From contig CALXRL010000077.1 in assembly GCA_944390735.1 (NCBI GenBank), forward strand, positions 1-64,000: a stretch of DNA of 64,000 nt, written 5' to 3'. The stretch comes from an uncultured Victivallales bacterium (lineage in GTDB: Bacteria > Verrucomicrobiota > Lentisphaeria > Victivallales > UBA1829). The translations under genes were made by a program, and so were the position numbers. Below are positions 1 to 64,000 of this stretch, piece after piece (the first letter of the stretch is position 1; the number at the start of each line of letters is the position of its first letter). The notes beneath the pieces were generated by a model. The model was not told where the DNA came from, made no database searches, and was given only the letters and a program-made list of their open reading frames with translations.

Positions 1-943
1 CGAGATGTTCAAAAAGGCAATGGCCGGCCACTACGCGATTCCGGCATTCAACTTCAACAACATGGAACAGCTTCAGGCGATCATTCAGGCCTGCACGGAA
101 AACGAATCCCCCGTGATCCTCCAGGTCTCCAAAGGCGCGCGCCAGTATGCCAATCAGACTCTTCTGCGCTACATGGCGCAGGGCGCAGTCGAATACTCCC
201 GCGAAATCAGCAACGGCAAGGGCCCGATTCCGATTGTTCTGCACCTCGACCACGGCGACAGCTTCGAACTGTGCAAATCCTGCATTGATTTCGGATTCTC
301 CTCGGTCATGATCGACGGCTCCCACTTCCCGTTCCAGGAAAACATCGAACTGACGAAACGCGTCGTCGATTTTGCGCATCAGTATGACGTCACAGTCGAA
401 GGCGAACTCGGACAGCTCGCCGGAGTCGAAGACGAGGTCAAGGCCGACAGACATGTCTTCACCCAGCCGGAAGAAGTTCAGTCCTTCCTCGCCGGAACAG
501 GCGTTGACTCCCTCGCCATCGCGATCGGAACCTCCCACGGCGCTTACAAGTTCAAACCCGGCACCGATCCGAAGATCCGTCTCGACATCCTCAAAGAGAT
601 CGAAGAGAAGATCCCGGGATTCCCGATCGTTCTCCACGGTTCCTCCAGCGTTCCGCAGGATCTCGTGAAGATCATCAACGACAACGGCGGAAAACTCAAA
701 GATGCAATCGGCATCAGCGAAGAGCAGCTCCGCGAAGCCGCCAAGAGCGCAGTCTGCAAGATCAACATCGACTCCGATGGACGTCTCGCCATGACCGCCG
801 CCATCCGCAAGGTCTTCAACGAGAAGCCCGAGGAATTCGACCCGAGAAAATATCTCGGACCGGCCCGCGATGCTCTCAAGGAACTCTACAAGCACAAAGT
901 CATCAGCGTCCTCGGTTCCGCAGGACATGCGTTCGACAAATAA
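1..943 (+). CDS. fba: Class II fructose-bisphosphate aldolase (5' end outside window)
   Basis: Zinc-dependent aldolase that interconverts fructose-1,6-bisphosphate with glyceraldehyde-3-phosphate and dihydroxyacetone phosphate in cytosolic glycolysis and gluconeogenesis. The visible 312 residues begin MFKKAMAGHYAIPAFNFNN, which in this family is preceded by a few residues ending in KE. The codon before the first ATG is GAG (E), so the true start lies upstream and the gene is cut by the window edge. Class II signatures are visible: HLDHGD with metal-binding His, an internal VEGELGQLAGVED segment, and a GTSHG-AYKF stretch. The gene ends TAA and is followed 28 bases later by a clear terminator, so it is the last gene of its transcript. 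Confidence 0.95.
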   Translation, partial: EMFKKAMAGHYAIPAFNFNNMEQLQAIIQACTENESPVILQVSKGARQYANQTLLRYMAQGAVEYSREISNGKGPIPIVLHLDHGDSFELCKSCIDFGFSSVMIDGSHFPFQENIELTKRVVDFAHQYDVTVEGELGQLAGVEDEVKADRHVFTQPEEVQSFLAGTGVDSLAIAIGTSHGAYKFKPGTDPKIRLDILKEIEEKIPGFPIVLHGSSSVPQDLVKIINDNGGKLKDAIGISEEQLREAAKSAVCKINIDSDGRLAMTAAIRKVFNEKPEEFDPRKYLGPARDALKELYKHKVISVLGSAGHAFDK

Positions 944-971
944 TTGCTTGTCGATCCATTCATTTGATGCA

Positions 972-999
972 AAGCTCCGCTTCGGCGGAGCTTTTTTTT
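972..999 (+). terminator. Rho-independent terminator after fba
   Basis: A 9-bp GC-rich stem, AAGCTCCGC/GCGGAGCTT, with loop TTCG, is followed by a run of T. It lies just past the aldolase stop codon. Confidence 0.93.
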
Positions 1000-1049
1000 G
1001 GGAAGGGTCCGCAACTTCGATGGGAGGAGCGAAAGAGGGAGAGCGGGAA

Positions 1050-2015
1050 TCAGGCGAACTGTTCGCGGGCGAAAGCGACGCGTTCCTCCGGAGTGGGATG
1101 AGAGGCGGGATCGAGTTGTTCAATCCGCTCCAGACGGGCGGCAAGCCCCGCATGATTGGCGATCTGGATGGCGAGTCCGGGACGCGCATTGAGTTCCAGC
1201 AGAAGGGGTCCGCGCTTCCGGTCGAGCACGATGTCCGCGCCGAAATAGCCGAGCTGAATCATGTCGGCGCATCGGGCGGCAAGCTCCAGATGCTCTTTCC
1301 AGAACGGGACGCGCAAATCGCGGAGAGGAACTCCGGTATCCGGATGCCGGGAGACGGGCTGATTGAACTGGACGGCCATGCGGGGGACTCCGTTTCGAAG
1401 GGAGAGTCCGATTCCGACGGCGCCCTGATGGAGATTGGCGCGTCCGTCGGACTGTTTCGTCGCCAGACGGATCATCGCCATCACGGGATAGCCCCGGAAG
1501 ACGATCACACGGACATCGGGGATGCCCTGATAACTGTAATTCCGGAAAACATCGGAGAAGTCGATGCACTCTTCCAGAAGCGCGTAATCGACCTGTCCGC
1601 CAAGGCTGTAAAGTCCGCTGAGGATATCGGTGATGACGCGGTGGATCTGAACGCGGTCCAGCAAGGTCCCATCGTTTTTCTCGAAGGAGTTCCCCGAATG
1701 GCGGCGGATCACCAGGATGCCGCGGCCGCCGCTGCCGTGACCGGGCTTGATGACAAAGCCGCCGGAGCGGTTCCGGATCATGTTTTCAAACTGTTTGACT
1801 TCATACTGACAGCGGATCGCGCCGATCAGCGGAGCAACGGGAACCCCGAATTGCTCCGCAAGCGTTTTGGTCCGCAGTTTGTCGTCGACCATCGGATAAT
1901 ATCGCCGAAGATTGTACTTCATGATGAAATCGCGGTTGCGCCGGTTCATGGAGAGCACACCGGCGCGAGCCAGAGCGGAAGGGGACGCAAACTGTTTCAG
2001 AATTTTTCCGAGCAC
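1050..2015 (-). CDS. RimK-like alpha-L-glutamate ligase family ATP-grasp protein
   Basis: Predicted ATP-dependent carboxylate-amine ligase (321 aa) of the RimK-related family found next to inactive-transglutaminase/7TM proteins; the substrate is not known. Family features include MNRRNRDFIMKYNLRRYYPMVDDK near the N-terminus (shown in part), a glycine-rich nucleotide-binding stretch GHGSGGRGI, and a C-terminal LLLELNARPGL typical of ATP-grasp metal binding. The reading frame stays open far upstream inside the neighbouring gene. I chose the GTG at 2015 because it gives the family's usual N-terminus (LGKILKQFASPSALARAGVL) and overlaps the upstream stop by 19 bases. No strong ribosome site is visible there, so translation is probably coupled to the upstream gene. 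Confidence 0.85.
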   Translation of the reverse strand: MLGKILKQFASPSALARAGVLSMNRRNRDFIMKYNLRRYYPMVDDKLRTKTLAEQFGVPVAPLIGAIRCQYEVKQFENMIRNRSGGFVIKPGHGSGGRGILVIRRHSGNSFEKNDGTLLDRVQIHRVITDILSGLYSLGGQVDYALLEECIDFSDVFRNYSYQGIPDVRVIVFRGYPVMAMIRLATKQSDGRANLHQGAVGIGLSLRNGVPRMAVQFNQPVSRHPDTGVPLRDLRVPFWKEHLELAARCADMIQLGYFGADIVLDRKRGPLLLELNARPGLAIQIANHAGLAARLERIEQLDPASHPTPEERVAFAREQFA

Positions 2016-3550
2016 GGCAGCACCAGGGGACGGAAGCGTTTGAGTTCTGTCAGGCGGTATCCGGTATAGACGCCGATCAGAAGGATCAGCGCCAGAACGA
2101 TCAGGTTCATTTCCGGGAACGAGAAGAAGAAACACTGCAGCGTCGCATTGCTCATGAGCAGATAGCACGGCAGACACGCCAGAAGACTGACCAGAAGCTG
2201 CCGGACCGCCACGCGCGGTCCGTCTTCCTCCCAGATCATCGACGAACGCTCGATGGTCCACGCCAGAATAATCAGCGGGAAATAGGTGACCGCCTGTCCG
2301 TGCGTGAAGCCGAACGTGTAGGCGATCACGCTCATGATCTTCATCAGCAGGATCACCAGAATCACGACCGCGGAAATCCGCGGCACCATCAGCAGATTCA
2401 GTTTTGTCAGGCACGAACGGATCAGCAGGCCAATGGAAATAATCAGGACGAAGGAGATGATTCCGGCGGTCAGTCCGGTATCCAGGAACGCCAGCGAGAT
2501 CAGAACGGGCATAAACGTTCCCATGGTCTGAAGCCCGATCAGATTCCGGATGATGACGATCACAAGAATGGCCAGCGGCAGCATTGCGATCTGCTTGAAA
2601 AGGTTCTGTTCCTCCAGAGGCAGGTTGAATCCCGAAAGATCCAGAATCCAGGAGTGGCGGACAAGAGAGCCGCGCAACTGGTTCAGGTTCGCCGCAGTGA
2701 CGCTGGTCTTCAGCACGGAAATGTGGAATTTCGGATTTCGGACGCCCTGAATTTCCAGAAGAGAGGTGTCGCCGTTCCGAAGGGGGAGGAAGCCGTCCGC
2801 CGTCCGCAGTTTTCCGGTCAGGGGATCGAAACGGTGGATTCTGTTTCCGTAGAATGCTTCCAGCTGAGCGGAGAGCATCTGACGACGGCGGCCGTCCACC
2901 AGGTAAATGCCTTCCACGAGACGTGACGGAATCCCCCGCATCGCGAGAAGTTTTCCCGCGATCCGCACAAAATGAGCCCCTTGACGGTTTTCCGGCAGAA
3001 GGGTCCGCACCGACGGCAGATTTCGGTTGTGAAGCTCCTTCAGCACCCTGGGGATCAGAACTTCCGGCTTTGCGCGGCCGCCCGGATCCAGCTGTTTGAG
3101 AAAGGCCTCCGCCGCGGCGGCTGTGATTCCATCGCTCCAGACCGGTTTCCGGACGGGTTCGATGGGATCGGCGATCCGCCCGGCATGACGATCCGGAATC
3201 AGACGCATCTGATAAAGAATGGTATGCGTTCCGCCATCGGCCGTTCCGGACCAGTTTGCGATGAGCCGGCCGTCACGCTCCTCCGAGTCGAAACGGAATC
3301 CGGGAGTGGTGCTGACTCCGGTCAGGAAATAGCCGGGCACCTCTTCCGGCATGGAAATGGAGGCCCTCACCGGACCGCCCGGCGTTTCGAACTTCACCCG
3401 GCATTCCAGAAGCCACAGCTCCGTTTCCGGCGAGGGAAGAAGGGTGAATTTCAGCACATGAACCTTGAAATACAGAATGGACAGCGCAATCAGAACCAGG
3501 GCCGAAACCAGAAGAACGATTCTGCGGTCCGGCGCAAACACTCTCAGCAT
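1997..3550 (-). CDS. Inactive transglutaminase-like protein fused to a 7TM domain
   Basis: Membrane protein of 517 aa. It has one N-terminal transmembrane helix (about residues 10-28), a periplasmic region that contains a degenerate transglutaminase-like fold (around GIPSRLVEGIYLVDG), and a C-terminal block of about seven hydrophobic helices from about residue 320. This matches the family described as inactive transglutaminase with seven transmembrane helices. That family co-occurs with a RimK-like ligase and a retropepsin-like protease, as it does here. An AAGGAG site lies 7 bases before the ATG. The biochemical role is unknown; a link to envelope or osmotic stress is only an inference from the membrane layout. 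Confidence 0.85.
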   Translation of the reverse strand: MLRVFAPDRRIVLLVSALVLIALSILYFKVHVLKFTLLPSPETELWLLECRVKFETPGGPVRASISMPEEVPGYFLTGVSTTPGFRFDSEERDGRLIANWSGTADGGTHTILYQMRLIPDRHAGRIADPIEPVRKPVWSDGITAAAAEAFLKQLDPGGRAKPEVLIPRVLKELHNRNLPSVRTLLPENRQGAHFVRIAGKLLAMRGIPSRLVEGIYLVDGRRRQMLSAQLEAFYGNRIHRFDPLTGKLRTADGFLPLRNGDTSLLEIQGVRNPKFHISVLKTSVTAANLNQLRGSLVRHSWILDLSGFNLPLEEQNLFKQIAMLPLAILVIVIIRNLIGLQTMGTFMPVLISLAFLDTGLTAGIISFVLIISIGLLIRSCLTKLNLLMVPRISAVVILVILLMKIMSVIAYTFGFTHGQAVTYFPLIILAWTIERSSMIWEEDGPRVAVRQLLVSLLACLPCYLLMSNATLQCFFFSFPEMNLIVLALILLIGVYTGYRLTELKRFRPLVLPCSEKF

Positions 3551-3564
3551 GGGGCGACTCCTTT

Positions 3565-4092
3565 TCAGGGTTTTCTGTCCGGTTTCAGCGTGTTCGAACG
3601 AGTCACGTCGATGGCGGCGCTTCCGGCGATCACATTTTTCCCGAGCAGGACCTGATAGCGGAAATTGGATCGGTCGGCCAGAGAGAATTCCCGTTCCATC
3701 TCCAGATGTCCGAGGCGGATCCGGAGCAGAACCACATACCGTTTCTGCGGTTTTCTGGCATGTCGCGTGACCGGCATGATCCGAACGACGGGAAGTTCAT
3801 ATTTTTCCACGCGTTTCGTTCCGCGCTGCACGATGGAAAAGGCCACCATTTGTGTTCCGTTCCGGACGAATGCGCGCAGATCCCGCACGCCGATTGAAGC
3901 GATATCCGCACCCGTATCCATTTTTGCCGGGAACGGTTCCGGGAAAGGTTCGATGGAAACCGGTTCAATTCCGCCCACCACCCCCAGCGGCAGGTTTCCG
4001 ACCGGATTCCGGCAGCATCCGGTCCCGGCCAGGAGTCCCGAGACGGCACAGAACAGAAGTCCCGTTTTTTTCAGACGATCCAAGATTTTCAT
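3565..4092 (-). CDS. Retropepsin-like (putative ATP-dependent zinc protease family) protein
   Basis: Small exported protein (175 aa) of the family annotated as ATP-dependent zinc protease, which has a retropepsin fold. The diagnostic KMDTGADIASI motif places the catalytic Asp at about residue 59. The N-terminus (MKILDRLKKTGLLFCAVSGL) is a signal sequence with cysteines at about 26-27, so a lipoprotein is possible, although the lipobox is imperfect. The frame is open to 4503, but the ATG at 4092 has AAAGGGG upstream and a promoter at 4119-4146. It is first in a three-gene unit with the 7TM protein (14-base gap) and the ATP-grasp ligase. Confidence 0.82.
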   Translation of the reverse strand: MKILDRLKKTGLLFCAVSGLLAGTGCCRNPVGNLPLGVVGGIEPVSIEPFPEPFPAKMDTGADIASIGVRDLRAFVRNGTQMVAFSIVQRGTKRVEKYELPVVRIMPVTRHARKPQKRYVVLLRIRLGHLEMEREFSLADRSNFRYQVLLGKNVIAGSAAIDVTRSNTLKPDRKP

Positions 4093-4118
4093 AACACCCC
4101 TTTCCCTTTTGTTTCCGC

Positions 4119-4146
4119 AATATACATGCGGAATTCCGATTTTCAA
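4119..4146 (-). promoter_or_regulatory. Sigma70-like promoter for the retropepsin/7TM/ATP-grasp unit
   Basis: On the minus strand TTGAAA (4146-4141) and TATATT (4124-4119) are separated by 16 bases, about 25 bases upstream of the ATG at 4092. Confidence 0.6.
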
Positions 4147-4293
4147 CATCCGGCGGCCCCCCTCTCCGCAGACAGATCTCCTGATTCCGGAATGCGTTCT
4201 TTTTCTGTTTTTTCGAAGAAAAAACAGATTTTGACTGGAAAATCCGGGAAAACGGGCTATCATACGGAGAACAGCCCCACAGGAGAGTTCTTC

Positions 4294-5661
4294 ATGAGCA
4301 ACGATGCCTTTCTGATACTGTTTCTGATTCTCATCGCCCTGATGACCGTGATTCCGCTTTTTTTCCGCCGATTCAAAGTTCCGCAGGTGATTGCGCTTCT
4401 GATTGCGGGAATGCTGATCGGCCCCAACGGATTCGACCTGGTGGGACGGCTTGCGCCCGCGCTTGCGTTTCTCGGCACGCCGCCGGAGATGATCGAATCG
4501 CACTCGCTGACGCTTATCAATTCGCTGGGTTCGCTCGGTCTTCTGTTTCTGATGACGCTTGCGGGGATGGAGGCGGATTTCAAACTGATCCGCAGTTCAA
4601 AGAAGCCGGTGATTGCGCTCAGCATTCTGACCTTTGTTCTGCCGGCCATTTCCGGGTATCTGATCTATGCCTTTTTCAAGGCGGAGGACTTTCCGGGGAA
4701 GCTGCTGTATGCCTCGCTGTTCGCCTCGCACTCGGTCGGAATTGTGTTTCCGATCATCCGGGATCTGAAGATCACCAGGACGGTGTTCGGCTCGGCGGTG
4801 CTGATCTCGACCGTGATTACGGATATTGCCAGCATCGTGCTTCTGGCGGTCAGCGTGCAGATGAAAAAAGTCGGGATGGCGCAGCAGACCAGCATGCACA
4901 AAACGCTTTCGCTCTTCGACTACCTTGATCCGGCGATTTTCGGAAACGGATTCCTTTTCTTTTTTCTCCTGATTGTGATGATCTATTTTGCGCTGGTTCT
5001 GTTTCTGATTCCGCGTGCGGGAAACTTCATCATCCGGATCATGAACAAGGGGGAGGATCTGATGATCACCTGTTTCATCTGCATTATTCTTGCGGCGGTG
5101 CTGGTGGGGGAATTTCTGGGGATCAATCTGGTGGTGGGCGCCTTTCTTGCGGGACTGGGACTTTCCCGGCTGATGAACAGTCAGGATCAGACGGCCTCGG
5201 ATGCGTTCCACAAATTTGAAAGCATCGGCTATGGATTTCTGATTCCCTTTCTTTTCATCTCGATCGGAATGAAAACGGATCTGCGGATGCTGTTTGAATC
5301 CGTCAGCAATCTGCAAATCATTGTCCTGACGATTCTGGGACTGGTCTGCAGCAAGATTCTTTCCGGCTGGCTGGCGCTTCGGCTCTGCGGATTCGAGAAC
5401 CTCAAAGGGCTCTGCGCAGGAGTCATGACGGTTCCCCAGCTCTCCGCGACCCTCGCCGCCGCCGCAATCGGAAAGGAACTCGGAATGCTGGACAACAACT
5501 TCTTCAACGCCATCATCGTTCTCTCGATCGTGACCACGCTTCCGGTTCCCAATATTGTGCGCTGGATCATTGAGCACTACAATCTCAAATTCCACAGTGC
5601 TCAGCCGGATGAGAAACCAGCAATCCGCGATTCCGACAATCTGCAGGACAATCTTCTCTGA
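4294..5661 (+). CDS. Cation:proton antiporter (CPA2/KefB-like membrane domain)
   Basis: Integral membrane protein of 455 aa with about 12 hydrophobic helices and the Na+/H+ exchanger family pattern (PQVIALLIAGMLIGPNG, LFLMTLAGMEADF, VGAFLAGLGLSRLM). It should exchange a monovalent cation for protons across the inner membrane. No C-terminal TrkA-N nucleotide-binding domain follows, so this is the transport domain only. The frame extends to 4126, but the ATG at 4294 has AGGAGA 7 bases upstream and starts the first helix. It is divergent from the three-gene envelope cassette and converges on tilS. Ion specificity cannot be read from the sequence. Confidence 0.88.
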   Translation: MSNDAFLILFLILIALMTVIPLFFRRFKVPQVIALLIAGMLIGPNGFDLVGRLAPALAFLGTPPEMIESHSLTLINSLGSLGLLFLMTLAGMEADFKLIRSSKKPVIALSILTFVLPAISGYLIYAFFKAEDFPGKLLYASLFASHSVGIVFPIIRDLKITRTVFGSAVLISTVITDIASIVLLAVSVQMKKVGMAQQTSMHKTLSLFDYLDPAIFGNGFLFFFLLIVMIYFALVLFLIPRAGNFIIRIMNKGEDLMITCFICIILAAVLVGEFLGINLVVGAFLAGLGLSRLMNSQDQTASDAFHKFESIGYGFLIPFLFISIGMKTDLRMLFESVSNLQIIVLTILGLVCSKILSGWLALRLCGFENLKGLCAGVMTVPQLSATLAAAAIGKELGMLDNNFFNAIIVLSIVTTLPVPNIVRWIIEHYNLKFHSAQPDEKPAIRDSDNLQDNLL

Positions 5662-5755
5662 CGCTCAGCGCAGCGGCGTCTCCCGCAGGCGGTCCGGAGA
5701 AAAGACTCGATTTCCCGTCAGACGATCCGCCGGAACACTCCTCTTCCGATACGGG

Positions 5756-7144
5756 TCATCTGAACTCTTCCGTCTTTTCCGGGCTTCCGTTCCGGCAGCG
5801 CGCGCAAATCCGGATGCACGCTCCCGGTCCGACGGGAAACAGAGCGGAACGCTTTCCTCCGGGGATCCAGAGGGGCGAACCGTCCGCCAGACGCAGAACC
5901 GGATATCCCTTCCGGGCGGAGGCATTGATTCCGGCCTCCGAAAACAGTTTTTTCAGCGGAACGGGGGCGTGCCTTCCAAACGGAACCATCCGTTCCCCGT
6001 CCTCCCGGACGGCGATGCAGAGCTCCGGGGGAAGCGTTTCGGAAAAAAATGCGGAAAACGGATCCCCAAAGACCGGGAAAGCAACCCGGCTTGCGGTCAG
6101 TTCAAAGTCGCCGAAGAGAATCCGGCTTTGCTCTTTCCAGTTCCAGTGAAGTCCGGGAAGACGATCGGAAAAAGTCCCGACGGAAACCGCCTCCCGTTCC
6201 ACACAAAGAAAATGTACCGGATCCTCCTTCAGTTCCACGATGCGCCGCTCTCCGTTTTCCGGCGGATGGAGAACCGCCCGTTCAAAGCGTTCGATCAGCG
6301 GGAGATCCGGAACGACATCGCGCCCGATGTGCTCCCGCAGAAAGAGGCGCAGCACCCGGCAGAGTTCCGCCCGGTGCAGTTTTCTCCAGTCGGAGGGGGC
6401 AAAGGAATTTGTCCGCCTCATTTCTTCATAGGTTTCCGCGGCGGATCGTTCGAGGAAATCGGCATCGCACTCCATGGCGGAGAGGGAGCGGAGGATGCCT
6501 TTTTCGACAGCGGGAAACGTCCGGCGGAGCATGGGAAGAATCTCGAGGCGCAGAACGTTTCTCCGACAGAGCTCCGCCTGAAGATTGGTGGAATCGGTCC
6601 GCCAGGACTCTCCGGCCTCCTTCAGCGCCGTTTCGATCTCCTCCCGGGAGAGCTCCAGCAACGGACGGATGAATTCCACAGACCCCATCCGGGAAAGGAA
6701 ACGCATGGAAGTCAGTCCGGTGGCGTTGGAGCCCCGGAAAAGACGCAGAAACAGATTTTCGATCCGGTCGTCGGCATGGTGCCCCAGAGCGATGACGCAT
6801 CCGGGTCGTTCCGCATGCAGTCTCTTCCATTGTTCCAGCCGGAGACGACGGGCGGCAGCTTCCAGTCCCTCCCCCGGATGCCGGTTTTCCTCCACCTTCA
6901 GGGAAAGAACCGTACAGGGCAGCTGCTCCTCCCGGCACTTTCTGCAACACCATTCGGCATCCGCGCGACTCTCCGCGCCCCGCAGTCCGTGATCGAAATG
7001 AACCGCCTCCAGCAGAAAAGAAAACGGCGCTGAAAGTTGTTTCAGCGCCAGCAGAAGATAAAGACTGTCGGCTCCGCCGCTGAATCCGCAGAGCACCCTT
7101 TTTCCCTGCAGAAACGGGCCTGCGGCGGCGGAGATCCGGAACAT
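5756..7144 (-). CDS. tilS: tRNA(Ile)-lysidine synthetase TilS
   Basis: Modifies C34 of the CAU-anticodon tRNA(Ile) to lysidine with ATP, which switches the codon read from AUG to AUA. The N-terminus carries the PP-loop FSGGADS (residues 21-27) and the following family blocks FDHGLRG and LGHHADDRIENLFLRLFRG. At 462 aa it has the usual length with the C-terminal domain. It starts 3 bases after the trxA stop with a weak ribosome site, so the two genes form an operon with probable coupled translation. Confidence 0.93.
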   Translation of the reverse strand: MFRISAAAGPFLQGKRVLCGFSGGADSLYLLLALKQLSAPFSFLLEAVHFDHGLRGAESRADAEWCCRKCREEQLPCTVLSLKVEENRHPGEGLEAAARRLRLEQWKRLHAERPGCVIALGHHADDRIENLFLRLFRGSNATGLTSMRFLSRMGSVEFIRPLLELSREEIETALKEAGESWRTDSTNLQAELCRRNVLRLEILPMLRRTFPAVEKGILRSLSAMECDADFLERSAAETYEEMRRTNSFAPSDWRKLHRAELCRVLRLFLREHIGRDVVPDLPLIERFERAVLHPPENGERRIVELKEDPVHFLCVEREAVSVGTFSDRLPGLHWNWKEQSRILFGDFELTASRVAFPVFGDPFSAFFSETLPPELCIAVREDGERMVPFGRHAPVPLKKLFSEAGINASARKGYPVLRLADGSPLWIPGGKRSALFPVGPGACIRICARCRNGSPEKTEEFR

Positions 7145-7147
7145 GAT

Positions 7148-7462
7148 TTACACGCTTTCGATTTCTCGTACCAGTTTCGCCTTGTCCTGAACACCGGTGA
7201 ACTGCTTGACGATTTCTCCGTCCTTGAGGATGAACAGCGCGGGAATGCTCCGCACGGCGAAGCGTTTTGCCAGAGCCTGAGCCTCGTCCACATTGATTTT
7301 GACGATGGTGACTTTTCCGGCGACCTCTTCGGCCACCTGATCCAGAACAGGACTGAGCATCCGGCACGGGCCGCACCATTCCGCCCAGAAATCGATCAGG
7401 AACACCCCTTTTGCCGTCTTTTCATCAAACTCTTCTTCTGTAAAATGCATGACTTCCGCCAT
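7148..7462 (-). CDS. trxA: Thioredoxin
   Basis: Cytosolic disulfide reductase of 104 aa with the WCGPC active site in FWAEWCGPCRML and the cis-proline segment RSIPALFILKDG. An ATG 7 codons upstream is possible, but the ATG at 7462 has AAGGAG 6 bases before it and gives the standard thioredoxin length. It is the first gene of a trxA-tilS operon with a good promoter at 7539-7566. Confidence 0.95.
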   Translation of the reverse strand: MAEVMHFTEEEFDEKTAKGVFLIDFWAEWCGPCRMLSPVLDQVAEEVAGKVTIVKINVDEAQALAKRFAVRSIPALFILKDGEIVKQFTGVQDKAKLVREIESV

Positions 7463-7538
7463 TTTCGACTCCTTGTTTTCCATTATGTTTCAAGTTGTAT
7501 TTCATTCGGGGGATGAACCACGTTCCCGCGGTCTTTAA

Positions 7539-7566
7539 AAGGTAGCCTGTTTCTCGGTTTTGTCAA
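7539..7566 (-). promoter_or_regulatory. Sigma70-like promoter for trxA-tilS
   Basis: A minus-strand consensus TTGACA (7566-7561) and TACCTT (7544-7539) are separated by 16 bases, upstream of trxA. Confidence 0.65.
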
Positions 7567-7612
7567 GAGCGGGAATGAAAAACGGCCGGGAAAAAAGAGG
7601 CGCCATGTCCTC

Positions 7613-8524
7613 TCAAAGTTCCCGCAGAAGCGAGCAGACCTGCACAAAACGGCACTCCCGGCAGACCTCCGGCAAACCGATCTCCGGAAAGTCGGAGAGG
7701 AGGACGGTGCCGCCCGGCCGGATTTTCCGTTTCATCCGGACCATGCTTTCGCGCATCAGCTCTTCGGCGCTTCCGGCATGGCCGGACAGGGAAAAGATCT
7801 TCCACTCCTCCCCGTCCCGGGCAAGGAAAAAAGAGAGCGTGTTTCCCGATCCGAAACGCTCCCGCGAATACCAGGAGAAAAGATCGGCCGCCTGTCGGCA
7901 GCTCTCCTCCTCGTACTGCGAATAGAGAATCCGCAGCGAACAGCGCGTTCCCGGCTCCTCCCAGCGCAATCCCGGGTCGAACCAGATGCGGACGCCGTCG
8001 CAGTACGCCTCATACTCCTCGTTCCGGTGCAGAAAGTTGGATCGCTGCTGCCGCAGAAGCATGCCGAAAACCGATGAGGAAACCAGCATCCGGAACGCAC
8101 CCGCCGCATCGAACTGCGCTTTTCGAAGCAGATCCTCCGCGGGAAGAGGAAAATCAAAAAGCCGCACGGAATCAAGATGGTCGAACTCCTCCAGCAGATA
8201 GTCTTCAAAGCAGTTCCGGAAACGGCGGAGCCGCGCTCCCGGCGCAAGAAACCGGACCCGGTCGACCGCCTCCTCCAGCACGCGATTCGTCACCTCCCCC
8301 AGCCACCATGCGTAGGAAAGCGATTTCTTTGCCGCATACGCCATGTGCACAAGCGAATCGGCGTAGCGATCCCACCCGCCCTGCGCAAAATAGTAGTGAA
8401 GAAAGTAGCCGCGCTCGCAGCGCCGGAACCGTTCATGACGCGAAAGCGACCACGAGAACTCCGTTGCGGGAAGTTCCGGATCCAGCTCGGAGGCGGCCTT
8501 GATCTCGCGCAGGAAGTTCCTCAC
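7613..8524 (-). CDS. Degenerate PD-(D/E)XK (AddB/Cas4-like) protein, probably inactive
   Basis: A 303-aa protein. The N-terminus EFSWSLSRHERFRRCERGYF matches the start of AddB/Cas4-type PD-(D/E)XK domains (FSxS...FxxCxxxYxxxY), and the C-terminus CRECRFVQVC resembles the Cys cluster that closes such domains. The catalytic core looks eroded: the stretch YCDGVRIWFDPGLRWEEPG is followed by LRILYSQYEEE, where a D...ExK pair would be expected and no lysine is present. It overlaps the sppA stop by 4 bases (ATGA), so it is co-translated with the peptidase. Family assignment is inferred from motifs; the function is unknown. Confidence 0.6.
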   Translation of the reverse strand: MRNFLREIKAASELDPELPATEFSWSLSRHERFRRCERGYFLHYYFAQGGWDRYADSLVHMAYAAKKSLSYAWWLGEVTNRVLEEAVDRVRFLAPGARLRRFRNCFEDYLLEEFDHLDSVRLFDFPLPAEDLLRKAQFDAAGAFRMLVSSSVFGMLLRQQRSNFLHRNEEYEAYCDGVRIWFDPGLRWEEPGTRCSLRILYSQYEEESCRQAADLFSWYSRERFGSGNTLSFFLARDGEEWKIFSLSGHAGSAEELMRESMVRMKRKIRPGGTVLLSDFPEIGLPEVCRECRFVQVCSLLREL

Positions 8525-9708
8525 GGCATGAAATCCCGGGCCAGATAATAGAGTCGTCCCGGCGGAAGCTCTCCGGCGGACATCCCCGGCAGCGACAGCT
8601 GAATCCGCGCGGCGGCATGCGCCTCGGCGGCCCCGAAGAGAAGCTCCAGAACCGAAAGATTCCGCTTGTACCGCACCACACTGAGGGAACCGGACGGCAC
8701 TCCCGCCAGCTGTTCGGCTTCCGCCACGGCGGCATCCATCCGGCCGAGCCGGTCCACGAGTCCCAGCTTCAACGCCCTGGCGCCGTGAAGAACGCGGCCG
8801 TCACCGATGATCGTACCGCGGATCTTCTCCTCCGGAATCCGGCGGCCGATGGAAACCAGACGCACAAATTCCGCATAACTGTCATCCACCAGTTCCTGAA
8901 TCACGGCGATCTCCTGCGGGGTCCGGACCTTCGCGCCATTGAGCATATCCTTCATCTCTCCGGACTTGTACACTTCGGAAGCGATGCCGACCTTGTCGAG
9001 AAGCCCCTTGTAATTGTAGGTGGAAAGAATCACGCCGATGCTTCCGGTCAGCGTCAGACGGCTCGCCACGATCCGGTCGCAGGCGACTGCCACATAATAC
9101 CCTCCGCTTGCGGCAATGGAATTCATCAGGGCGACGACCGGTTTGAGACGTTTCAGTTTCAGGATCCGTCCGTGAATGTCGTCGGAGGCTGTCACCTCTC
9201 CGCCCGGAGTGTTCAGACTGAGAATCACGGCCCGGACCGAAGGATCCTTCTCGGCCTTGTCCAGCTGACGGCAGATCTCCTCCGAATCCGCGATGCTCCC
9301 GTAGGAGCGGCCGCCGTTCAGAATGATCCCGGAGATCTCAATCACCGCGATCTTCCCTCCCCCTCCGCTCTTCTTCTGCATATTCTCCTCGGAGAACTCC
9401 CCGGATCTGCCTTCCGAAACGCTCGTCGCAATCCCTGCAAAAATTCCGATGCAGAGCACCAGCGTCAGCACAATCAAAACCAGACAGCCGCAGCCGAGCA
9501 GACAGCCGAAACAGCGGGAAGAGGATTTCCGCTCCGCTCCCTTTCCGGCATCCGGAGAACCGTTTTCCATCTTCCGTCCTCCGCCGCGCTCCTCCGGAAC
9601 GGATGCGGAGAACGCTCCCGGTTCCACGGTTTCCGCCCCCGGCACGGAGTCCCGTTCCCGCACGACCTCCTCCTGATCCATCCTGCTTTCCGATTCCCGG
9701 TTTTCCAT
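8521..9708 (-). CDS. sppA: Signal peptide peptidase SppA (S49 family)
   Basis: Membrane-anchored serine protease (395 aa) that degrades cleaved signal peptides. A low-complexity, charged cytosolic N-terminus of about 75 residues precedes a Cys-rich transmembrane helix (CFGCLLGCGCLVLIVLTLVL). Then come the S49 core with LSLNTPGGEVTASDDI, the catalytic Ser in LTGSIGVI and the Lys-containing YKSGEMKDML. The length fits the short, single-domain SppA type. The ATG at 9708 is chosen because AGGAG lies about 10 bases upstream. The C-terminus has a hydrophobic, Ala-rich tail. Confidence 0.9.
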   Translation of the reverse strand: MENRESESRMDQEEVVRERDSVPGAETVEPGAFSASVPEERGGGRKMENGSPDAGKGAERKSSSRCFGCLLGCGCLVLIVLTLVLCIGIFAGIATSVSEGRSGEFSEENMQKKSGGGGKIAVIEISGIILNGGRSYGSIADSEEICRQLDKAEKDPSVRAVILSLNTPGGEVTASDDIHGRILKLKRLKPVVALMNSIAASGGYYVAVACDRIVASRLTLTGSIGVILSTYNYKGLLDKVGIASEVYKSGEMKDMLNGAKVRTPQEIAVIQELVDDSYAEFVRLVSIGRRIPEEKIRGTIIGDGRVLHGARALKLGLVDRLGRMDAAVAEAEQLAGVPSGSLSVVRYKRNLSVLELLFGAAEAHAAARIQLSLPGMSAGELPPGRLYYLARDFMP

Positions 9709-9844
9709 ATTTCCCCATCTCCTGTTTTCGTTGTTGATCCCGGACCGCACATCGGCGGAATTAACGAACCATTCGTATTCTGAAAGAACAGCGAATCCGC
9801 GGATTTGTTCGATTTTTTTTATCCGGACACCCCGGAACAGCTCC

Positions 9845-10777
9845 TCAGAGAAGCCGTTTCACCTCCACCGATTTCAGCAGATGTTCCGCATCCGCCTTCC
9901 GATAAACGGCCGGATAACGGCTCATACAGCTTGCACTTGCGGCGGCGAGCCCTCCGGCAAACGCATCCGCCGGAGAAACTCCACGCAGAATTTCCGAAAA
10001 AAGAACGGCCGTACAGGTGTCGCCCGCGCCGATCGGATTGACAAAAGGCTCGACCTGCGGCACGGAAAACATCCACATGCCGTCATCCAGCGCAAGAAAT
10101 GCGTCATCCCCTCCGTCCGTCACCGCGAGAAGCCCCACCGGATAGTTCCGCCGCAGCCGGGAGAGCGAGTCAATGAGATCGGCACTTCCCGTCAGCGCAG
10201 TCAGTTCCGCGCGGTTGATCTTGAGGAAATCCACCCCCCCCTCCAGCACCGGATGAATTCCTTGGTAGGCGTCGAGCATCACCGGTTTTCCGGCGGATCT
10301 GGCCAGAGCCGCCGCCCAAGCGTAAAATTCGGGAGAAACTCCCGGCGGATAGGTCCCGCACAGCGCCAGCGCTCCGGAAGAGGCCAGTGCCAGTTCGATC
10401 TCCCGCTTCAGACGTTCGACCTCCTCCCGCGAAAGCGCCTCCGACGGTTCAATGATCTCCGTTGCACTCGCACTTTTGCCGCAGATCAGCGTTGTGCAGG
10501 TTCGCGTCTGCGCCTCCACGGCGACGGAACGCGCCGAAAGCCCCTCCTCCCGCAGAGAATCCCGGATCAGACGCCCGGTCTCCCCCCCGACCGGCTGAAC
10601 AAGCACGGCCTCCATCGTCCCCCAGGTCCGGACGGCGCGAAGAAAGTTGATTCCCTTTCCGGATGCAATCGCATGAGCCTCCGCGGCACGATTCACCTCA
10701 CCGAACTGAAGCTCGTCGAAAAAAAGAGACTTCTGCCACGCCGGATTCAGTCCCAGCGCAAGGATCCGGTTCTCCAC
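9845..10777 (-). CDS. PfkB-family hexose-phosphate kinase (1-phosphofructokinase-like)
   Basis: Cytosolic sugar kinase of 310 aa. The N-terminal LGLNPAWQKSLFFDELQFGEVN is typical of the 1-phosphofructokinase/tagatose-6-phosphate kinase branch (shown in part), with GKGIN for sugar binding. The PfkB signature NPIGAGDTCTAVLF near the C-terminus supplies the catalytic Asp. The GTG start at 10777 has GGGAGGTGA 3-5 bases upstream, and the gene lies 15 bases after the CDC123-like gene. The substrate (fructose-1-P, tagatose-6-P or fructose-6-P) cannot be settled by eye. Confidence 0.85.
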   Translation of the reverse strand: MENRILALGLNPAWQKSLFFDELQFGEVNRAAEAHAIASGKGINFLRAVRTWGTMEAVLVQPVGGETGRLIRDSLREEGLSARSVAVEAQTRTCTTLICGKSASATEIIEPSEALSREEVERLKREIELALASSGALALCGTYPPGVSPEFYAWAAALARSAGKPVMLDAYQGIHPVLEGGVDFLKINRAELTALTGSADLIDSLSRLRRNYPVGLLAVTDGGDDAFLALDDGMWMFSVPQVEPFVNPIGAGDTCTAVLFSEILRGVSPADAFAGGLAAASASCMSRYPAVYRKADAEHLLKSVEVKRLL

Positions 10778-10792
10778 GCGTCACCTCCCTTG

Positions 10793-11515
10793 TCAGAAGG
10801 AGACATTGACATCGCCGGAAAGCGTGTGCGGCGGAGGAACCAGCAGACATCCCAGCGGAGCATCCACATGGCGGTTCCAGTCGCGATACATCAGGGGATC
10901 GGTCGGTTCCCCCCAGGGATTCAGATCCAGCACCAGAACCTTCCGGTTGCTGGTAATGTAAACATCCATCGCCAGGGACGACACCGGCAGGATCTCCCGA
11001 ATCTCGCGGAAGAACTCCTGCACGACTCTCCAGTACTCCTCCCTGCGTCCCTCCAGACGGCGGAAATGGCGCACCAGATGCCGCTGACTCATCGCCACCA
11101 GCTCCCCGTCGCGGATAAACAGCCGGAACTCGCGCGGCACATCGAACACCCGGAATTTCCGGACACAGACACATTGCACCTTTCCCCTGGCGGCAAGCGA
11201 ACGGATCCGGGCACTCCCCGCCAGCGAAAACCACCCGCTCTCCGCCGACACCACCGACCCGCGTTTCGGGGAACAATACCGCGGCGAATCGGTCGGCGCC
11301 GCAAAATCCGTGGAAACAAACCGCTTCCCGCTGAACGGACGCATCGCATCGGAAATCCTCCGGATCGCCGATTCCACATGCTTTCCCGAGGTCTCGCCCG
11401 CGGCCAGCGCGGCAATCTCCGGATCGCGCAAAAAGGCAAACGTCGCAGGCATGGAACAATGGGCAAACAGCGGATAATAGTTCTGCACCCGGAAAACATC
11501 GTCAACTTCTGGCAT
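10793..11515 (-). CDS. CDC123/D123-like ATP-grasp protein
   Basis: A 240-aa protein that resembles eukaryotic CDC123 (D123), the ATP-grasp factor that assembles eIF2. Shared blocks are an N-terminal YYPLFAHCSMP like the WYPxF of D123, then REFRLFIRDGELVAMSQRHL, and near the C-terminus MDVYITSNRKVLVLDLNPWG followed by EPTDPLMY. Human CDC123 has REFRCF...ISQRDY and FDIYRD...VWLIDFNPFGEVTDSLLF at the same relative places. Metal- and ATP-binding residues (D in LDLNP, N, E) appear intact. AAGGAGG precedes the ATG. It sits in a run with gltX and def, which hints at a translation-related or protein-modifying role. The function in bacteria is not established. Confidence 0.78.
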   Translation of the reverse strand: MPEVDDVFRVQNYYPLFAHCSMPATFAFLRDPEIAALAAGETSGKHVESAIRRISDAMRPFSGKRFVSTDFAAPTDSPRYCSPKRGSVVSAESGWFSLAGSARIRSLAARGKVQCVCVRKFRVFDVPREFRLFIRDGELVAMSQRHLVRHFRRLEGRREEYWRVVQEFFREIREILPVSSLAMDVYITSNRKVLVLDLNPWGEPTDPLMYRDWNRHVDAPLGCLLVPPPHTLSGDVNVSF

Positions 11516-11563
11516 GGGATTCCTCCTTACGTTAAAGCTGCGCCCTGCACGGAAACGGCGGCA

Positions 11564-12523
11564 TCAGAAAAAGTCCTGATCATCCTCGCCGTCATTTCTC
11601 GGCGGGGGCGGATTCAAAAAACGCTGAACCGCGCCGAACGCCAGCATCTGGTAGATGAAAAACACAACAAAAAACACCGTCTGAAAACTGAAAAACGGCA
11701 GCTCCACAATCAGCGACGCCGATGCAATCACCAGCGCCGGAAACGACGCGTAAATCATCACCGACAGCAGCGGTCCGAACTTCAAACGGACATCCACCTT
11801 CGGCACAAAAATATACTGCATCACCGCAAACAGCAGCGACACGATCAGCGAAAGAAGAAAAATTCCGAAAAAGGCCGAAAAAAAGAAACTCACGCTCAGC
11901 ACTTTCAGCACCATCGCCGAAATCTCTTCCGGGGTCCGCACCACCGTTCCCCGGAAAAGCGGCGTCTCCTTCTTCCCCCCCGGAAAATAGTTTTCCAGCA
12001 GATAAGCCCTGCACTCCCCGGGCGTCAGAATCTGCGACGACGCAAACCCCATCGGCAGAAACAGCAGATACGACCACTCCACCGGCGGCGGAAGCGGCGT
12101 CAGAAGATAGATGCCCGACTCATTCACCTTTCTCGTCCAGAGCACAAATCCGCGCGGACACCAGAAGACGCCCGCCAGCTCTTTCCAGTCGTCCATCCCG
12201 TCGAGTTTCTTCAGCGACTCCCTTGTCAGATAGTCGAACCGGAATTCCGGCGACAGCAGAAACGTCCGTGCGCGCCCCGCATTCCGCTGCGGCACGATCC
12301 GATCCTTCTCCATGACCACCGCCCCGAAATAGTCCGTAAACGCCCCCGCAATGATCCGCCTGCTGTGCTCCATATCCACAACCTTGAACCCGGAAATCAC
12401 CACGGCCAGCAGCAGACAGAGCAGAAACAGATGCAGAAGCGCCCGCTGCGGCGGATACGTCATCAGATTCGGGAACGCCGAGGGACCCGAACAGGCGGAG
12501 ATCACTGTCTTGAAAAATTTCAT
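11564..12523 (-). CDS. DUF1189-like integral membrane protein
   Basis: A membrane protein of 319 aa. One helix lies near residues 28-45 (LLHLFLLCLLLAVVIS), followed by an extracytoplasmic segment of about 140 residues, then three or four C-terminal helices and a charged, Pro-rich tail (PPPPRNDGEDDQDFF). The layout and opening resemble DUF1189 proteins, whose function is unknown. It begins 3 bases after the def stop, so it belongs to the gltX-def run. Confidence 0.6.
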   Translation of the reverse strand: MKFFKTVISACSGPSAFPNLMTYPPQRALLHLFLLCLLLAVVISGFKVVDMEHSRRIIAGAFTDYFGAVVMEKDRIVPQRNAGRARTFLLSPEFRFDYLTRESLKKLDGMDDWKELAGVFWCPRGFVLWTRKVNESGIYLLTPLPPPVEWSYLLFLPMGFASSQILTPGECRAYLLENYFPGGKKETPLFRGTVVRTPEEISAMVLKVLSVSFFFSAFFGIFLLSLIVSLLFAVMQYIFVPKVDVRLKFGPLLSVMIYASFPALVIASASLIVELPFFSFQTVFFVVFFIYQMLAFGAVQRFLNPPPPRNDGEDDQDFF

Positions 12524-12526
12524 GGA

Positions 12527-13135
12527 TTACTTCAGCCGCTTCAGTTTAAAATTCTTTTTTCCCGATTTCCGGACAATCTTGTCAATTCCCGGTTTGATCC
12601 CGCTGAATGCCTCGTCCGACAATCTCTGCACAAACACGATTCCGTCCAGATGATCGTATTCATGCTGGATCGCCCGGGCCAGCAGTCCCGCGCATTCCAG
12701 ACAGATCTCCCCCCCGCCCAGAATCTGCGCCCGGAAGACCACCGAAACCGGTCGTTCCACCGGCGCCCACAATCCCGGAACACTCAGACACCCCTCCTCA
12801 CGCGTCTCCTTCACTTCACTGCGGGAGACAATCTCCGGATTGAGAAACACCAGCGGCATTTTCGGCAACAGCTCCCGCTCTCCTGGCGAAGTTGCCGGCA
12901 GCGGATTCCCGTTCTCATCCTCCGGCGCATACACGTGCAGCGCAAACATGCGAAGCGGAACTCCGACCTGCGGAGCCGCCAGTCCCACTCCATCGTGTTT
13001 ATACATCGTCTGCACCATCTTTTCGCCGAGCTCCAGAATCTCCTCGGTCACCGCCCCGACGGGTTTCGATTTTCCCGCCAGCACCGAATCGCCGAGCAGA
13101 CGCACCGGCAGCGTTTTTCTCATCCGTTCAAACAT
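12527..13135 (-). CDS. def: Peptide deformylase
   Basis: Removes the N-formyl group from new proteins using a metal ion. With the ATG at 13135 the protein has 202 aa. The three deformylase motifs are GVGLAAPQVG (49-58), EGCLSVPG with metal ligand Cys116, and HEYDH (158-162) with two His ligands and the catalytic Glu. A GTG three codons upstream (13144) is an alternative start. The C-terminus has a Lys-rich extension of about 20 residues. It follows gltX by 25 bases. Confidence 0.95.
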   Translation of the reverse strand: MFERMRKTLPVRLLGDSVLAGKSKPVGAVTEEILELGEKMVQTMYKHDGVGLAAPQVGVPLRMFALHVYAPEDENGNPLPATSPGERELLPKMPLVFLNPEIVSRSEVKETREEGCLSVPGLWAPVERPVSVVFRAQILGGGEICLECAGLLARAIQHEYDHLDGIVFVQRLSDEAFSGIKPGIDKIVRKSGKKNFKLKRLK

Positions 13136-13160
13136 GGTCAACACCCACCGCTTTCTTCCG

Positions 13161-14759
13161 TTATTCCGCTTTCCGCTCCAGGGCCTTCCGGATCCGAAGC
13201 GCAGACTCCGCTGAACCGATCAGTTCAATCGTCTCATAAATTCCAGCCCCGATCGTTGAACCCGTCACCGCAATGCGCAGCGGCTGATTCAGTTTTCCCT
13301 GCGGAATGCCATACTTCTCCTCCACTGCGCGGATCTTCGACTCAATCTCCGCCGCCGAACAGCGCTCCGGAAGAGTCTCCAGAATCTCCGCAAATTCCGA
13401 AACGCTCCTGCGTATCATATCATCGGAAAGGAACTTTTTCAATGCCTTCGCATCATATTCCAGTTTTTCCGCACTCCGGAAGAAATAGTTCCAGTGCGCG
13501 ACATCCGCAAAAGTCTTGGTCCGGCTGTGCATAAGCGCGGCAACCTGATCCAGCAGCGGACTGCCGACCGCCTCCAGACAGAACTTCTCCAGATACGGAC
13601 CGATCGCTCTGCGGAACTCCTCCTCCGGCAGTTCCGCAATATACAGCGCATTCATGTTCGTCAGTTTCGCCATGTCGAACTGCGCCGGGGAACGAAGCGC
13701 CCGCTCAATGGTGAACGCTTCCACCAGCTCCTCTTTCGACATCTTCTCCCGCCCGTCGCCCGGCGACCATCCCAGAAGCGAAAGATAATTGAACAGCGCC
13801 TGCGGCAGAAATCCCTTCTCCCGGAAATCCCCCACAAACGCATCCCCGTCCCGCTTGCTGTACGGCTTGCCCGCCTTGTTCACAATCATCGGAAGATGCG
13901 CATACTGCGGAGGCGTAAACCCAAGCGCTTCAAAAAGAAACAGATGTCGATACGTGTTCTCCACATGGTCGTCCCCCCGCACAATGTGCGTCACGCGCTG
14001 CTGCATGTCGTCGTACACGTTCGCCAGATGAAACACCGGACTTCCGTCGCTCCGGACAATGATGAAATCCTTCATGCTGTCCAGCGGTTTCGCCAGATCG
14101 CCCTTGACCAGATCGTGATAAAACACCTCCCGCCGGACAAACGAAAGCGCCGCAGCGTTTTCCACCGTCATTTTTTCCTGCGGATTCGAAGGCAGCTGTC
14201 CGCGCGTCGTCTCATCCAGACGGAACAGAACGGAACCATCCGCGCCAAGAATCTCCAGGTCCTTGAATCCCGCGAGTGTTGCGGCATTCTCCACAGTCTT
14301 TCCTTTCGGACTGACCGTCTGGTAAACCACCCCAGCCTGATTCAGCTGAACCGCGGATCCGGGCGCCAGTTCCAGTCGAACCCGACCGACCTGACGCACA
14401 AACTTCATCCCGTCGCACTCATACGGAAGACGGAACAGAATCGGCGAATGCTCCTCCGCGGGATTCAGCGGATAGGCACTCCCCTGTTCCACCAGCTTCT
14501 TCGCCGCCTGCTTGTGCAGGTCACTCTGCCGCGTCTGATACATGATCTCCTCGTCGTAATCCAGTCCGAGCCACTTCATGCAGTCCAGCAGTTTGTCGAT
14601 GGCGTCCTGTGTGGAGCGTTCCAGATCGGTATCCTCAATGCGGAGAAGAAACGTTCCCTTGTTGTGACGGGTCGCAAGCCAGTTGAAAATGGCCGTGCGG
14701 ATATTCCCGATATGAACCTGCCCCGTCGGCGACGGCGCAAAACGAGCTCTGAATTCCAT
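13161..14759 (-). CDS. gltX: Glutamyl-tRNA synthetase with an unusual insertion
   Basis: Charges tRNA(Glu) with glutamate. Class I signatures are FAPSPTGQVHIGNIRT (HIGH region, residues 8-22), RIEDTD, and a KMSKS equivalent PYSKRDGD. The protein has 532 aa, longer than the usual 470-490. Residues about 97-110 replace the normal longer segment after the first half of the catalytic domain. About 95 residues (112-208) are then inserted before VFYHDLVKGDL, where the normal fold resumes. The insert contains two similar TVENAATL/TVENAAAL stretches. TTTAGGAG lies just before the ATG, directly after the T-tract of a terminator-like hairpin. Confidence 0.92.
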   Translation of the reverse strand: MEFRARFAPSPTGQVHIGNIRTAIFNWLATRHNKGTFLLRIEDTDLERSTQDAIDKLLDCMKWLGLDYDEEIMYQTRQSDLHKQAAKKLVEQGSAYPLNPAEEHSPILFRLPYECDGMKFVRQVGRVRLELAPGSAVQLNQAGVVYQTVSPKGKTVENAATLAGFKDLEILGADGSVLFRLDETTRGQLPSNPQEKMTVENAAALSFVRREVFYHDLVKGDLAKPLDSMKDFIIVRSDGSPVFHLANVYDDMQQRVTHIVRGDDHVENTYRHLFLFEALGFTPPQYAHLPMIVNKAGKPYSKRDGDAFVGDFREKGFLPQALFNYLSLLGWSPGDGREKMSKEELVEAFTIERALRSPAQFDMAKLTNMNALYIAELPEEEFRRAIGPYLEKFCLEAVGSPLLDQVAALMHSRTKTFADVAHWNYFFRSAEKLEYDAKALKKFLSDDMIRRSVSEFAEILETLPERCSAAEIESKIRAVEEKYGIPQGKLNQPLRIAVTGSTIGAGIYETIELIGSAESALRIRKALERKAE

Positions 14760-14772
14760 TTTACTCTCCTAA

Positions 14773-14811
14773 AATAAAAACTTTGCCGTGGAAGATTCTT
14801 CCGCAGCAAAG
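14773..14811 (-). terminator. Terminator or attenuator between the tolC-like gene and gltX
   Basis: On the minus strand CTTTGCTGCGGAAGA...TCTTCCACGGCAAAG forms a hairpin with a small internal mismatch (14811-14781), followed by TTTTTATTTT. The T-run ends a few bases from the gltX ribosome site, so no separate gltX promoter fits between them. Confidence 0.8.
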
Positions 14812-14842
14812 CGTTGTTAGATCTGAAAAAAAACGAATCGAA

Positions 14843-16261
14843 TTACCGCAGGCTGATTGCTGCTTCCAACTGCGCCTTCGCGTTGTTCATTTCCACCACC
14901 GAGGTGACCAGATTGCCTTCCGCCGTCACCAGGTCGTTCTGCGCTTCATTCAGACGCGTCAGTTCGGCATTTCCGGCTTTGTACTCCTCCTCCACCAGAT
15001 CGCGGGTCTGCCGGGTCAGTTCGTAGGTCTTCTGATAAAGTTTCACCTGCTTCAGATTCGTGATGTAATTGTCATACGCGGTACGGACATCCGTAATCAC
15101 CGTGATCCACGTTTCCGTCAGGTTGTATTCGGCCTGCACCATCTCCGCCTGCGCGGCTCTTGCATTGAAATAGGTGTTTCCGCCTTCAAACAGATTCCAG
15201 GAGGCAACTCCTCCGTAGCTCAGAGCGCCGTTCCCGTATTTGGAACCCACCGTGCTCAGACCCGAATCCAGATTCTTTGTAAGATTCCGGTTTCTGGAAT
15301 AGGAGAGCGAGTAGTTCGCACTGAAGGTCGGACCGAACGCGCACAGACTCGACCAGAACGAAAACTTCGCCGCTTCCAGCCGTTCCCGGTAGGCGCGCAG
15401 ATCCGGACGGTTCGCAAGCGCCGCATCCAGATACACGGAAACATCCGGCAGAACTTCGCCGTCCGCGGAGGGCATATCCGGGAACATCACATCCTCCGGA
15501 ATATTGCCGTCGGTCAGTCCGAGCAGCGCCGCAAGCACATATTTGTTCGCCGCATAGTTGTACTGCGCGGTAATCAGGGAGCTTTCCCCGTTGTTGTAGC
15601 GGATCTTGAAGTTCAGAACATCGCTGAGAGGAACCGCGCCCGCTTCAAACTTGATCTGCGTATCCTTCAGAAGTTCCGCACTGTAATTCATATCGGCAAT
15701 GGCGATGCGCTGCTGGGCGGCGGCGAGCATCACATCATTGTAGGCATAGGCAACCGCACGCAGGAGAAGACGTCTGGCGTCATCCTCGTCGGCAATGGAG
15801 GCCTTCCACGAATGGCGCGCGGAAAGCATGTTCATCTCACGCGCAAAGCTGTCGAAAATCAGCCAGCTTCCGGAAAGCTCCGGCGTATAGCTTTCCCCCT
15901 GCGATCTCGAACGCGTGTAGTTGTGCGTGGCATAGGTCCGGCTGAAGCTCTGGCTGATGCTGAACGACGCATTCAGCGTCGGATAATACGTCGCAAAACT
16001 CTGATAGTATCTGGCGCGCGCGGCCGCAATGGCAAAATATTTCGTCTTGAAACTGGGATTGTTGTCCAGCGCGATGTTCTGAGCCTCCTCCAGCGTCAGG
16101 AGCTTCAGATTCTTCGGCAGCATGCATTTTTCCTTCTCGGTCAATGTCGTATAGCTGTTTTTGTTCACCGCCTCAAACGGCTTTTTGTAGGAAGCGCAAC
16201 TGGTGAACACCATGGTCGCCATCGCAGACGTCAGCAAAAGGTAGATTGCATTTTTTTTCAT
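14843..16261 (-). CDS. TolC-like outer membrane efflux lipoprotein
   Basis: Outer membrane channel protein of 472 aa for an export system. It has a lipoprotein signal peptide (LLLTSAMATMVFTSCAS, lipobox FTSC at about 19-22) and two OEP repeats with long amphipathic helices. Typical segments are LTLEEAQNIALDNNPSFK, NRPDLRAYRERLEAAK and an Asn/Ala-rich C-terminal coiled region (TRLNEAQNDLVTAEGNLVTS). No adaptor or pump is adjacent, but an ABC exporter gene lies just upstream in the same direction. Upstream DNA carries palindromic candidate operators. Confidence 0.87.
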   Translation of the reverse strand: MKKNAIYLLLTSAMATMVFTSCASYKKPFEAVNKNSYTTLTEKEKCMLPKNLKLLTLEEAQNIALDNNPSFKTKYFAIAAARARYYQSFATYYPTLNASFSISQSFSRTYATHNYTRSRSQGESYTPELSGSWLIFDSFAREMNMLSARHSWKASIADEDDARRLLLRAVAYAYNDVMLAAAQQRIAIADMNYSAELLKDTQIKFEAGAVPLSDVLNFKIRYNNGESSLITAQYNYAANKYVLAALLGLTDGNIPEDVMFPDMPSADGEVLPDVSVYLDAALANRPDLRAYRERLEAAKFSFWSSLCAFGPTFSANYSLSYSRNRNLTKNLDSGLSTVGSKYGNGALSYGGVASWNLFEGGNTYFNARAAQAEMVQAEYNLTETWITVITDVRTAYDNYITNLKQVKLYQKTYELTRQTRDLVEEEYKAGNAELTRLNEAQNDLVTAEGNLVTSVVEMNNAKAQLEAAISLR

Positions 16262-16280
16262 TCTTTGTGTCCGTTCCCCG

Positions 16281-16294
16281 TTAATGACTGTTGA
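16281..16294 (-). promoter_or_regulatory. Second palindrome-like site upstream of the tolC-like gene
   Basis: TTAATGACTGTTGA, a near copy of the site at 16441-16454 and exactly 160 bases away. It lies close to the start codon. The role as an operator is an inference. Confidence 0.35.
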
Positions 16295-16440
16295 ACAAGG
16301 CCCCCTGTTCCATTCTTCTCCCTGGCCTCTGGAAAAACCTTCTCTCTCTTATCCGCATAAGATACACTCATTCCCCGAATTCTGCAAATCAAAAACGATT
16401 TATTTTTCATGAAAAACAAAAAATTCATGACATCTAAGAA

Positions 16441-16461
16441 TTAACGACTGTTAAAATTATA
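16441..16461 (-). promoter_or_regulatory. -10 box TATAAT overlapped by a palindromic operator candidate
   Basis: On the minus strand TATAAT (16461-16456) is followed at once by TTAACAGTCGTTAA, a TTAAC-N4-GTTAA palindrome (16454-16441). This is where a repressor would cover the transcription start. The -35 box is not clear. Confidence 0.4.
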
Positions 16462-16479
16462 GCTTCCAATCCAAAAATC

Positions 16480-18315
16480 TCATACAAAACCGGCCGCGGC
16501 AAGCCGTTCCTCCCTCTGGAGTCCGGCGGCGGCAATCGCGTTCAGCCGGTGGAAAAGACCGTTCTGATCCGCGACCAGTTCCTCATAGGTTCCGCTTTCC
16601 ACCACACGGCCGCCATCCATGACCAGAATCCGGTCAGCGTTGCGCAGCGTGTTCAGACGATGAGCAATCACCAGCACCGTCCGGTCGCGGCTCAGCTCCT
16701 CGAAGCTCTGCTGAATGAGCGCTTCACTTTCGGGATCCAGGGCGCTGGTGGCTTCATCCAGAATCACAAACCGGCTCCGGAGAAGAAGGCAGCGGGCGAT
16801 CGCCAGACGCTGCCGCTGGCCCCCGGATAGACGAGAACCGCCCTCCCCTACCCGAAAATGCAGTCCTCCGGGAAGCTCCCGGACAAATTCCCACGCCTGC
16901 GCCCGCTTTAAGGCGTCCGTCATCTCCTCCTCCGTCGCCGTGGCGTTCACCAGACGCAGATTGTCAAAAATCGTCATATCAAACAGATACGGATCCTGAA
17001 GCACCACCCCGAACAGCGAGCGATACTCCCGAAGCGGCAGTTCGCGAATGTCCTTTCCGTTCAGCAGAATCCGTCCGGACGACGGATCGTAAAAGCGCAT
17101 CAGCAGATTGGTGATCGTGGTTTTCCCGCAGCCGCTGCGTCCCACCAGCGCCACCGTCTCCTTGCAACGGAGCTCAAACGAGACCCCGTTCAGAACCGGT
17201 TTCTCCGGAAGATAGCCGAAACGGACATCGCACACCTCCAGTTTTTCCGGCTCCCCGGACGGCATTGCCGCATCGGGAAGCTCCGGCACATCCGAATGCG
17301 TGTCCAGAATGGTGAACAGCTGGTCGAACGCCACTCGCGTCGCGGTAAACTGGCTGTACACATTGCTGAGCGCGTTGATAATCCCGATCAGCGACGCCTG
17401 GTACCCGATGAACGCCACCAGAACCCCGACCGGATATCCGTGATGCAGAATCTGCCACGCGCCGCCCACCACCACAAACGCGGTCAGCCAGTAGCCGATT
17501 CCCTCCGTGACAAAATTGAACTTCATGGTCTCAATCACGCCGGCGATCCAGCGTTCCTGCGCGGTCCAGACCTGCGACTCGAATTCGTCCTGTACGCGGT
17601 CCTCCATCGAATACGCCTGGATGGTTTTGCAGCCGTGAAGACGGTCCATGATGATCTCCGTCACGTGCATCTGCGCCTGTGCGGCGGCCTCGCTGCGCCG
17701 ATAGATCCGGGGTGCAAGTTTATGCGCCGTAAACACATAGCAGACCGCACCGAACACGATCACAAGCGTCAGGGACCAGGAAAAATAAAAACAGACGATG
17801 ATGCTGAAAAACAGTCCCGTCACATGCAGGGAAAGCGTCTGCATCACGGTCTGAATGAACAGTCCCAGCGCATTGATCGAACTGCCGAACACCCGCTCGT
17901 ACAGAAACCCCGACGGAAACCGGCTGTGAAACGACAGACACAAATGCTGAAGATGCCCGAACGACCGCGCCCTCAACTTAAACACCACCGACTGCTGAAC
18001 CCGGTAGATCCCCCGCATTGCAATATACCACAGTCCCATCCGGCAGAACTGCACCACAACGAAAATCGCCGCCGCGATCAGCGCCAGCTTCATGCTTCGC
18101 GCAGGAATGGCCGTGTCAATCACATACTTCGGAAAAAGCGGCATCAGCGCCACCGCGATTCCCGCAAGCGCCACGCAGATCATCGAAACGATGATTTTCC
18201 ATTTGAACGGCGCCACCAGCGGCTGAAACCGTTCCCGGATATCATGCCAGGAGTAGCGTGTCACCTGCATTTTATCCGCAGGGGAGCTCTCCTCCCCGGA
18301 CCGCATCCCATCCAT
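16480..18315 (-). CDS. ABC exporter, fused membrane and ATPase domains
   Basis: Half-transporter of 611 aa of the MsbA/lipid or peptide exporter type. Six transmembrane helices fall in about residues 40-310. The nucleotide-binding domain shows Walker A GRSGCGKTT, Q-loop VVLQDPYLF, signature LSGGQRQRLAIARCLLL, Walker B FVILDEATSALD and H-loop VIAHRLNT, all intact. The ATG at 18315 was preferred over an upstream GTG (18327) because GTGAGG is placed 7 bases before it. It would act as a homodimer; the substrate is unknown. The TolC-like gene follows after 218 bases. Confidence 0.9.
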   Translation of the reverse strand: MDGMRSGEESSPADKMQVTRYSWHDIRERFQPLVAPFKWKIIVSMICVALAGIAVALMPLFPKYVIDTAIPARSMKLALIAAAIFVVVQFCRMGLWYIAMRGIYRVQQSVVFKLRARSFGHLQHLCLSFHSRFPSGFLYERVFGSSINALGLFIQTVMQTLSLHVTGLFFSIIVCFYFSWSLTLVIVFGAVCYVFTAHKLAPRIYRRSEAAAQAQMHVTEIIMDRLHGCKTIQAYSMEDRVQDEFESQVWTAQERWIAGVIETMKFNFVTEGIGYWLTAFVVVGGAWQILHHGYPVGVLVAFIGYQASLIGIINALSNVYSQFTATRVAFDQLFTILDTHSDVPELPDAAMPSGEPEKLEVCDVRFGYLPEKPVLNGVSFELRCKETVALVGRSGCGKTTITNLLMRFYDPSSGRILLNGKDIRELPLREYRSLFGVVLQDPYLFDMTIFDNLRLVNATATEEEMTDALKRAQAWEFVRELPGGLHFRVGEGGSRLSGGQRQRLAIARCLLLRSRFVILDEATSALDPESEALIQQSFEELSRDRTVLVIAHRLNTLRNADRILVMDGGRVVESGTYEELVADQNGLFHRLNAIAAAGLQREERLAAAGFV

Positions 18316-18501
18316 TCTCAACCTCACGAATTTCTGTTCGAGACTCTGGTTCCGGGATAATCTACCACGACTCGGAAATTATGCAATCGCATTTGTCGAA
18401 AAAGAAGACCGGCAGCTCCATTGTCCGCCCTCCTTCCGGCTTCCCCGACCGCCGGAACGCCCCGCCGCGAAAAAAAACTGCGAAAAAAAAGAAGAAGGAC
18501 G

Positions 18502-18530
18502 TTGCGAGAACTCATTTCCGGATATATATT
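18502..18530 (+). promoter_or_regulatory. Promoter for the small secreted protein/dciA pair
   Basis: TTGCGA (18502-18507) and TATATT (18525-18530) with a 17-base spacer. The start codon is about 55 bases downstream. Confidence 0.55.
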
Positions 18531-18585
18531 CCATGCGGTCTGATATCTGTACAACTGCTGCAAGAGAAAAACTGGAACGAAAAAA

Positions 18586-18969
18586 ATGACAAGACGTATC
18601 TGTTTGGCGGTCTTATTTGCCGGACTGCTTTCCGGCTGGCTTCTTTCCTCGGCGCCGGAAGCTCAGGCATTTGATCCGGTCACCATTGCAATCCTCACGC
18701 CGATCGCCATCAAAGCCGCACAGATCGCCGCGCCTTATGTCATCAAGGGTCTGAGCAACATGGGAAAAGCCTCCCTGAAGATCTTTCCGGATATGCTGAA
18801 CATCTTCAAGCTGCCGATCGGACTGGGCATGAGTCTGCTTGCCTGGCCCATTCCCGGATGCTTTGTCAAAGGACTTTCCTATACGGTGCAGGGACTCATT
18901 GCGCCTTTTAAACTGGTGTTTCACACCGTCATGATCCCCGTGGCGGCGTTCGGAATCAACGTGAATTAG
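18586..18969 (+). CDS. Small secreted or membrane-associated protein, unknown function
   Basis: A 127-aa protein that I do not recognise. A clear signal peptide (MTRRICLAVLFAGLLSGWLL, then SSAPEAQA as probable cleavage site) is followed by a hydrophobic, Ala/Ile/Pro-rich mature part with several amphipathic or membrane-active stretches (ITPIAIKAAQIAAPYVIKGL-like). The mature region has only two or three charged clusters, so it may bind membrane. It is 11 bases upstream of dciA in the same direction. Confidence 0.7.
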   Translation: MTRRICLAVLFAGLLSGWLLSSAPEAQAFDPVTIAILTPIAIKAAQIAAPYVIKGLSNMGKASLKIFPDMLNIFKLPIGLGMSLLAWPIPGCFVKGLSYTVQGLIAPFKLVFHTVMIPVAAFGINVN

Positions 18970-18980
18970 CGGGGCATGGG

Positions 18981-19394
18981 ATGAGTCTGCCCAGACGGGA
19001 TTACCAGTATGAATGGATGCTTCGCGACTGGTATGGACGCGATCGCGCCCAGTCGGAAATCGCGGCGAAACAGCCGCGTCCCAAACCGCTCTCCGAAACC
19101 CTGAACGGACTGCTTGAAACCATGCTCCCCAAATCCCGCTTTTCGATCCTGCAGATTCAAAGTTCCTGGAGCACCATTGCCGGAGCGGCCAACGCCAGAC
19201 ACTGCTCCCCCTCCTTCCTCCGGGACGGTGTGCTGTATGTGGAAATTTCCCATCCGGCCTATCGCATGGCTCTCGATACGCCGAAAATGCGCGAGCTCTT
19301 TCTCTCCCGCATTCAAAAGGAGTTCGGAGAAGGCGTCTGCTGCGATCTGAAATTCGTTCCCGCCGGCCGCAGAGGACCGGCCCGTACCGGATAA
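18981..19394 (+). CDS. dciA: DUF721/DciA-family protein
   Basis: A 137-aa protein of the DciA (DUF721) family, proposed loader or operator of the replicative helicase DnaB in bacteria without DnaC. The conserved pattern WSTIAG...ARHCSPSFLRDGVLYVEI followed by a helix and FGEGVCCDLKFVPAG matches the KH-like fold. A basic N-terminal extension precedes it. The ATG follows GGGGCATGGG, so the ribosome site is weak. It is probably co-transcribed with the upstream small secreted protein. Confidence 0.75.
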   Translation: MSLPRRDYQYEWMLRDWYGRDRAQSEIAAKQPRPKPLSETLNGLLETMLPKSRFSILQIQSSWSTIAGAANARHCSPSFLRDGVLYVEISHPAYRMALDTPKMRELFLSRIQKEFGEGVCCDLKFVPAGRRGPARTG

Positions 19395-19545
19395 AACAAT
19401 CCCATTCCTCGGGATTCCCTCTCCGCACGCGGTTTTCCGCCAGTTCCTCCGACAATGGATGCGTCCCGTTCCGATGATCCGCGCGGTCTCCAACCCCGCT
19501 TCGGAAAACCGCGCTTCCAAAGAAGAGAAAACAACATTTTTCTAA

Positions 19546-19559
19546 TTAGAGAAACCTAA
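19546..19559 (+). promoter_or_regulatory. DtxR/IdeR-type box 1 upstream of feoA
   Basis: TTAGAGAAACCTAA has the TTAG-N6-CTAA core found in metal-dependent DtxR-family operators. It lies just upstream of the -35 box. Confidence 0.55.
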
Positions 19560-19567
19560 AAAACAAC

Positions 19568-19595
19568 TTGACATTTTTTCTTTCCCATGTATATT
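19568..19595 (+). promoter_or_regulatory. feoAB promoter
   Basis: TTGACA (19568-19573), a 16-base spacer and TATATT (19590-19595). It lies between two matching palindromes. Confidence 0.8.
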
Positions 19596-19601
19596 CCGTT
19601 A

Positions 19602-19615
19602 TTAGACAAAACTAA
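19602..19615 (+). promoter_or_regulatory. DtxR/IdeR-type box 2 at the feoA transcription start
   Basis: TTAGACAAAACTAA, with the same TTAG-N6-CTAA core as box 1, overlaps the expected +1. Iron-loaded repressor bound here would block transcription. Confidence 0.55.
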
Positions 19616-19695
19616 CAACAACTTTTTCAAAAGCCTCCCGTTTTCCCGCTGATCCAACGATCCGGTCCGGAAGAGGGGGGAGAGGAGAAACGATC

Positions 19696-19953
19696 ATGGA
19701 AACGGGAGAGGTGATCTCGCTGAACGCTCTGGAAATCGGGAGGAGCGCCGTTCTGGTCCGGCTGGGCGGCCCCCTGAGAAAGAAGAAAAAATTTGCGGAT
19801 ATCGGACTTGTTGCGGGCACACCGCTCCGGCTCGAAGGAAAAGCGCCGTTCGGGGGACTTCTCCGAATCAATGTTCTGGGAAGCAGCATCACTCTTCATT
19901 CGAACGATGCGGAACATATTCTGGTGGAAAGCGCAGAGCGGAGGAATTCGTGA
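19696..19953 (+). CDS. feoA: Ferrous iron transport protein A
   Basis: An 85-aa SH3-like FeoA protein, the small cytosolic partner of the FeoB iron permease. It shows the family pattern FADIGLVAGTPLRLEGKAP and a C-terminal GSSITLHSNDAEHILVE. GAGAGGAGAAA is the ribosome site. It is the first gene of a two-gene operon and its stop overlaps the feoB start. The upstream DtxR-like boxes point to iron control. Confidence 0.93.
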   Translation: METGEVISLNALEIGRSAVLVRLGGPLRKKKKFADIGLVAGTPLRLEGKAPFGGLLRINVLGSSITLHSNDAEHILVESAERRNS

Positions 19954-22109
19954 CGATGAAAAAGAGTTTCAGAATCGTGCTTGCGGGAAATCCGAACTGC
20001 GGCAAAACAACCATTTTCAATCAGCTGACCGGAACCCGGCAGCATGTGGGGAACTATCCCGGCGTGACGGTGGAACGAAAGGTCGGCGGATTCTCTCTGG
20101 AAGGATGCCGTGTGGAGATTGTGGATCTGCCCGGGATCTACAGTCTTTCCTCCTCCTCGCCGGAGGAGAGGGTGGCGTTCCGGGAACTGATGTCGCCCGG
20201 CATCGACCTGATCCTGAACGTGGTGGACTCCTCCATTCCGCAGCGCAGTCTCTATCTGACCACCCAGCTGACAGAACTCGGAATCCCCATGCTGATCGTC
20301 TTCAACATGATGGATGAGGCGCGCGAAAAGGGGCTTGAGTTCCAGTTCCGGAACATTGAGAAGTGTTTCGGCGCGGAAATCGTGCAGACGGTCGGGTCCC
20401 GGGGCGGAGGAATGGATCATCTGCGGGAGAGCATCCGAAACGCTCTGCTTTCCGGACAGGCTCATCCTCCATCAACGCTCCATTACGGAACCGCCGTGGA
20501 CGAGGCAATCGCCGACCTTGTCCAAGAAATCAATTCACATCCCCCGCACTCCCGCACACACATTCCCGCCCGCTGCATCGCCATCAAGCTGCTGGAAAAC
20601 GATGAGACCATCCATCAGATGCCGGAATTCGATGCGTACCGCGCCGCGGCCGATCTCCAGCGCGGACATCTGGAAGAAAAGCATGCCATCGAAAGCGAAA
20701 CCTTCATGGCGGACTGCCGCTATGGCATCATCTCGGGTCTCTGCCGGACCACGGTCAGGAGCACGCCGGGAAAGCGTCAGCAGCTCTCCGACCGGATCGA
20801 CAAGGTCGTGACAAGCAAATTCATCGGGCTGCCGATTTTCCTTCTCATCATGCTGCTGACCTTCTGGTTCACGTTCACCTGCGCCCAGCCGTTCATGGAT
20901 CTGATTGAAACGCTGTTCGGAAAACTTGCCGACGGTGTCAACGCCGTCTGGCCGGAAGGGAAACTGGAGTTCCTCCGGGCCCTGCTGACCGAGGGAATCA
21001 TCGGCGGAGTCGGCGGAGTTCTGGTTTTTCTTCCGAACATCGTCTTTCTGTTTCTGGCCATCGCGTTTCTGGAGGACAGCGGATACATGGCGCGCGCCGC
21101 GTTTGTCATGGATGGATTCATGCGGAAATTCGGACTCCACGGCAAAAGCTTCATTCCCCTGCTTCTCGGCTTTGGCTGCACCGTTCCGGCGATCATGGCG
21201 ACCCGGAGCATCGAATCGGAAAAGGACCGCATCACCACCATCCTGATTCTTCCCCTCATGAGCTGCGGAGCCAGACTGCCGATCTATTCGCTGATTATTC
21301 CGGCCTTTTTCGTTCCCCGGTATCAGGCCTGGGTCATGTGGCTCATCTACCTCATCGGAGTCGTGATCGCGATGATCGGCGCCCGGCTGCTGAAATCCAC
21401 GCTGTTCAAAGGCGACAGCGAGGTCTACCTCATGGAGCTCCCGCCCTACCGCATGCCCACGCTGAAAAGCATCCTCATTCACATGTGGGAGCGCAGCGCG
21501 ATGTATCTGCGGAAAGCCGGAACCATCATTCTTGCCGCCTCTCTTGTGCTCTTCATCGCGAACACCTATCCGAAACAGGAGTCCTTCAGCACGGACTACG
21601 CCGCCCGGATTCAGCAAATGGAACAGAACACGACTCCAGGCAGAGAATCCGGGGAGGAACAGCGAACCGCGCTCGAAGAGCAGAAAAAAGCGGAAGAACT
21701 CGCCTACACGATCTCCGGCAGAGTCGGCAAGGCGCTGGAACCGGTGTTCCGCCCGCTCGGATTCGACTGGAAAATCTCCACGGCGCTGATCGGGGCTCTT
21801 GCGGCAAAGGAGGTGTTTGTCTCCCAGCTCGGCATTCTGTACGCCGTCGGCGACGCCGATGAGACCTCGACTCCGCTGAAGGAACACCTTGTCCGGAATT
21901 ATACGCCGCTGCAGGGTTTCTGCATCATGCTGTTCTGTCTGCTTTCGATTCCCTGCATGGCCACCATCGCCATCGTGCGCCGGGAGACAAACTCCTGGAA
22001 GATGGCTCTGGGACAGGCCGCATGCCTTCTGCTCTGCGCCTATCTGATGACCTTTCTGGTCTATCAGCTGGGATCGGCGTTTCAGATCGGCACGCGGCTG
22101 CTCTCATAG
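19950..22109 (+). CDS. feoB: Ferrous iron transporter B
   Basis: Inner membrane Fe2+ permease of 719 aa. The N-terminal G domain shows GNPNCGKTT (G1), DLPGIYSL (G3) and FNMMD (G4). It is followed by the GDI-like helical region and about eight transmembrane helices with two Gate domains (GFGCTVPAIMATR, ILPLMSCGARLPIY). I kept the GTG at 19950, which overlaps the feoA stop as GTGA and has GGAGG 5 bases upstream; an ATG at 19956 is the alternative. No FeoC is present. Its end overlaps the convergent srkA end by 6 bases. Confidence 0.96.
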   Translation: MTMKKSFRIVLAGNPNCGKTTIFNQLTGTRQHVGNYPGVTVERKVGGFSLEGCRVEIVDLPGIYSLSSSSPEERVAFRELMSPGIDLILNVVDSSIPQRSLYLTTQLTELGIPMLIVFNMMDEAREKGLEFQFRNIEKCFGAEIVQTVGSRGGGMDHLRESIRNALLSGQAHPPSTLHYGTAVDEAIADLVQEINSHPPHSRTHIPARCIAIKLLENDETIHQMPEFDAYRAAADLQRGHLEEKHAIESETFMADCRYGIISGLCRTTVRSTPGKRQQLSDRIDKVVTSKFIGLPIFLLIMLLTFWFTFTCAQPFMDLIETLFGKLADGVNAVWPEGKLEFLRALLTEGIIGGVGGVLVFLPNIVFLFLAIAFLEDSGYMARAAFVMDGFMRKFGLHGKSFIPLLLGFGCTVPAIMATRSIESEKDRITTILILPLMSCGARLPIYSLIIPAFFVPRYQAWVMWLIYLIGVVIAMIGARLLKSTLFKGDSEVYLMELPPYRMPTLKSILIHMWERSAMYLRKAGTIILAASLVLFIANTYPKQESFSTDYAARIQQMEQNTTPGRESGEEQRTALEEQKKAEELAYTISGRVGKALEPVFRPLGFDWKISTALIGALAAKEVFVSQLGILYAVGDADETSTPLKEHLVRNYTPLQGFCIMLFCLLSIPCMATIAIVRRETNSWKMALGQAACLLLCAYLMTFLVYQLGSAFQIGTRLLS

Positions 22110-23102
22110 CCAGACGGGACGGGACCAGAAACGGATTTCCTCCCTCATTACCGGGATCTGGCGCGCAAGATCGGCAAACTCCGCGCGCCAGAACCGTTCC
22201 GTTCCCCAGTCGGGAAACGTTTCGGAAAAACGCAGATCGCTGCGCTGCATCGCACACCACGAAAGAAAATAGAGCATCCGCATTGCGCGCAGACTTTCCA
22301 CCACGCCGAACGAGGACTCGTCGAACTCCCGGAAAAGCGAGTAGCCCTCCAGAAGCGCCGCGGTCTCCTCCGGACAGCGGGAGGGCGCATCCGGCAGCAG
22401 CATCCAGAGATCCTGAACGGGGGGACCGTTCAGCATATCGTCAAAGTCGATCAGCAGCAGCCCCTCCCCGGGACGGTACAGAAGATTTGCCCGGTGCAGA
22501 TCTCCATGCAGCCGCAGAAACGTATCCGCGGCAGGAAACGTTTCCGAGGCAATCTCCGCAATCTCCCCGCAGAGCTCCCGGAAACGCCGGGATAGGGATT
22601 CGTGCGGGAAGGCCTCCCCCGCCTCCAGACGCTCCACCACGGATCCGATCAGGGAATCCGGAGAGAGAATCATCCGGTGTTCCGCCCGTCGTGCGCCACC
22701 GGTCATATGCAGCCGCCCGACCAGCGTTCCGACCTGTTTCAGCTCCTCCGGCGATTCAAACGAGGCGTCACGTCCCCTTTTCTTCGGGAAGACCGCAAAC
22801 GGAATGTCTTCCCAGAAACCCAGCGTGGAACCCGATACCAGCTCATAGGGCGGCACCACCGCGATTCCGGCGTCCGCGCACTCCCACAGATAATCGTGTT
22901 CCTCCAGAATCGCCTCGGCGCTCCAGCGCAGCGGACGATAGAATTTCACCACAAGGCATTCCTCTCCCGTCGTCCGGATCTCGTACACCCGGTTGATGTA
23001 GCTGTGGAACGCCGCGGCATAGCCTGTCAGTTCGCACTCCAGCGCGGATTCCAGAACCGGAAGAAACGCTTCCGGAGTCAGTGAATCAAAACCGTCACTC
23101 AC
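22104..23102 (-). CDS. srkA: SrkA/YihE-type stress response kinase
   Basis: Choline-kinase-like Ser/Thr protein kinase of 332 aa, close to the 328 aa of E. coli SrkA (YihE), which counteracts stress-induced death. Shared blocks are INRVYEI...CLVVKFYRPLRWSAEAILEEH, then the catalytic loop LRLHGDLHRANLLYR and the metal site LLIDFDDMLNGPPVQDLWML. The frame runs up to 23183, but that extension crosses a terminator. The GTG at 23102 has AGGGGA 7 bases upstream and gives the family length. It is transcribed toward feoB. Confidence 0.88.
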   Translation of the reverse strand: MSDGFDSLTPEAFLPVLESALECELTGYAAAFHSYINRVYEIRTTGEECLVVKFYRPLRWSAEAILEEHDYLWECADAGIAVVPPYELVSGSTLGFWEDIPFAVFPKKRGRDASFESPEELKQVGTLVGRLHMTGGARRAEHRMILSPDSLIGSVVERLEAGEAFPHESLSRRFRELCGEIAEIASETFPAADTFLRLHGDLHRANLLYRPGEGLLLIDFDDMLNGPPVQDLWMLLPDAPSRCPEETAALLEGYSLFREFDESSFGVVESLRAMRMLYFLSWCAMQRSDLRFSETFPDWGTERFWRAEFADLARQIPVMREEIRFWSRPVWL

Positions 23103-23121
23103 ATTCGATCCCCTGTCATTT

Positions 23122-23166
23122 AAAATAAAAAATCCGCCTGCCGGGCGTTCCAGACGCCCATGGCGG
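23122..23166 (-). terminator. Terminator downstream of the cold-shock gene (distal)
   Basis: On the minus strand CCGCC..GGGCGT/ACGCCC..GGCGG forms a long stem, followed by TTTTTTATTTT. It ends about 20 bases before the srkA start. Confidence 0.82.
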
Positions 23167-23189
23167 AGCGGAACATTCTTCATTGGAAA

Positions 23190-23214
23190 ACAAGGAAGCC
23201 CGGCTCTCCCGGGC
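23190..23214 (-). terminator. Hairpin downstream of the cold-shock gene (proximal)
   Basis: GCCCGG/CCGGGC with a 5-base loop, followed on the minus strand by TTCCTTGTTTT. It is a weaker terminator 22 bases after the stop codon. Confidence 0.55.
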
Positions 23215-23236
23215 CCCCTCCCTGTGAAACGGTATG

Positions 23237-23452
23237 TTATTCGGCGATGGCGACTACGTCATCGGCCTGAAGACCTTTTTCACCTTTGGAAACGATGAAT
23301 TCAACCGACTGCCCCTCTTTCAAGGTCCGGTAGCCGTCCGATTTGATTGAGCTGTAATGAACAAAGATGTCACCCCCCTGTTCCCGCTCAATAAAGCCGA
23401 ATCCCTTGGCGTTGTTGAACCATTTGACTTTTCCTTTTTCCTTGTCTGCCAT
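23237..23452 (-). CDS. Cold-shock domain protein (CspA family)
   Basis: A 71-aa single-domain RNA chaperone. RNP1 KGFGFIER and RNP2 DIFVHYSSI are intact, and the length is normal. The ATG at 23452 follows CAGGAGAGAAAA; upstream in-frame codons are ignored. Two hairpin terminators follow it, which isolates it as a single-gene transcript. A leader of over 100 bases is possible, as is usual for cold-shock mRNAs, but no promoter could be fixed. Confidence 0.95.
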
Positions 23453-23823
23453 TTTTCTCTCCTGCTTTCCTTCAGAATACTTTGACTGTCTTTCCGGACT
23501 TCTTCTCTTCCCCGGAAAAACAAACCGGAAACCCATGTTTTCCGTCCTTATTAATTATGCAACATAAACACGGTTTTGTGAAGAGGGGAAATCCGAAAAA
23601 AACGAAAAAAAATCCTAATTTTCCGTTTTTTTCAATCTTTTTTCAAAAAAAACCCATTTTCCCCAACAAAAACGAGCCGCTTGATTCTCCGACGGAGGAA
23701 ACGTGGATCCGGCAGGAAAATTTCTGTAAAAGAGAAAAAACAGCGATTCCGACAAAAAGAAACCGTCGCGGGCAACCGGACCGCCGGCTCCCCGACGACG
23801 GGATCTCTTTTTTCTTTCTCGCC
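23453..23823. other. A/T-rich intergenic region between csp and metG
   Basis: It holds the csp leader and the metG 3' end. The centre (about 23575-23680) is rich in A and T homopolymers. I see no gene, clear terminator or known RNA motif here. Confidence 0.6.
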
Positions 23824-25791
23824 TCAGCCCACGGATGCGCCGCTGGGGAAATCCGGCCGATCGACCGTTACCAGACTCAAACGCTCTCCCGATCCTGCCG
23901 CGAGCAGCATTCCGCACGATTCCACACCGCGGATCTTCACGGGCTTCAGGTTCGCCACAATGACAATGGTCTTTCCGACCAGCTCCTCCGGTTTGTAAAA
24001 CTTTGCAATTCCGGAAACGATCTGGCGCTTTTCGCCGCCGACTTCGAGCTGAAGACGCAGCAGCTTCTCCGTGCCTTCGACTTTATCCGCAGCGAGCACC
24101 CTGGCGGTTTTCAGCTGAACTTTTGCAAAATCGTCGATGGTGATTGCAACCCCCTCCGGCGCGGCATGTTTTGCGGAAGAATCCGCAGCATTTCCCTGTT
24201 CAGCTTTTTTCGGATCGGCCTTTTTTGCTTCCGCCTTTTTCGTGTTTCCCGCGGTTTCGGGTTCCAGCGGCTGAATGCGGGGGAAGAGCGCGTCGATGTC
24301 GGAAATGGCCTGTCCGGGGACCAGTCCGCCGACGTTTCGCAGATCCTCGAAGCGGAAGCTGCCGGAAACACCGAGCGTTTTCAGCAGCCGGTCCATCTTC
24401 TCCGGCATCACCGGCTGAAGCAGTCCGCCGACGATGCGCAGCGTTTCGGATGCCACATACAGAACGGTTCCCAGCCGATCCATTTCGCCTTTTTTCGCAA
24501 GGGTCCACGGAGCAGTCTGTTCCATGTAGCGGTTGGCGGCGCGCACCACGCCGATGACCTGTTCAATTCCGCGGTCGAGACGCAGTTCGCGGACCGCTTT
24601 CTCCATGCCGTCGACCGCCTCGGCGACCTGGCCGTACAGCTGTTTATCAATCATCTCGAAGACTCCGGGCGCGGGAATTTTTCCGTCAAAGTAGCGGAGC
24701 GTGAGCTTGACGGCGCGGCTGAGCATATTTCCCAGATCGTTCGCAAGATCGCTGTTGTAACGGGCCACGAACGCCTCCTCCGAAAACGCCGCATCCTGTC
24801 CCAGCGACATTTCCGAAAGCAGGAAGTAGCGGAACGCATCCACTCCGTACTTCTCCGCCATTTCCATCGGATTGACCACATTGCCGCGGGACTTGCTCAT
24901 TTTATCCTTGCCGATCAGCCACCAGCCGTGAGCGAGGATCGTCTGCGGCGGTTCGAGTCCGATGGCCTTCAGCATGGTCGGCCAGTAGACCGTATGGGTG
25001 GTCAGAATATCCTTGCCGATCAGGTGATGGGCATTCTTCCAGTATTTTTCGAACCGTGCGGGATCCTTCCCGTAGCCGATCGCGGAGATGTAGTTGATGA
25101 GAGCGTCAAACCAGACGTAGCAGACGTAATCCGGGTCGAACGGAAGCTCGATTCCCCAGGAAAGACGGGACTTCGGACGGGAAATGCAGAGATCCTCCAG
25201 CGGTTTTTTCAGGAATCCGAGCGTCTCATTCGCCCGGTAGGCCGGAAGAATAAATCCGGGATGCGTCTGAATGTAGTCGATAAGCCACTCCTGATAACGG
25301 CTCATGCGGAAAAAGTAGTTCGATTCCACGATCTCATTGGTCGGCCGCCGGCAGTCCGGACAGAGATTGCCCTCCACCAGATCCTTGTCCGTGAAGAACC
25401 GTTCGCAGGGAACGCAGTAGTGACCCTGATACTGCGCCTTGTAGATGAGATCCCGGTCGTAGAGATCCTGAAGAATCATCCGGACGATCTCCTTGTGCCG
25501 TTCCTCGGTGGTGCGGATGAAATCATCGTTCCGGATTCCAAGTTTCCTCCACAGTTCCTGAAAACGGACCACCGTGCTGTTGCACTGTTCGATCGGAGTC
25601 ATGTTGTGTTCCGCGGCGGCCTTCTGAACCTTCTGGCCGTGTTCATCCGTTCCGGTGAGGAACCAGACGTCCTCTCCCATCGCCCGGTGGTAGCGGGTGA
25701 TGACATCTCCGAGAATCGTGGTGTAGGCGTGGCCGATGTGCGGCTTGTCGTTGACATAATAAATGGGCGTGGTCAGGTAAAACGACGACAT
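23824..25791 (-). CDS. metG: Methionyl-tRNA synthetase
   Basis: Charges initiator and elongator tRNA(Met). The class I HIGH motif is KPHIGHAYTT (residues 16-25), and the zinc knuckle is CVPCERFF...CPDCRRP. The KMSKS loop is GKDKMSKSRGNVV. A Lys/Ala/Pro-rich linker (about 515-550) joins the C-terminal EMAP/Trbp111 tRNA-binding domain (IDDFAKVQLKTARVLAADKV...GIAKFYKPEELVGKT), which also supports dimer formation. At 655 aa it has the usual length. It is divergent from pepF. Confidence 0.97.
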   Translation of the reverse strand: MSSFYLTTPIYYVNDKPHIGHAYTTILGDVITRYHRAMGEDVWFLTGTDEHGQKVQKAAAEHNMTPIEQCNSTVVRFQELWRKLGIRNDDFIRTTEERHKEIVRMILQDLYDRDLIYKAQYQGHYCVPCERFFTDKDLVEGNLCPDCRRPTNEIVESNYFFRMSRYQEWLIDYIQTHPGFILPAYRANETLGFLKKPLEDLCISRPKSRLSWGIELPFDPDYVCYVWFDALINYISAIGYGKDPARFEKYWKNAHHLIGKDILTTHTVYWPTMLKAIGLEPPQTILAHGWWLIGKDKMSKSRGNVVNPMEMAEKYGVDAFRYFLLSEMSLGQDAAFSEEAFVARYNSDLANDLGNMLSRAVKLTLRYFDGKIPAPGVFEMIDKQLYGQVAEAVDGMEKAVRELRLDRGIEQVIGVVRAANRYMEQTAPWTLAKKGEMDRLGTVLYVASETLRIVGGLLQPVMPEKMDRLLKTLGVSGSFRFEDLRNVGGLVPGQAISDIDALFPRIQPLEPETAGNTKKAEAKKADPKKAEQGNAADSSAKHAAPEGVAITIDDFAKVQLKTARVLAADKVEGTEKLLRLQLEVGGEKRQIVSGIAKFYKPEELVGKTIVIVANLKPVKIRGVESCGMLLAAGSGERLSLVTVDRPDFPSGASVG

Positions 25792-25838
25792 AACTGCTCC
25801 TTTTGGTTAAAAATCACAACAATAAAATATAATCCAAC

Positions 25839-25867
25839 TTGAGGAATATGCCAGTTGGATATACATT
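25839..25867 (+). promoter_or_regulatory. Promoter for pepF-dus
   Basis: TTGAGG (25839-25844) and TACATT (25862-25867), 17-base spacer, about 40 bases before the pepF ATG. Confidence 0.55.
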
Positions 25868-25907
25868 AACGCATCAGAAAAAAGCGTAAAATAGAAGGAG
25901 ATCGACT

Positions 25908-27692
25908 ATGAAAGAACCTGTCAGCCACTCTGAACTGCCCGTCGAAATGACCTGGGACCTCTCGAAAATGTATGCCTCCGTCGACGACTGGGAAAAGGAT
26001 TTCCGGAAAATTGATCCCCTGGTGGAAAAACTTCAGGCCTTCAAGGGGAAGCTCGGCGAATCCCCCGCGACGCTCGCGGCGGCCTTCCGCGCCGAAGACG
26101 AACTGGGATTCCTCATGGAAAAGCTTCACACGTTCGCCCATCTGCGCTCGGATGAGGATACCGGAATTTCCGAAAACCGCGGACGTGTTGACCGCATCCT
26201 CTCCAAATCCGCCGAAGTCGAGGGCGAAACCGCCTGGTTCGAACCTGAGATCATGGCGATCGACCGGAAGAGATTCCAGGCATTTGCGGAGTCGCCGGAA
26301 CTGGAATTCTACAAACTCACGCTGAAGCGTCTGGAAGCCGACCGGCCGCATACGCTCTCCGAACGCGAGGAGCGCGTGCTGGGACTTTCCTCGGAGATCT
26401 TCGCCGGTCCGTACAAGGCATTCTCCGTGATGAATGATGCGGATCTGCGCTTTCCGATCGTTCATGACGATCAGGGAGGTGAGGTCCGGCTCACCCACGG
26501 CAATTACATCAAACTGCTGGAATCCTCCCACCGCGAAGTTCGGAAGGAGGCGTTCCATGGAATGTATTCTGTCTATGAACAGTTCAAAAACACCTTTGCG
26601 GCCATTCTCGACACCGCGGTCCGGACGCACACGGTCGAAGCCGGGCTCCGGAATTTCAAATCCGCTCTGGAGGCCTCTCTTCACGAGGATGCCGTTCCGG
26701 TTTCGGTGTACAACTCGCTGATCGACACCGTCCACGACAGCATGGAACCGCTGTACGACTATTTTGCATTCCGGGCGGAACGGCTCGGACTGGAAAAACT
26801 TCACATGTATGACATTCACTGTCCGCTGGTCCCCGAAGCCGCGCTCGAAGTTCCCTGGAAGGATGCCGTTTCCATGGTCAAAACGGCGCTTCGTCCGCTG
26901 GGGGATCTCTACGGGACCATTCTGGAGCGAGCGTTCAACGAACGCTGGATCGACATTCCGGAAGCCAGGGGGAAACGTTCCGGGGCCTACTCCAGCGGAT
27001 GCTACCAGTATCCGCCCTATCTGCTGCTGAACTATTCCGGAAATCTGGACAGCGTCTTCACGCTTGCCCACGAGCTGGGGCACTCGCTCCACTCCTATTT
27101 CTCGGATCACGCCAACGACTATCACTATGCGGGATATCGCATCTTCGTGGCGGAGGTGGCCTCCACCACCAATGAGATTCTGCTTCAGCGGCATCTGGTC
27201 TCGCAGACCAGGAGCGCGGCGGAAAAGGCGTATCTGCTGAACCATCTCATCGACACGATCCGGGGAACCCTTTTCCGGCAGACCATGTTCGCGGAATTTG
27301 AACGCGACATTCACGCCATGGCGGAAGCGGGCGAACCCCTTACGGCCGACATGCTCTCCGATCACTACTTCAAACTCAACAAACGCTATCACGGACCCGC
27401 GGTGGACCCCGATGACGAAATCCGCTACGAATGGGCGCGGATTCCGCATTTCCACTATGATTTCTATGTCTACAAATATGCGACCGGGATCTCCGCCGCG
27501 CTGGCGCTCGCGAAGAAAATTCTTGCAGGCGACACCGAAGGATATCTGCGATTCCTCAAAGCGGGCGATTCCAAGGAGGTCATTGACATCATGAAGGATG
27601 CGGGGGTTGATTTCACAACGCCCGCGCCGGTGAAAGATGCCATGAGCATGTTTGCCGATCAGGTCAAAGAGCTGAAATCGTGTCTGAAATAA
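25908..27692 (+). CDS. pepF: Oligoendopeptidase F
   Basis: Cytosolic zinc metallopeptidase (M3 family, 594 aa) that cleaves oligopeptides of about 7-17 residues. The zinc motif is TLAHELGHSLHSYF (HELGH), and the third ligand Glu lies in AEVASTTNEILL. The N-terminal PepF domain (LSKMYASVDDWEKDF...) is complete. AAGGAG precedes the ATG. The last codons overlap the next gene by 13 bases. Confidence 0.95.
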   Translation: MKEPVSHSELPVEMTWDLSKMYASVDDWEKDFRKIDPLVEKLQAFKGKLGESPATLAAAFRAEDELGFLMEKLHTFAHLRSDEDTGISENRGRVDRILSKSAEVEGETAWFEPEIMAIDRKRFQAFAESPELEFYKLTLKRLEADRPHTLSEREERVLGLSSEIFAGPYKAFSVMNDADLRFPIVHDDQGGEVRLTHGNYIKLLESSHREVRKEAFHGMYSVYEQFKNTFAAILDTAVRTHTVEAGLRNFKSALEASLHEDAVPVSVYNSLIDTVHDSMEPLYDYFAFRAERLGLEKLHMYDIHCPLVPEAALEVPWKDAVSMVKTALRPLGDLYGTILERAFNERWIDIPEARGKRSGAYSSGCYQYPPYLLLNYSGNLDSVFTLAHELGHSLHSYFSDHANDYHYAGYRIFVAEVASTTNEILLQRHLVSQTRSAAEKAYLLNHLIDTIRGTLFRQTMFAEFERDIHAMAEAGEPLTADMLSDHYFKLNKRYHGPAVDPDDEIRYEWARIPHFHYDFYVYKYATGISAALALAKKILAGDTEGYLRFLKAGDSKEVIDIMKDAGVDFTTPAPVKDAMSMFADQVKELKSCLK

Positions 27693-28606
27693 TCTTTTCC
27701 GAGCCGCTGGAGCTTCCCAGCGGACTGGTTCTGCCGTCCCGGGTTCTGCTCTCTCCGATGGAGGGAGTTCAGACTCCGGCATTCGTTCGTGCGGCAACGG
27801 CTCTTCGACTGGTCGATTTCTGGATCACGCCCTTTTATTCGGTCTCGCCTGATGCGGTCCCCTCAAAACCGGTTCTGAAGCGCCGTTTCGCGCCCTACTT
27901 CGAAACGGGATTGCCGTTTGCGGTTCAACTGATCGGGCATGCGCCGGAAGAACTGGCCGAATGTGCGGCAAATCTGGAAGAGATCGGAGTGAAGGCGATC
28001 AATCTCAATCTGGCGTGTCCTTCCAAAACGGTGCTCGGACACGGCAACGGAGGGGCTCTGCTGAAGAATCCGGATCTGCTGAAAAGGATCGTTTCGGAAG
28101 TCAGAAAAGCGATTTCCGCACGCATTTCCCTCAGCGTCAAGCTGCGCGCAGGCTTCGATTCGGATGCGGCGCTGCCGGATCGGATCACGGCGGTCGAAGA
28201 CGCGGAACTCATCGTGTTTCATTACCGGACCGTTTCGGAGAGATACTTTCCGATTTCCAATGGTCTGGAGAGGCTTGCAAAAGCGGTCGAATCGGCTCAT
28301 CATGTTCCTCTCATCGGCAATGGTGATCTTTGCTCCGCAAATGACGCGCAGCGCATGGTTCGGGAAACCGGATGCGCCGGCGTTGCTCTTGCCCGTTTTT
28401 TCCTGAAGGATCCGGGTATTCTGAATTCCATCCGGAAGGGAGAGCTCCCCTCCCCGACGGCTGCCCGCCGAGCCATGCTTGCGGAAATGAGGAACTGTCA
28501 TTCCGAGCTCGGACCTCTCCTCGAATTCGCCAGAACGGGAATGGATCAGGAGGAGTTCCGCGCCTTCCTGATCGAACTCGGAATTCGGAAGGAAAAAAAG
28601 GCGTAA
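27680..28606 (+). CDS. tRNA-dihydrouridine synthase family protein
   Basis: FMN- and NADPH-dependent enzyme (308 aa) that reduces uridine to dihydrouridine in tRNA. The Dus signature is LLSPMEGVQTPAFVR near the N-terminus, then AINLNLACPSKTVLGHGNG with the catalytic Cys, and a flavin-binding HYRTVSE...IGNGDLCSANDA. It starts with GTG inside the pepF end, so translation is coupled. It is closest in layout to the DusB/DusC branch; the exact target position cannot be told from sequence alone. Confidence 0.88.
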   Translation: MSEIIFSEPLELPSGLVLPSRVLLSPMEGVQTPAFVRAATALRLVDFWITPFYSVSPDAVPSKPVLKRRFAPYFETGLPFAVQLIGHAPEELAECAANLEEIGVKAINLNLACPSKTVLGHGNGGALLKNPDLLKRIVSEVRKAISARISLSVKLRAGFDSDAALPDRITAVEDAELIVFHYRTVSERYFPISNGLERLAKAVESAHHVPLIGNGDLCSANDAQRMVRETGCAGVALARFFLKDPGILNSIRKGELPSPTAARRAMLAEMRNCHSELGPLLEFARTGMDQEEFRAFLIELGIRKEKKA

Positions 28607-28651
28607 AAACACTCTGAACGGAACGTGTTTTCCTGAAACAATAATGGTTGA

Positions 28652-28850
28652 GCTTTTGCGGATGCCAAAAGCGGACCGGAAGTTTCGGGAAAGCAAGAAG
28701 GGAAGAACCGCTTTTCAAAGCCGTTTGCTCCCCTCGATTATTGTTGACGCACATTGCTTTTTCCGTGCTCCGCACGGCCGGCGTCTCGCCGCCGGACCGC
28801 GACAAGGACACCCTGTCCTTGACCTCGGAAAATGCTCCCGCATTTTTCCG
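28652..28850 (-). repeat. Dispersed structured element, copy A
   Basis: About 199 bases, read on the minus strand directly after the GH2 stop. In order: a hairpin GGAAAA(A)TGC/GCATTTTCC (28849-28827); CAAGGACA/TGTCCTTG; CGGCG-AGA-CGCCG with an outer CGGT/GCCG pair; a long stem with outer GAGGGGAG/CTTCCCTTC and inner CTT/AAG around TGAA; and GCTTTTG/CAAAAGC (28672-28652). The same five stems in the same order occur at 58454-58654. Several stems differ in sequence but keep pairing. It lies between convergent genes and may also end transcription from both sides. Confidence 0.8.
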
Positions 28851-28871
28851 TCTCGCAGCTTCGCTGATGGA

Positions 28872-30563
28872 TTACAAGTTGCCGTAGAGTTTCTTGACGA
28901 CATCCGCTGAGAGTTTGCGTCGGCGGAATTTGTCAAAAGAGCCGGCAAGATTCAACCCCAGCGGCTTGCAACGGATATCAGCCCCCATGCGATGGAAACT
29001 CATGGCATCATTGAACTGCCAGATCGTCAATCCGCAGATTTCATCCGGAACACTTGATACCGCCTGAATGACAGCTTCCAGATATTCCGCCTGAAATTCC
29101 TCGGACCACTGACTTCCCGCCGGATCCCGCTGTCCATAGATGCTGCAGCACCCCATCTCGCTGACCATGATCGGGGTATCTTCTCCGATCCGGTCGCGGA
29201 AGTATTTCAGAATTTTTTTCTGCATCGGAGGAATCTCATCCGGCGGTTCCACCCCCTCCAGATGTTCCCCGATCCATCCCGGATAGGTGTTGTAGGAGAT
29301 CATGTCCAGAAGAGGATGACAGATGTCATTCCCGGTACGGTTGCAGGCGAATGTCACAATACGGCTGGAATCCTCCTCCTTGATGGAACGGACCAGCTGT
29401 TCGGTAATCGCATACCCCTCCGGTGTGGAGGAATCCTGCTCATTCAGAAACGCCCAGATGATTCCGCTCGGATGATTGATGCTGTTGCGGACCATCAAAC
29501 GGGTTTGCTGTTCCTGAAGCGCCCGGAACTCCGGATCCGCCATCTGCGCCGCCGAATTTCCCCAGCCGAGACTCTCTTCCCAGACCAGCATTCCGAATTC
29601 GTCGCAAAGGTCAAGGAAGCGCTGGTCCTGAGAGTAATGACATCCCCGCACCATGTTGCAGTGAAGATCGCGCAGATTCTGAAGGTCTTCGATCATCACC
29701 TGTTCCGGCGTCGCGGGTCCGAATTCCGGATGCGATTCGTGACGGTTGAACCCCTTCAGGTAGATCGGCTTTCCATTCAGGAGCACACATCGCTTTCCGG
29801 TGCGGACCGTCCGGATGCCGAAACGCTCGATCATACGGTCGGTCCCGAATTGAACTTCCAGCGTATGCAGATGCGGATTCTCCGGCGACCAGATCCGGAA
29901 TCCCGGAACAGTGCATTCCACGCTTCCGCCCGAAATCACTTCCGCAATCCGGAACTCGTTTTCGGTGTCAAAACGGTAGCGTACCGTTTTGGTTCCCTGC
30001 GTGTCGCCGTTGAAGAGAAAGCGCAGCGAAACCTTTCCCGTTTCATGACAGAGCGTCCGCACCTGAACGCGGTCAAGAGCACATTCCGGAAGCTGATGCA
30101 GTTCCATGCTCCGGTAAAATCCGCCGAAGGCGTAGAAGTCGTAGTAGGGAAGGAAAAGTTTCATTTTTTCGGGATCGAAATTATTGTCGATCGCGGCGGT
30201 GATGACGTGTCTTCCGGCTTTCAGAGGCCCCGTTTCAAATTCGACTCCGCTGTACGGAAGATTGGTGAATCCGACCTCTTTTCCGTCGATGCGGAAGCGC
30301 GCCCGCAGACCGATTCCGCCCACCTTCAGGATTCCGCGCGGTGAATCCTCCGTCAGCAGAAATTCGCGACGGTAAAGTCCGGTTCCCCGTTTGCAGCGAT
30401 ACGCCGGCGTGGTATCGAAGGTTCCGGGAACCGTCATGACATCCTCGGGAACAAAGCCGGTTTCATCGACCTCTTCCAGAAAGGTCCCCTCGCAGAAGCG
30501 GAACGCCCAGATTCCATTCAGATCCGTAATGGAACGACCCGGGTACAGCGGATACGAACGCAT
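28872..30563 (-). CDS. Glycoside hydrolase family 2 enzyme (beta-glucuronidase/beta-galactosidase-like)
   Basis: A 563-aa retaining glycosidase with the GH2 layout: sugar-binding jelly roll (about 1-170), Ig-like domain, and TIM barrel. The acid/base Glu is about residue 375 in FLNEQDSS and the nucleophile Glu about 469 in MVSEMGCC. GFNRHESHPEFG matches the GH2 signature. There is no signal peptide, so it is cytosolic and should act on imported oligosaccharides. The ATG at 30563 has AAGGAG; the longer frame upstream is ignored. It is divergent from an AraC regulator that probably controls it. Confidence 0.88.
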   Translation of the reverse strand: MRSYPLYPGRSITDLNGIWAFRFCEGTFLEEVDETGFVPEDVMTVPGTFDTTPAYRCKRGTGLYRREFLLTEDSPRGILKVGGIGLRARFRIDGKEVGFTNLPYSGVEFETGPLKAGRHVITAAIDNNFDPEKMKLFLPYYDFYAFGGFYRSMELHQLPECALDRVQVRTLCHETGKVSLRFLFNGDTQGTKTVRYRFDTENEFRIAEVISGGSVECTVPGFRIWSPENPHLHTLEVQFGTDRMIERFGIRTVRTGKRCVLLNGKPIYLKGFNRHESHPEFGPATPEQVMIEDLQNLRDLHCNMVRGCHYSQDQRFLDLCDEFGMLVWEESLGWGNSAAQMADPEFRALQEQQTRLMVRNSINHPSGIIWAFLNEQDSSTPEGYAITEQLVRSIKEEDSSRIVTFACNRTGNDICHPLLDMISYNTYPGWIGEHLEGVEPPDEIPPMQKKILKYFRDRIGEDTPIMVSEMGCCSIYGQRDPAGSQWSEEFQAEYLEAVIQAVSSVPDEICGLTIWQFNDAMSFHRMGADIRCKPLGLNLAGSFDKFRRRKLSADVVKKLYGNL

Positions 30564-30633
30564 GGTTGTCTTCTCCTTGTTGTAATTTGCAGAATTTGAA
30601 TTGATGTTTTCGTCCGTTTTTCTTAATTTGCTC

Positions 30634-30661
30634 TTGTTTTTTTGTTTTTCAATGATATAAA
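30634..30661 (+). promoter_or_regulatory. Promoter for the first AraC regulator
   Basis: TTGTTT (30634-30639) and TATAAA (30656-30661) with a 16-base spacer, in the divergent region between the GH2 gene and the regulator. Confidence 0.5.
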
Positions 30662-30706
30662 TGATGTTAAAAAGATATTTTTGACGCAAAGACAAGGAGT
30701 CTCCAC

Positions 30707-31528
30707 ATGCAGAGTCTGACCATCCGCCGACTGGGATTTCCGGAGAGGCCGCCATCCCGTCTGCCGTTCTATCCGCGCTCCTGCGGCATCAATGTTTTTC
30801 ATGGAGAACGGGAGGAGAATTCGCCCAGTCCGATCACGGAGATCTGCTGGATTGCGGAAGGGAGCTGTCTCTTTGAAGTCGGCGGGAAATCGTATTCTGT
30901 TCAGCAGAACGAATCCATCTACCGCCTGCCGGGAGAGAGGCAGATCAAATGTTCCGCTCCCGGCGGTCGAACCGTTGTTTACTGGGCGGCGATTGACGGA
31001 GAGAATGCCGCGGATTTTCTGCTCTCCTACGGCTATCCGCGCGGACCGCTGAAATCCGGAACATGTCCGGTGCATCTGTTTGAAGAAATTCAGCATTCGC
31101 TGGACACTCTTCTGCCCTCGGATCTGCGACGTCTTGTCGCGCTTTACACGGAACTGATCGGCATGATGGGCGAAGAGCACGATCCGCTCAGCCGGAAGGG
31201 AGTTCTCTTCCGGGATTGTCTCTCCCTGATTCAGAACCGCTACCAGGATCCGGAGCTCAATGTGAATACTCTTGCGGAGGAGCTGAAGGTCCATCGCACG
31301 ACGCTCGACCGCCTTTTCCTGCGCGAAATCGGAATTCCGCCGAACCGCTATCTGTTGAAAATCCGTCTTCACCATGCGCTCTCTCTTCTGTGCTGCACGA
31401 AGGATCCGATTGCGGAAATCGCTTCGAAGACCGGTTTTTCGCGTTCGAACTATTTTGACCGGGTCTTCCGGGAGGCCATGGGGTTTTCTCCGATGGAATA
31501 CCGGAGAAGAAAAAGGGAGGGAATCTGA
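30707..31528 (+). CDS. AraC-family transcriptional regulator (first of two)
   Basis: A 273-aa DNA-binding protein with an N-terminal cupin-like sensor (about 20-130) and a C-terminal AraC double helix-turn-helix. The first HTH is NVNTLAEELKVHRTTLDRLF and the second IAEIASKTGFSRSNYFDRVF, followed by the usual GFSPMEYRR end. It should respond to a sugar and regulate the divergent GH2 gene and perhaps the downstream operon. CAAGGAG precedes the ATG. The next regulator starts 2 bases after its stop. Confidence 0.9.
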   Translation: MQSLTIRRLGFPERPPSRLPFYPRSCGINVFHGEREENSPSPITEICWIAEGSCLFEVGGKSYSVQQNESIYRLPGERQIKCSAPGGRTVVYWAAIDGENAADFLLSYGYPRGPLKSGTCPVHLFEEIQHSLDTLLPSDLRRLVALYTELIGMMGEEHDPLSRKGVLFRDCLSLIQNRYQDPELNVNTLAEELKVHRTTLDRLFLREIGIPPNRYLLKIRLHHALSLLCCTKDPIAEIASKTGFSRSNYFDRVFREAMGFSPMEYRRRKREGI

Positions 31529-31530
31529 AC

Positions 31531-32448
31531 ATGCAGCAGAAAAGGAGAAGCGGGAGAGACGTCTCCGGCTGTTTCTATCACAACAGTTTTTCCTATGATG
31601 ACAAAAGTCCGCACCAAAGCCAGACTCATATTGCCTGGAATTTTGAAGAGAACATCAAATCCGCGCTTCCTGTCTGGCCGAATTTCGTCAACCGTTCGAA
31701 CTTTCATCCGAATACCTGGGTCGACCACACGAACTTCATCTATACTGCCGTGGAGATTCCGCTGGAGGGGAATATGCGTTTCCGGCAGCGGGAGGAAAGC
31801 ATGGTTGTGGAATCCGGAGAGGCCTATCTGATTCATCGCGGGGAAAACAGCCGTCTGGAATGCGGTCCCGCCGGATTCTGCCGGAAAATTTCCATTGGTC
31901 TCTCGGGGAACTCCCTTCCCTCGATCCTCATGGATACGGGGCTGATCAACTACACGAAAATCAGACTGGCCGATCCGGAAAAAGTGTTCCGTCTGATTCT
32001 CGATATTGAAAAACAGCTTCATATTGAGGAGAAATCGGATGAGCTCGTCCGGGAGATTTCCATTCTCTGCTACACGCTTCTTCTGGAACTTGCGCGGGCG
32101 CTCCGCTTCAAGTATCCCTCCACTCTGGCGAAAGCCATGGAGCTGATGACCATCAATCTGGCGCGCAAGCTCACGATCCGGCAGATCACGGAAGAACTGA
32201 ACATCAGTCAGGACAAACTGGAGGAACTGTTTCAGAAACGCTTCCGCAAATCGCCGAAGGAGTATTTCCTGGAATTGAAAATGGAAAAAGCAAAACAGCT
32301 TCTCTCCCGAACGGATCTCTCGGTCAAACAGATTGCCAATCAGCTCGGCTATCAGGACCAGATGAACTTCTCCCGTCTTTTCCGGAAAAAAACCGGGAAA
32401 AACCCTTTGATGTACAGGGAAAACACCTCCAACCTGAAAAAGACATAA
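31531..32448 (+). CDS. AraC-family transcriptional regulator (second of two)
   Basis: A 305-aa regulator with a sensor domain (about 30-190) and C-terminal HTH pair: [20 protein letters not shown] and [20 protein letters not shown], ending [18 protein letters not shown] lies 8 bases before the ATG. It is adjacent to and co-transcribed with the first AraC gene, yet its sensor domain is not obviously similar, so the pair is not a recent tandem duplication. Confidence 0.9.
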
Positions 32449-32472
32449 CATTCCGGAAAAACAACATAACAA

Positions 32473-32500
32473 AGGGGGATTTCCCCTCTTGTCTTTTTTC
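32473..32500 (+). terminator. Weak terminator after the AraC pair
   Basis: AGGGGG-ATT-TCCCCT forms a 6-bp stem, followed by TCTTGTCTTTTTT. It overlaps the -35 box of the next promoter. Confidence 0.45.
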
Positions 32501-32517
32501 CTGTTTTCTCCTATAAT
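32489..32517 (+). promoter_or_regulatory. Promoter for the pseudopilin/GH39-like operon
   Basis: TTGTCT (32489-32494) and a consensus TATAAT (32512-32517) with a 17-base spacer, about 98 bases before the pseudopilin start. Confidence 0.65.
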
Positions 32518-32614
32518 TTATCGTTGTCCGGATCGTATTTCCGAGCGGCCGCTTCGACCGCTGTCCGATCGGACCTCCGCTCAAAACGGGAAATCTTCAG
32601 GGAAAGGATCTATC

Positions 32615-33451
32615 ATGCTGTTTGCGACAGGAACGGATTCTCCGCATGACAACAATCCGCGATTCCGGATCGCGGGAGGCGGATATTTCACTCTGATGGA
32701 GCTTCTGATCACCATCGCGATCATTGCCATTCTTGCAGGCATGCTCCTTCCTGCGCTGAATAAAGCTCGGGAGAACGCGAGGAAAGGAAGCTGTGCGGCG
32801 AACTGCAAACAGATCGGAGTTGCGGCGGCGATGTATCGCAGCGATTTCAGCGACTATGTTGCGCCGCAGTATTGGAGAGATGCCGAATACCCTGCTCCCG
32901 GACATCTCTATTCCTCGCTGTATCACTGGGACTATTATTTTGTCAAGGCCTACTTGAACGGACACACCTCCCCATCCGGCTGGCCGGTCGGGAACGCGTG
33001 GAAGGTCATGCACTGTCCGTCGCATTTGACGGACGCCTCCCCGGCGCCGAGAAGCTATGCGCTTCCCTATCACTGGATCTGGATTGACACTGCACCGAGA
33101 GCGACCGGTCCGATGTACCGCACCCCCTCCGCCATCTATTTTCTAGGCGAGGTGGATTACAACAATTTTCTGGGCGACTCCGAAGGGAAGTTCACGACCT
33201 CCCGCTGCGGCCGCTCCGCCTCGAATGCGACCATCTATCTATCCAATTCCCGGCAGATCGGGCCGAACCACCTGAACAGCGCCAATCTTCTTTTTCTGGA
33301 TGGGCACACGGCGTCGCGCAGTGAATGGAAGTACCGTCAGACAACCGCCTTTTACGGGGGGGGGCGACGAGGTGACCGTCCGGAATTTCACCGAATAAAC
33401 CAGAAACAGTTTTCATCACTTTTCCAACCGAAAGAAAGGGGTCCTTTATGA
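32615..33451 (+). CDS. Prepilin-like (H-X9-DG) protein 1, possible 3' frameshift
   Basis: Type IV pilin-like protein. The prepilin segment [20 protein letters not shown] is an N-terminal hydrophobic helix, and the C-terminal [14 protein letters not shown] fits the H-X9-DG tail of prepilin-type proteins. The ATG at 32615 has GGAAAGG upstream. As written the product has 278 aa and its stop overlaps the next start by 4 bases. A run of nine G at 33356-33364 interrupts the end. With eight G the protein would finish [14 protein letters not shown] at 33398, leaving room for the next ribosome site. It is probably exported to the envelope and assembled or held in the membrane. Confidence 0.85.
33356..33364 (+). 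repeat. G9 homopolymer in pseudopilin 1
   Basis: Nine consecutive G near the 3' end of the pseudopilin gene. Loss of one G gives a shorter and more family-like C-terminus. Confidence 0.9.
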
Positions 33452-36400
33452 GCCTACGTAAAAGAGGAACCGTGTTGTTCCTTCTGCTCTCCGCCGGCAT
33501 GCTCCTTGCGGATTTCAGAACAACGTTCAATGCAAAGACAATGGTCAAACAGTCCGGGAATTCGCGAATCACCTTCCGAACGGAAAACGGGATTTCCGGC
33601 ATGATGATCCCGACCTCCTCTCCCTCGCTGAAAGTGACGGCCGATGCGGAAGGGCTTGTCCTGGATGGATCGAAGGAGGCGCTTACCAGAAAGAAGCCGT
33701 TTATTGTCCGTTTTCTTCTTCCGAAACAGGATCAGGGAAAAGATGTGTTCCGAGGGAAAAAATTGACCTCGGAAGTGACGGTGAAAGCCGATCGTTCCGC
33801 CTCCGCCAGGATTCTCATTGAGGGCCGTCGGAACGGGAAGCACTATCACAAGGGGCTCATTGTCCCCGTGGGAACAACGTTCCAGACGCTGCGTTTTTCC
33901 GAACGGATTCCGGAAGGAGTGGAAGGGCTCAGTCTGCGGTTTGATCTTCACGCTCCGGCGGTCTACACGATCCGCGGTGCGGGCATGACGTCGCTTGTGG
34001 AAACGATCCGGCTTGCGAACCGAAACCGGATCATCAACGGCGGGGCGGAGCGCGGATGGTACGGCACCTACATCGACGACTTGTATGCCAAGGGCATCAA
34101 CGGCAAGGAGATTCGCTACGACGGAAAAATCATTGATTTCGGGCGAAAGTTTGCCATCGACGACAAAGTCTTCTATTCCGGACGTCATTCGTTCCGAATC
34201 GAAGGGAAACCCTACGCGACCGGCAGTTTCTATCTGAATCCGGTCAAGTACGTCCCCGGACAGCCGTTTACGGTCTCATTCCGGGCGAAGGCGGAAAAGC
34301 CCGGGACCGCCCTGAATTTCGGTCTGTTTCTCGGCTTCTCCCGCACCTATGCCATTCCGCTGACCGCGGGCCCGGAGTGGAAGAAGTACGAAATCACCAT
34401 CCCGAAATGGGGAGAAAAAACGCCCGGCATGGCGCTCATCGGCGATGTGGTGAGGGGAAGCCGTTTCGAGGAGGTCTACCCGCGATTCGATCCGTTCGGC
34501 ACGGTCTGGATTGACGATTTTGCCTGTTCCTCCGGCACCCGGGCGCCGTTTGAGAACGATCCGCTCTTTCTGCGCGGCACCCTGAACTCCCCGTCCTCCT
34601 ATTACAGGGAAGGCGAAAAAATCCGGATGCGTATGGAAGTCGAAAATCCGGGAAATACAGCAAAAAACGCGGAACTGTGGTATCGCGTCTGTGATTTCTT
34701 CGGAAGAACGCTCTTCACCTCCCCCGCCACCCGTCTGTCCGTTGCTCCGAACGCGACCGTAAAACAGGAAATTCCGGTGGCAAACGTCCCGAAGGGGGCC
34801 TTCAATCTGATTGTGGAACTGCGGATTCCGGACACGGGGAAAACGATCCGTCACGCCTTTCTTACCGGAGTGATCGGCAAGGAGGAGAAGAAGATTGCAC
34901 GGCTCGGGCTGGACGCCCCCATTCAGGGCAATCCGGATCTTCTGACTCCGGTCTTCAACGACTTCCGGATCGGCACGGTGCGGCTCTGGGGCTCCTACAA
35001 TGCCGCCATCGGGGACTACACCGGAACCAGACGGATTGATGCGTTTCATAAAGCGGGCGTTCAAATTCTTCTGAACATCGGCGATACGCACAAGCTGCCG
35101 TTTGTCCGGAAAGACATGACTCCCTGGAAGACTTTTCTGAAAAAGGCTCTGAAACCCTACGCGGGGAAAGTGGCGCTCTACGAGGTGGCCAACGAGCCGA
35201 ACGCCTGGCTCGGTCTCGGCAGAAAGAAGGATCCCGCGCTGTTTGACGACATCTCGCCGGTGACCTACGTCCGGATGCTGCGGGCCGCCTCCGAAGCGGT
35301 GCACGAGATTGATCCGGGAGCAAAGATCGGCGGGCCGACCACCTGCGGCACGGATCTCTCTTTTACGGAAAGCGTGCTTGCCAATGGAGGCACAAACTAT
35401 CTGGATGTCATCACGGAACATCCGTATCGGACGCTGCCCGAACTTCCGGACTACGAAACGGATCTGACCGCCATGAAGCAGATTGCCGCCCGGTACAGTC
35501 CGAATCGGAAGATTCCGATCTGGGCTTCGGAATCCGGCTCGGAGAATTCGGCCCTGCTGCGGGACAACCTCATCGACGAAAAAACGCGCGATGCTGTCGC
35601 CAAAGACATCCGGAACATGCTGATCTCCTATGCCTGCGGCAATGAAGTCTACATTCACTTTGCCGCCGCCCCTTACGGGATCGGGATCGGCTGGAACGTG
35701 TTTTACGGAGGCAATCCGGACACCTGTTCCCGTCCGGTTCCCACCCCCATGCTCTATGCCATGCGGACCGTTGCCGACCTCCTCGGGAACGCCGCTCCCG
35801 CGGGAAAAATCAAACTGGGCTCCGACTACCGCTGCTATGTCTTCGACCATGGAACGGAGCGGACCGCCGTTCTCTGGAAGTGGAACGGTGAAAATGCACA
35901 ACTTGCCGGCTGGAAGAGTCTGGATCCGGCGATGAAGGCGTATGACATCATGGGCAATCCGCTTACTGCGCAGACTCTTTCCATCTCCCGTTTTCCGGTC
36001 TATCTGAAGACGAAACGGTCGTTTCGGGAACTCGAACAGGCGTTTTCGACGCTCTCTCTGGCAGGCGGCGATGCCGTTTCCGCTTCCCTTTCCGTCACAG
36101 GCAGGACGAGCTTTGCGATCCGGCTGAAAAACCGGAACAACCGTCCGCTTTCGGGCACCCTTGTCGTCCGCATGGACGGGAAAACGCAGACCCGGGAGTT
36201 CCGCGACATTCCGGCGGAGGAGAACCGCATCATGCAATTCCGCACCGAAAAGGAGATTTCCACGATTCCCCGGAACGGCACCTTCTCGGTTGCCACCTCC
36301 TCCGGAAGAATCGAGCAGGAGTTTCTCCTGCGATCGGCTTTTGTCCCGAAGATCCGGAAACCGATGGTCATCGACGGAGACCTGAACGACTGGCCGGAAG

Positions 36401-37005
36401 GAAAGACTCTTCTTCTCACGGTTTCCGACCATGCGGTCAAACGGCTTCCGAAGCAGTGGACCGACGCGGACAATGCCGTCCGGGCTGAAATCCGAACTGC
36501 CTGGCAGGAGTCCGCGCTCTATTTTGCCGTCACCGTATTCAAAAAGACGTTTGTCCAGCCGTCGCAGACCGCGGCGGAGATCTGGCGGGGAGATTCCGTG
36601 CAGATCGCCTTCGATCCGCTGAAAAACGCCGCTCCGGACACGGAAAAATATCAGGATGATGATTTTGAATATGCCTTTTCTCTTCTGAACGGCAAACCCG
36701 TCATCTACCGGCAGTATGCCTCCAGCGCCGTCCACGACAGTCTGCTGAAGGCCGTCGGCGAGCTGAAAAACGGATCGGAGGTGCAGTCCGCCGTCAGACA
36801 CTACCCGGACCGGACCGTTTACGAGATCGCGTTCATGCCCCGCGCGGTCAGCCCGTTCAAACTCAGAGCGGGAGCCTCCATGCGCTGGAACGCTCTGGTG
36901 AATCTGAACAATGGGAAGGGACGCATCGGCTATCTGGAACTCACGGACGGAATCGGATGGAAAAAGTGTCCGGGCCGCTTTCTGGATCTGGTTCTTCTGC
37001 CGTAA
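33448..37005 (+). CDS. Large secreted GH39-like glycoside hydrolase with C-terminal CBM9-like domain
   Basis: A 1185-aa exported enzyme. It has a signal peptide ([15 protein letters not shown]), N-terminal beta-sandwich regions that look like carbohydrate-binding modules (about 25-370), and an Ig-like segment. A TIM barrel of the GH39/clan A kind follows, with acid/base Glu about residue 583 in VANEPNAW and nucleophile Glu about 695 in [10 protein letters not shown]. From about 971 onward [13 protein letters not shown]...LYFAV...[12 protein letters not shown] matches a CBM9/DOMON-type domain. The start overlaps the pseudopilin stop by 4 bases and has AAGAAAGGGG upstream. Its role is inferred to be extracellular polysaccharide breakdown; the family is assigned by motif only. 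Confidence 0.8.
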
Positions 37006-37055
37006 GATCTCCGGGATTTCCCCGGAGGGGGAGAGAGAAAGACAATGGTCAACGC

Positions 37056-37086
37056 GGGACGCGCAGAACGCGCGTCCCTTTTTTTT
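37056..37086 (+). terminator. Strong terminator after the GH39-like gene
   Basis: GGGACGCGC-AGAAC-GCGCGTCCC, a perfect 9-bp stem, is followed by eight T. A second hairpin, CTCCGGG/CCCGGAG, lies just before it. Confidence 0.95.
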
Positions 37087-37096
37087 CCGGTTTCTC

Positions 37097-38641
37097 TCAA
37101 GCCGGCGTCAGAACCGACTCTCCGGCAGGAAGCGGGAAACGCTGTCCGTTGATCCTCAGGGTAAAGGGACGGCTGGCGGTCACACGAATCCGTCTTCCGT
37201 TTTCCGTTGCGATGAGATCCGTCACGATCTCCCCGAAACGGAAATTGCGGACTCCAAGTTCTCCGGAGAAGCGGTGCGGAAGAGACCAGTCGATCGTCTC
37301 CGCAAACGCATTCACGGAATGGATTCCGATCACGTTTTCGAGATACAATCCGATGGGAGCCAGCGCGGACCAGCCGCAGAAGTCCGGACGGACAATCCGG
37401 TTTGCCTCGTCGCAGGAGCGGGCCGGTTCCGGCCGTTCCGGATGGTAGCACTCCCAGATGGTATGCGGTTCATATTGACGGAACGTTTCGGACATGTGCG
37501 TCAGGATCTTCCCGGAGAGCTCTCGGGCGAGCGGATACATTCCGTAACGTTCGACCCCCTTGATGGCGGCATAGGCGGTGGGAACCCAGACGGAACCGCG
37601 CCAGTATCGGCCGTCCTCGCGATTGAAGTCGGCGTCGTCGCGCGCAAGGGAAACCAGGGGGACGACCCCGCCGAGTTTCTCCGGATCGGTCAGCAGACGG
37701 CTCATCGCCGCCGCCTGCGCCGGAGTACCCATTCCGGAAACCAGCGGCCAGAAGGAGGCGGGAGTCAGAACTTTCATGAACTCGCCGCGCGTGGCTCCGA
37801 TGTCATAATAACAGCCGTCGTCCTCATCCCAGTAACAGGCATTGACACTCTTCCGGATTGCCTCATATCTGGCGTTCCACTCCTCGGCGAGAACACGTTC
37901 GCCGATCAGTCCGGCCAGCTTCGCGATGCAGAATGCGGCAAGTCCCTGCTGGGCGATCGCATCAATCCAGAGCATATCCGGGTTGTTCGGACGATTTTCC
38001 CTGGCATGTTTTCCGATTCTGCCGCGGGGAGTGTTGTCCATGCCGGAACGCCCGCCTTCCCAGAAATAGCCATTCGGATGTTTGATCCAGCAGGTTTCCG
38101 ACCGGACCCCCGGAAGGCGAATCCGGGTTTTCAAGGATTCCAGAACTTCGAAATGTTTCTGAAGAAATCGTTTTTTCAGCAGCAGATCGGCCACATGTTC
38201 GCGATCTCCGCTGAAAAGGGCGTTCTGATATTCCGCCCAGGCGAAGAGCGGAGGATTGTCCATCATGTGAACCACCATCCGCGTTCTCTGCCCGGGCACG
38301 ACGCCGGTCCAGGAGGGAGCATTGTGCGAAACGATCTCCGGGAGCCGGGCGCCGTTGTAGAGGACCTCGTAAAAATTTCCGAGCGTCTCCACGCCGGGAA
38401 AGCGGTTCTGCGCATATTTGCAGAACAGGGCCATGAAACAGGAATCCCAGATCCAGATATCCGTATCGCAGAAAGCCTCGTCCATGTAGGGGGTCTGCGG
38501 CATGCCGGGGATCTCCAGAATATGACGGTGCGCCAGCTCCCAGGCCTTGTCGTAAAGCTCGGTGAATTCCGGATGTTCCGTGCACACGGGCCGGGGAATC
38601 TGCGATTTCCATTCCGTCGAAGGACTGAACTCTTTCTTCAT
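37097..38641 (-). CDS. GH63/trehalase-like (alpha/alpha)6-barrel glycoside hydrolase
   Basis: A 514-aa cytosolic enzyme with no signal peptide. Motifs of the MGH1/GH63 (alpha/alpha)6 group are visible: DTDIWIWDSCFMALF, NNPDMLWIDAIAQQGLAAF, the hallmark GRYWRGSVWVPTAYAAIKG and HTIWECYHPE. Such enzymes are inverting alpha-glycosidases; the substrate is not known here. It starts 24 bases after lacZ, so it is the second gene of a two-gene oligosaccharide operon. It converges with the GH39-like gene at a terminator. Confidence 0.82.
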   Translation of the reverse strand: MKKEFSPSTEWKSQIPRPVCTEHPEFTELYDKAWELAHRHILEIPGMPQTPYMDEAFCDTDIWIWDSCFMALFCKYAQNRFPGVETLGNFYEVLYNGARLPEIVSHNAPSWTGVVPGQRTRMVVHMMDNPPLFAWAEYQNALFSGDREHVADLLLKKRFLQKHFEVLESLKTRIRLPGVRSETCWIKHPNGYFWEGGRSGMDNTPRGRIGKHARENRPNNPDMLWIDAIAQQGLAAFCIAKLAGLIGERVLAEEWNARYEAIRKSVNACYWDEDDGCYYDIGATRGEFMKVLTPASFWPLVSGMGTPAQAAAMSRLLTDPEKLGGVVPLVSLARDDADFNREDGRYWRGSVWVPTAYAAIKGVERYGMYPLARELSGKILTHMSETFRQYEPHTIWECYHPERPEPARSCDEANRIVRPDFCGWSALAPIGLYLENVIGIHSVNAFAETIDWSLPHRFSGELGVRNFRFGEIVTDLIATENGRRIRVTASRPFTLRINGQRFPLPAGESVLTPA

Positions 38642-38665
38642 TGCTGTCCGCCTTCCGCTCCCTTT

Positions 38666-41788
<3,123 letters not shown>

Positions 41789-41828
41789 TCAGCATCCTTC
41801 TTTTTTCAGTTCTGCGGAATCAGTCGAA

Positions 41829-41857
41829 AATATATTCGTCTTCCGGCCATCTTTCAA
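41829..41857 (-). promoter_or_regulatory. lacZ promoter
   Basis: On the minus strand TTGAAA (41857-41852) and TATATT (41834-41829), 17-base spacer, about 45 bases before the ATG. Confidence 0.65.
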
Positions 41858-41995
41858 GCCGGAAAAAAGAGAATCGCGGGAAAAGCGGAAGAAATGGAGA
41901 GATTCCGCATGCACCGCCCCCTTCTTCCCCGTCTCCTTTCGGCGCTCTTCCCGTTTTTCCGTTCCGGGAGCAGACCCGTTGACGGGAGTTCCTCT

Positions 41996-42412
41996 TCAAT
42001 CCATCGAAACTTTTCCCCGGGCGGACTTTATGGCGGAGCGACGGGATTTTGCCTCCAGGCGCCGCTGTTTTGACGCCCGGGTCGGCTTTGTCGGTCTGCG
42101 TTTGCGCGGCTCCTTCCGCACCGATTCCAGCAGGGCGGCCAGACGCCGACGCGCCGTCTCCCGGTTCTCCGGAAGACTCCGCGACTCCCGCGCCAGAAAC
42201 GAAACAAACTCCGCATGGCAGAGCGCTTTCAGCCGCTCCTTCGCCTGTTCGGAAAGAAAACGGCTCTCCAGAAAGCGATAGGTCAGCCGAACCGCCGTCG
42301 CCGTTTTATTCACATTCTGCCCTCCGGGTCCGCTGGCACACCGGAGGAATTCCTCTTCCAGCTCCTCTTCCGGCGGAAGCGGAGGCCCCGCTTTTTTCTC
42401 CCCGGACGCCAT
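41996..42412 (-). CDS. arfB: ArfB/YaeJ-like peptide release factor domain protein
   Basis: A 138-aa single-domain release factor that should hydrolyse peptidyl-tRNA on stalled ribosomes. The catalytic GGQ is in CASGPGGQNVNKTATAVRL. The C-terminus is a basic tail (KEPRKRRPTKPTRASKQRR) of the kind that fills the mRNA channel in ArfB. The longer open frame upstream is not used: the ATG at 42412 overlaps the waaP stop as TGATG. It is last in a six-gene operon. The gene symbol rests on domain layout and length. Confidence 0.82.
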   Translation of the reverse strand: MASGEKKAGPPLPPEEELEEEFLRCASGPGGQNVNKTATAVRLTYRFLESRFLSEQAKERLKALCHAEFVSFLARESRSLPENRETARRRLAALLESVRKEPRKRRPTKPTRASKQRRLEAKSRRSAIKSARGKVSMD

Positions 42413-43203
42413 CAGAGCTCCGGCTCCCTTCCCCACTCCTTCCGATAGAGCTTGCATGCCGCATTCCAGACATCGCCCCAGAGCCTCCGATCCAGCGGAC
42501 CGCCCTTCCCGTACTCCACCATGAACCGCAGTGCATCCCGCCGGGTGAGTCCCAGATCCATGGACGAAAAGAAAATGCCGGCCAGATCCTTGACTTGCAT
42601 CCTCCGCGGAATCGTTTTCCGCAGTTCGGCCCGGTGCAGATCCAGAACGAACAGCCGGATCTCCCCCCGAGCAAACGCCGCATTGTCCAGCAGAAAATGA
42701 CACAGATAACAATCCCGGTGATTGAGTCCGGAAAAGTGCATCGCCGAACAGACACGCGCCAGCGCCGCAATCAGACGGTGCTTCAAGCGGAAGTCCGGCT
42801 TCTCCGTCTTCCAGTTCCGGCAGAAATCCTCCAGACTCGTCTTGTTTTCCAGCGCCCCCGTAATCAGAAACGACTCCCGTTTCGCCGGATTCCGTCCCCG
42901 CTGCGCAAACGCGTACACGCTCATCGTGTCCACGCCCAGCGACTCCAGCTTCCGGATCGCCAGATACTCGTTCGACGCCCCCAGCACCGGCTTCTTCAGC
43001 TGCAGCAGATTCTTGAAAATCTCCCTCCAGCCGACCCCCCGGTGCATCTTGATGAAATAATCGCGTCCCTGCCAGCGGAAGCGAAGAGTCTTCCGGTTTT
43101 TCACACAGCGGAACACCTCTCCTTCCAGCGCGAACGCCTTCGCAAAGGGATCCCCCGACAGAAGCGGCGCCAGCTCCGGAGAAATGTCACTTGCCGGCAG
43201 CAT
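42412..43203 (-). CDS. waaP: LPS core heptose(I) kinase WaaP
   Basis: A 263-aa kinase that phosphorylates the first heptose of the LPS inner core. It matches E. coli WaaP (265 aa) along its length: LEGEVFRCVKNRKTLRF, FIKMHRGVGWREIFKNLL, PVLGASNEYLAI, then the catalytic loop LNHRDCYLCHFLLD and VLDLHRAELR. The start at 43203 overlaps the waaG end by 17 bases; the frame is open further upstream but would extend inside waaG. This indicates an LPS with a phosphorylated heptose core. Confidence 0.93.
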   Translation of the reverse strand: MLPASDISPELAPLLSGDPFAKAFALEGEVFRCVKNRKTLRFRWQGRDYFIKMHRGVGWREIFKNLLQLKKPVLGASNEYLAIRKLESLGVDTMSVYAFAQRGRNPAKRESFLITGALENKTSLEDFCRNWKTEKPDFRLKHRLIAALARVCSAMHFSGLNHRDCYLCHFLLDNAAFARGEIRLFVLDLHRAELRKTIPRRMQVKDLAGIFFSSMDLGLTRRDALRFMVEYGKGGPLDRRLWGDVWNAACKLYRKEWGREPEL

Positions 43204-44326
43204 GAGCGAGCTCCTCCAGAATATCGACCGCCTTCTCCGCCCGGCTGTAAAAATCGGCGGTCTCCGCATATTCCAGTCCGTAGCGGGCCAGCTGCTTCAG
43301 CTGCGACGGCTCCCAGAGAATCGTCTGAAGCGTCAAATTCAGTTCCATCGGATCGAACCGCCCCGAGATCACGCATCCGGAGTGGGACTCCGCCACATAT
43401 TTGCTGAACCCGCAGTTATCCGTGCAGACAACCGGGAGCCCGGCGGCAATCGCTTCAATCAGCACGGTCCCCGTCGCCTCGTTGCGCGCCGGATGGACCA
43501 TCAGATCCGCCGCCAGAAGATACTCCCGCACATTCGAGGACAACCCCTCGAAGAAGACCCGCTGCTCCAGATGGTTCTGCTGCACCAGTCTTTTCAGCCG
43601 TCCCCCCGCATCCCGGCCGACCAGAAACAGCTTCACGTTCCGTTTCAGATTCTCCGGCAGGGCCGCAACCGATTCAATCACACGGTCCGCCCCCTTCAGC
43701 ATCAGATTCGCGGCGACCACCAGCAGCATGATCTCCCCGTCCGCCACCTTCAGTTCCGCCCGTTTCGCCGCCCGGATCGCATCCGCGTCCGGACCGCGCC
43801 GGCAGGCGGGATTCATCCCCGGCGGCAGAAGACGGAACCGCTTCTCCGGCGTATGAAAACATTTGATATACTGTCTCTTCTGCGCCTCCACCAGATACAG
43901 AATCACCGTCCGGCTCTCCGGCGAAAACACCGCCCGTTCCAGCTCCGCGTACACCGCATAGCGCTTGTTGAAGAACCGGTACATCCCCCCGTGCTTTTCC
44001 TGCTCGGCCAGCGTGAAACAGTTGTCCCCCGCAAAGTAGACATCCAGTCCCGGCCCCCGGTTGAAGCCCAGAAGAAGATCCGGCGGATTGGCCCGGACCG
44101 CGTTCCGAAGCAGACCGAAAAACTCCTCCGCCTTCCGGTGATTCGTAAACGCACGAACCCGAAGCAGTTTCAAATCCAGAAAATCGGGAACCGGGCCCTT
44201 CCAGTCATAGGCATACACCGTGATCCGGTGTCCGCGGCGATGCGCAGCCTCCGCAATCCGCATAAAGTCATGCTGAATTCCCCCGAACGGAAAATACTTG
44301 AAGATTGCGATCGCCAGATTCATCAT
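43187..44326 (-). CDS. waaG: LPS core glucosyltransferase WaaG
   Basis: GT4-family glycosyltransferase (379 aa) that adds the first glucose to the heptose region of the LPS core. The match to enterobacterial WaaG is direct: FKYFPFGGIQHDFMRIAEAA, LLGFNRGPGLDVYFAGDNC, ILPPGMNP-like segment LLPPGMNP, and C-terminal HPARNEATGTVLIEAIAAGL with the donor-binding Glu. Its ATG overlaps the DUF2156 stop as ATGA. It works together with waaP, which follows. Confidence 0.93.
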   Translation of the reverse strand: MMNLAIAIFKYFPFGGIQHDFMRIAEAAHRRGHRITVYAYDWKGPVPDFLDLKLLRVRAFTNHRKAEEFFGLLRNAVRANPPDLLLGFNRGPGLDVYFAGDNCFTLAEQEKHGGMYRFFNKRYAVYAELERAVFSPESRTVILYLVEAQKRQYIKCFHTPEKRFRLLPPGMNPACRRGPDADAIRAAKRAELKVADGEIMLLVVAANLMLKGADRVIESVAALPENLKRNVKLFLVGRDAGGRLKRLVQQNHLEQRVFFEGLSSNVREYLLAADLMVHPARNEATGTVLIEAIAAGLPVVCTDNCGFSKYVAESHSGCVISGRFDPMELNLTLQTILWEPSQLKQLARYGLEYAETADFYSRAEKAVDILEELAHAAGK

Positions 44327-45246
44327 ACACCTGTCTTCGGAATCAGATTCCAGTTGCGCAGCAGCGCCACCGGCGCATACGACGACTTCGCATGACGAAG
44401 CCCCTCCACCCCGAGATCCTGCTCCCGGTTGATGTAGCGGGCCTTGCCGAGAAGCAGATGCGCCGTCTCCTGATTAATCACCTGCCCCGACCCCTTGTAG
44501 TCGGGATCGTTCTTCTCAAAATGAACCGTGTACATCTCGGAATTGATCCGGCTGCAAACGGCAAACGCAATCAGCTTCTCCCCCACATAAAGACAGCACC
44601 CCTCCATGCTCAGATGATCGTACTGGGCAAACGCGCGGTCGATCGCCTCGTGCTCCTCCTCGATCTCCTCGGCGTACCCCGATGCGCTCTTCCGTTTCCG
44701 CCAGGCATCGCAAAGCGCCCGGCAGTCCCCCAGCCGCTCCTTCGAAAACGGAAGAACCCGGTAGTCCGGATAAAGACGCTGAAACTGCGAAATCAGATTC
44801 TTTTTCTTGTGCAGCCGCGCTCCGCGAAGCTCCACCAGATCCTCCGTGCGGTAGAGATACTCCCCGTAATCCTCATGAATCTGCACCGCATTGAAATAAC
44901 GCGAAAATTCCGGAAACTTCTCCAGATAATCCGCTTTGACCTGATAAATATTTCCGTTCCGTCCATGCGCACGCATCACGGAGGAAACTTCATACAGAAC
45001 CTCGGGCGTCTCATAATTGCCGTCCGCACCGGCGGGGAAGAGCAGTTCATCCTCTTCCTCCAGATAGACGTACGGCCGCCCCCGGTAGATCTGATATTTC
45101 GTCGAATAGATATGCTGCCAGACATAGAGATTCAGAAAATTGGACTCGCATGTCATCGGCTCCGATGCCAGAAGCAGCCCTTCCAGAACCTCCCGATCTC
45201 CGATCGTCACGTTCCGGAAACGGCTGTAATCGAACCCTTCGCTCAT
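44323..45246 (-). CDS. DUF2156 (phosphatidylglycerol lysyltransferase C-terminal-like) protein
   Basis: A 307-aa cytosolic protein with the double-GNAT fold of DUF2156, related to the catalytic part of MprF aminoacyl-lipid synthases. Visible family features are SNFLNLYVWQHIYSTKYQI, LHKKKNLISQFQRLYPDY, GEKLIAFAVCSRINSEMYTVHFE and YINREQDLGVEGLRHAKSSY. There is no membrane domain, so the acceptor may not be a lipid. AAGGAG precedes the ATG. Its position next to waaG could mean an envelope role, which is an inference. Confidence 0.82.
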   Translation of the reverse strand: MSEGFDYSRFRNVTIGDREVLEGLLLASEPMTCESNFLNLYVWQHIYSTKYQIYRGRPYVYLEEEDELLFPAGADGNYETPEVLYEVSSVMRAHGRNGNIYQVKADYLEKFPEFSRYFNAVQIHEDYGEYLYRTEDLVELRGARLHKKKNLISQFQRLYPDYRVLPFSKERLGDCRALCDAWRKRKSASGYAEEIEEEHEAIDRAFAQYDHLSMEGCCLYVGEKLIAFAVCSRINSEMYTVHFEKNDPDYKGSGQVINQETAHLLLGKARYINREQDLGVEGLRHAKSSYAPVALLRNWNLIPKTGV

Positions 45247-45261
45247 CGTTCAGACTCCTTC

Positions 45262-45702
45262 TCAGCGGAAACGAACCGGCAGATGCCCGCCCATGGACTC
45301 GCCGAGTTTCAGATAGAGTTTTTCCACACCCGGAACCGAAATACAGACAATCCAGTCGATCCCGAGACTCTTCAAATGCGATACAATGCACTCCAGAATG
45401 CGCAGAGCAATTCCGTTCCCCCGATACGGCGTCAGCACCACCATATCCAGCAGATACGCATCGCTGACTCCGTCGGAGAGCGCGCGCATCATGCCGATCA
45501 GCCGCCCGCGGTAAAACGCTCCGGCGACGCAGAAGGTGTTGCGCAGCATCGGCGCAATGAACGCCGTGTCCTCCTCCTCGGAGATCCACCCGGCGTCCCG
45601 GTAGAGTGCCGCCACATCCGCCGAATAGTCAAAGCAGGAGTCCTTTTCCAGAAGCCGCACCGTCACGGCCTCCTTCCAGCTGCTGGTTCCGGGATTGTTC
45701 AC
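45262..45702 (-). CDS. GNAT-family N-acetyltransferase
   Basis: A 146-aa acetyl-CoA-dependent acetyltransferase. The acetyl-CoA loop is [17 protein letters not shown], preceded by the beta-4 strand AYLLDMVV. The substrate is unknown. It starts with GTG overlapping the icd stop by 4 bases, and lies 15 bases before DUF2156. Confidence 0.82.
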
Positions 45703-46949
45703 ATGCCCTCCACCACGGCACGCGCGAATCCGGAACAGCTCAGCTCCGTCGCGCCCTCCATGAGACGGGCAAAGTCGTATGTCACCTGTTTGCGTGAAAT
45801 GGCGTTTTCAATGCCCTTCACCACCAGATCCGCCGCCTCGGTCCAGCCGATGTGCCGCAGCAGCATCTCTCCGGAAAGCGCCAGGGAGGAGGGATTCACC
45901 TTGTCCATGTTCGCGTATTTCGGCGCGGTTCCGTGGGTCGCCTCGAAAATCGCCATCCCGGTCGTGTAGTTGATGTTTGCTCCCGGCGCAATGCCGATGC
46001 CGCCCACGCAGGCGGCCAGCGCGTCGGAGACGTAATCACCGTTCAGATTCATCGTCGCGATCACGTCATACTCCTCCGGACGGGTCAGAATCTGCTGCAG
46101 GAACGCATCGCAGATGCAGTCCTTGATGAGAATCTTTCCCGCGGGCGGATTCCAGTCGCATTCGGGTCCGGTCACGACGCGGTCGGCGAATTCGCGTTTT
46201 GCCAGTTCGTATCCCCAGTCCTTGAAGGCGCCCTCGGTGAATTTCATGATGTTGCCCTTGTGCACCAGCGTGACGCTCCGGCGGTTGTTGGCGATGGCGT
46301 AGTTGATCGCAGCGCGGATCAGCCGTTCGCTGCCCTCCCGCGAGACCGGCTTGATGCCGATTCCGGAGGTCTCCGGGAAACGGATCTTCTTCACGCCCAT
46401 CTCCTTCTGGAGAAATTCAATGACTTTCCTTGCCTCGGGCGTACCCGACGCCCACTCGATTCCCGCGTAGATGTCCTCGGTGTTTTCGCGGAACACGACC
46501 ATATCGGTCTTTTCCGGCGCCTTCACGGGAGAAGGCACCCCCGCGAAATGCCGCACCGGACGCAGACAGACATACAGATCCAGACTCTGCCGCAGCGCCA
46601 CATTCAGCGAACGGATGCCCTTTCCGACCGGCGTCGTCAACGGCCCCTTGATCGCGATGCGGCACTGCTGAATCGCCTCCATGGTCTCCTCGGGCAGCCA
46701 GACGCCTTCCCCGTAGACTTTCGTCGCCTTCTCTCCGGCGAAAACCTCGGTCCACGCAATGGAGCGCTTCCCGTGATACGCCTTCTCCACGGCGGAATTC
46801 CAGATGTGCATGGAGGCACGGGTGATGTCGGGACCGATTCCATCGCCTTCAATATAGGCGATCAGCGGATGATCGGGAACATTGAGTTTGCCGTCGGCGT
46901 CGGCGGTGATCGCCTCTCCGGCGGGGAATTTGATCTTGTCGTATGCCAT
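45699..46949 (-). CDS. icd: Isocitrate dehydrogenase (NADP-type)
   Basis: TCA-cycle enzyme that converts isocitrate to 2-oxoglutarate. The protein has 416 aa, the same as E. coli Icd. Motifs include [11 protein letters not shown], the substrate Ser region [34 protein letters not shown], and the dehydrogenase signature [19 protein letters not shown]. The ATG at 46949 has AAGGAG; the frame extends upstream but without a family match. It is first in a six-gene overlapping operon with the LPS genes. Confidence 0.95.
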
Positions 46950-47035
46950 GAATGCTGCTCCTTCTGAAAAAATCAGTTGTTTTTCGTAATATACACTGCG
47001 GCGCAACAATATCAATCAGCCGGACGGCAGAAAAA

Positions 47036-48133
47036 TCAAAACCTCTCCGCCCCGTTCCCGCCGGGGAAAGTGCCGGACAGGGATTCCCCATCCTCCATCC
47101 GTACCGTCAGCGAAATCGGCACCTGTTCATGCCGACATTCAAAATCCTTCTCCTCCATCTGTCTGCGGAGAAGCGAAACGGCACGCCGCGCAAGCATCGC
47201 AAAATCAAACGAATAGGTAATGCCGCGAAACACGGGAAAATCCTTCGCCACGCAATCCCAGCAGATGTGAAGCATCCGGGACCAGTCATACCCGGTCTGC
47301 GCCGCAATCTCCGACAGACTCTCATATGAATACAGAGAATTGAACAGGGCATCCATGGGAAGTCCCAGTTCGAAAATCACAGTCAGGCGTTCCAGAGCCT
47401 CGTCGCCGGCCAGAAAGAGTCTCTCATTCAGCGGAACGCCCGCCTCCCGGAACGCCTGCTGGAGTCCGTCGGCCGAACGGCTCCAGGGGGGATCGTTCCT
47501 CAGAAACACAATCTCCTGTTTTCCGGCCCCCGCGAGAAGTTTCCCCACCTCGTATCCCATGGACCACAGATCGAAATCCACACTGCAGAGGGACTCTCCC
47601 CGCAGAGATCCGATCACCGTCACCGCGCATCCGTCTTCCCGGAGCTTCTCCAGCATCGGCAGAAAGCGGGGAGGAGGATTCTGCCAGATCAGACCATCCA
47701 GAAATTCGTTGCGCAGCTCTTTCAAAACAAGTTCCGGCTGGGCCGAGGTCAGATTGATCGTCCGTACATACGCAGGAAAGGTCGCAGCTTCCACAAGGCA
47801 GGACGCAACCAGCTTCGCCAGATACTCATCCATCTCAATGACCATTCCGTCGCCAATGATGATTCCGATCGTCAGAGATTTCTTCTGAGAATGGACGTGA
47901 AATCGCATTTTGGGATTCGTAAAAGTTCCGAGACCGGGCTTGCCGATCACGAATCTGTCCTCAGCCAGTTGCTTCAGAGCCTTCCCGACCGTCTGACGGC
48001 AGACCCCGAACTGTTTCGACAACTCCAGCGCAGTCGGCAGCTGAATGGATTCCTCTCCCGCTTTCGTCACCATGTTCAGCACATACCGACGGATTTTCAT
48101 GTATTCCGCTTCAGAACTTCTGGATGCAGACAT
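47036..48133 (-). CDS. GntR-type regulator with LacI-like sensor domain
   Basis: A 365-aa repressor-type protein. The N-terminal winged HTH of the GntR family is visible (LPTALELSKQFGVCRQTVGKAL, with wing GKPGLGTF), and the remaining 280 residues form a periplasmic-binding-protein-like sensor (LTIGIIIGDGMVIEMDEYLA...). It probably binds a sugar. The ATG at 48133 has AGGAAGG; ten codons upstream another ATG exists. It is divergent from the secreted hydrolase at 48349 and likely controls that operon and itself. Confidence 0.88.
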   Translation of the reverse strand: MSASRSSEAEYMKIRRYVLNMVTKAGEESIQLPTALELSKQFGVCRQTVGKALKQLAEDRFVIGKPGLGTFTNPKMRFHVHSQKKSLTIGIIIGDGMVIEMDEYLAKLVASCLVEAATFPAYVRTINLTSAQPELVLKELRNEFLDGLIWQNPPPRFLPMLEKLREDGCAVTVIGSLRGESLCSVDFDLWSMGYEVGKLLAGAGKQEIVFLRNDPPWSRSADGLQQAFREAGVPLNERLFLAGDEALERLTVIFELGLPMDALFNSLYSYESLSEIAAQTGYDWSRMLHICWDCVAKDFPVFRGITYSFDFAMLARRAVSLLRRQMEEKDFECRHEQVPISLTVRMEDGESLSGTFPGGNGAERF

Positions 48134-48164
48134 TTTCCTTCCTTCATTACCATTTATGTTCATT

Positions 48165-48172
48165 TGTTAACA
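48165..48172. promoter_or_regulatory. TGTTAACA palindrome, candidate operator
   Basis: Perfect palindrome within ATTTGTTAACATTT, about 10 bases past the -10 of the regulator gene. A related AATGTTAA lies at 48318-48325 after the divergent promoter. Confidence 0.35.
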
Positions 48173-48182
48173 TTTCCAATTT

Positions 48183-48210
48183 AAGATAGATGCTTTTTGA
48201 AAAATAGCAA
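48183..48210 (-). promoter_or_regulatory. Promoter for the GntR-type regulator
   Basis: On the minus strand TTGCTA (48210-48205) and TATCTT (48188-48183), 16-base spacer. Confidence 0.5.
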
Positions 48211-48272
48211 GCAGTACGATCGAAAAATCTCCCTTGAAAAAGATTTTTCTTCTTTTTTCCCATTCGGAGGGA

Positions 48273-48300
48273 TTGACAAAAAAAGAAAATGTTGTATAAT
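48273..48300 (+). promoter_or_regulatory. Consensus promoter for the 1102-aa hydrolase/pseudopilin 2 operon
   Basis: TTGACA (48273-48278) and TATAAT (48295-48300), both perfect, 16-base spacer. An AATGTTAA motif follows at 48318. Confidence 0.85.
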
Positions 48301-48348
48301 TAAAATAAATGCCCACTAATGTTAATTCACAAAAAAAAGGAGATTCGT

Positions 48349-51300
48349 ATGATACGATCCTGTTTTACTCTGCTTTTCATCGGGGAAGTTGCCGCATCCC
48401 TCTTTGCCGGAACAGTTCTGGATCTGCCGCTGAATCACGCGGACGATCTGAAAGACTGGAACCGGGAAGCGAAGAAAACAGCGCACATTTTACCGGAACA
48501 AACGGGAAAAGGTTCATTGGAGATCCGCTTGGAAAAACCGGTCAGGAATCACGTCTATGGAATCTCCCGGAATCTGGTTCCCGCCGACATCGCAGGTAAA
48601 CGAGTCACGCTTTCGGCGGAGGTCAAACGCGATGTCAAAGTCTACCAGAAGTGGCAGGGCGGAAAACTCATGCTGACCGTAAAACGAGCCAATGGAAAAT
48701 ATGACTATTTCGGAATCTATATGGAAGCCGGAAGTTTCGACTGGAAAACTCTTTCGAAATCATTCGATATCCCGCAGGATATTGTCTCCGCCAGTCTGTT
48801 CCTCGGTCTTCAGGGAGGAACGGGAGTCATCCGGTACCGGAATCTGAAACTTGAAACAGGCGATCTTGTAATCGACCTCGGCAAAAGCGCCAACATGGGA
48901 TACGCCGATCCCGTCGCAAACGACGGCAAAGGCGGCTGGTCCGATCAGGGGCCCGAAAACGATGCCGCAAAATTCCGCTGGAAACAAACGGTTTTCGGCA
49001 ATGTCCCGTTTCATCTGACCGATCCGGCAAAAAATCAGGGAAAAAGCGTTCTGACCTTTGCCAGCAAGCGCTTTCCGAACGGTCTGACTTCCATCGAAAT
49101 TGATCTGACGAAAACCGACGGCAAAGCAAACTATCTCTATCTTCTGCATACCCTCACCTTCCCCGATTCCTATCCGCCGGTCGGGGAGATCACGGTCACG
49201 GGAACCAAAGATTCGCAGAAGCTGAAAATCGTCAGCGGCCGCGATGTGGCAAACTGGTGGATGCCCTCGAAAAAAATAAATGCATTCCCCGTTGCCATCT
49301 GGCAGAACGGAGGAGGAAATCAGGTCGGAGTCTATCTTTCCAAATTCAAACTGAACGATCTCGGCACGATTCAAAAACTGCAAATCAGGAAGGTAGATGC
49401 ATCCACGGCGAACTGGATCATTCTCGGAGCAACTCTCTCCAAGCAAAACTATTCACTTCCGCAGAACGCAACAGTCACCATGCGCGCCGATTCGAAATGG
49501 AAACTCCTGCCCCTGCCCCCGAAAGGCGGAATCGTTGCAGGGACCGCCCTCGACCTCTCGTTCCTGAACGACGGGAAACCCGCAGGAACCTATGGACGTG
49601 TCATCATCAACAAGGATGGCCACTTTGCTTTCGAACAGCATCCGGAGCATCCGATTCGTTTTCTCGCGACAGCGGAAGCGGCGGCTTCCTGGCGCGGATC
49701 CTGGGCAAACAAACCACAGTTTGATTCCAAAGAAAAAATCCGGGAATATGTCCGGCAGCTCCGGCTTGCAGGATATAATATGATCCGGATCCATTTTCTG
49801 GATGAAATTCTTCTGACAAAAGCGGAAAAGGATCTGGATTTCAATGCGGATTATCTCGACCGGTTCGATTTTCTGGTCGCCGAATGCGGCAGGAACGGCA
49901 TCTACCTCAACATGGACGCCATGACCAGTCGACTCGGCTATGCAAAGGGAAAACGCTGGGGGTGGAAAGGCAGTCCGGCGACTCCCGGCAACTTCAAGCA
50001 CGAAATCTATTTCAGCGAACGGGTCCGGCAGAACTGGAAGGAGGGCGTGCGCAAACTCTTCACCCATCGGAATCCCTATACCGGAAAACGACTGGTCGAC
50101 GATCCGGTTCTCGCCCTGGTCGTCGGATTCAATGAACAGGAGTTCGGACTCTCCTCCTGCGCCGACTTCAACGGTCTCCTCCCGCTCTGGAAAACCTTTC
50201 TGAAGAAGAAATACAAAACCATGCAGGCTCTTCAGACGGCATGGGGCAAAAATGCCCCCTCCACCTTCGAGAAGATCGCGATCTTCCGGCAGGATGACGT
50301 TCACCGTTCCGATGCCATGGGCGCCGACATCAACCAGTTCCTGATCGAACAGGAGAACTCCATCTTCCATTTTTACAGGGATTTCCTGAGGGAGATCGGC
50401 TACCGGGGCCCCGTTTCCGCCATGAACGTGGGCAAATCCTTCCGGCACGCGGCGGCCCGGCGGGATTTCGACTTCATCACCATGAACAGCTATCATGCGC
50501 ACCCGAACGGCTATACCACCAACGGAGGAGGGGTCATCTCCCAGGCCAGTTCCATCGGAGATGCGGGCAACATTCTCCGCGGCTTTGCCAGTATGCGTCT
50601 CTATGGCAAGCCGTTCCTCATCACAGAGCATCTGCATGTTTTCTGGAACAAATACCGTTATGAACAGGGATTCGTCACCGGGGCCTATGCCGCGTTTCAG
50701 GATTTCGACGGTCTCACCGGATTCGGTTCCAACATCACGATCAATCCCTACGTTCCGCCCTCTCCGTTCATGATCGGCAATGATCCGATCGCGAAAACGC
50801 AGGAGTTCCTGACCGCGCTTCTTTTTCTGCGCCGGGATGTCACACCGGGAAAACACCTCATCCGTCTTGCGCTCTCCTCGGAGGAATTCCTGAAAAACGG
50901 GGCCGCCAACGACGGTCTTTCCACCGCGCAGGGGAAACTGATCCTGACCAACCGCTTCGCCTACACCTGCGATCAGCGCATTCCGCCGGGGAAAAATGAG
51001 ATCATCCTCGGCCGCAGCGGCGGAGCCGGAATCATTGTGGACCCCTGGTACAGCAGCCTTCTCGATTCGAAAGAGTCCCTTTTCCATCTTGACCGCTATC
51101 TGAACCATCTCCGGAAAAGCGGCGTTCTCCCCGCGCGAAACCGCTCCTCCGATGCCAGCGGCATCTATGAAACCGAAACCGGAGAACTCCGGATGGAGAC
51201 CAGACGGAACTATCTTCAACTCAACACACCGCGCCTCCAGGGGATCTGCGCGGAGGCGGGCTCCTCCGCGAAACTTTCCGACTTCGAGATTCGGAAAATG

Positions 51301-51657
51301 ACGACCCGCGGCAACCTTGCCCTCGCCTCCATCGACGGAACCCGGCCGATCCGCGAAGCGAAGCGCCTTCTTCTGGTCGTCGCCACCAATGTTCTGAACA
51401 GCGGAATGACCTTTGAAGATCCCGAACAGCGTTTTCTTCTCAAGCTCGGCACGATGCCGGTCCTGCTGGAAACCGGAACCTTTGAACTGGCCTTCCGCAG
51501 CCGCTGCGCGAAGGAGCTGAAAGCCTATGCGCTCGGCATGGATGGAACACGCATCGCGGAACTCCCGCTCAGGAAACAGGGGGACAGAGTGGAACTCTCT
51601 CTGAACACCGCCGCCATTCCGAACGGACCCGCGCTCTATTTTGAATTCGCCAGATAA
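48349..51657 (+). CDS. Large secreted glycoside hydrolase (GH5/GH42-like barrel)
   Basis: A 1102-aa exported enzyme. The signal peptide ([20 protein letters not shown]) is followed by jelly-roll regions (about 20-390) like carbohydrate-binding modules. A clan A TIM barrel begins around residue 430: [17 protein letters not shown], then [11 protein letters not shown] with acid/base Glu about 596 and [10 protein letters not shown] with probable nucleophile Glu about 760. A C-terminal beta-rich region ends the protein. AAGGAG precedes the ATG at 48349. It is the first gene of an operon with pseudopilin 2. Exact family and substrate are not resolved. Confidence 0.8.
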
Positions 51658-51677
51658 CCCGAAAAGGAGAGTGTCTC

Positions 51678-52430
51678 ATGAACAGAAAAACAACCCGTTT
51701 CACCCTTGTAGAACTCCTCGTGGTCATTGCCGTGATCGCGATCCTCTGCTCTCTGCTTCTGCCCGCGCTTGGCCGGGCAAGGGATACCGCCATGCAGGCA
51801 AAATGTCTCTCCTCCATGAAGCAGATGGGAGTCGCCATGGCGAACTATGCGGGCGACAGCAACGACATCAACGTTCCGTTCCAATATCCCGGAAGTTCCT
51901 CCGCGACCTGGAGCTCGAACGAACTTTTTGTCAAATACATCGGGGTCAAGACCTATCGCTGGAATCTTTCCGACTGGGACAAAAACTTTGTCTGTTCCAA
52001 AGCCACCCGGCTCTATGAAGAGACCTCTCCCAGCATTGTCGCCCAATACCGCGGGGCCAATTACGCCTACGGAATGACCTTCTGGAGCACAACCCCGCTC
52101 CCCGGCGGCGGAACGGAAGGATGGCAGAAACAGAAAGCCACCTACATGACCAAGGTCAAATCCCCCTCCATGCGCTTTCTGTTCGATGAAAGAACCCTTT
52201 ACGGCGAAGCCTCCCCGAGCAACGGCTCCACAAATCTGCGCGATCCGGCGACCGAAAACGGCTGGTGGGCCAGGGGCAACGATGCAACCTCCCCCAGCAT
52301 CGCCTACCGTCACGGCGGCAGCCGCACCGTCAACACCATCTATCTGGACGGGCACGGAGCCAATCTCGATTACCGGGATCTGATGAACGGCTCTGCGGAA
52401 AGCATACGGCGCTGGAGTCCGTATCTCTGA
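51678..52430 (+). CDS. Prepilin-like (H-X9-DG type) protein 2
   Basis: A 250-aa protein with the prepilin helix [20 protein letters not shown] right at the N-terminus and the tail motif [17 protein letters not shown] near the end (His to DG spacing 11). Residue -1 of the pilin segment is Arg, not Gly. AAAAGGAGAG precedes the ATG, 20 bases after the hydrolase stop, so the pair is co-transcribed. It likely sits in the envelope and may help the hydrolase to be secreted or displayed (inference). Confidence 0.87.
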
Positions 52431-52514
52431 TCGGAAACCATGCGCACCGCTTCCGCCTGCGTGGGTGCGGATTCCGAATCATCCGCAGTCTGCCTTCCGG
52501 ATTCCGGAGACCGC

Positions 52515-53351
52515 TCAGAGCTGCACCTCCAGTCCGTCATATGCGACCTCGATGCCGTGCGGGGCAAAAAATTCTTCCAGATCCGCGTGGAGATTTCCTC
52601 CGTTATGCGAGAAATGCGTGACAAAGAACCGGGTTTCCGGCCCGGCCGCTCCGATACGCTTCAAACGCTCCACGGCTCTCAGCACGGTATGGACGCCCAT
52701 GTGTCCCTGATCGACATCGGGACAGTGGAGTCCCATGGTGCAGTCCAGAGAGATCATCGTCACGTTTTTCCCGCGGAGAAGCTCCCATGTTGATTCAGGG
52801 AACCATCCGGAATCGTTGCCGATCAGCAGAGACTTTCCACCGCGTTCCAGAAGAAAGAGCTGCGCGAATTTTCCCGGGGCATGGTTGGCTTCGAGCGGCA
52901 GAATCGTCAAATCGTCATCCGAAACGCACTCCGCGTTCCGGAGTTCAACTGGCTGGATTTTCAAATCTTCCAGCCGGTAGATTCCATCCAGCGCCCCGCA
53001 CTCCGCCATGATTCTTCCGAAGACCATTCCAGATCCGAACACCTTGATGCGCCGCTCCACCTGACTGAACCAGGGGCCTTTTCGCCAGATCAGATCCACC
53101 GGGTTCAAATGGTCCTCATGCGGATGAGTCACAAGAATGCGCCGGATCTTCCGCAGATCCATGTGGAATTCGCGAGTCTGCCAGAACACATCCGGACCGA
53201 AATCCACCAGGGTGTCCGCGTCGATCAGACAGGATGCTCTGCGCCGGAGATCCTTTCCTCCATTTTGCGCCGCTTTCGCACAGATCGGACATTCACACCA
53301 GAGTGCCGGAAATCCTTCCGCCGCCGCGGTTCCCAGAAAACGAACGTTCAT
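52515..53351 (-). CDS. MBL-fold metallohydrolase (PhnP-like)
   Basis: A 278-aa beta-lactamase-fold hydrolase, probably a phosphodiesterase. The start MNVRFLGTAAAEGFPALWC, the Cys pair CECPIC, the metal motif LVTHPHEDHLNPVDLIW and a late THFSHNGG resemble the PhnP/cyclic phosphodiesterase branch. AAAGGAG lies 8 bases before the ATG at 53351. It is divergent from the second GntR-type regulator and stands alone, so the substrate is not indicated by context. Confidence 0.83.
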   Translation of the reverse strand: MNVRFLGTAAAEGFPALWCECPICAKAAQNGGKDLRRRASCLIDADTLVDFGPDVFWQTREFHMDLRKIRRILVTHPHEDHLNPVDLIWRKGPWFSQVERRIKVFGSGMVFGRIMAECGALDGIYRLEDLKIQPVELRNAECVSDDDLTILPLEANHAPGKFAQLFLLERGGKSLLIGNDSGWFPESTWELLRGKNVTMISLDCTMGLHCPDVDQGHMGVHTVLRAVERLKRIGAAGPETRFFVTHFSHNGGNLHADLEEFFAPHGIEVAYDGLEVQL

Positions 53352-53392
53352 TAATTCACTCCTTTCCCGTAAGCACTTCCCGTTCCAAAAGG

Positions 53393-53421
53393 AAAATAAC
53401 TCCGATCCGACCGGAAAACAA
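53393..53421 (-). promoter_or_regulatory. Promoter for the MBL-fold gene
   Basis: On the minus strand TTGTTT (53421-53416) and TATTTT (53398-53393), 17-base spacer. Confidence 0.4.
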
Positions 53422-53480
53422 GCACCGGGAAGGGATTTGACGAAAAATCCTCTTTTTGATAAAGAAAAGAGTTCCCCCTC

Positions 53481-53508
53481 TTGACAAAAAAATATTCTGT
53501 GGTATAAT
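53481..53508 (+). promoter_or_regulatory. Consensus promoter for the regulator/GH/pseudopilin 3 operon
   Basis: TTGACA (53481-53486) and TATAAT (53503-53508), both perfect, 16-base spacer. Confidence 0.85.
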
Positions 53509-53526
53509 GAAAACAGCAAAAACAAG

Positions 53527-53557
53527 TATTACAGAACAGAAAAATAATATTACAGAA
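53527..53557 (+). repeat. Two direct TATTACAGAA repeats, candidate operator
   Basis: TATTACAGAA occurs at 53527-53536 and again at 53548-53557, 21 bases apart, about two helical turns. The sites lie between the transcription start and the regulator ATG, so they may bind the regulator itself. Confidence 0.5.
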
Positions 53558-53566
53558 ACTTTTCAC

Positions 53567-54667
53567 ATGACCATTCTGGACAGAGGCAAGAAACGCATCG
53601 GGCTGGAACAGGCTCTGAAGCATTCCATTCTCACGGGCGAACTCTCCCCCGGGACCCGTCTACCGACGTTGGAACAGCTGAATCTTGAGTTTAACGCAAG
53701 CAAAGCCACGTTTCAGCATGTCATCAACCGTCTGAAAAAACAGGGGTTCATCCGCAGTGTGGAACGACAGGGAATGTTTGTGGCGGACCATCTTCCATGC
53801 GAAACGCACTTCGGGCTGGTGTTCGACCGGAAGACCAACGCGTTTCTGAAAAAGATTGAGGAACAGGCGGACTTTCTGAATCAGGAAGGAAGATGGCAGT
53901 TCAGCGTGTTCCGGAATGAATACTCGCCTGCGCTGCTGGAACGCAACTGGAACACGCTGCGGGAACGCCTTCAGGAACGGACTCTTGCCGGACTCTTTTT
54001 CTTTTTCAATCCGGTTGACGAGGAGATTCTGCAACTGATCCGGGAGTTTTCGGAAGTCCCGATGCTGATGTACGACTATTATCCGGATCACGAAACACTT
54101 CTTGTTCTGAAAATGGAACCGGAATCGTGTGCGGAAAAAAGTCTTTCCCTGTTTCTGGAGCGGGGGATCACACGTCTGGCGGTCATCTGCAAGCCGGATC
54201 AGCCGCTGACAACCAGTTTTCGCAACGCCGCGCGGAAAAAAGGAATCGAAATTCCGGACCGCTGGTGTCTTCCCGCCCCGGAATATTCTTCGGAAGGAGC
54301 ACGGAACATTGTCATGCTTCTTCTGAGTCTTCCACCGGAACAGCGGCCGAGGGGACTTTATCTTACCGACGACAATCTTCTGAACGCGGTGCAGGCGGGA
54401 ATCGTCGAATCCGGGGTGCGGGTGCCGCAGGATCTGACCGTTGTCTGTCATACGAATTTTCCCGATCCGCCGGAGACGGTCATTCCCGTTCTGAAAGTCG
54501 GATTCGACAATCGGGAACTGCTTCGCCGTTCGATCGAAGCGGTCCGGGAGTTCCGCCGGACCGGCAGGGTCCGGCACAATGTCATTCAGGGAAAATACGA
54601 AACGGAGATCGAATCCGTCAATCATTTCAGAGTACAAAGAGAACGAAAGGAAAGGGGTTTTCAATGA
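53567..54667 (+). CDS. GntR-type regulator with LacI-like sensor domain (second)
   Basis: A 366-aa regulator. The winged HTH is GTRLPTLEQLNLEFNASKAT with FQHVINRLKKQGFIRS, followed by a periplasmic-binding-protein-like sensor (THFGLVFDRKTN...PRGLYLTDDNLLNAVQAGIV). The ATG at 53567 is downstream of the promoter and has no clear Shine-Dalgarno site, which is unusual for this window. Its stop overlaps the next start as ATGA. It probably controls its own operon through the direct repeats in its leader. Confidence 0.85.
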   Translation: MTILDRGKKRIGLEQALKHSILTGELSPGTRLPTLEQLNLEFNASKATFQHVINRLKKQGFIRSVERQGMFVADHLPCETHFGLVFDRKTNAFLKKIEEQADFLNQEGRWQFSVFRNEYSPALLERNWNTLRERLQERTLAGLFFFFNPVDEEILQLIREFSEVPMLMYDYYPDHETLLVLKMEPESCAEKSLSLFLERGITRLAVICKPDQPLTTSFRNAARKKGIEIPDRWCLPAPEYSSEGARNIVMLLLSLPPEQRPRGLYLTDDNLLNAVQAGIVESGVRVPQDLTVVCHTNFPDPPETVIPVLKVGFDNRELLRRSIEAVREFRRTGRVRHNVIQGKYETEIESVNHFRVQRERKERGFQ

Positions 54668-57593
54668 AATTTCCGCATCTGGCACTTCTTCTGGCGGCAT
54701 GTCTTTTCGAGGGAGCTCCGGCCCGGGGCTCCGGTCCGGAACCGGCCCCGGGACACGAAAATGCCCCCGTCATTTTTTTTGCTCATTTCATGCCGCAGGT
54801 CTCCTGGGGGGACATTCATGCGAACGGGCACATCGGCGGGAATGCCGACGTTTTTCCTTTCTATCCGCAGTCGGGAACCAAAGTGGAACAAATGAAACGT
54901 GCCATGCTTGCCGCACTTGACAGCGGAATCAACGGTTTTCAGTTTCTCACGGTCGTTCCGCAGGAAGCATGGGAAGCTGCCGAAGAAGTCCGGAAAGAGA
55001 CCGGAAAACTCTTCTATATCGCCCCCGAATGGTGTGACATGGGACCCGATCGGAAAAAAGCGGCCGAACGAATTGCCGACTTCCTGAAAAAATATGGGAA
55101 CAGTCCTTTTGTCTACCGCCGGAATGGAGTTCAGGTGCACTTCCTCTACAATCACGGGAAATGGGCGGGGGAAAACACCAGCAGAAGCGAAGTGTGGCTG
55201 ACGTGAAGAAAATGCTGGCGGATCAGGGGCTGAAAGTCCTGCTTGTCCCGACCGTCGGAGATCTGGGGAAAACCGTGCTGGACCGTCCCGATCGCGCCCA
55301 TGCGCCCTTTCCCCCGTTCCGGAAAACAGAATTTGGAAAACTTCGCTTCCTCAAGGAAACCTGCTGGGACGGCGCCACCGACCTGAACTCCGGTTCCGAT
55401 ATGCGCGATGACCAGATCCGGGAAATCAAAAAACGTCTTGCGAATCTCGGCAAACCCTTTCTGTTTGTCCCCGCCCTCCGTTCGATGTATGACAGTTCCA
55501 ACCGCTTTGCCCAGGCAATTCACTGCCGTGGCGAAGGCTTCCGTGTTCTGCGGCGCGATCTGAAACAGTGGATCGAGCACGGATTCCGCATTTTCACCTT
55601 CTCCACCTGGAATGATGTGAACGAAACCATTCTCATGCCGTCCAGCCGCAATGTCTGGGGGCTCAACGAAATGATCCGCTACTATCATGAAAAGGCGGAG
55701 AACGGGAAAAGTCCCTTCCCCTCCCCCCGTTTTCTCTTCTCGTACGAACCGGAGGTCCTGCTGGGAGATGAGGGATTCTTTCAATTTCTTGTTCTTCCGG
55801 AAACTGGAACGCTCAGCTGTGACTACCGGGCCAATGTCTCGTTCCGAGATCTGAACGGGAAGGAGGTTGACGCCTTCAGTCTGCTCGCCCAGATTGACAA
55901 TGAAAAACACGACTCCTTCAATGAACACCGCTTCGACACCACGTTTCTTGATACGCCGGAAATGATTCTGGTCCCCTATGTAAGCGTTACCCAGATCGAC
56001 AAATCCTCGGGAGCATCCCGGAAACTGTACGATGCGGTCCGTCTGGCCCCGATCCGGGTCCGCTACAACCGTCTCAGCTATTTTGTGCCTTACACGATCT
56101 CGCTGAACCATGTGAATCCGGCCTCCAGACTTCAGCTTTCATGGGCGGATTCCACCTCCGGAATTCTCGTTTCCGATACGGGCACCCTGCCGAATCTGAA
56201 GCTGGAAGTGAATGGAAACGACGAGTTCCGAAGAGTCAATTTTGCGGAAAGCTCTCTGCATATCGGTGCGGTACGCGCCTCCGACGCCGAGGGCAAAGCC
56301 CTGAAATACTTTCTCCGCTTCAGTGTCGACACACCGGTGAAAGCACACCTTTCCCTGCGGAACGGAACCATTGATTCCTCCTATACGCCGTTCTAGGATC
56401 TGAACCGGGCGTATCATAAGATCGGTTCGGAGAAAGCGGATCTGGCACTGCCTGCCGCCTACCGGAGTCTTCCGCTGGTTGTGGAGATCAGTGGAAGTCC
56501 GGAGACGGAATGGGAACTTTCCCTTCCCGGCTCCCCCGTGCTGAAGGGAACCATCCGCTCCCTTGCGGAACAGCCGATTCTCAAGGAGATGCTTTCCGGG
56601 GAAAAGAAAAATGTTCTTTCCCTGCAGCTGACCACGGACACCACCGATCCCAACATTGACTTTCCGATTCCGAAATCGGCAGTTGTGCTCCGTCCGCTGC
56701 CCGTGCAGGAGGGGAGCGATTCAATGCGGGTCATCCACTCCTGGGGACTGGACCGGAATGAAAGGATCTGCTTCTCCAATCCCGTCGCATTGAAAATCCG
56801 AAAGTATGAGGGAAGCCGGGTCCCGGTCCGCTTTCTGCAGACGGGCGGCACGTTTGATGATTTTGTCAACAATCACAACGCCGCCTCCGAAAATCAGTTC
56901 ACCCGGAACGACATCCGGACACGCGAGCTTGACTCCTCCCTGATCGCCTATCATCTTCTCACCTTTGACGAAGGCGCGGGCAAAGAGGTGAACCATCACG
57001 GAACAGCGCATCAGCTCGGACGCGCCTGGCTCGAAGGCAGTTACCGCTGGAACCCGAACGGCTGGAGGAACGCCTCCCTGAAACTGGAGGGAGGAGTTCT
57101 CCGGATGCGTTCCAAAACCATGCCGCACGGCTGTCTGACCGTGAGCATGAGAATCCGTCTGGAGGATGCGGCTTCCTCCCCGGAAAGCGCCGTTCTGGAG
57201 GATGCGGATCACTATCAGATGAAACTTTCCGGGGCCTTTCATCTCTCCGTGGAAGGGGACGGTCGTGTGACTCTTTGGCGTCCCATCTCCGGAAAAGACG
57301 CGAGAATCACCTCCACCGTTCCTCTGAAAAAAGGCTGGAACCACATTGCCGCGGTCTATGATCTGGACTCCCTGAAACTCTATCTCAACGGAGTGCCGGC
57401 GGGCGAAAAGAAAAATCTGAAACCGGCCTATGCCAGAACCCATTCCACTCCGGTCGTCGGCAGTTCGAGAATCCGCAAAGGAAGTTCGGGCCCCCTCTCC
57501 TTCCGGGGGGAAATCGACCAGCTGGAAATTATCGGAAGCGCCCTGAATGACTCCGACATCCGGGACCTCTATCGGAACGGAGTCTGGAAGTAA
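54664..57593 (+). pseudogene. Broken secreted GH71/GH99-like hydrolase with LamG-like C-terminus
   Basis: One ancestral gene of about 975 codons, split by two lesions. The first part (54664-55206) has a signal peptide (MKFPHLALLLAACLFEGAPA) and starts a GH71/GH99-like barrel (VIFFAHFMPQVSWGDI, LDSGINGFQFLTVV), then runs to a stop. From about 55195 the match continues in the next frame (DVKKMLADQGLKVLLVPTVG through FTFSTWNDVNETILM) after one extra base in GTGTGGCTGAC. At 56394-56396 an in-frame TAG interrupts SSYTPF/DLNRAYHK, where a Tyr codon would fit. The last part (to 57593) carries a LamG-like jelly roll (LTFDEGAGKEVNHHG...WNHIAAVYDLDSLKLYLNG). Sequencing error cannot be excluded. Confidence 0.8.
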
Positions 57594-57678
57594 CGGCGGA
57601 AACAACGAGTTCCGGAGATGGGAACGGAGGCTTCCTGCCTCCGCCTTCCCCGGAAATGACAGAGAAAGGAACCGGATC

Positions 57679-58431
57679 ATGAAACAGATGCAGAACAAAA
57701 ACAGTCTCCTCCGTTCAAATCTCCGAATGAAAGAGAGATCCACCGGGGAGAGACGGAAAACAGAATTCACTCTGATAGAGCTCCTTGTGGTTGTGGCGAT
57801 CATCGCCATCCTGGCGGGTCTTCTTCTGCCGTCGCTGAACAAGGCGAGACAGGCGGGCCTGGCGGCCTCCTGTACCAACAACCTTAAGCAGATGGGGCTT
57901 TATTTTCACAACTACACAAGCGATTCCGACGACAATCTGCCCTTCAACACCACCAATCCGACCAGCCGGGATCCGGCTCAGCAGAACTGTCTTATCTGGG
58001 TCCTCCAGAAACTCTACCCGAAAGTTTTTCTCAGCGACCGGGATTACAGCGGCAAGAAAGGCCGTCAGTTCTGGCACTGCCCTGCCGCTCCTCTAGCCAC
58101 CTTTTCCGAGGCGGGCGGACAGGGCCCCAGCGACTTCGGCACCAATTCCCGCATGGGCAGCAACAAAAACGGCGAATGGGCCTATCGTCTTCCCCAGTCC
58201 GCCCCCCAGCCGTCCCGCAAGTTTCTTCTTGCGGACATCCGCCTGAACGGACGTCCGAACCACAATCCGGAGAGCTTTCAGGCAATGCTGGAATCAGCCC
58301 GGCACAACAACACGCTCAACATGTCCTTCTTTGACGGTCATGTCGAACGGAAAAGCAACATCGCCTACATCTGTCGCTGGGCCAGCTGGGGCAGTTACAA
58401 CTCCGACAAGGACCAATATCCCTGGAACTGA
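57679..58431 (+). CDS. Prepilin-like (H-X9-DG) protein 3
   Basis: A 250-aa protein with a basic leader of about 30 residues, the prepilin helix [20 protein letters not shown], a conserved [20 protein letters not shown] segment and the tail [14 protein letters not shown] (exact H-X9-DG). Residue -1 is Glu, not Gly. AAAGGAACC precedes the ATG. It is intact although the hydrolase gene before it is broken. A structured repeat element follows its stop. Confidence 0.88.
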
Positions 58432-58453
58432 TCCCCTTGCACAAAAAAATATA

Positions 58454-58654
58454 CGGAAAAATGCGTTAGCATTTTTCTCGGGTCAAGGACGGTGTCCTTG
58501 TCGCGGTCCAGCGGCGAAACGCCGACCGTGCATCGCACAGAATCTTACAAAATAAAAAAATGCGAGAGGCAAAAACCGCTTTGAAAAGCGGTTTTTTCCT
58601 CTCGCGCTCTCCTCTTTCCCTAAACTTTTCAACCGCCTTTGCGTTCGCAAAGGC
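58454..58654 (+). repeat. Dispersed structured element, copy B
   Basis: About 201 bases starting 22 bases after the pseudopilin 3 stop. Stems: AAAAATGC-GTTA-GCATTTTT (58457-58476); CAAGGAC-GGT-GTCCTTG (58484-58500); CGGCG-AAA-CGCCG with outer CGGT/ACCG (58504-58528); a long stem with outer GCGAGAGG/CCTCTCGC (58562-58605) and inner AAAAACCGCTT-TGAA-AAGCGGTTTTT; and GCCTTTGC-GTTC-GCAAAGGC (58635-58654). Order and spacing match copy A at 28652-28850. The inner stem of the fourth with its T-run can act as a terminator in both directions for the two convergent operons. Confidence 0.85.
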
Positions 58655-58680
58655 CCACAGAATCAGAAGCTCCCGCAGAA

Positions 58681-59946
58681 TTACTCGGAACGGAGGACCT
58701 CAATCGGATTCTGCTGCGCGGCCTTCCACGCCGGATAGGTCCCGAACAGCACGCCGATCACCGCACTGATGACCAGCGCCAGAACAATGAACCAGAGGGA
58801 AAACGCCGTCGGCATATCGGCATAGAGCGTCACCATCTTGGCGATGAAGATCCCGAGCGCCACTCCGGTTCCGCCGCCGAGCGAGGTCAGAAAAATGGTT
58901 TCAAACAGGAACTGCCGGATGATATCCCCCTTCTGCGCCCCGAGCGCGCGCCGCGTTCCGATCTCCTTGCGCCGCTCATACACATTGGCAAGCATGATGT
59001 TCATGATGCCGATTCCTCCGACCAGAAGCGAAATGCCGGCAATCGAACTCATGACAATCGTGAAAATGTTCTGCGTGGCCTCCTGCTGCTTCAGAAGATC
59101 CAGCGGAACGAGCATGGTCCAGTCCTTAGTCTCCGAATGAACCTTGCTCATATAGGCGGCGATTCGTTTGGAGGTGTAGTCGATGTAGCTGACATCCCGG
59201 ACCTGCACGATGAAGGTGTCGAAATCGACATCCTCCACGACCGGATTCCGACTGCTCGTGTCGTAGGCTTTCTTTCCGAAAATGGAATCCGACGCCATGA
59301 TCGTCACGAAAATGCAGTCGTTCGGACTCCCGACTCCGGGAATATTGGTGCCATGACTGTTCTCCAGAATCCCCACGACACGGAAAATATCCTTCTCGAC
59401 CATGATCGTGGAACCGATGATGTCTTTCTGTCCGAGAGAGAAAAGAGAACGCTTCACGTTGAGGCCGATCACGCAGGTGTTGTTGATCCCGTCGATATTC
59501 GAAAGCCAGCGGCCCTGAACAATATCGGAACGGCTGAACTTCAGGAAGTCGATCGAGACCCCCACCAGCGAGAGGTCCAGCCGCTTCATCCCGCTGAGAA
59601 TTTTCTTCCGGGAGTTGCGGGCGACGGACACCTGCTCCACATTGTCCATTCTCCGGATATGATCCAGGTCCACCCGGGTAATGCCGTAGCGGTCCATCAG
59701 ACTCTGACCGGAGGAGTCGGAGACATCTTTTCCGGAAGCGGGCGGCTTTCGCGTGGCGACAATGATCTTGTCCGTTCCCATCGCCTCGATCTGGGCGAGC
59801 GCCTGAATCTTCGCGCCTTCCGAAATGGCAAGCATGGCAATCACGCTGCCCACTCCGAAGATAATGCCCAGCGATGTCAGAATGGACCGCACCTTGTGCA
59901 GCATCAGATTGTGAAACGAAAGCCAGAGCTGGTCGCGAAGACGCAT
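58681..59946 (-). CDS. MacB-type ABC transporter permease
   Basis: A 421-aa inner membrane protein with the MacB/FtsX layout: one N-terminal helix (ILTSLGIIFGVGSVIAMLAI), a large periplasmic domain of about 230 residues, and three C-terminal helices (IFTIVMSSIAGISLLVGGIG; ALGIFIAK; LWFIVLALVISAVIGVLFG), ending GTYPAWKAAQQNPIEVLRSE, a strong family match. It lacks a fused ATPase, which is the separate gene 1 base upstream. It is the last gene of the secretin operon. Confidence 0.93.
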   Translation of the reverse strand: MRLRDQLWLSFHNLMLHKVRSILTSLGIIFGVGSVIAMLAISEGAKIQALAQIEAMGTDKIIVATRKPPASGKDVSDSSGQSLMDRYGITRVDLDHIRRMDNVEQVSVARNSRKKILSGMKRLDLSLVGVSIDFLKFSRSDIVQGRWLSNIDGINNTCVIGLNVKRSLFSLGQKDIIGSTIMVEKDIFRVVGILENSHGTNIPGVGSPNDCIFVTIMASDSIFGKKAYDTSSRNPVVEDVDFDTFIVQVRDVSYIDYTSKRIAAYMSKVHSETKDWTMLVPLDLLKQQEATQNIFTIVMSSIAGISLLVGGIGIMNIMLANVYERRKEIGTRRALGAQKGDIIRQFLFETIFLTSLGGGTGVALGIFIAKMVTLYADMPTAFSLWFIVLALVISAVIGVLFGTYPAWKAAQQNPIEVLRSE

Positions 59947-59947
59947 T

Positions 59948-60694
59948 TTACTGGTACTCCTGCGTATAGCCCGCGATGTTGTCGATGATCTTCCAGACCG
60001 TGCCGTTGCGCAGATAGATCACGCGGTCGTAATGGGGTTCATAATAGGGATTGTGGGTCACCATGACAATCGTGGTTCCCGCATCGTGAAGTTCATGAAA
60101 GAGATTCATGATCTCCGCGCCGGTCTTCTCATCGAGATTTCCCGTGGGTTCATCGGCGAGAATGAAGGTCGGACTGTTCACGAGGGAGCGGGCGACCGCC
60201 ACTCGCTGGCACTCTCCGCCGGAAAGCTGGTTCGGCCGGTGATCGAGCCGGTGCCCCAGCCGGACGCGCTCCGCCATGTAGGCGGAAATCTCGTGGCGCT
60301 TCTTTGCGGGGACCTCGGCATAGAGCATCGGCACTTCGATGTTCTCCTGCACCGTCAGATGCGGAAACAGATTGAACGCCTGAAAGACAAAGCCGATCTT
60401 GATGTTGCGCACCCGTGTGAGTTCGTAATCACTCATCCGGGAGACGTCGATCCCGTCGAGCCGGTAGAGTCCCCCCGTCGGCTTGTCGAGAAGTCCGAGA
60501 ATGTTCAGCATCGTCGACTTTCCGGAGCCGGAGGTCCCCATGATTCCGATGAACTCGCCGCGCCAGATGTCGTAGTTGATGCCTTTCAGCACGGGCACGT
60601 CGCCGCTGCCCGTGTGATAGGCCTTCCGGATATCCTCCAGATGAAGCGCCTCACGGAGATTCTCTCTTTTCCGCTCTTTTTTCTGTTCAGGCAT
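59948..60694 (-). CDS. MacB/LolD-type ABC transporter ATPase
   Basis: A 248-aa ATPase for the adjacent permease. Walker A is GTSGSGKSTM, signature LSGGECQRVAVARSL (the usual second Gln-Gln is Cys-Gln), Walker B FILADEPTGNLD and H-loop VTHNPYYE. The ATG at 60694 is preferred, with a GTG at 60703 as alternative. Permease, ATPase and the HlyD-type adaptor are contiguous with gaps of 1-12 bases. Confidence 0.93.
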   Translation of the reverse strand: MPEQKKERKRENLREALHLEDIRKAYHTGSGDVPVLKGINYDIWRGEFIGIMGTSGSGKSTMLNILGLLDKPTGGLYRLDGIDVSRMSDYELTRVRNIKIGFVFQAFNLFPHLTVQENIEVPMLYAEVPAKKRHEISAYMAERVRLGHRLDHRPNQLSGGECQRVAVARSLVNSPTFILADEPTGNLDEKTGAEIMNLFHELHDAGTTIVMVTHNPYYEPHYDRVIYLRNGTVWKIIDNIAGYTQEYQ

Positions 60695-60706
60695 GGTCGT
60701 CACCGG

Positions 60707-62218
60707 TCAGTTGGAGGAGGTCTGGAAGGGACGATAGAGATAGATGTCGTCGCCCTCCCGGAGCCCCTCGGTCACTTCCACATAGTTGTTGTTGGATTCG
60801 TTGATCTTGATGAAGACCTTCTCCGGGCCGGTAAGCGTCACCTTGTAGACAAGAAGCTTTCCATTCTCCTCGAACACGGCTTCAATCGGAACGAACAGCA
60901 CATTCTTCAGAATGCGGGAGACCACCTCCACCTGCACGCTCATGCCGCTGACCACCCGCGGATCGTTGTTGTTGAAGTCCACCACCGTGCGGTAGATCTT
61001 CGGACTGTTCTGGTCCCACGGAATCAGATTGACCGGAAGGGATGCGATCTTATCGATCCGTCCCTCCAGTTTGATCGTCTGAATGGAATCCGGCGTGATA
61101 ATCACGCGGTCGCCCACGGAAACTCTGGAACGGTACTGCTCCGGAAGATTCACATCGACGATCATCTTGCTCATGTCGGGAATCGTGATGATCACCTGTT
61201 TGCGCCGCGCATCCATTCCGACCTTGACCTCGGGATTGCCCCAGCGCCGGTCGGGATCGCCGTAGATGACGATGCCGGAAACCGGTGCGATCAGCTTCAT
61301 CATCGGCAGATACGACTGATGCTTCCGCAGGTCGCGTTCATATTTCCGGATCTGGGTCTCGTACTGAAAGAGCTGATTCTTCTTCTGGGCGACGGAGGCT
61401 TCGGTCTTGACCTTGGTTTTCCGCAGATTCAACCGGGCCTGCGCCAGTTTGTTGCGCAGCTCCTTCATTTTGCTGGGCTGGGTGTAGCGCTTGAAGATTT
61501 TGCGTTCCTGAACCGCGCTGTTGTATTTGGTATTGGCGCTGTCGCGGGTCTGTCTGGCGGTGTCGATCTCCTTCTGGGCCTTCTCCTCGGCGGCGGCGTC
61601 GGAGTAGACGGTGGTGTTGAAGGTCTGGATTTTTTCCGAGAGCGCATCTTCCGCATCCTGAAGGGTCTTGGCGGCCTCGTCGACCTTGAGGTTCTGTTCA
61701 TCGCGGTCGCGCGGGCCTTCGAGACGCCAGTATTTGCTGTATGCGTCCTCGGCCTCGGTCACGGCGTCGCGGGCGGTGCGGATGTCGGCCTCGTTCGTGC
61801 TTTTCAGGATCTCCATTTCATCGAGCGCGATTTCCAGATCCTTCTTTTTGTTGTCGAGCGAGACCTTGAGGTCGTCGATCTTGAGGATCAGATCATAGGT
61901 CTCGTATTCCGCCACGACCTCCCCCTTCTTGACCTCCTTGTTTTCATCGACCACTTTGATGAGCTTGGTTCCCCAGGGGGCCTCCATCGCGAGTTTGTGC
62001 TTGGTTCTGGCGTTGACGCTTCCGGTGAGCATCACGCCGAGAATCATCTCTCCGCGCCGGACAGTGAAAATGCGGTCGGGCGCATCCGTATCCGTCTCCG
62101 TCGATTCGGTGCCGGAGCCGAACGGATAGAGACCGTAGAACGCACCCGCCCCGGCCAGGAGCAGAAACACCAGGCCGGCCAGCACCCTCTTTTTTTTCAG
62201 AAAGGTTGGAAACTTCAT
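60707..62218 (-). CDS. HlyD/MacA-type periplasmic adaptor
   Basis: A 503-aa membrane fusion protein with an N-terminal anchor (LAGLVFLLLAGAGAFYGLYP), a lipoyl-like half (ILGVMLTGSVNARTKHKLAM), and an unusually long coiled-coil hairpin (about 90-280, rich in Asp, Lys, Glu and Ala). A beta-barrel (LIAPVSGIVIYGDPD...VEVVSRILKNVLFVPIEAV) follows, and the C-terminus is EGLREGDDIYLY. The start overlaps the secretin stop by 4 bases (ATGA). It should link the inner membrane pump to the outer membrane secretin. Confidence 0.9.
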   Translation of the reverse strand: MKFPTFLKKKRVLAGLVFLLLAGAGAFYGLYPFGSGTESTETDTDAPDRIFTVRRGEMILGVMLTGSVNARTKHKLAMEAPWGTKLIKVVDENKEVKKGEVVAEYETYDLILKIDDLKVSLDNKKKDLEIALDEMEILKSTNEADIRTARDAVTEAEDAYSKYWRLEGPRDRDEQNLKVDEAAKTLQDAEDALSEKIQTFNTTVYSDAAAEEKAQKEIDTARQTRDSANTKYNSAVQERKIFKRYTQPSKMKELRNKLAQARLNLRKTKVKTEASVAQKKNQLFQYETQIRKYERDLRKHQSYLPMMKLIAPVSGIVIYGDPDRRWGNPEVKVGMDARRKQVIITIPDMSKMIVDVNLPEQYRSRVSVGDRVIITPDSIQTIKLEGRIDKIASLPVNLIPWDQNSPKIYRTVVDFNNNDPRVVSGMSVQVEVVSRILKNVLFVPIEAVFEENGKLLVYKVTLTGPEKVFIKINESNNNYVEVTEGLREGDDIYLYRPFQTSSN

Positions 62219-63753
62219 TTTTTCGCGCCTTCGTCCGCTGCCGATTTGTTCTCGTCGGAATGCGTGGTGTAGTGGGGATCGCCCATGATGCGTTTTTTCT
62301 TTGTGGTTCCGTCCGGCATCTCCTCGTCGGAGAAGAACTGGGACCAGAAGCCGCGCTGCGTCATGGATTCCGTCACACGCGGATAGGGGGAGCCGTCAAA
62401 GAGGATATCCGAATCATGAATGGTGTCGGCAAGTCCCTTGAGATCCTTCACGGTCGCCTCCGGATCCAGGGAGACGGAATACGGATTGGGAATGATATGA
62501 ACCTTCATGAAAAAGATCAGCTGTTTTTCGGAGGTGGTGGCGTCCTTGGCGGTAAAAAGCTCGCCCAGCAGCGGAATGTCGCTGAGGAAGGGCATTTTGC
62601 GCAGCTCCTCGGAGGTCTCGCTGGAATAGAGACCGCCGAGCATGATGATCTCGCCGTCGGCAGCCGTCAGGCGAGTCGTGATGTTTCGCACGGAAACCAC
62701 CGGCACATTGTTCACCACCAGGTTCGCATTCTCCCCGGACCCGCTGGTGGAGGAGAATTTCTCATAGCGGACGGCGATCGTGATCTGCGGATTGATCTCC
62801 AGCTGAACCACATCGTTGTTGATGAGGGTCGGAGTGATCTTCAGAGTGATTCCGGTCCGTTTGAAGAGGGTGCTCTGCGTAACGGCGGAGTTCGTCACGG
62901 AGTTTTCCATGTACGGGAGGTCCTCTCCGGTACTCATGGTGGCTTCCGTTCCGAGGTCCGCGATCACGTTGGGCGCCGCCAGGATTTTGGCATCCGAACT
63001 GGTGTTGAGCCAGCGGAGCGCCGCCTGAAGCGTGGAACTGTTGCCGTCCTTGGAGCCGGTGGCGATCGGAAAGAAGTCGAATCCGGAACTTTCGGTATTG
63101 TCGCGGCTCTGGGTGGGACTGTTCAGGGCATATCCATATGTGCTTGTCGTTCCGGTCTTAGCATCCTTGTTGGTGTACTGGAACTTGACATCCCGCTCCT
63201 CCCCCTGCTTGATGGTGACCTCGATGATCTGTGTCTCCACCAGGACCTGCGGCAGAGGCACGTCCATGGCAAGGAGAGTCGCCTTGATGGTCGGCACCTT
63301 GTCGCGCAGGACGTTGATGACGATTGTATTCTGCGTCGGAGAAGTCTCGCAGACGCCCGCGTCGGAAAGAGCGGCTTCCACCGCATCCTGCGCTTTGGCG
63401 GCATCCACAAAACGGAAGCGGTAGACGATGATGGAACGTTTGGGTGCGGTCTTGTCCTCGTTCTCGACATCGGTCACCACCAGATAGGGTTTGTCGGGGA
63501 CGAAGCGTTTGGTGCTCATCATCGGTTTCGAGGAGGAGCGGAACAGCGCCTCCAGACGTTTTTTCACGGCCTCCTTGCCGACGCTGCTGGCAAATCCCGC
63601 GGCGACCGCCCGTTTCTCAAGAGCGGCATCGGCCCGGGAATCGGGGGGCGCCCCGCCCGCGCCCGTCTGCGAAAAAACGGGCTGTGGTGAACTCAACAGC
63701 AGAAAAAGCGCGAGTGCAATAAACACTCTTCCGTCAGAATGTACGGATAACAT
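62215..63753 (-). CDS. Secretin-family outer membrane protein (GspD/PilQ-like)
   Basis: A 512-aa protein with a signal peptide (VFIALALFLLLSSPQPVFS), a single short N-domain (VYRFRFVDAAKAQDAVEAAL...NTIVINVLRDKV) and the secretin core: PQVLVETQIIEVTIKQGEER, a KILAAPNVIADLGTEATMST gate segment, GITLKITPTLINNDVVQLEI and GEIIMLGGLYSSETSEELRK near the end. No further N-domains are present. It leads an operon with a MacAB-like exporter, not with a GspE/GspF-type system. The C-terminal extension is about 80 residues. Confidence 0.92.
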   Translation of the reverse strand: MLSVHSDGRVFIALALFLLLSSPQPVFSQTGAGGAPPDSRADAALEKRAVAAGFASSVGKEAVKKRLEALFRSSSKPMMSTKRFVPDKPYLVVTDVENEDKTAPKRSIIVYRFRFVDAAKAQDAVEAALSDAGVCETSPTQNTIVINVLRDKVPTIKATLLAMDVPLPQVLVETQIIEVTIKQGEERDVKFQYTNKDAKTGTTSTYGYALNSPTQSRDNTESSGFDFFPIATGSKDGNSSTLQAALRWLNTSSDAKILAAPNVIADLGTEATMSTGEDLPYMENSVTNSAVTQSTLFKRTGITLKITPTLINNDVVQLEINPQITIAVRYEKFSSTSGSGENANLVVNNVPVVSVRNITTRLTAADGEIIMLGGLYSSETSEELRKMPFLSDIPLLGELFTAKDATTSEKQLIFFMKVHIIPNPYSVSLDPEATVKDLKGLADTIHDSDILFDGSPYPRVTESMTQRGFWSQFFSDEEMPDGTTKKKRIMGDPHYTTHSDENKSAADEGAKK

Positions 63754-63803
63754 CGTTTCCAGGTCCTTCCGGTAATTGTCAAAGTTTCTATTTGTAAGCT
63801 AAC

Positions 63804-63832
63804 ATTTTACTCTGCACTTTTCTTAAAGTCAA
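63804..63832 (-). promoter_or_regulatory. Promoter for the secretin/exporter operon
   Basis: On the minus strand TTGACT (63832-63827) and TAAAAT (63809-63804), 17-base spacer, about 50 bases before the secretin ATG. Confidence 0.65.
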
Positions 63833-63925
63833 GTCCTGCGAAAAAAAAACAGATTTTTTTTTGAATGGGTCATCTTTCGAATGACGGACGAATGCAAAAA
63901 AACGCCCTCCCCGGGAAAAGAGACA

Positions 63926-63954
63926 TTGAAAAAAACGGATTCCCGGTTTACATT
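63926..63954 (+). promoter_or_regulatory. Promoter at the right edge
   Basis: TTGAAA (63926-63931) and TACATT (63949-63954), 17-base spacer. Confidence 0.5.
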
Positions 63955-63964
63955 AGTCCCCATC

Positions 63965-64000
63965 ATGAGGATGGAAGAACCCTGCGACAAAGATAAAGCC
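63965..64000 (+). CDS. Possible start of a gene cut by the window edge
   Basis: An open frame MRMEEPCDKDKA begins at an ATG only about 10 bases after the -10 box, so the mRNA would be nearly leaderless; a second ATG lies at 63971. Too little is visible to name a product. Confidence 0.3.
   Translation, partial: MRMEEPCDKDKA

Follow-up and report, generated by a model that had tools for sequence, protein, structure and literature searches.

The element and its surroundings

The window, a stretch of 64,000 nucleotides from an uncultured Victivallales bacterium, contains two copies, A and B, of an intergenic element of about 200 nt, each flanked by convergent genes (Table 1). The copies align end to end with 82% mean column identity and, as an earlier note on this DNA had recognised, they share a series of hairpins in the same order; the five stem-loops counted there are six, a small GTGC/GCAC hairpin following the third. 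The exchange of a C-G for a T-A pair in the last stem is real, and two other species have the T-A version in their orthologues of copy A. A difference between the copies in the fourth stem of the original count is likewise present, but it partly reflects decay in copy A, whose orthologue in a related genome (G001) has a perfect GCGAGGGGAG/CTCCCCTCGC stem. Copy B folds much more stably than shuffled sequences do (z -8.1), copy A less markedly so (z -2.5). Both copies had been placed directly after carbohydrate-locus genes, which is only partly correct: copy A adjoins the genes of a Dus tRNA-dihydrouridine synthase and a GH2 glycosidase, and copy B is located between genes for a pilin-like DUF1559 protein and a MacB/FtsX-type permease.

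Table 1. Positions in the window of the two copies, their modules and hairpins (hp), and the flanking genes.
Feature	Positions	Strand	Evidence
Dus tRNA-dihydrouridine synthase, flanks copy A	27680..28606	+	Pfam PF01207, E 1.6e-38
Copy A, whole composite (M1 + M2)	28649..28852	-	R1/R2/R3 covariance models
Copy A, module M2	28649..28740	-	R2 64.6 bits; degenerate relative to its orthologues
Copy A, hp6 GCTTTTG/GCAAAAGC	28652..28672	-	sequence, orthologues
Copy A, hp5, long, stem in two parts	28694..28736	-	sequence, alignment A3
Copy A, module M1, four hairpins	28759..28852	-	R3 86.3 bits, E 7.8e-15
Copy A, hp4 CCGTGC/GCACGG	28763..28777	-	sequence, alignment A4
Copy A, hp3 CCGGCG/CGCCGG	28778..28795	-	sequence, alignment A4
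Copy A, hp2 CAAGGAC/GTCCTTG	28803..28821	-	sequence, alignment A4
Copy A, hp1 GGAAAAATGC/GCATTTTCC	28827..28849	-	sequence, alignment A4
GH2 glycosidase, flanks copy A	28872..30755	-	Pfam PF02836, E 2.3e-33
Pilin-like DUF1559 protein, flanks copy B	57547..58431	+	Pfam PF07596, E 6.2e-08
Copy B, whole composite (M1 + M2)	58452..58657	+	own-genome BLAST, R3 and R2 matches
Copy B, module M1, four hairpins	58452..58544	+	R3 92.3 bits, E 5.8e-16
Copy B, hp1	58455..58478	+	sequence, fold
Copy B, hp2	58484..58500	+	sequence, alignment A4
Copy B, hp3, with one A-C mismatch	58508..58525	+	sequence, alignment A4
Copy B, hp4	58527..58540	+	sequence, alignment A4
Copy B, module M2	58559..58657	+	R2 100.6 bits, E 9.5e-22
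Copy B, hp5 GCGAGAGG..AACCGCTTTGAAAAGCGGTT..CCTCTCGC	58562..58605	+	fold; near-symmetric, R2 matches the opposite strand too
Copy B, hp6 GCCTTTGC/GCAAAGGC	58635..58654	+	sequence, fold
MacB/FtsX-type permease, flanks copy B	58681..59946	-	Pfam PF12704, PF02687

Modules and hairpins

The unit consists of two modules, M1 (about 93 nt) and M2 (about 95 nt), and M1 alone, M2 alone, M1-M2 and tandem M1-M2 all occur. M1 is a string of four hairpins with conserved linkers in the order hp1 - CGGGT - hp2 - (T)CGCGGTC - hp3 - GTC - hp4 - GAAA; its stems are GGAAAAATGC/GCATTTTTC, CAAGGAC/GTCCTTG, CCAGCG/CGCTGG and GTGC/GCAC, and the loop of the third hairpin is conserved as GCGRNA. In M2 a long hairpin in two parts, GCGAGRG...AACCGCTTTGAAAAGCGGTT...CTCTCGC, is joined through a conserved TTTCCCNAAACTT linker to a short one, GCCTTTGC/GCAAAGGC. 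A further subfamily, M3, follows the same alternation of four hairpins and three linkers with other stems and is often arranged tail-to-tail with M1 (in L020, L058, L126, L130, L135 and other loci).

More elaborate forms are found as well. One member (L045:1352-1617, genome G016) carries a second hairpin nested inside the loop of hairpin 1, and at several loci (L192:3149-3300, L193:9-222, L016, L019, L025, L026) M1 is followed by short tandem repeats of hairpin 4 plus its tail (GCGAAGCACGAAATCTTTTTT). In genus g9, two larger Y-shaped palindromes with three-way junctions, which have the linkers GACGAGA and TCGAGAGC in common and differ in their stems, lie between an M1 and an M3 that point towards each other; this composite of about 400 nt (L043:1190-1597, L199, L094, L109, L116, L131, L215) was not found in the loci of the window's genus.

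Structural constraint

Among 150 aligned M1-like copies the partners pair in 98.2% of cells, and 356 cells have changed on both sides compared with 65.6 in shuffles, although such covariation counts are inflated by the relatedness of the copies and the alignments are fitted to the model. When the partner columns of this set are slid by 1-3 positions, pairing drops to 36-47% and the both-side-changed cells to 8-33. An independent alignment from other families of the order contains 202 such cells, against 55.6 in shuffles. Entire stems are replaced between subfamilies: hairpin 1 appears as GGAAAAATGC, GGCGGAATGC, GGGGAACAGGC or GAGCC, and hairpin 2 as CAAGGAC, CAGGTC, CAGGACT or CCAGGGC. The slide control together with this whole-stem replacement makes a chance origin of the pairing untenable: M1 stems change their letters yet keep pairing, and structure matters. 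The selection on structure that the earlier note suspected therefore has strong covariation behind it, in a family with tens of copies per genome.

On the other hand, perfect palindromes might also arise without selection, through mutation templated by the hairpins as the DNA replicates. In the window's genus paralogues are often as close to each other as orthologues or closer; gene conversion may contribute there, and conversion or hairpin-templated repair could therefore have produced part of the compensatory change. In a second genus orthologues are more alike than paralogues in nearly all pairs, so that gene conversion is not the explanation in that lineage.

Copy number and taxonomic spread

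A BLAST search of its own genome with copy B returned 66 matches on dozens of contigs, and each genome examined in the window's genus gave 40-54. With covariance model R1, M1 was counted 29, 27, 25 and 46 times in four species of this genus, 43, 67, 3 and 109 times in four genomes of the second genus and once in a third genus; none was found with this model in 27 other genomes of the family. M2 is present in four of nine genomes searched, all of the window's genus. The broader model R3 recovers diverged M1 members in three families and in 21 of 137 genomes of the order Victivallales. Among the matches listed in a scan of GTDB genomes with a 21-nt pattern, hosts were Victivallales/Lentisphaeria MAGs, plus a handful in other phyla that look like chance matches to so short a pattern. 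The covariance-model search of the genome and its relatives that the earlier note had proposed thus yields tens of further copies per genome, and both the "two-copy" description and the carbohydrate link are artefacts of a 64 kb view. Copies A and B are two of about 30 in the genome. They belong to a family of interspersed repeats in Victivallales that is modular, built of several hairpins and present in high copy number, and we found no description of such an element from Lentisphaerota in the open-access literature. A phage origin was considered and dropped, the exact M1 pattern being absent from a viral contig collection.

Genomic placement and retention

Gene neighbourhoods were called by codon usage with a simple program written for this analysis. 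Of 75 element islands, 44 lie between convergent genes, compared with 35 of 284 other gene pairs taken as background (p 1e-15); divergent genes flank just 4 of the 75. Where the flanking genes run in the same direction, M1 is antisense to them in 15 of 19 islands (hand count, p 0.02).

Syntenic loci in sister species were located through their flanking genes (Dus, permease, ppk, aspartate kinase) and not through the element itself, and all six still carry it, one in decayed form. No empty site was found among the syntenic loci examined, two apparent ones being decayed copies that a simple pattern had overlooked, and no target-site duplication could be shown. Over 13 syntenic pairs M1 is 92.4% identical, as opposed to 71.2% at four-fold-degenerate sites of the flanking genes and 56% in the 5' flank. 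One locus forms a growth series, with a single M1 in genome G019, two tandem M1 in G020 and M1 + M3 in G022; the duplication in G020 (L161:1160-1498) includes about 18 nt of 5' flank (CTTGTTATATTTCAGAGA) and has a period of 131 nt.

DNA hairpins or RNA

An RNA working from one strand tolerates G-U pairs but not A-C pairs. In the hairpin stems of the element G-U and A-C number 38 and 30 in the M1 set, 8 and 9 in other families of the order, and 6 and 8 in M2; these counts omit the foot pairs of hairpin 1 and the pairs around hairpin 2, which do not belong to a clear hairpin stem. With only the hairpin 1 foot pair omitted the count is 60 to 34, and there is room for a mild one-strand preference of pairing. 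Seven tRNAs from the same loci, a small control, gave 11 G-U and 0 A-C (p 0.005). Infernal models generally score G-U over A-C, so that a search bias would run in the opposite direction. That G-U is as rare as A-C indicates that pairing is constrained equally on both strands: the molecule concerned is hairpin DNA, or else RNA transcribed from each side. Covariation alone is consequently no proof of RNA in this family.

These counts bear directly on the "probable RNA" of the earlier note. A structured non-coding RNA gene, or a 3'-UTR RNA, acting from one strand would agree with the stable fold of copy B, the strong covariation and the conserved linkers and hairpin 3 loop. We nevertheless consider it quite improbable, as G-U does not exceed A-C, the copies lie in both orientations and the hairpins stand apart instead of joining into a single compact fold. 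Moreover, an Rfam scan of the window gave 0 matches, sensitive Rfam scans of the element and its relatives gave nothing near gathering except an rRNA gene in L105, and a promoter search found none before copy B and only a weak one at copy A; the absent Rfam match and the symmetric G-U and A-C counts together rule against an RNA gene. The idea of a coding remnant, to which some ORFs starting within the element (e.g. in L258) might lend credit, has practically no probability in view of the covariation and the intergenic position, and the inner length of hairpin 2, which is 7, 8, 9 or 10 nt depending on the copy, breaks any frame. Predicted ORFs do start inside elements or cross them (L258:1801-3903, L193:40-222), and automatic annotation may for this reason create false N-termini or small hypothetical proteins at such sites.

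Origin and mobility

Our best overall explanation, which we hold with a probability of about 0.5, is a BOX/BIME-like repeat of mobile origin that is now held at gene 3' ends and would serve there as a hairpin barrier working in two directions or as a site for a protein that binds DNA hairpins; that we are dealing with a repeat family of this kind is in itself very probable. The elements would have spread long ago as non-autonomous repeats with a BOX/BIME way of life, partly via tandem duplication, and we consider such a mobile origin likely.

Alternatively, they might be non-autonomous selfish repeats of MITE or REP type that are merely tolerated at gene 3' ends and keep their structure since the hairpins, in single-stranded DNA, are recognised by a putative transposase or recombinase. 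The high copy number in some lineages next to near-absence in sister genera, the tandem and tail-to-tail inverted copies, as in BIMEs, the strand-symmetric pairing and a convergent location like that of BOX, RUP and IS (PMC3049150) are all compatible with this possibility, and convergent enrichment alone is also shown by tolerated parasitic repeats (Croucher 2011, PMC3049150). We regard it as unlikely all the same: a copy is kept at all six syntenic loci tested, with no empty site, the element changes more slowly than four-fold sites, and the transposase domain Y1_Tnp (PF01797) does not follow the copy number of the element. G000, G002 and G022, the last with 109 copies, lack this domain (MAGs 89-94% complete, in which a single gene could be missed), yet it is present in many element-free genomes and genera, and no M1 lies close to the Y1_Tnp loci checked. 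Mobilisation by a RAYT was rejected on these grounds, Y1_Tnp showing no correlation with copy number.

An autonomous parent transposon was also sought, and none with M1 ends was found in the stretches examined; on three contigs of G070 the copies face each other or lie in tandem, and the genes next to them and in between are ordinary host genes. A 14.7-kb stretch bracketed by inverted M1+M3 arrays (G000:C15:3227-17888 and G002:C136:394-15053; L192, L193) was rejected as a transposon too, its genes being of host type by their translations. This stretch is 99.5% identical between two different species whose orthologous proteins elsewhere are often 75-97% identical, and represents either a recent transfer or binning cross-contamination.

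A possible two-way role at gene ends

The hairpin string may now be kept since it works from both sides. In this role it would halt or delay RNA polymerases that run towards each other, shield both mRNAs from 3' exonucleases, or do both, and such a two-way string fits the pairing on two strands, the convergent position, the retention and the slow change alike. We put forward this two-way 3'-end role only tentatively as the main effect of the family. A binding site for a protein, of the host or of the mobiliser, that recognises DNA hairpins through their linkers and through the GCGRNA loop conserved in hairpin 3 comes next and is possible, though not what we expect; that the element has no host role at all appears doubtful. 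In a broader and speculative form, the family might be an order-wide class of structured DNA in which entire stems are swapped but the architecture, the linkers and a Watson-Crick pairing equal on both strands persist. Purifying selection would hold it between convergent genes, and its reader would be either a putative protein other than a RAYT or the two transcription complexes that converge there.

The family might also consist of canonical intrinsic terminators that act in both directions and whose repetition is incidental. M2 has AACCGCTTTGAAAAGCGGTT followed by T-rich tails on both strands, a terminator is predicted on the minus strand at hairpin 1 of copy B, and the placement is convergent. 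We think this account improbable, however, because M1-only elements of the second genus mostly have no U-tailed hairpin, and the plan of four hairpins and linkers is more than a terminator requires. The element supplies a U-tailed hairpin at 22 of 64 convergent gene ends in the window's genus and at 3 of 20 in the second genus, and in G003 the M1 beside the permease gene stands after a separate strong terminator. Canonical terminators thus seem to explain only part of the role of the element, and for this reason mRNA 3'-end protection or a block of antisense read-through, in line with roles that have been hypothesised for REPs (PMC3733652), would be as likely as termination itself.

Comparison with known systems

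By description rather than by sequence, the element resembles BOX (boxA-boxB-boxC) of Streptococcus pneumoniae, which is modular and non-coding, has strong predicted hairpins and modules that can be absent or repeated, and is intergenic with an excess between convergent genes (PMC3049150). The Victivallales modules likewise occur singly, jointly and in tandem, with the convergent excess given above (44/75 vs 35/284), but M1 differs from BOX in that its four hairpins form a fixed string and whole stems have been replaced throughout an order. Prokaryotic MITEs are similarly small, non-coding, folded and present in high copy number (PMC10969869); in contrast to MITEs, the Victivallales unit as a whole has no terminal inverted repeat, its ends ACGGAAAA... 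and ...GAAATC or ...GCAAAGGCTC, as read from the alignment, not being complementary. The Acido-Lenti-1 RNA motif (RF01687) is a structured motif reported from Lentisphaerae (PMC2864571), but Rfam scans of our element give no match to it, and integron attC sites differ in architecture.

REP/BIME repeats associated with RAYTs share with the element the many intergenic palindromes, the inverted tail-to-tail pairs with spacers, seen here as M1/M3 pairs, the location mostly between convergent and same-direction genes, and heterodimers with different stems (PMC3733652, PMC8266576). REPs are, however, single palindromes of 20-50 nt tagged GTAG or CGTC (PMC3733652, PMC8266576), whereas the Victivallales element has four hairpins, GGT/GGTC-type linkers and no correlated RAYT; alignments A2, A4 and A5 show neither a conserved GTAG nor a CGTC tag common to the hairpins, and their linkers are CGGGT, CGCGGTC, GTC and GAAA. 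The usual picture of a small hairpin repeat is a lone REP palindrome whose transposase is known. The Victivallales case is a four-hairpin string with strong covariation, spread through an order of poorly studied bacteria without that transposase and slower to change than four-fold sites. With it one can ask whether the repeats found where genes converge are parasites that the host tolerates or barriers that serve it in both directions.
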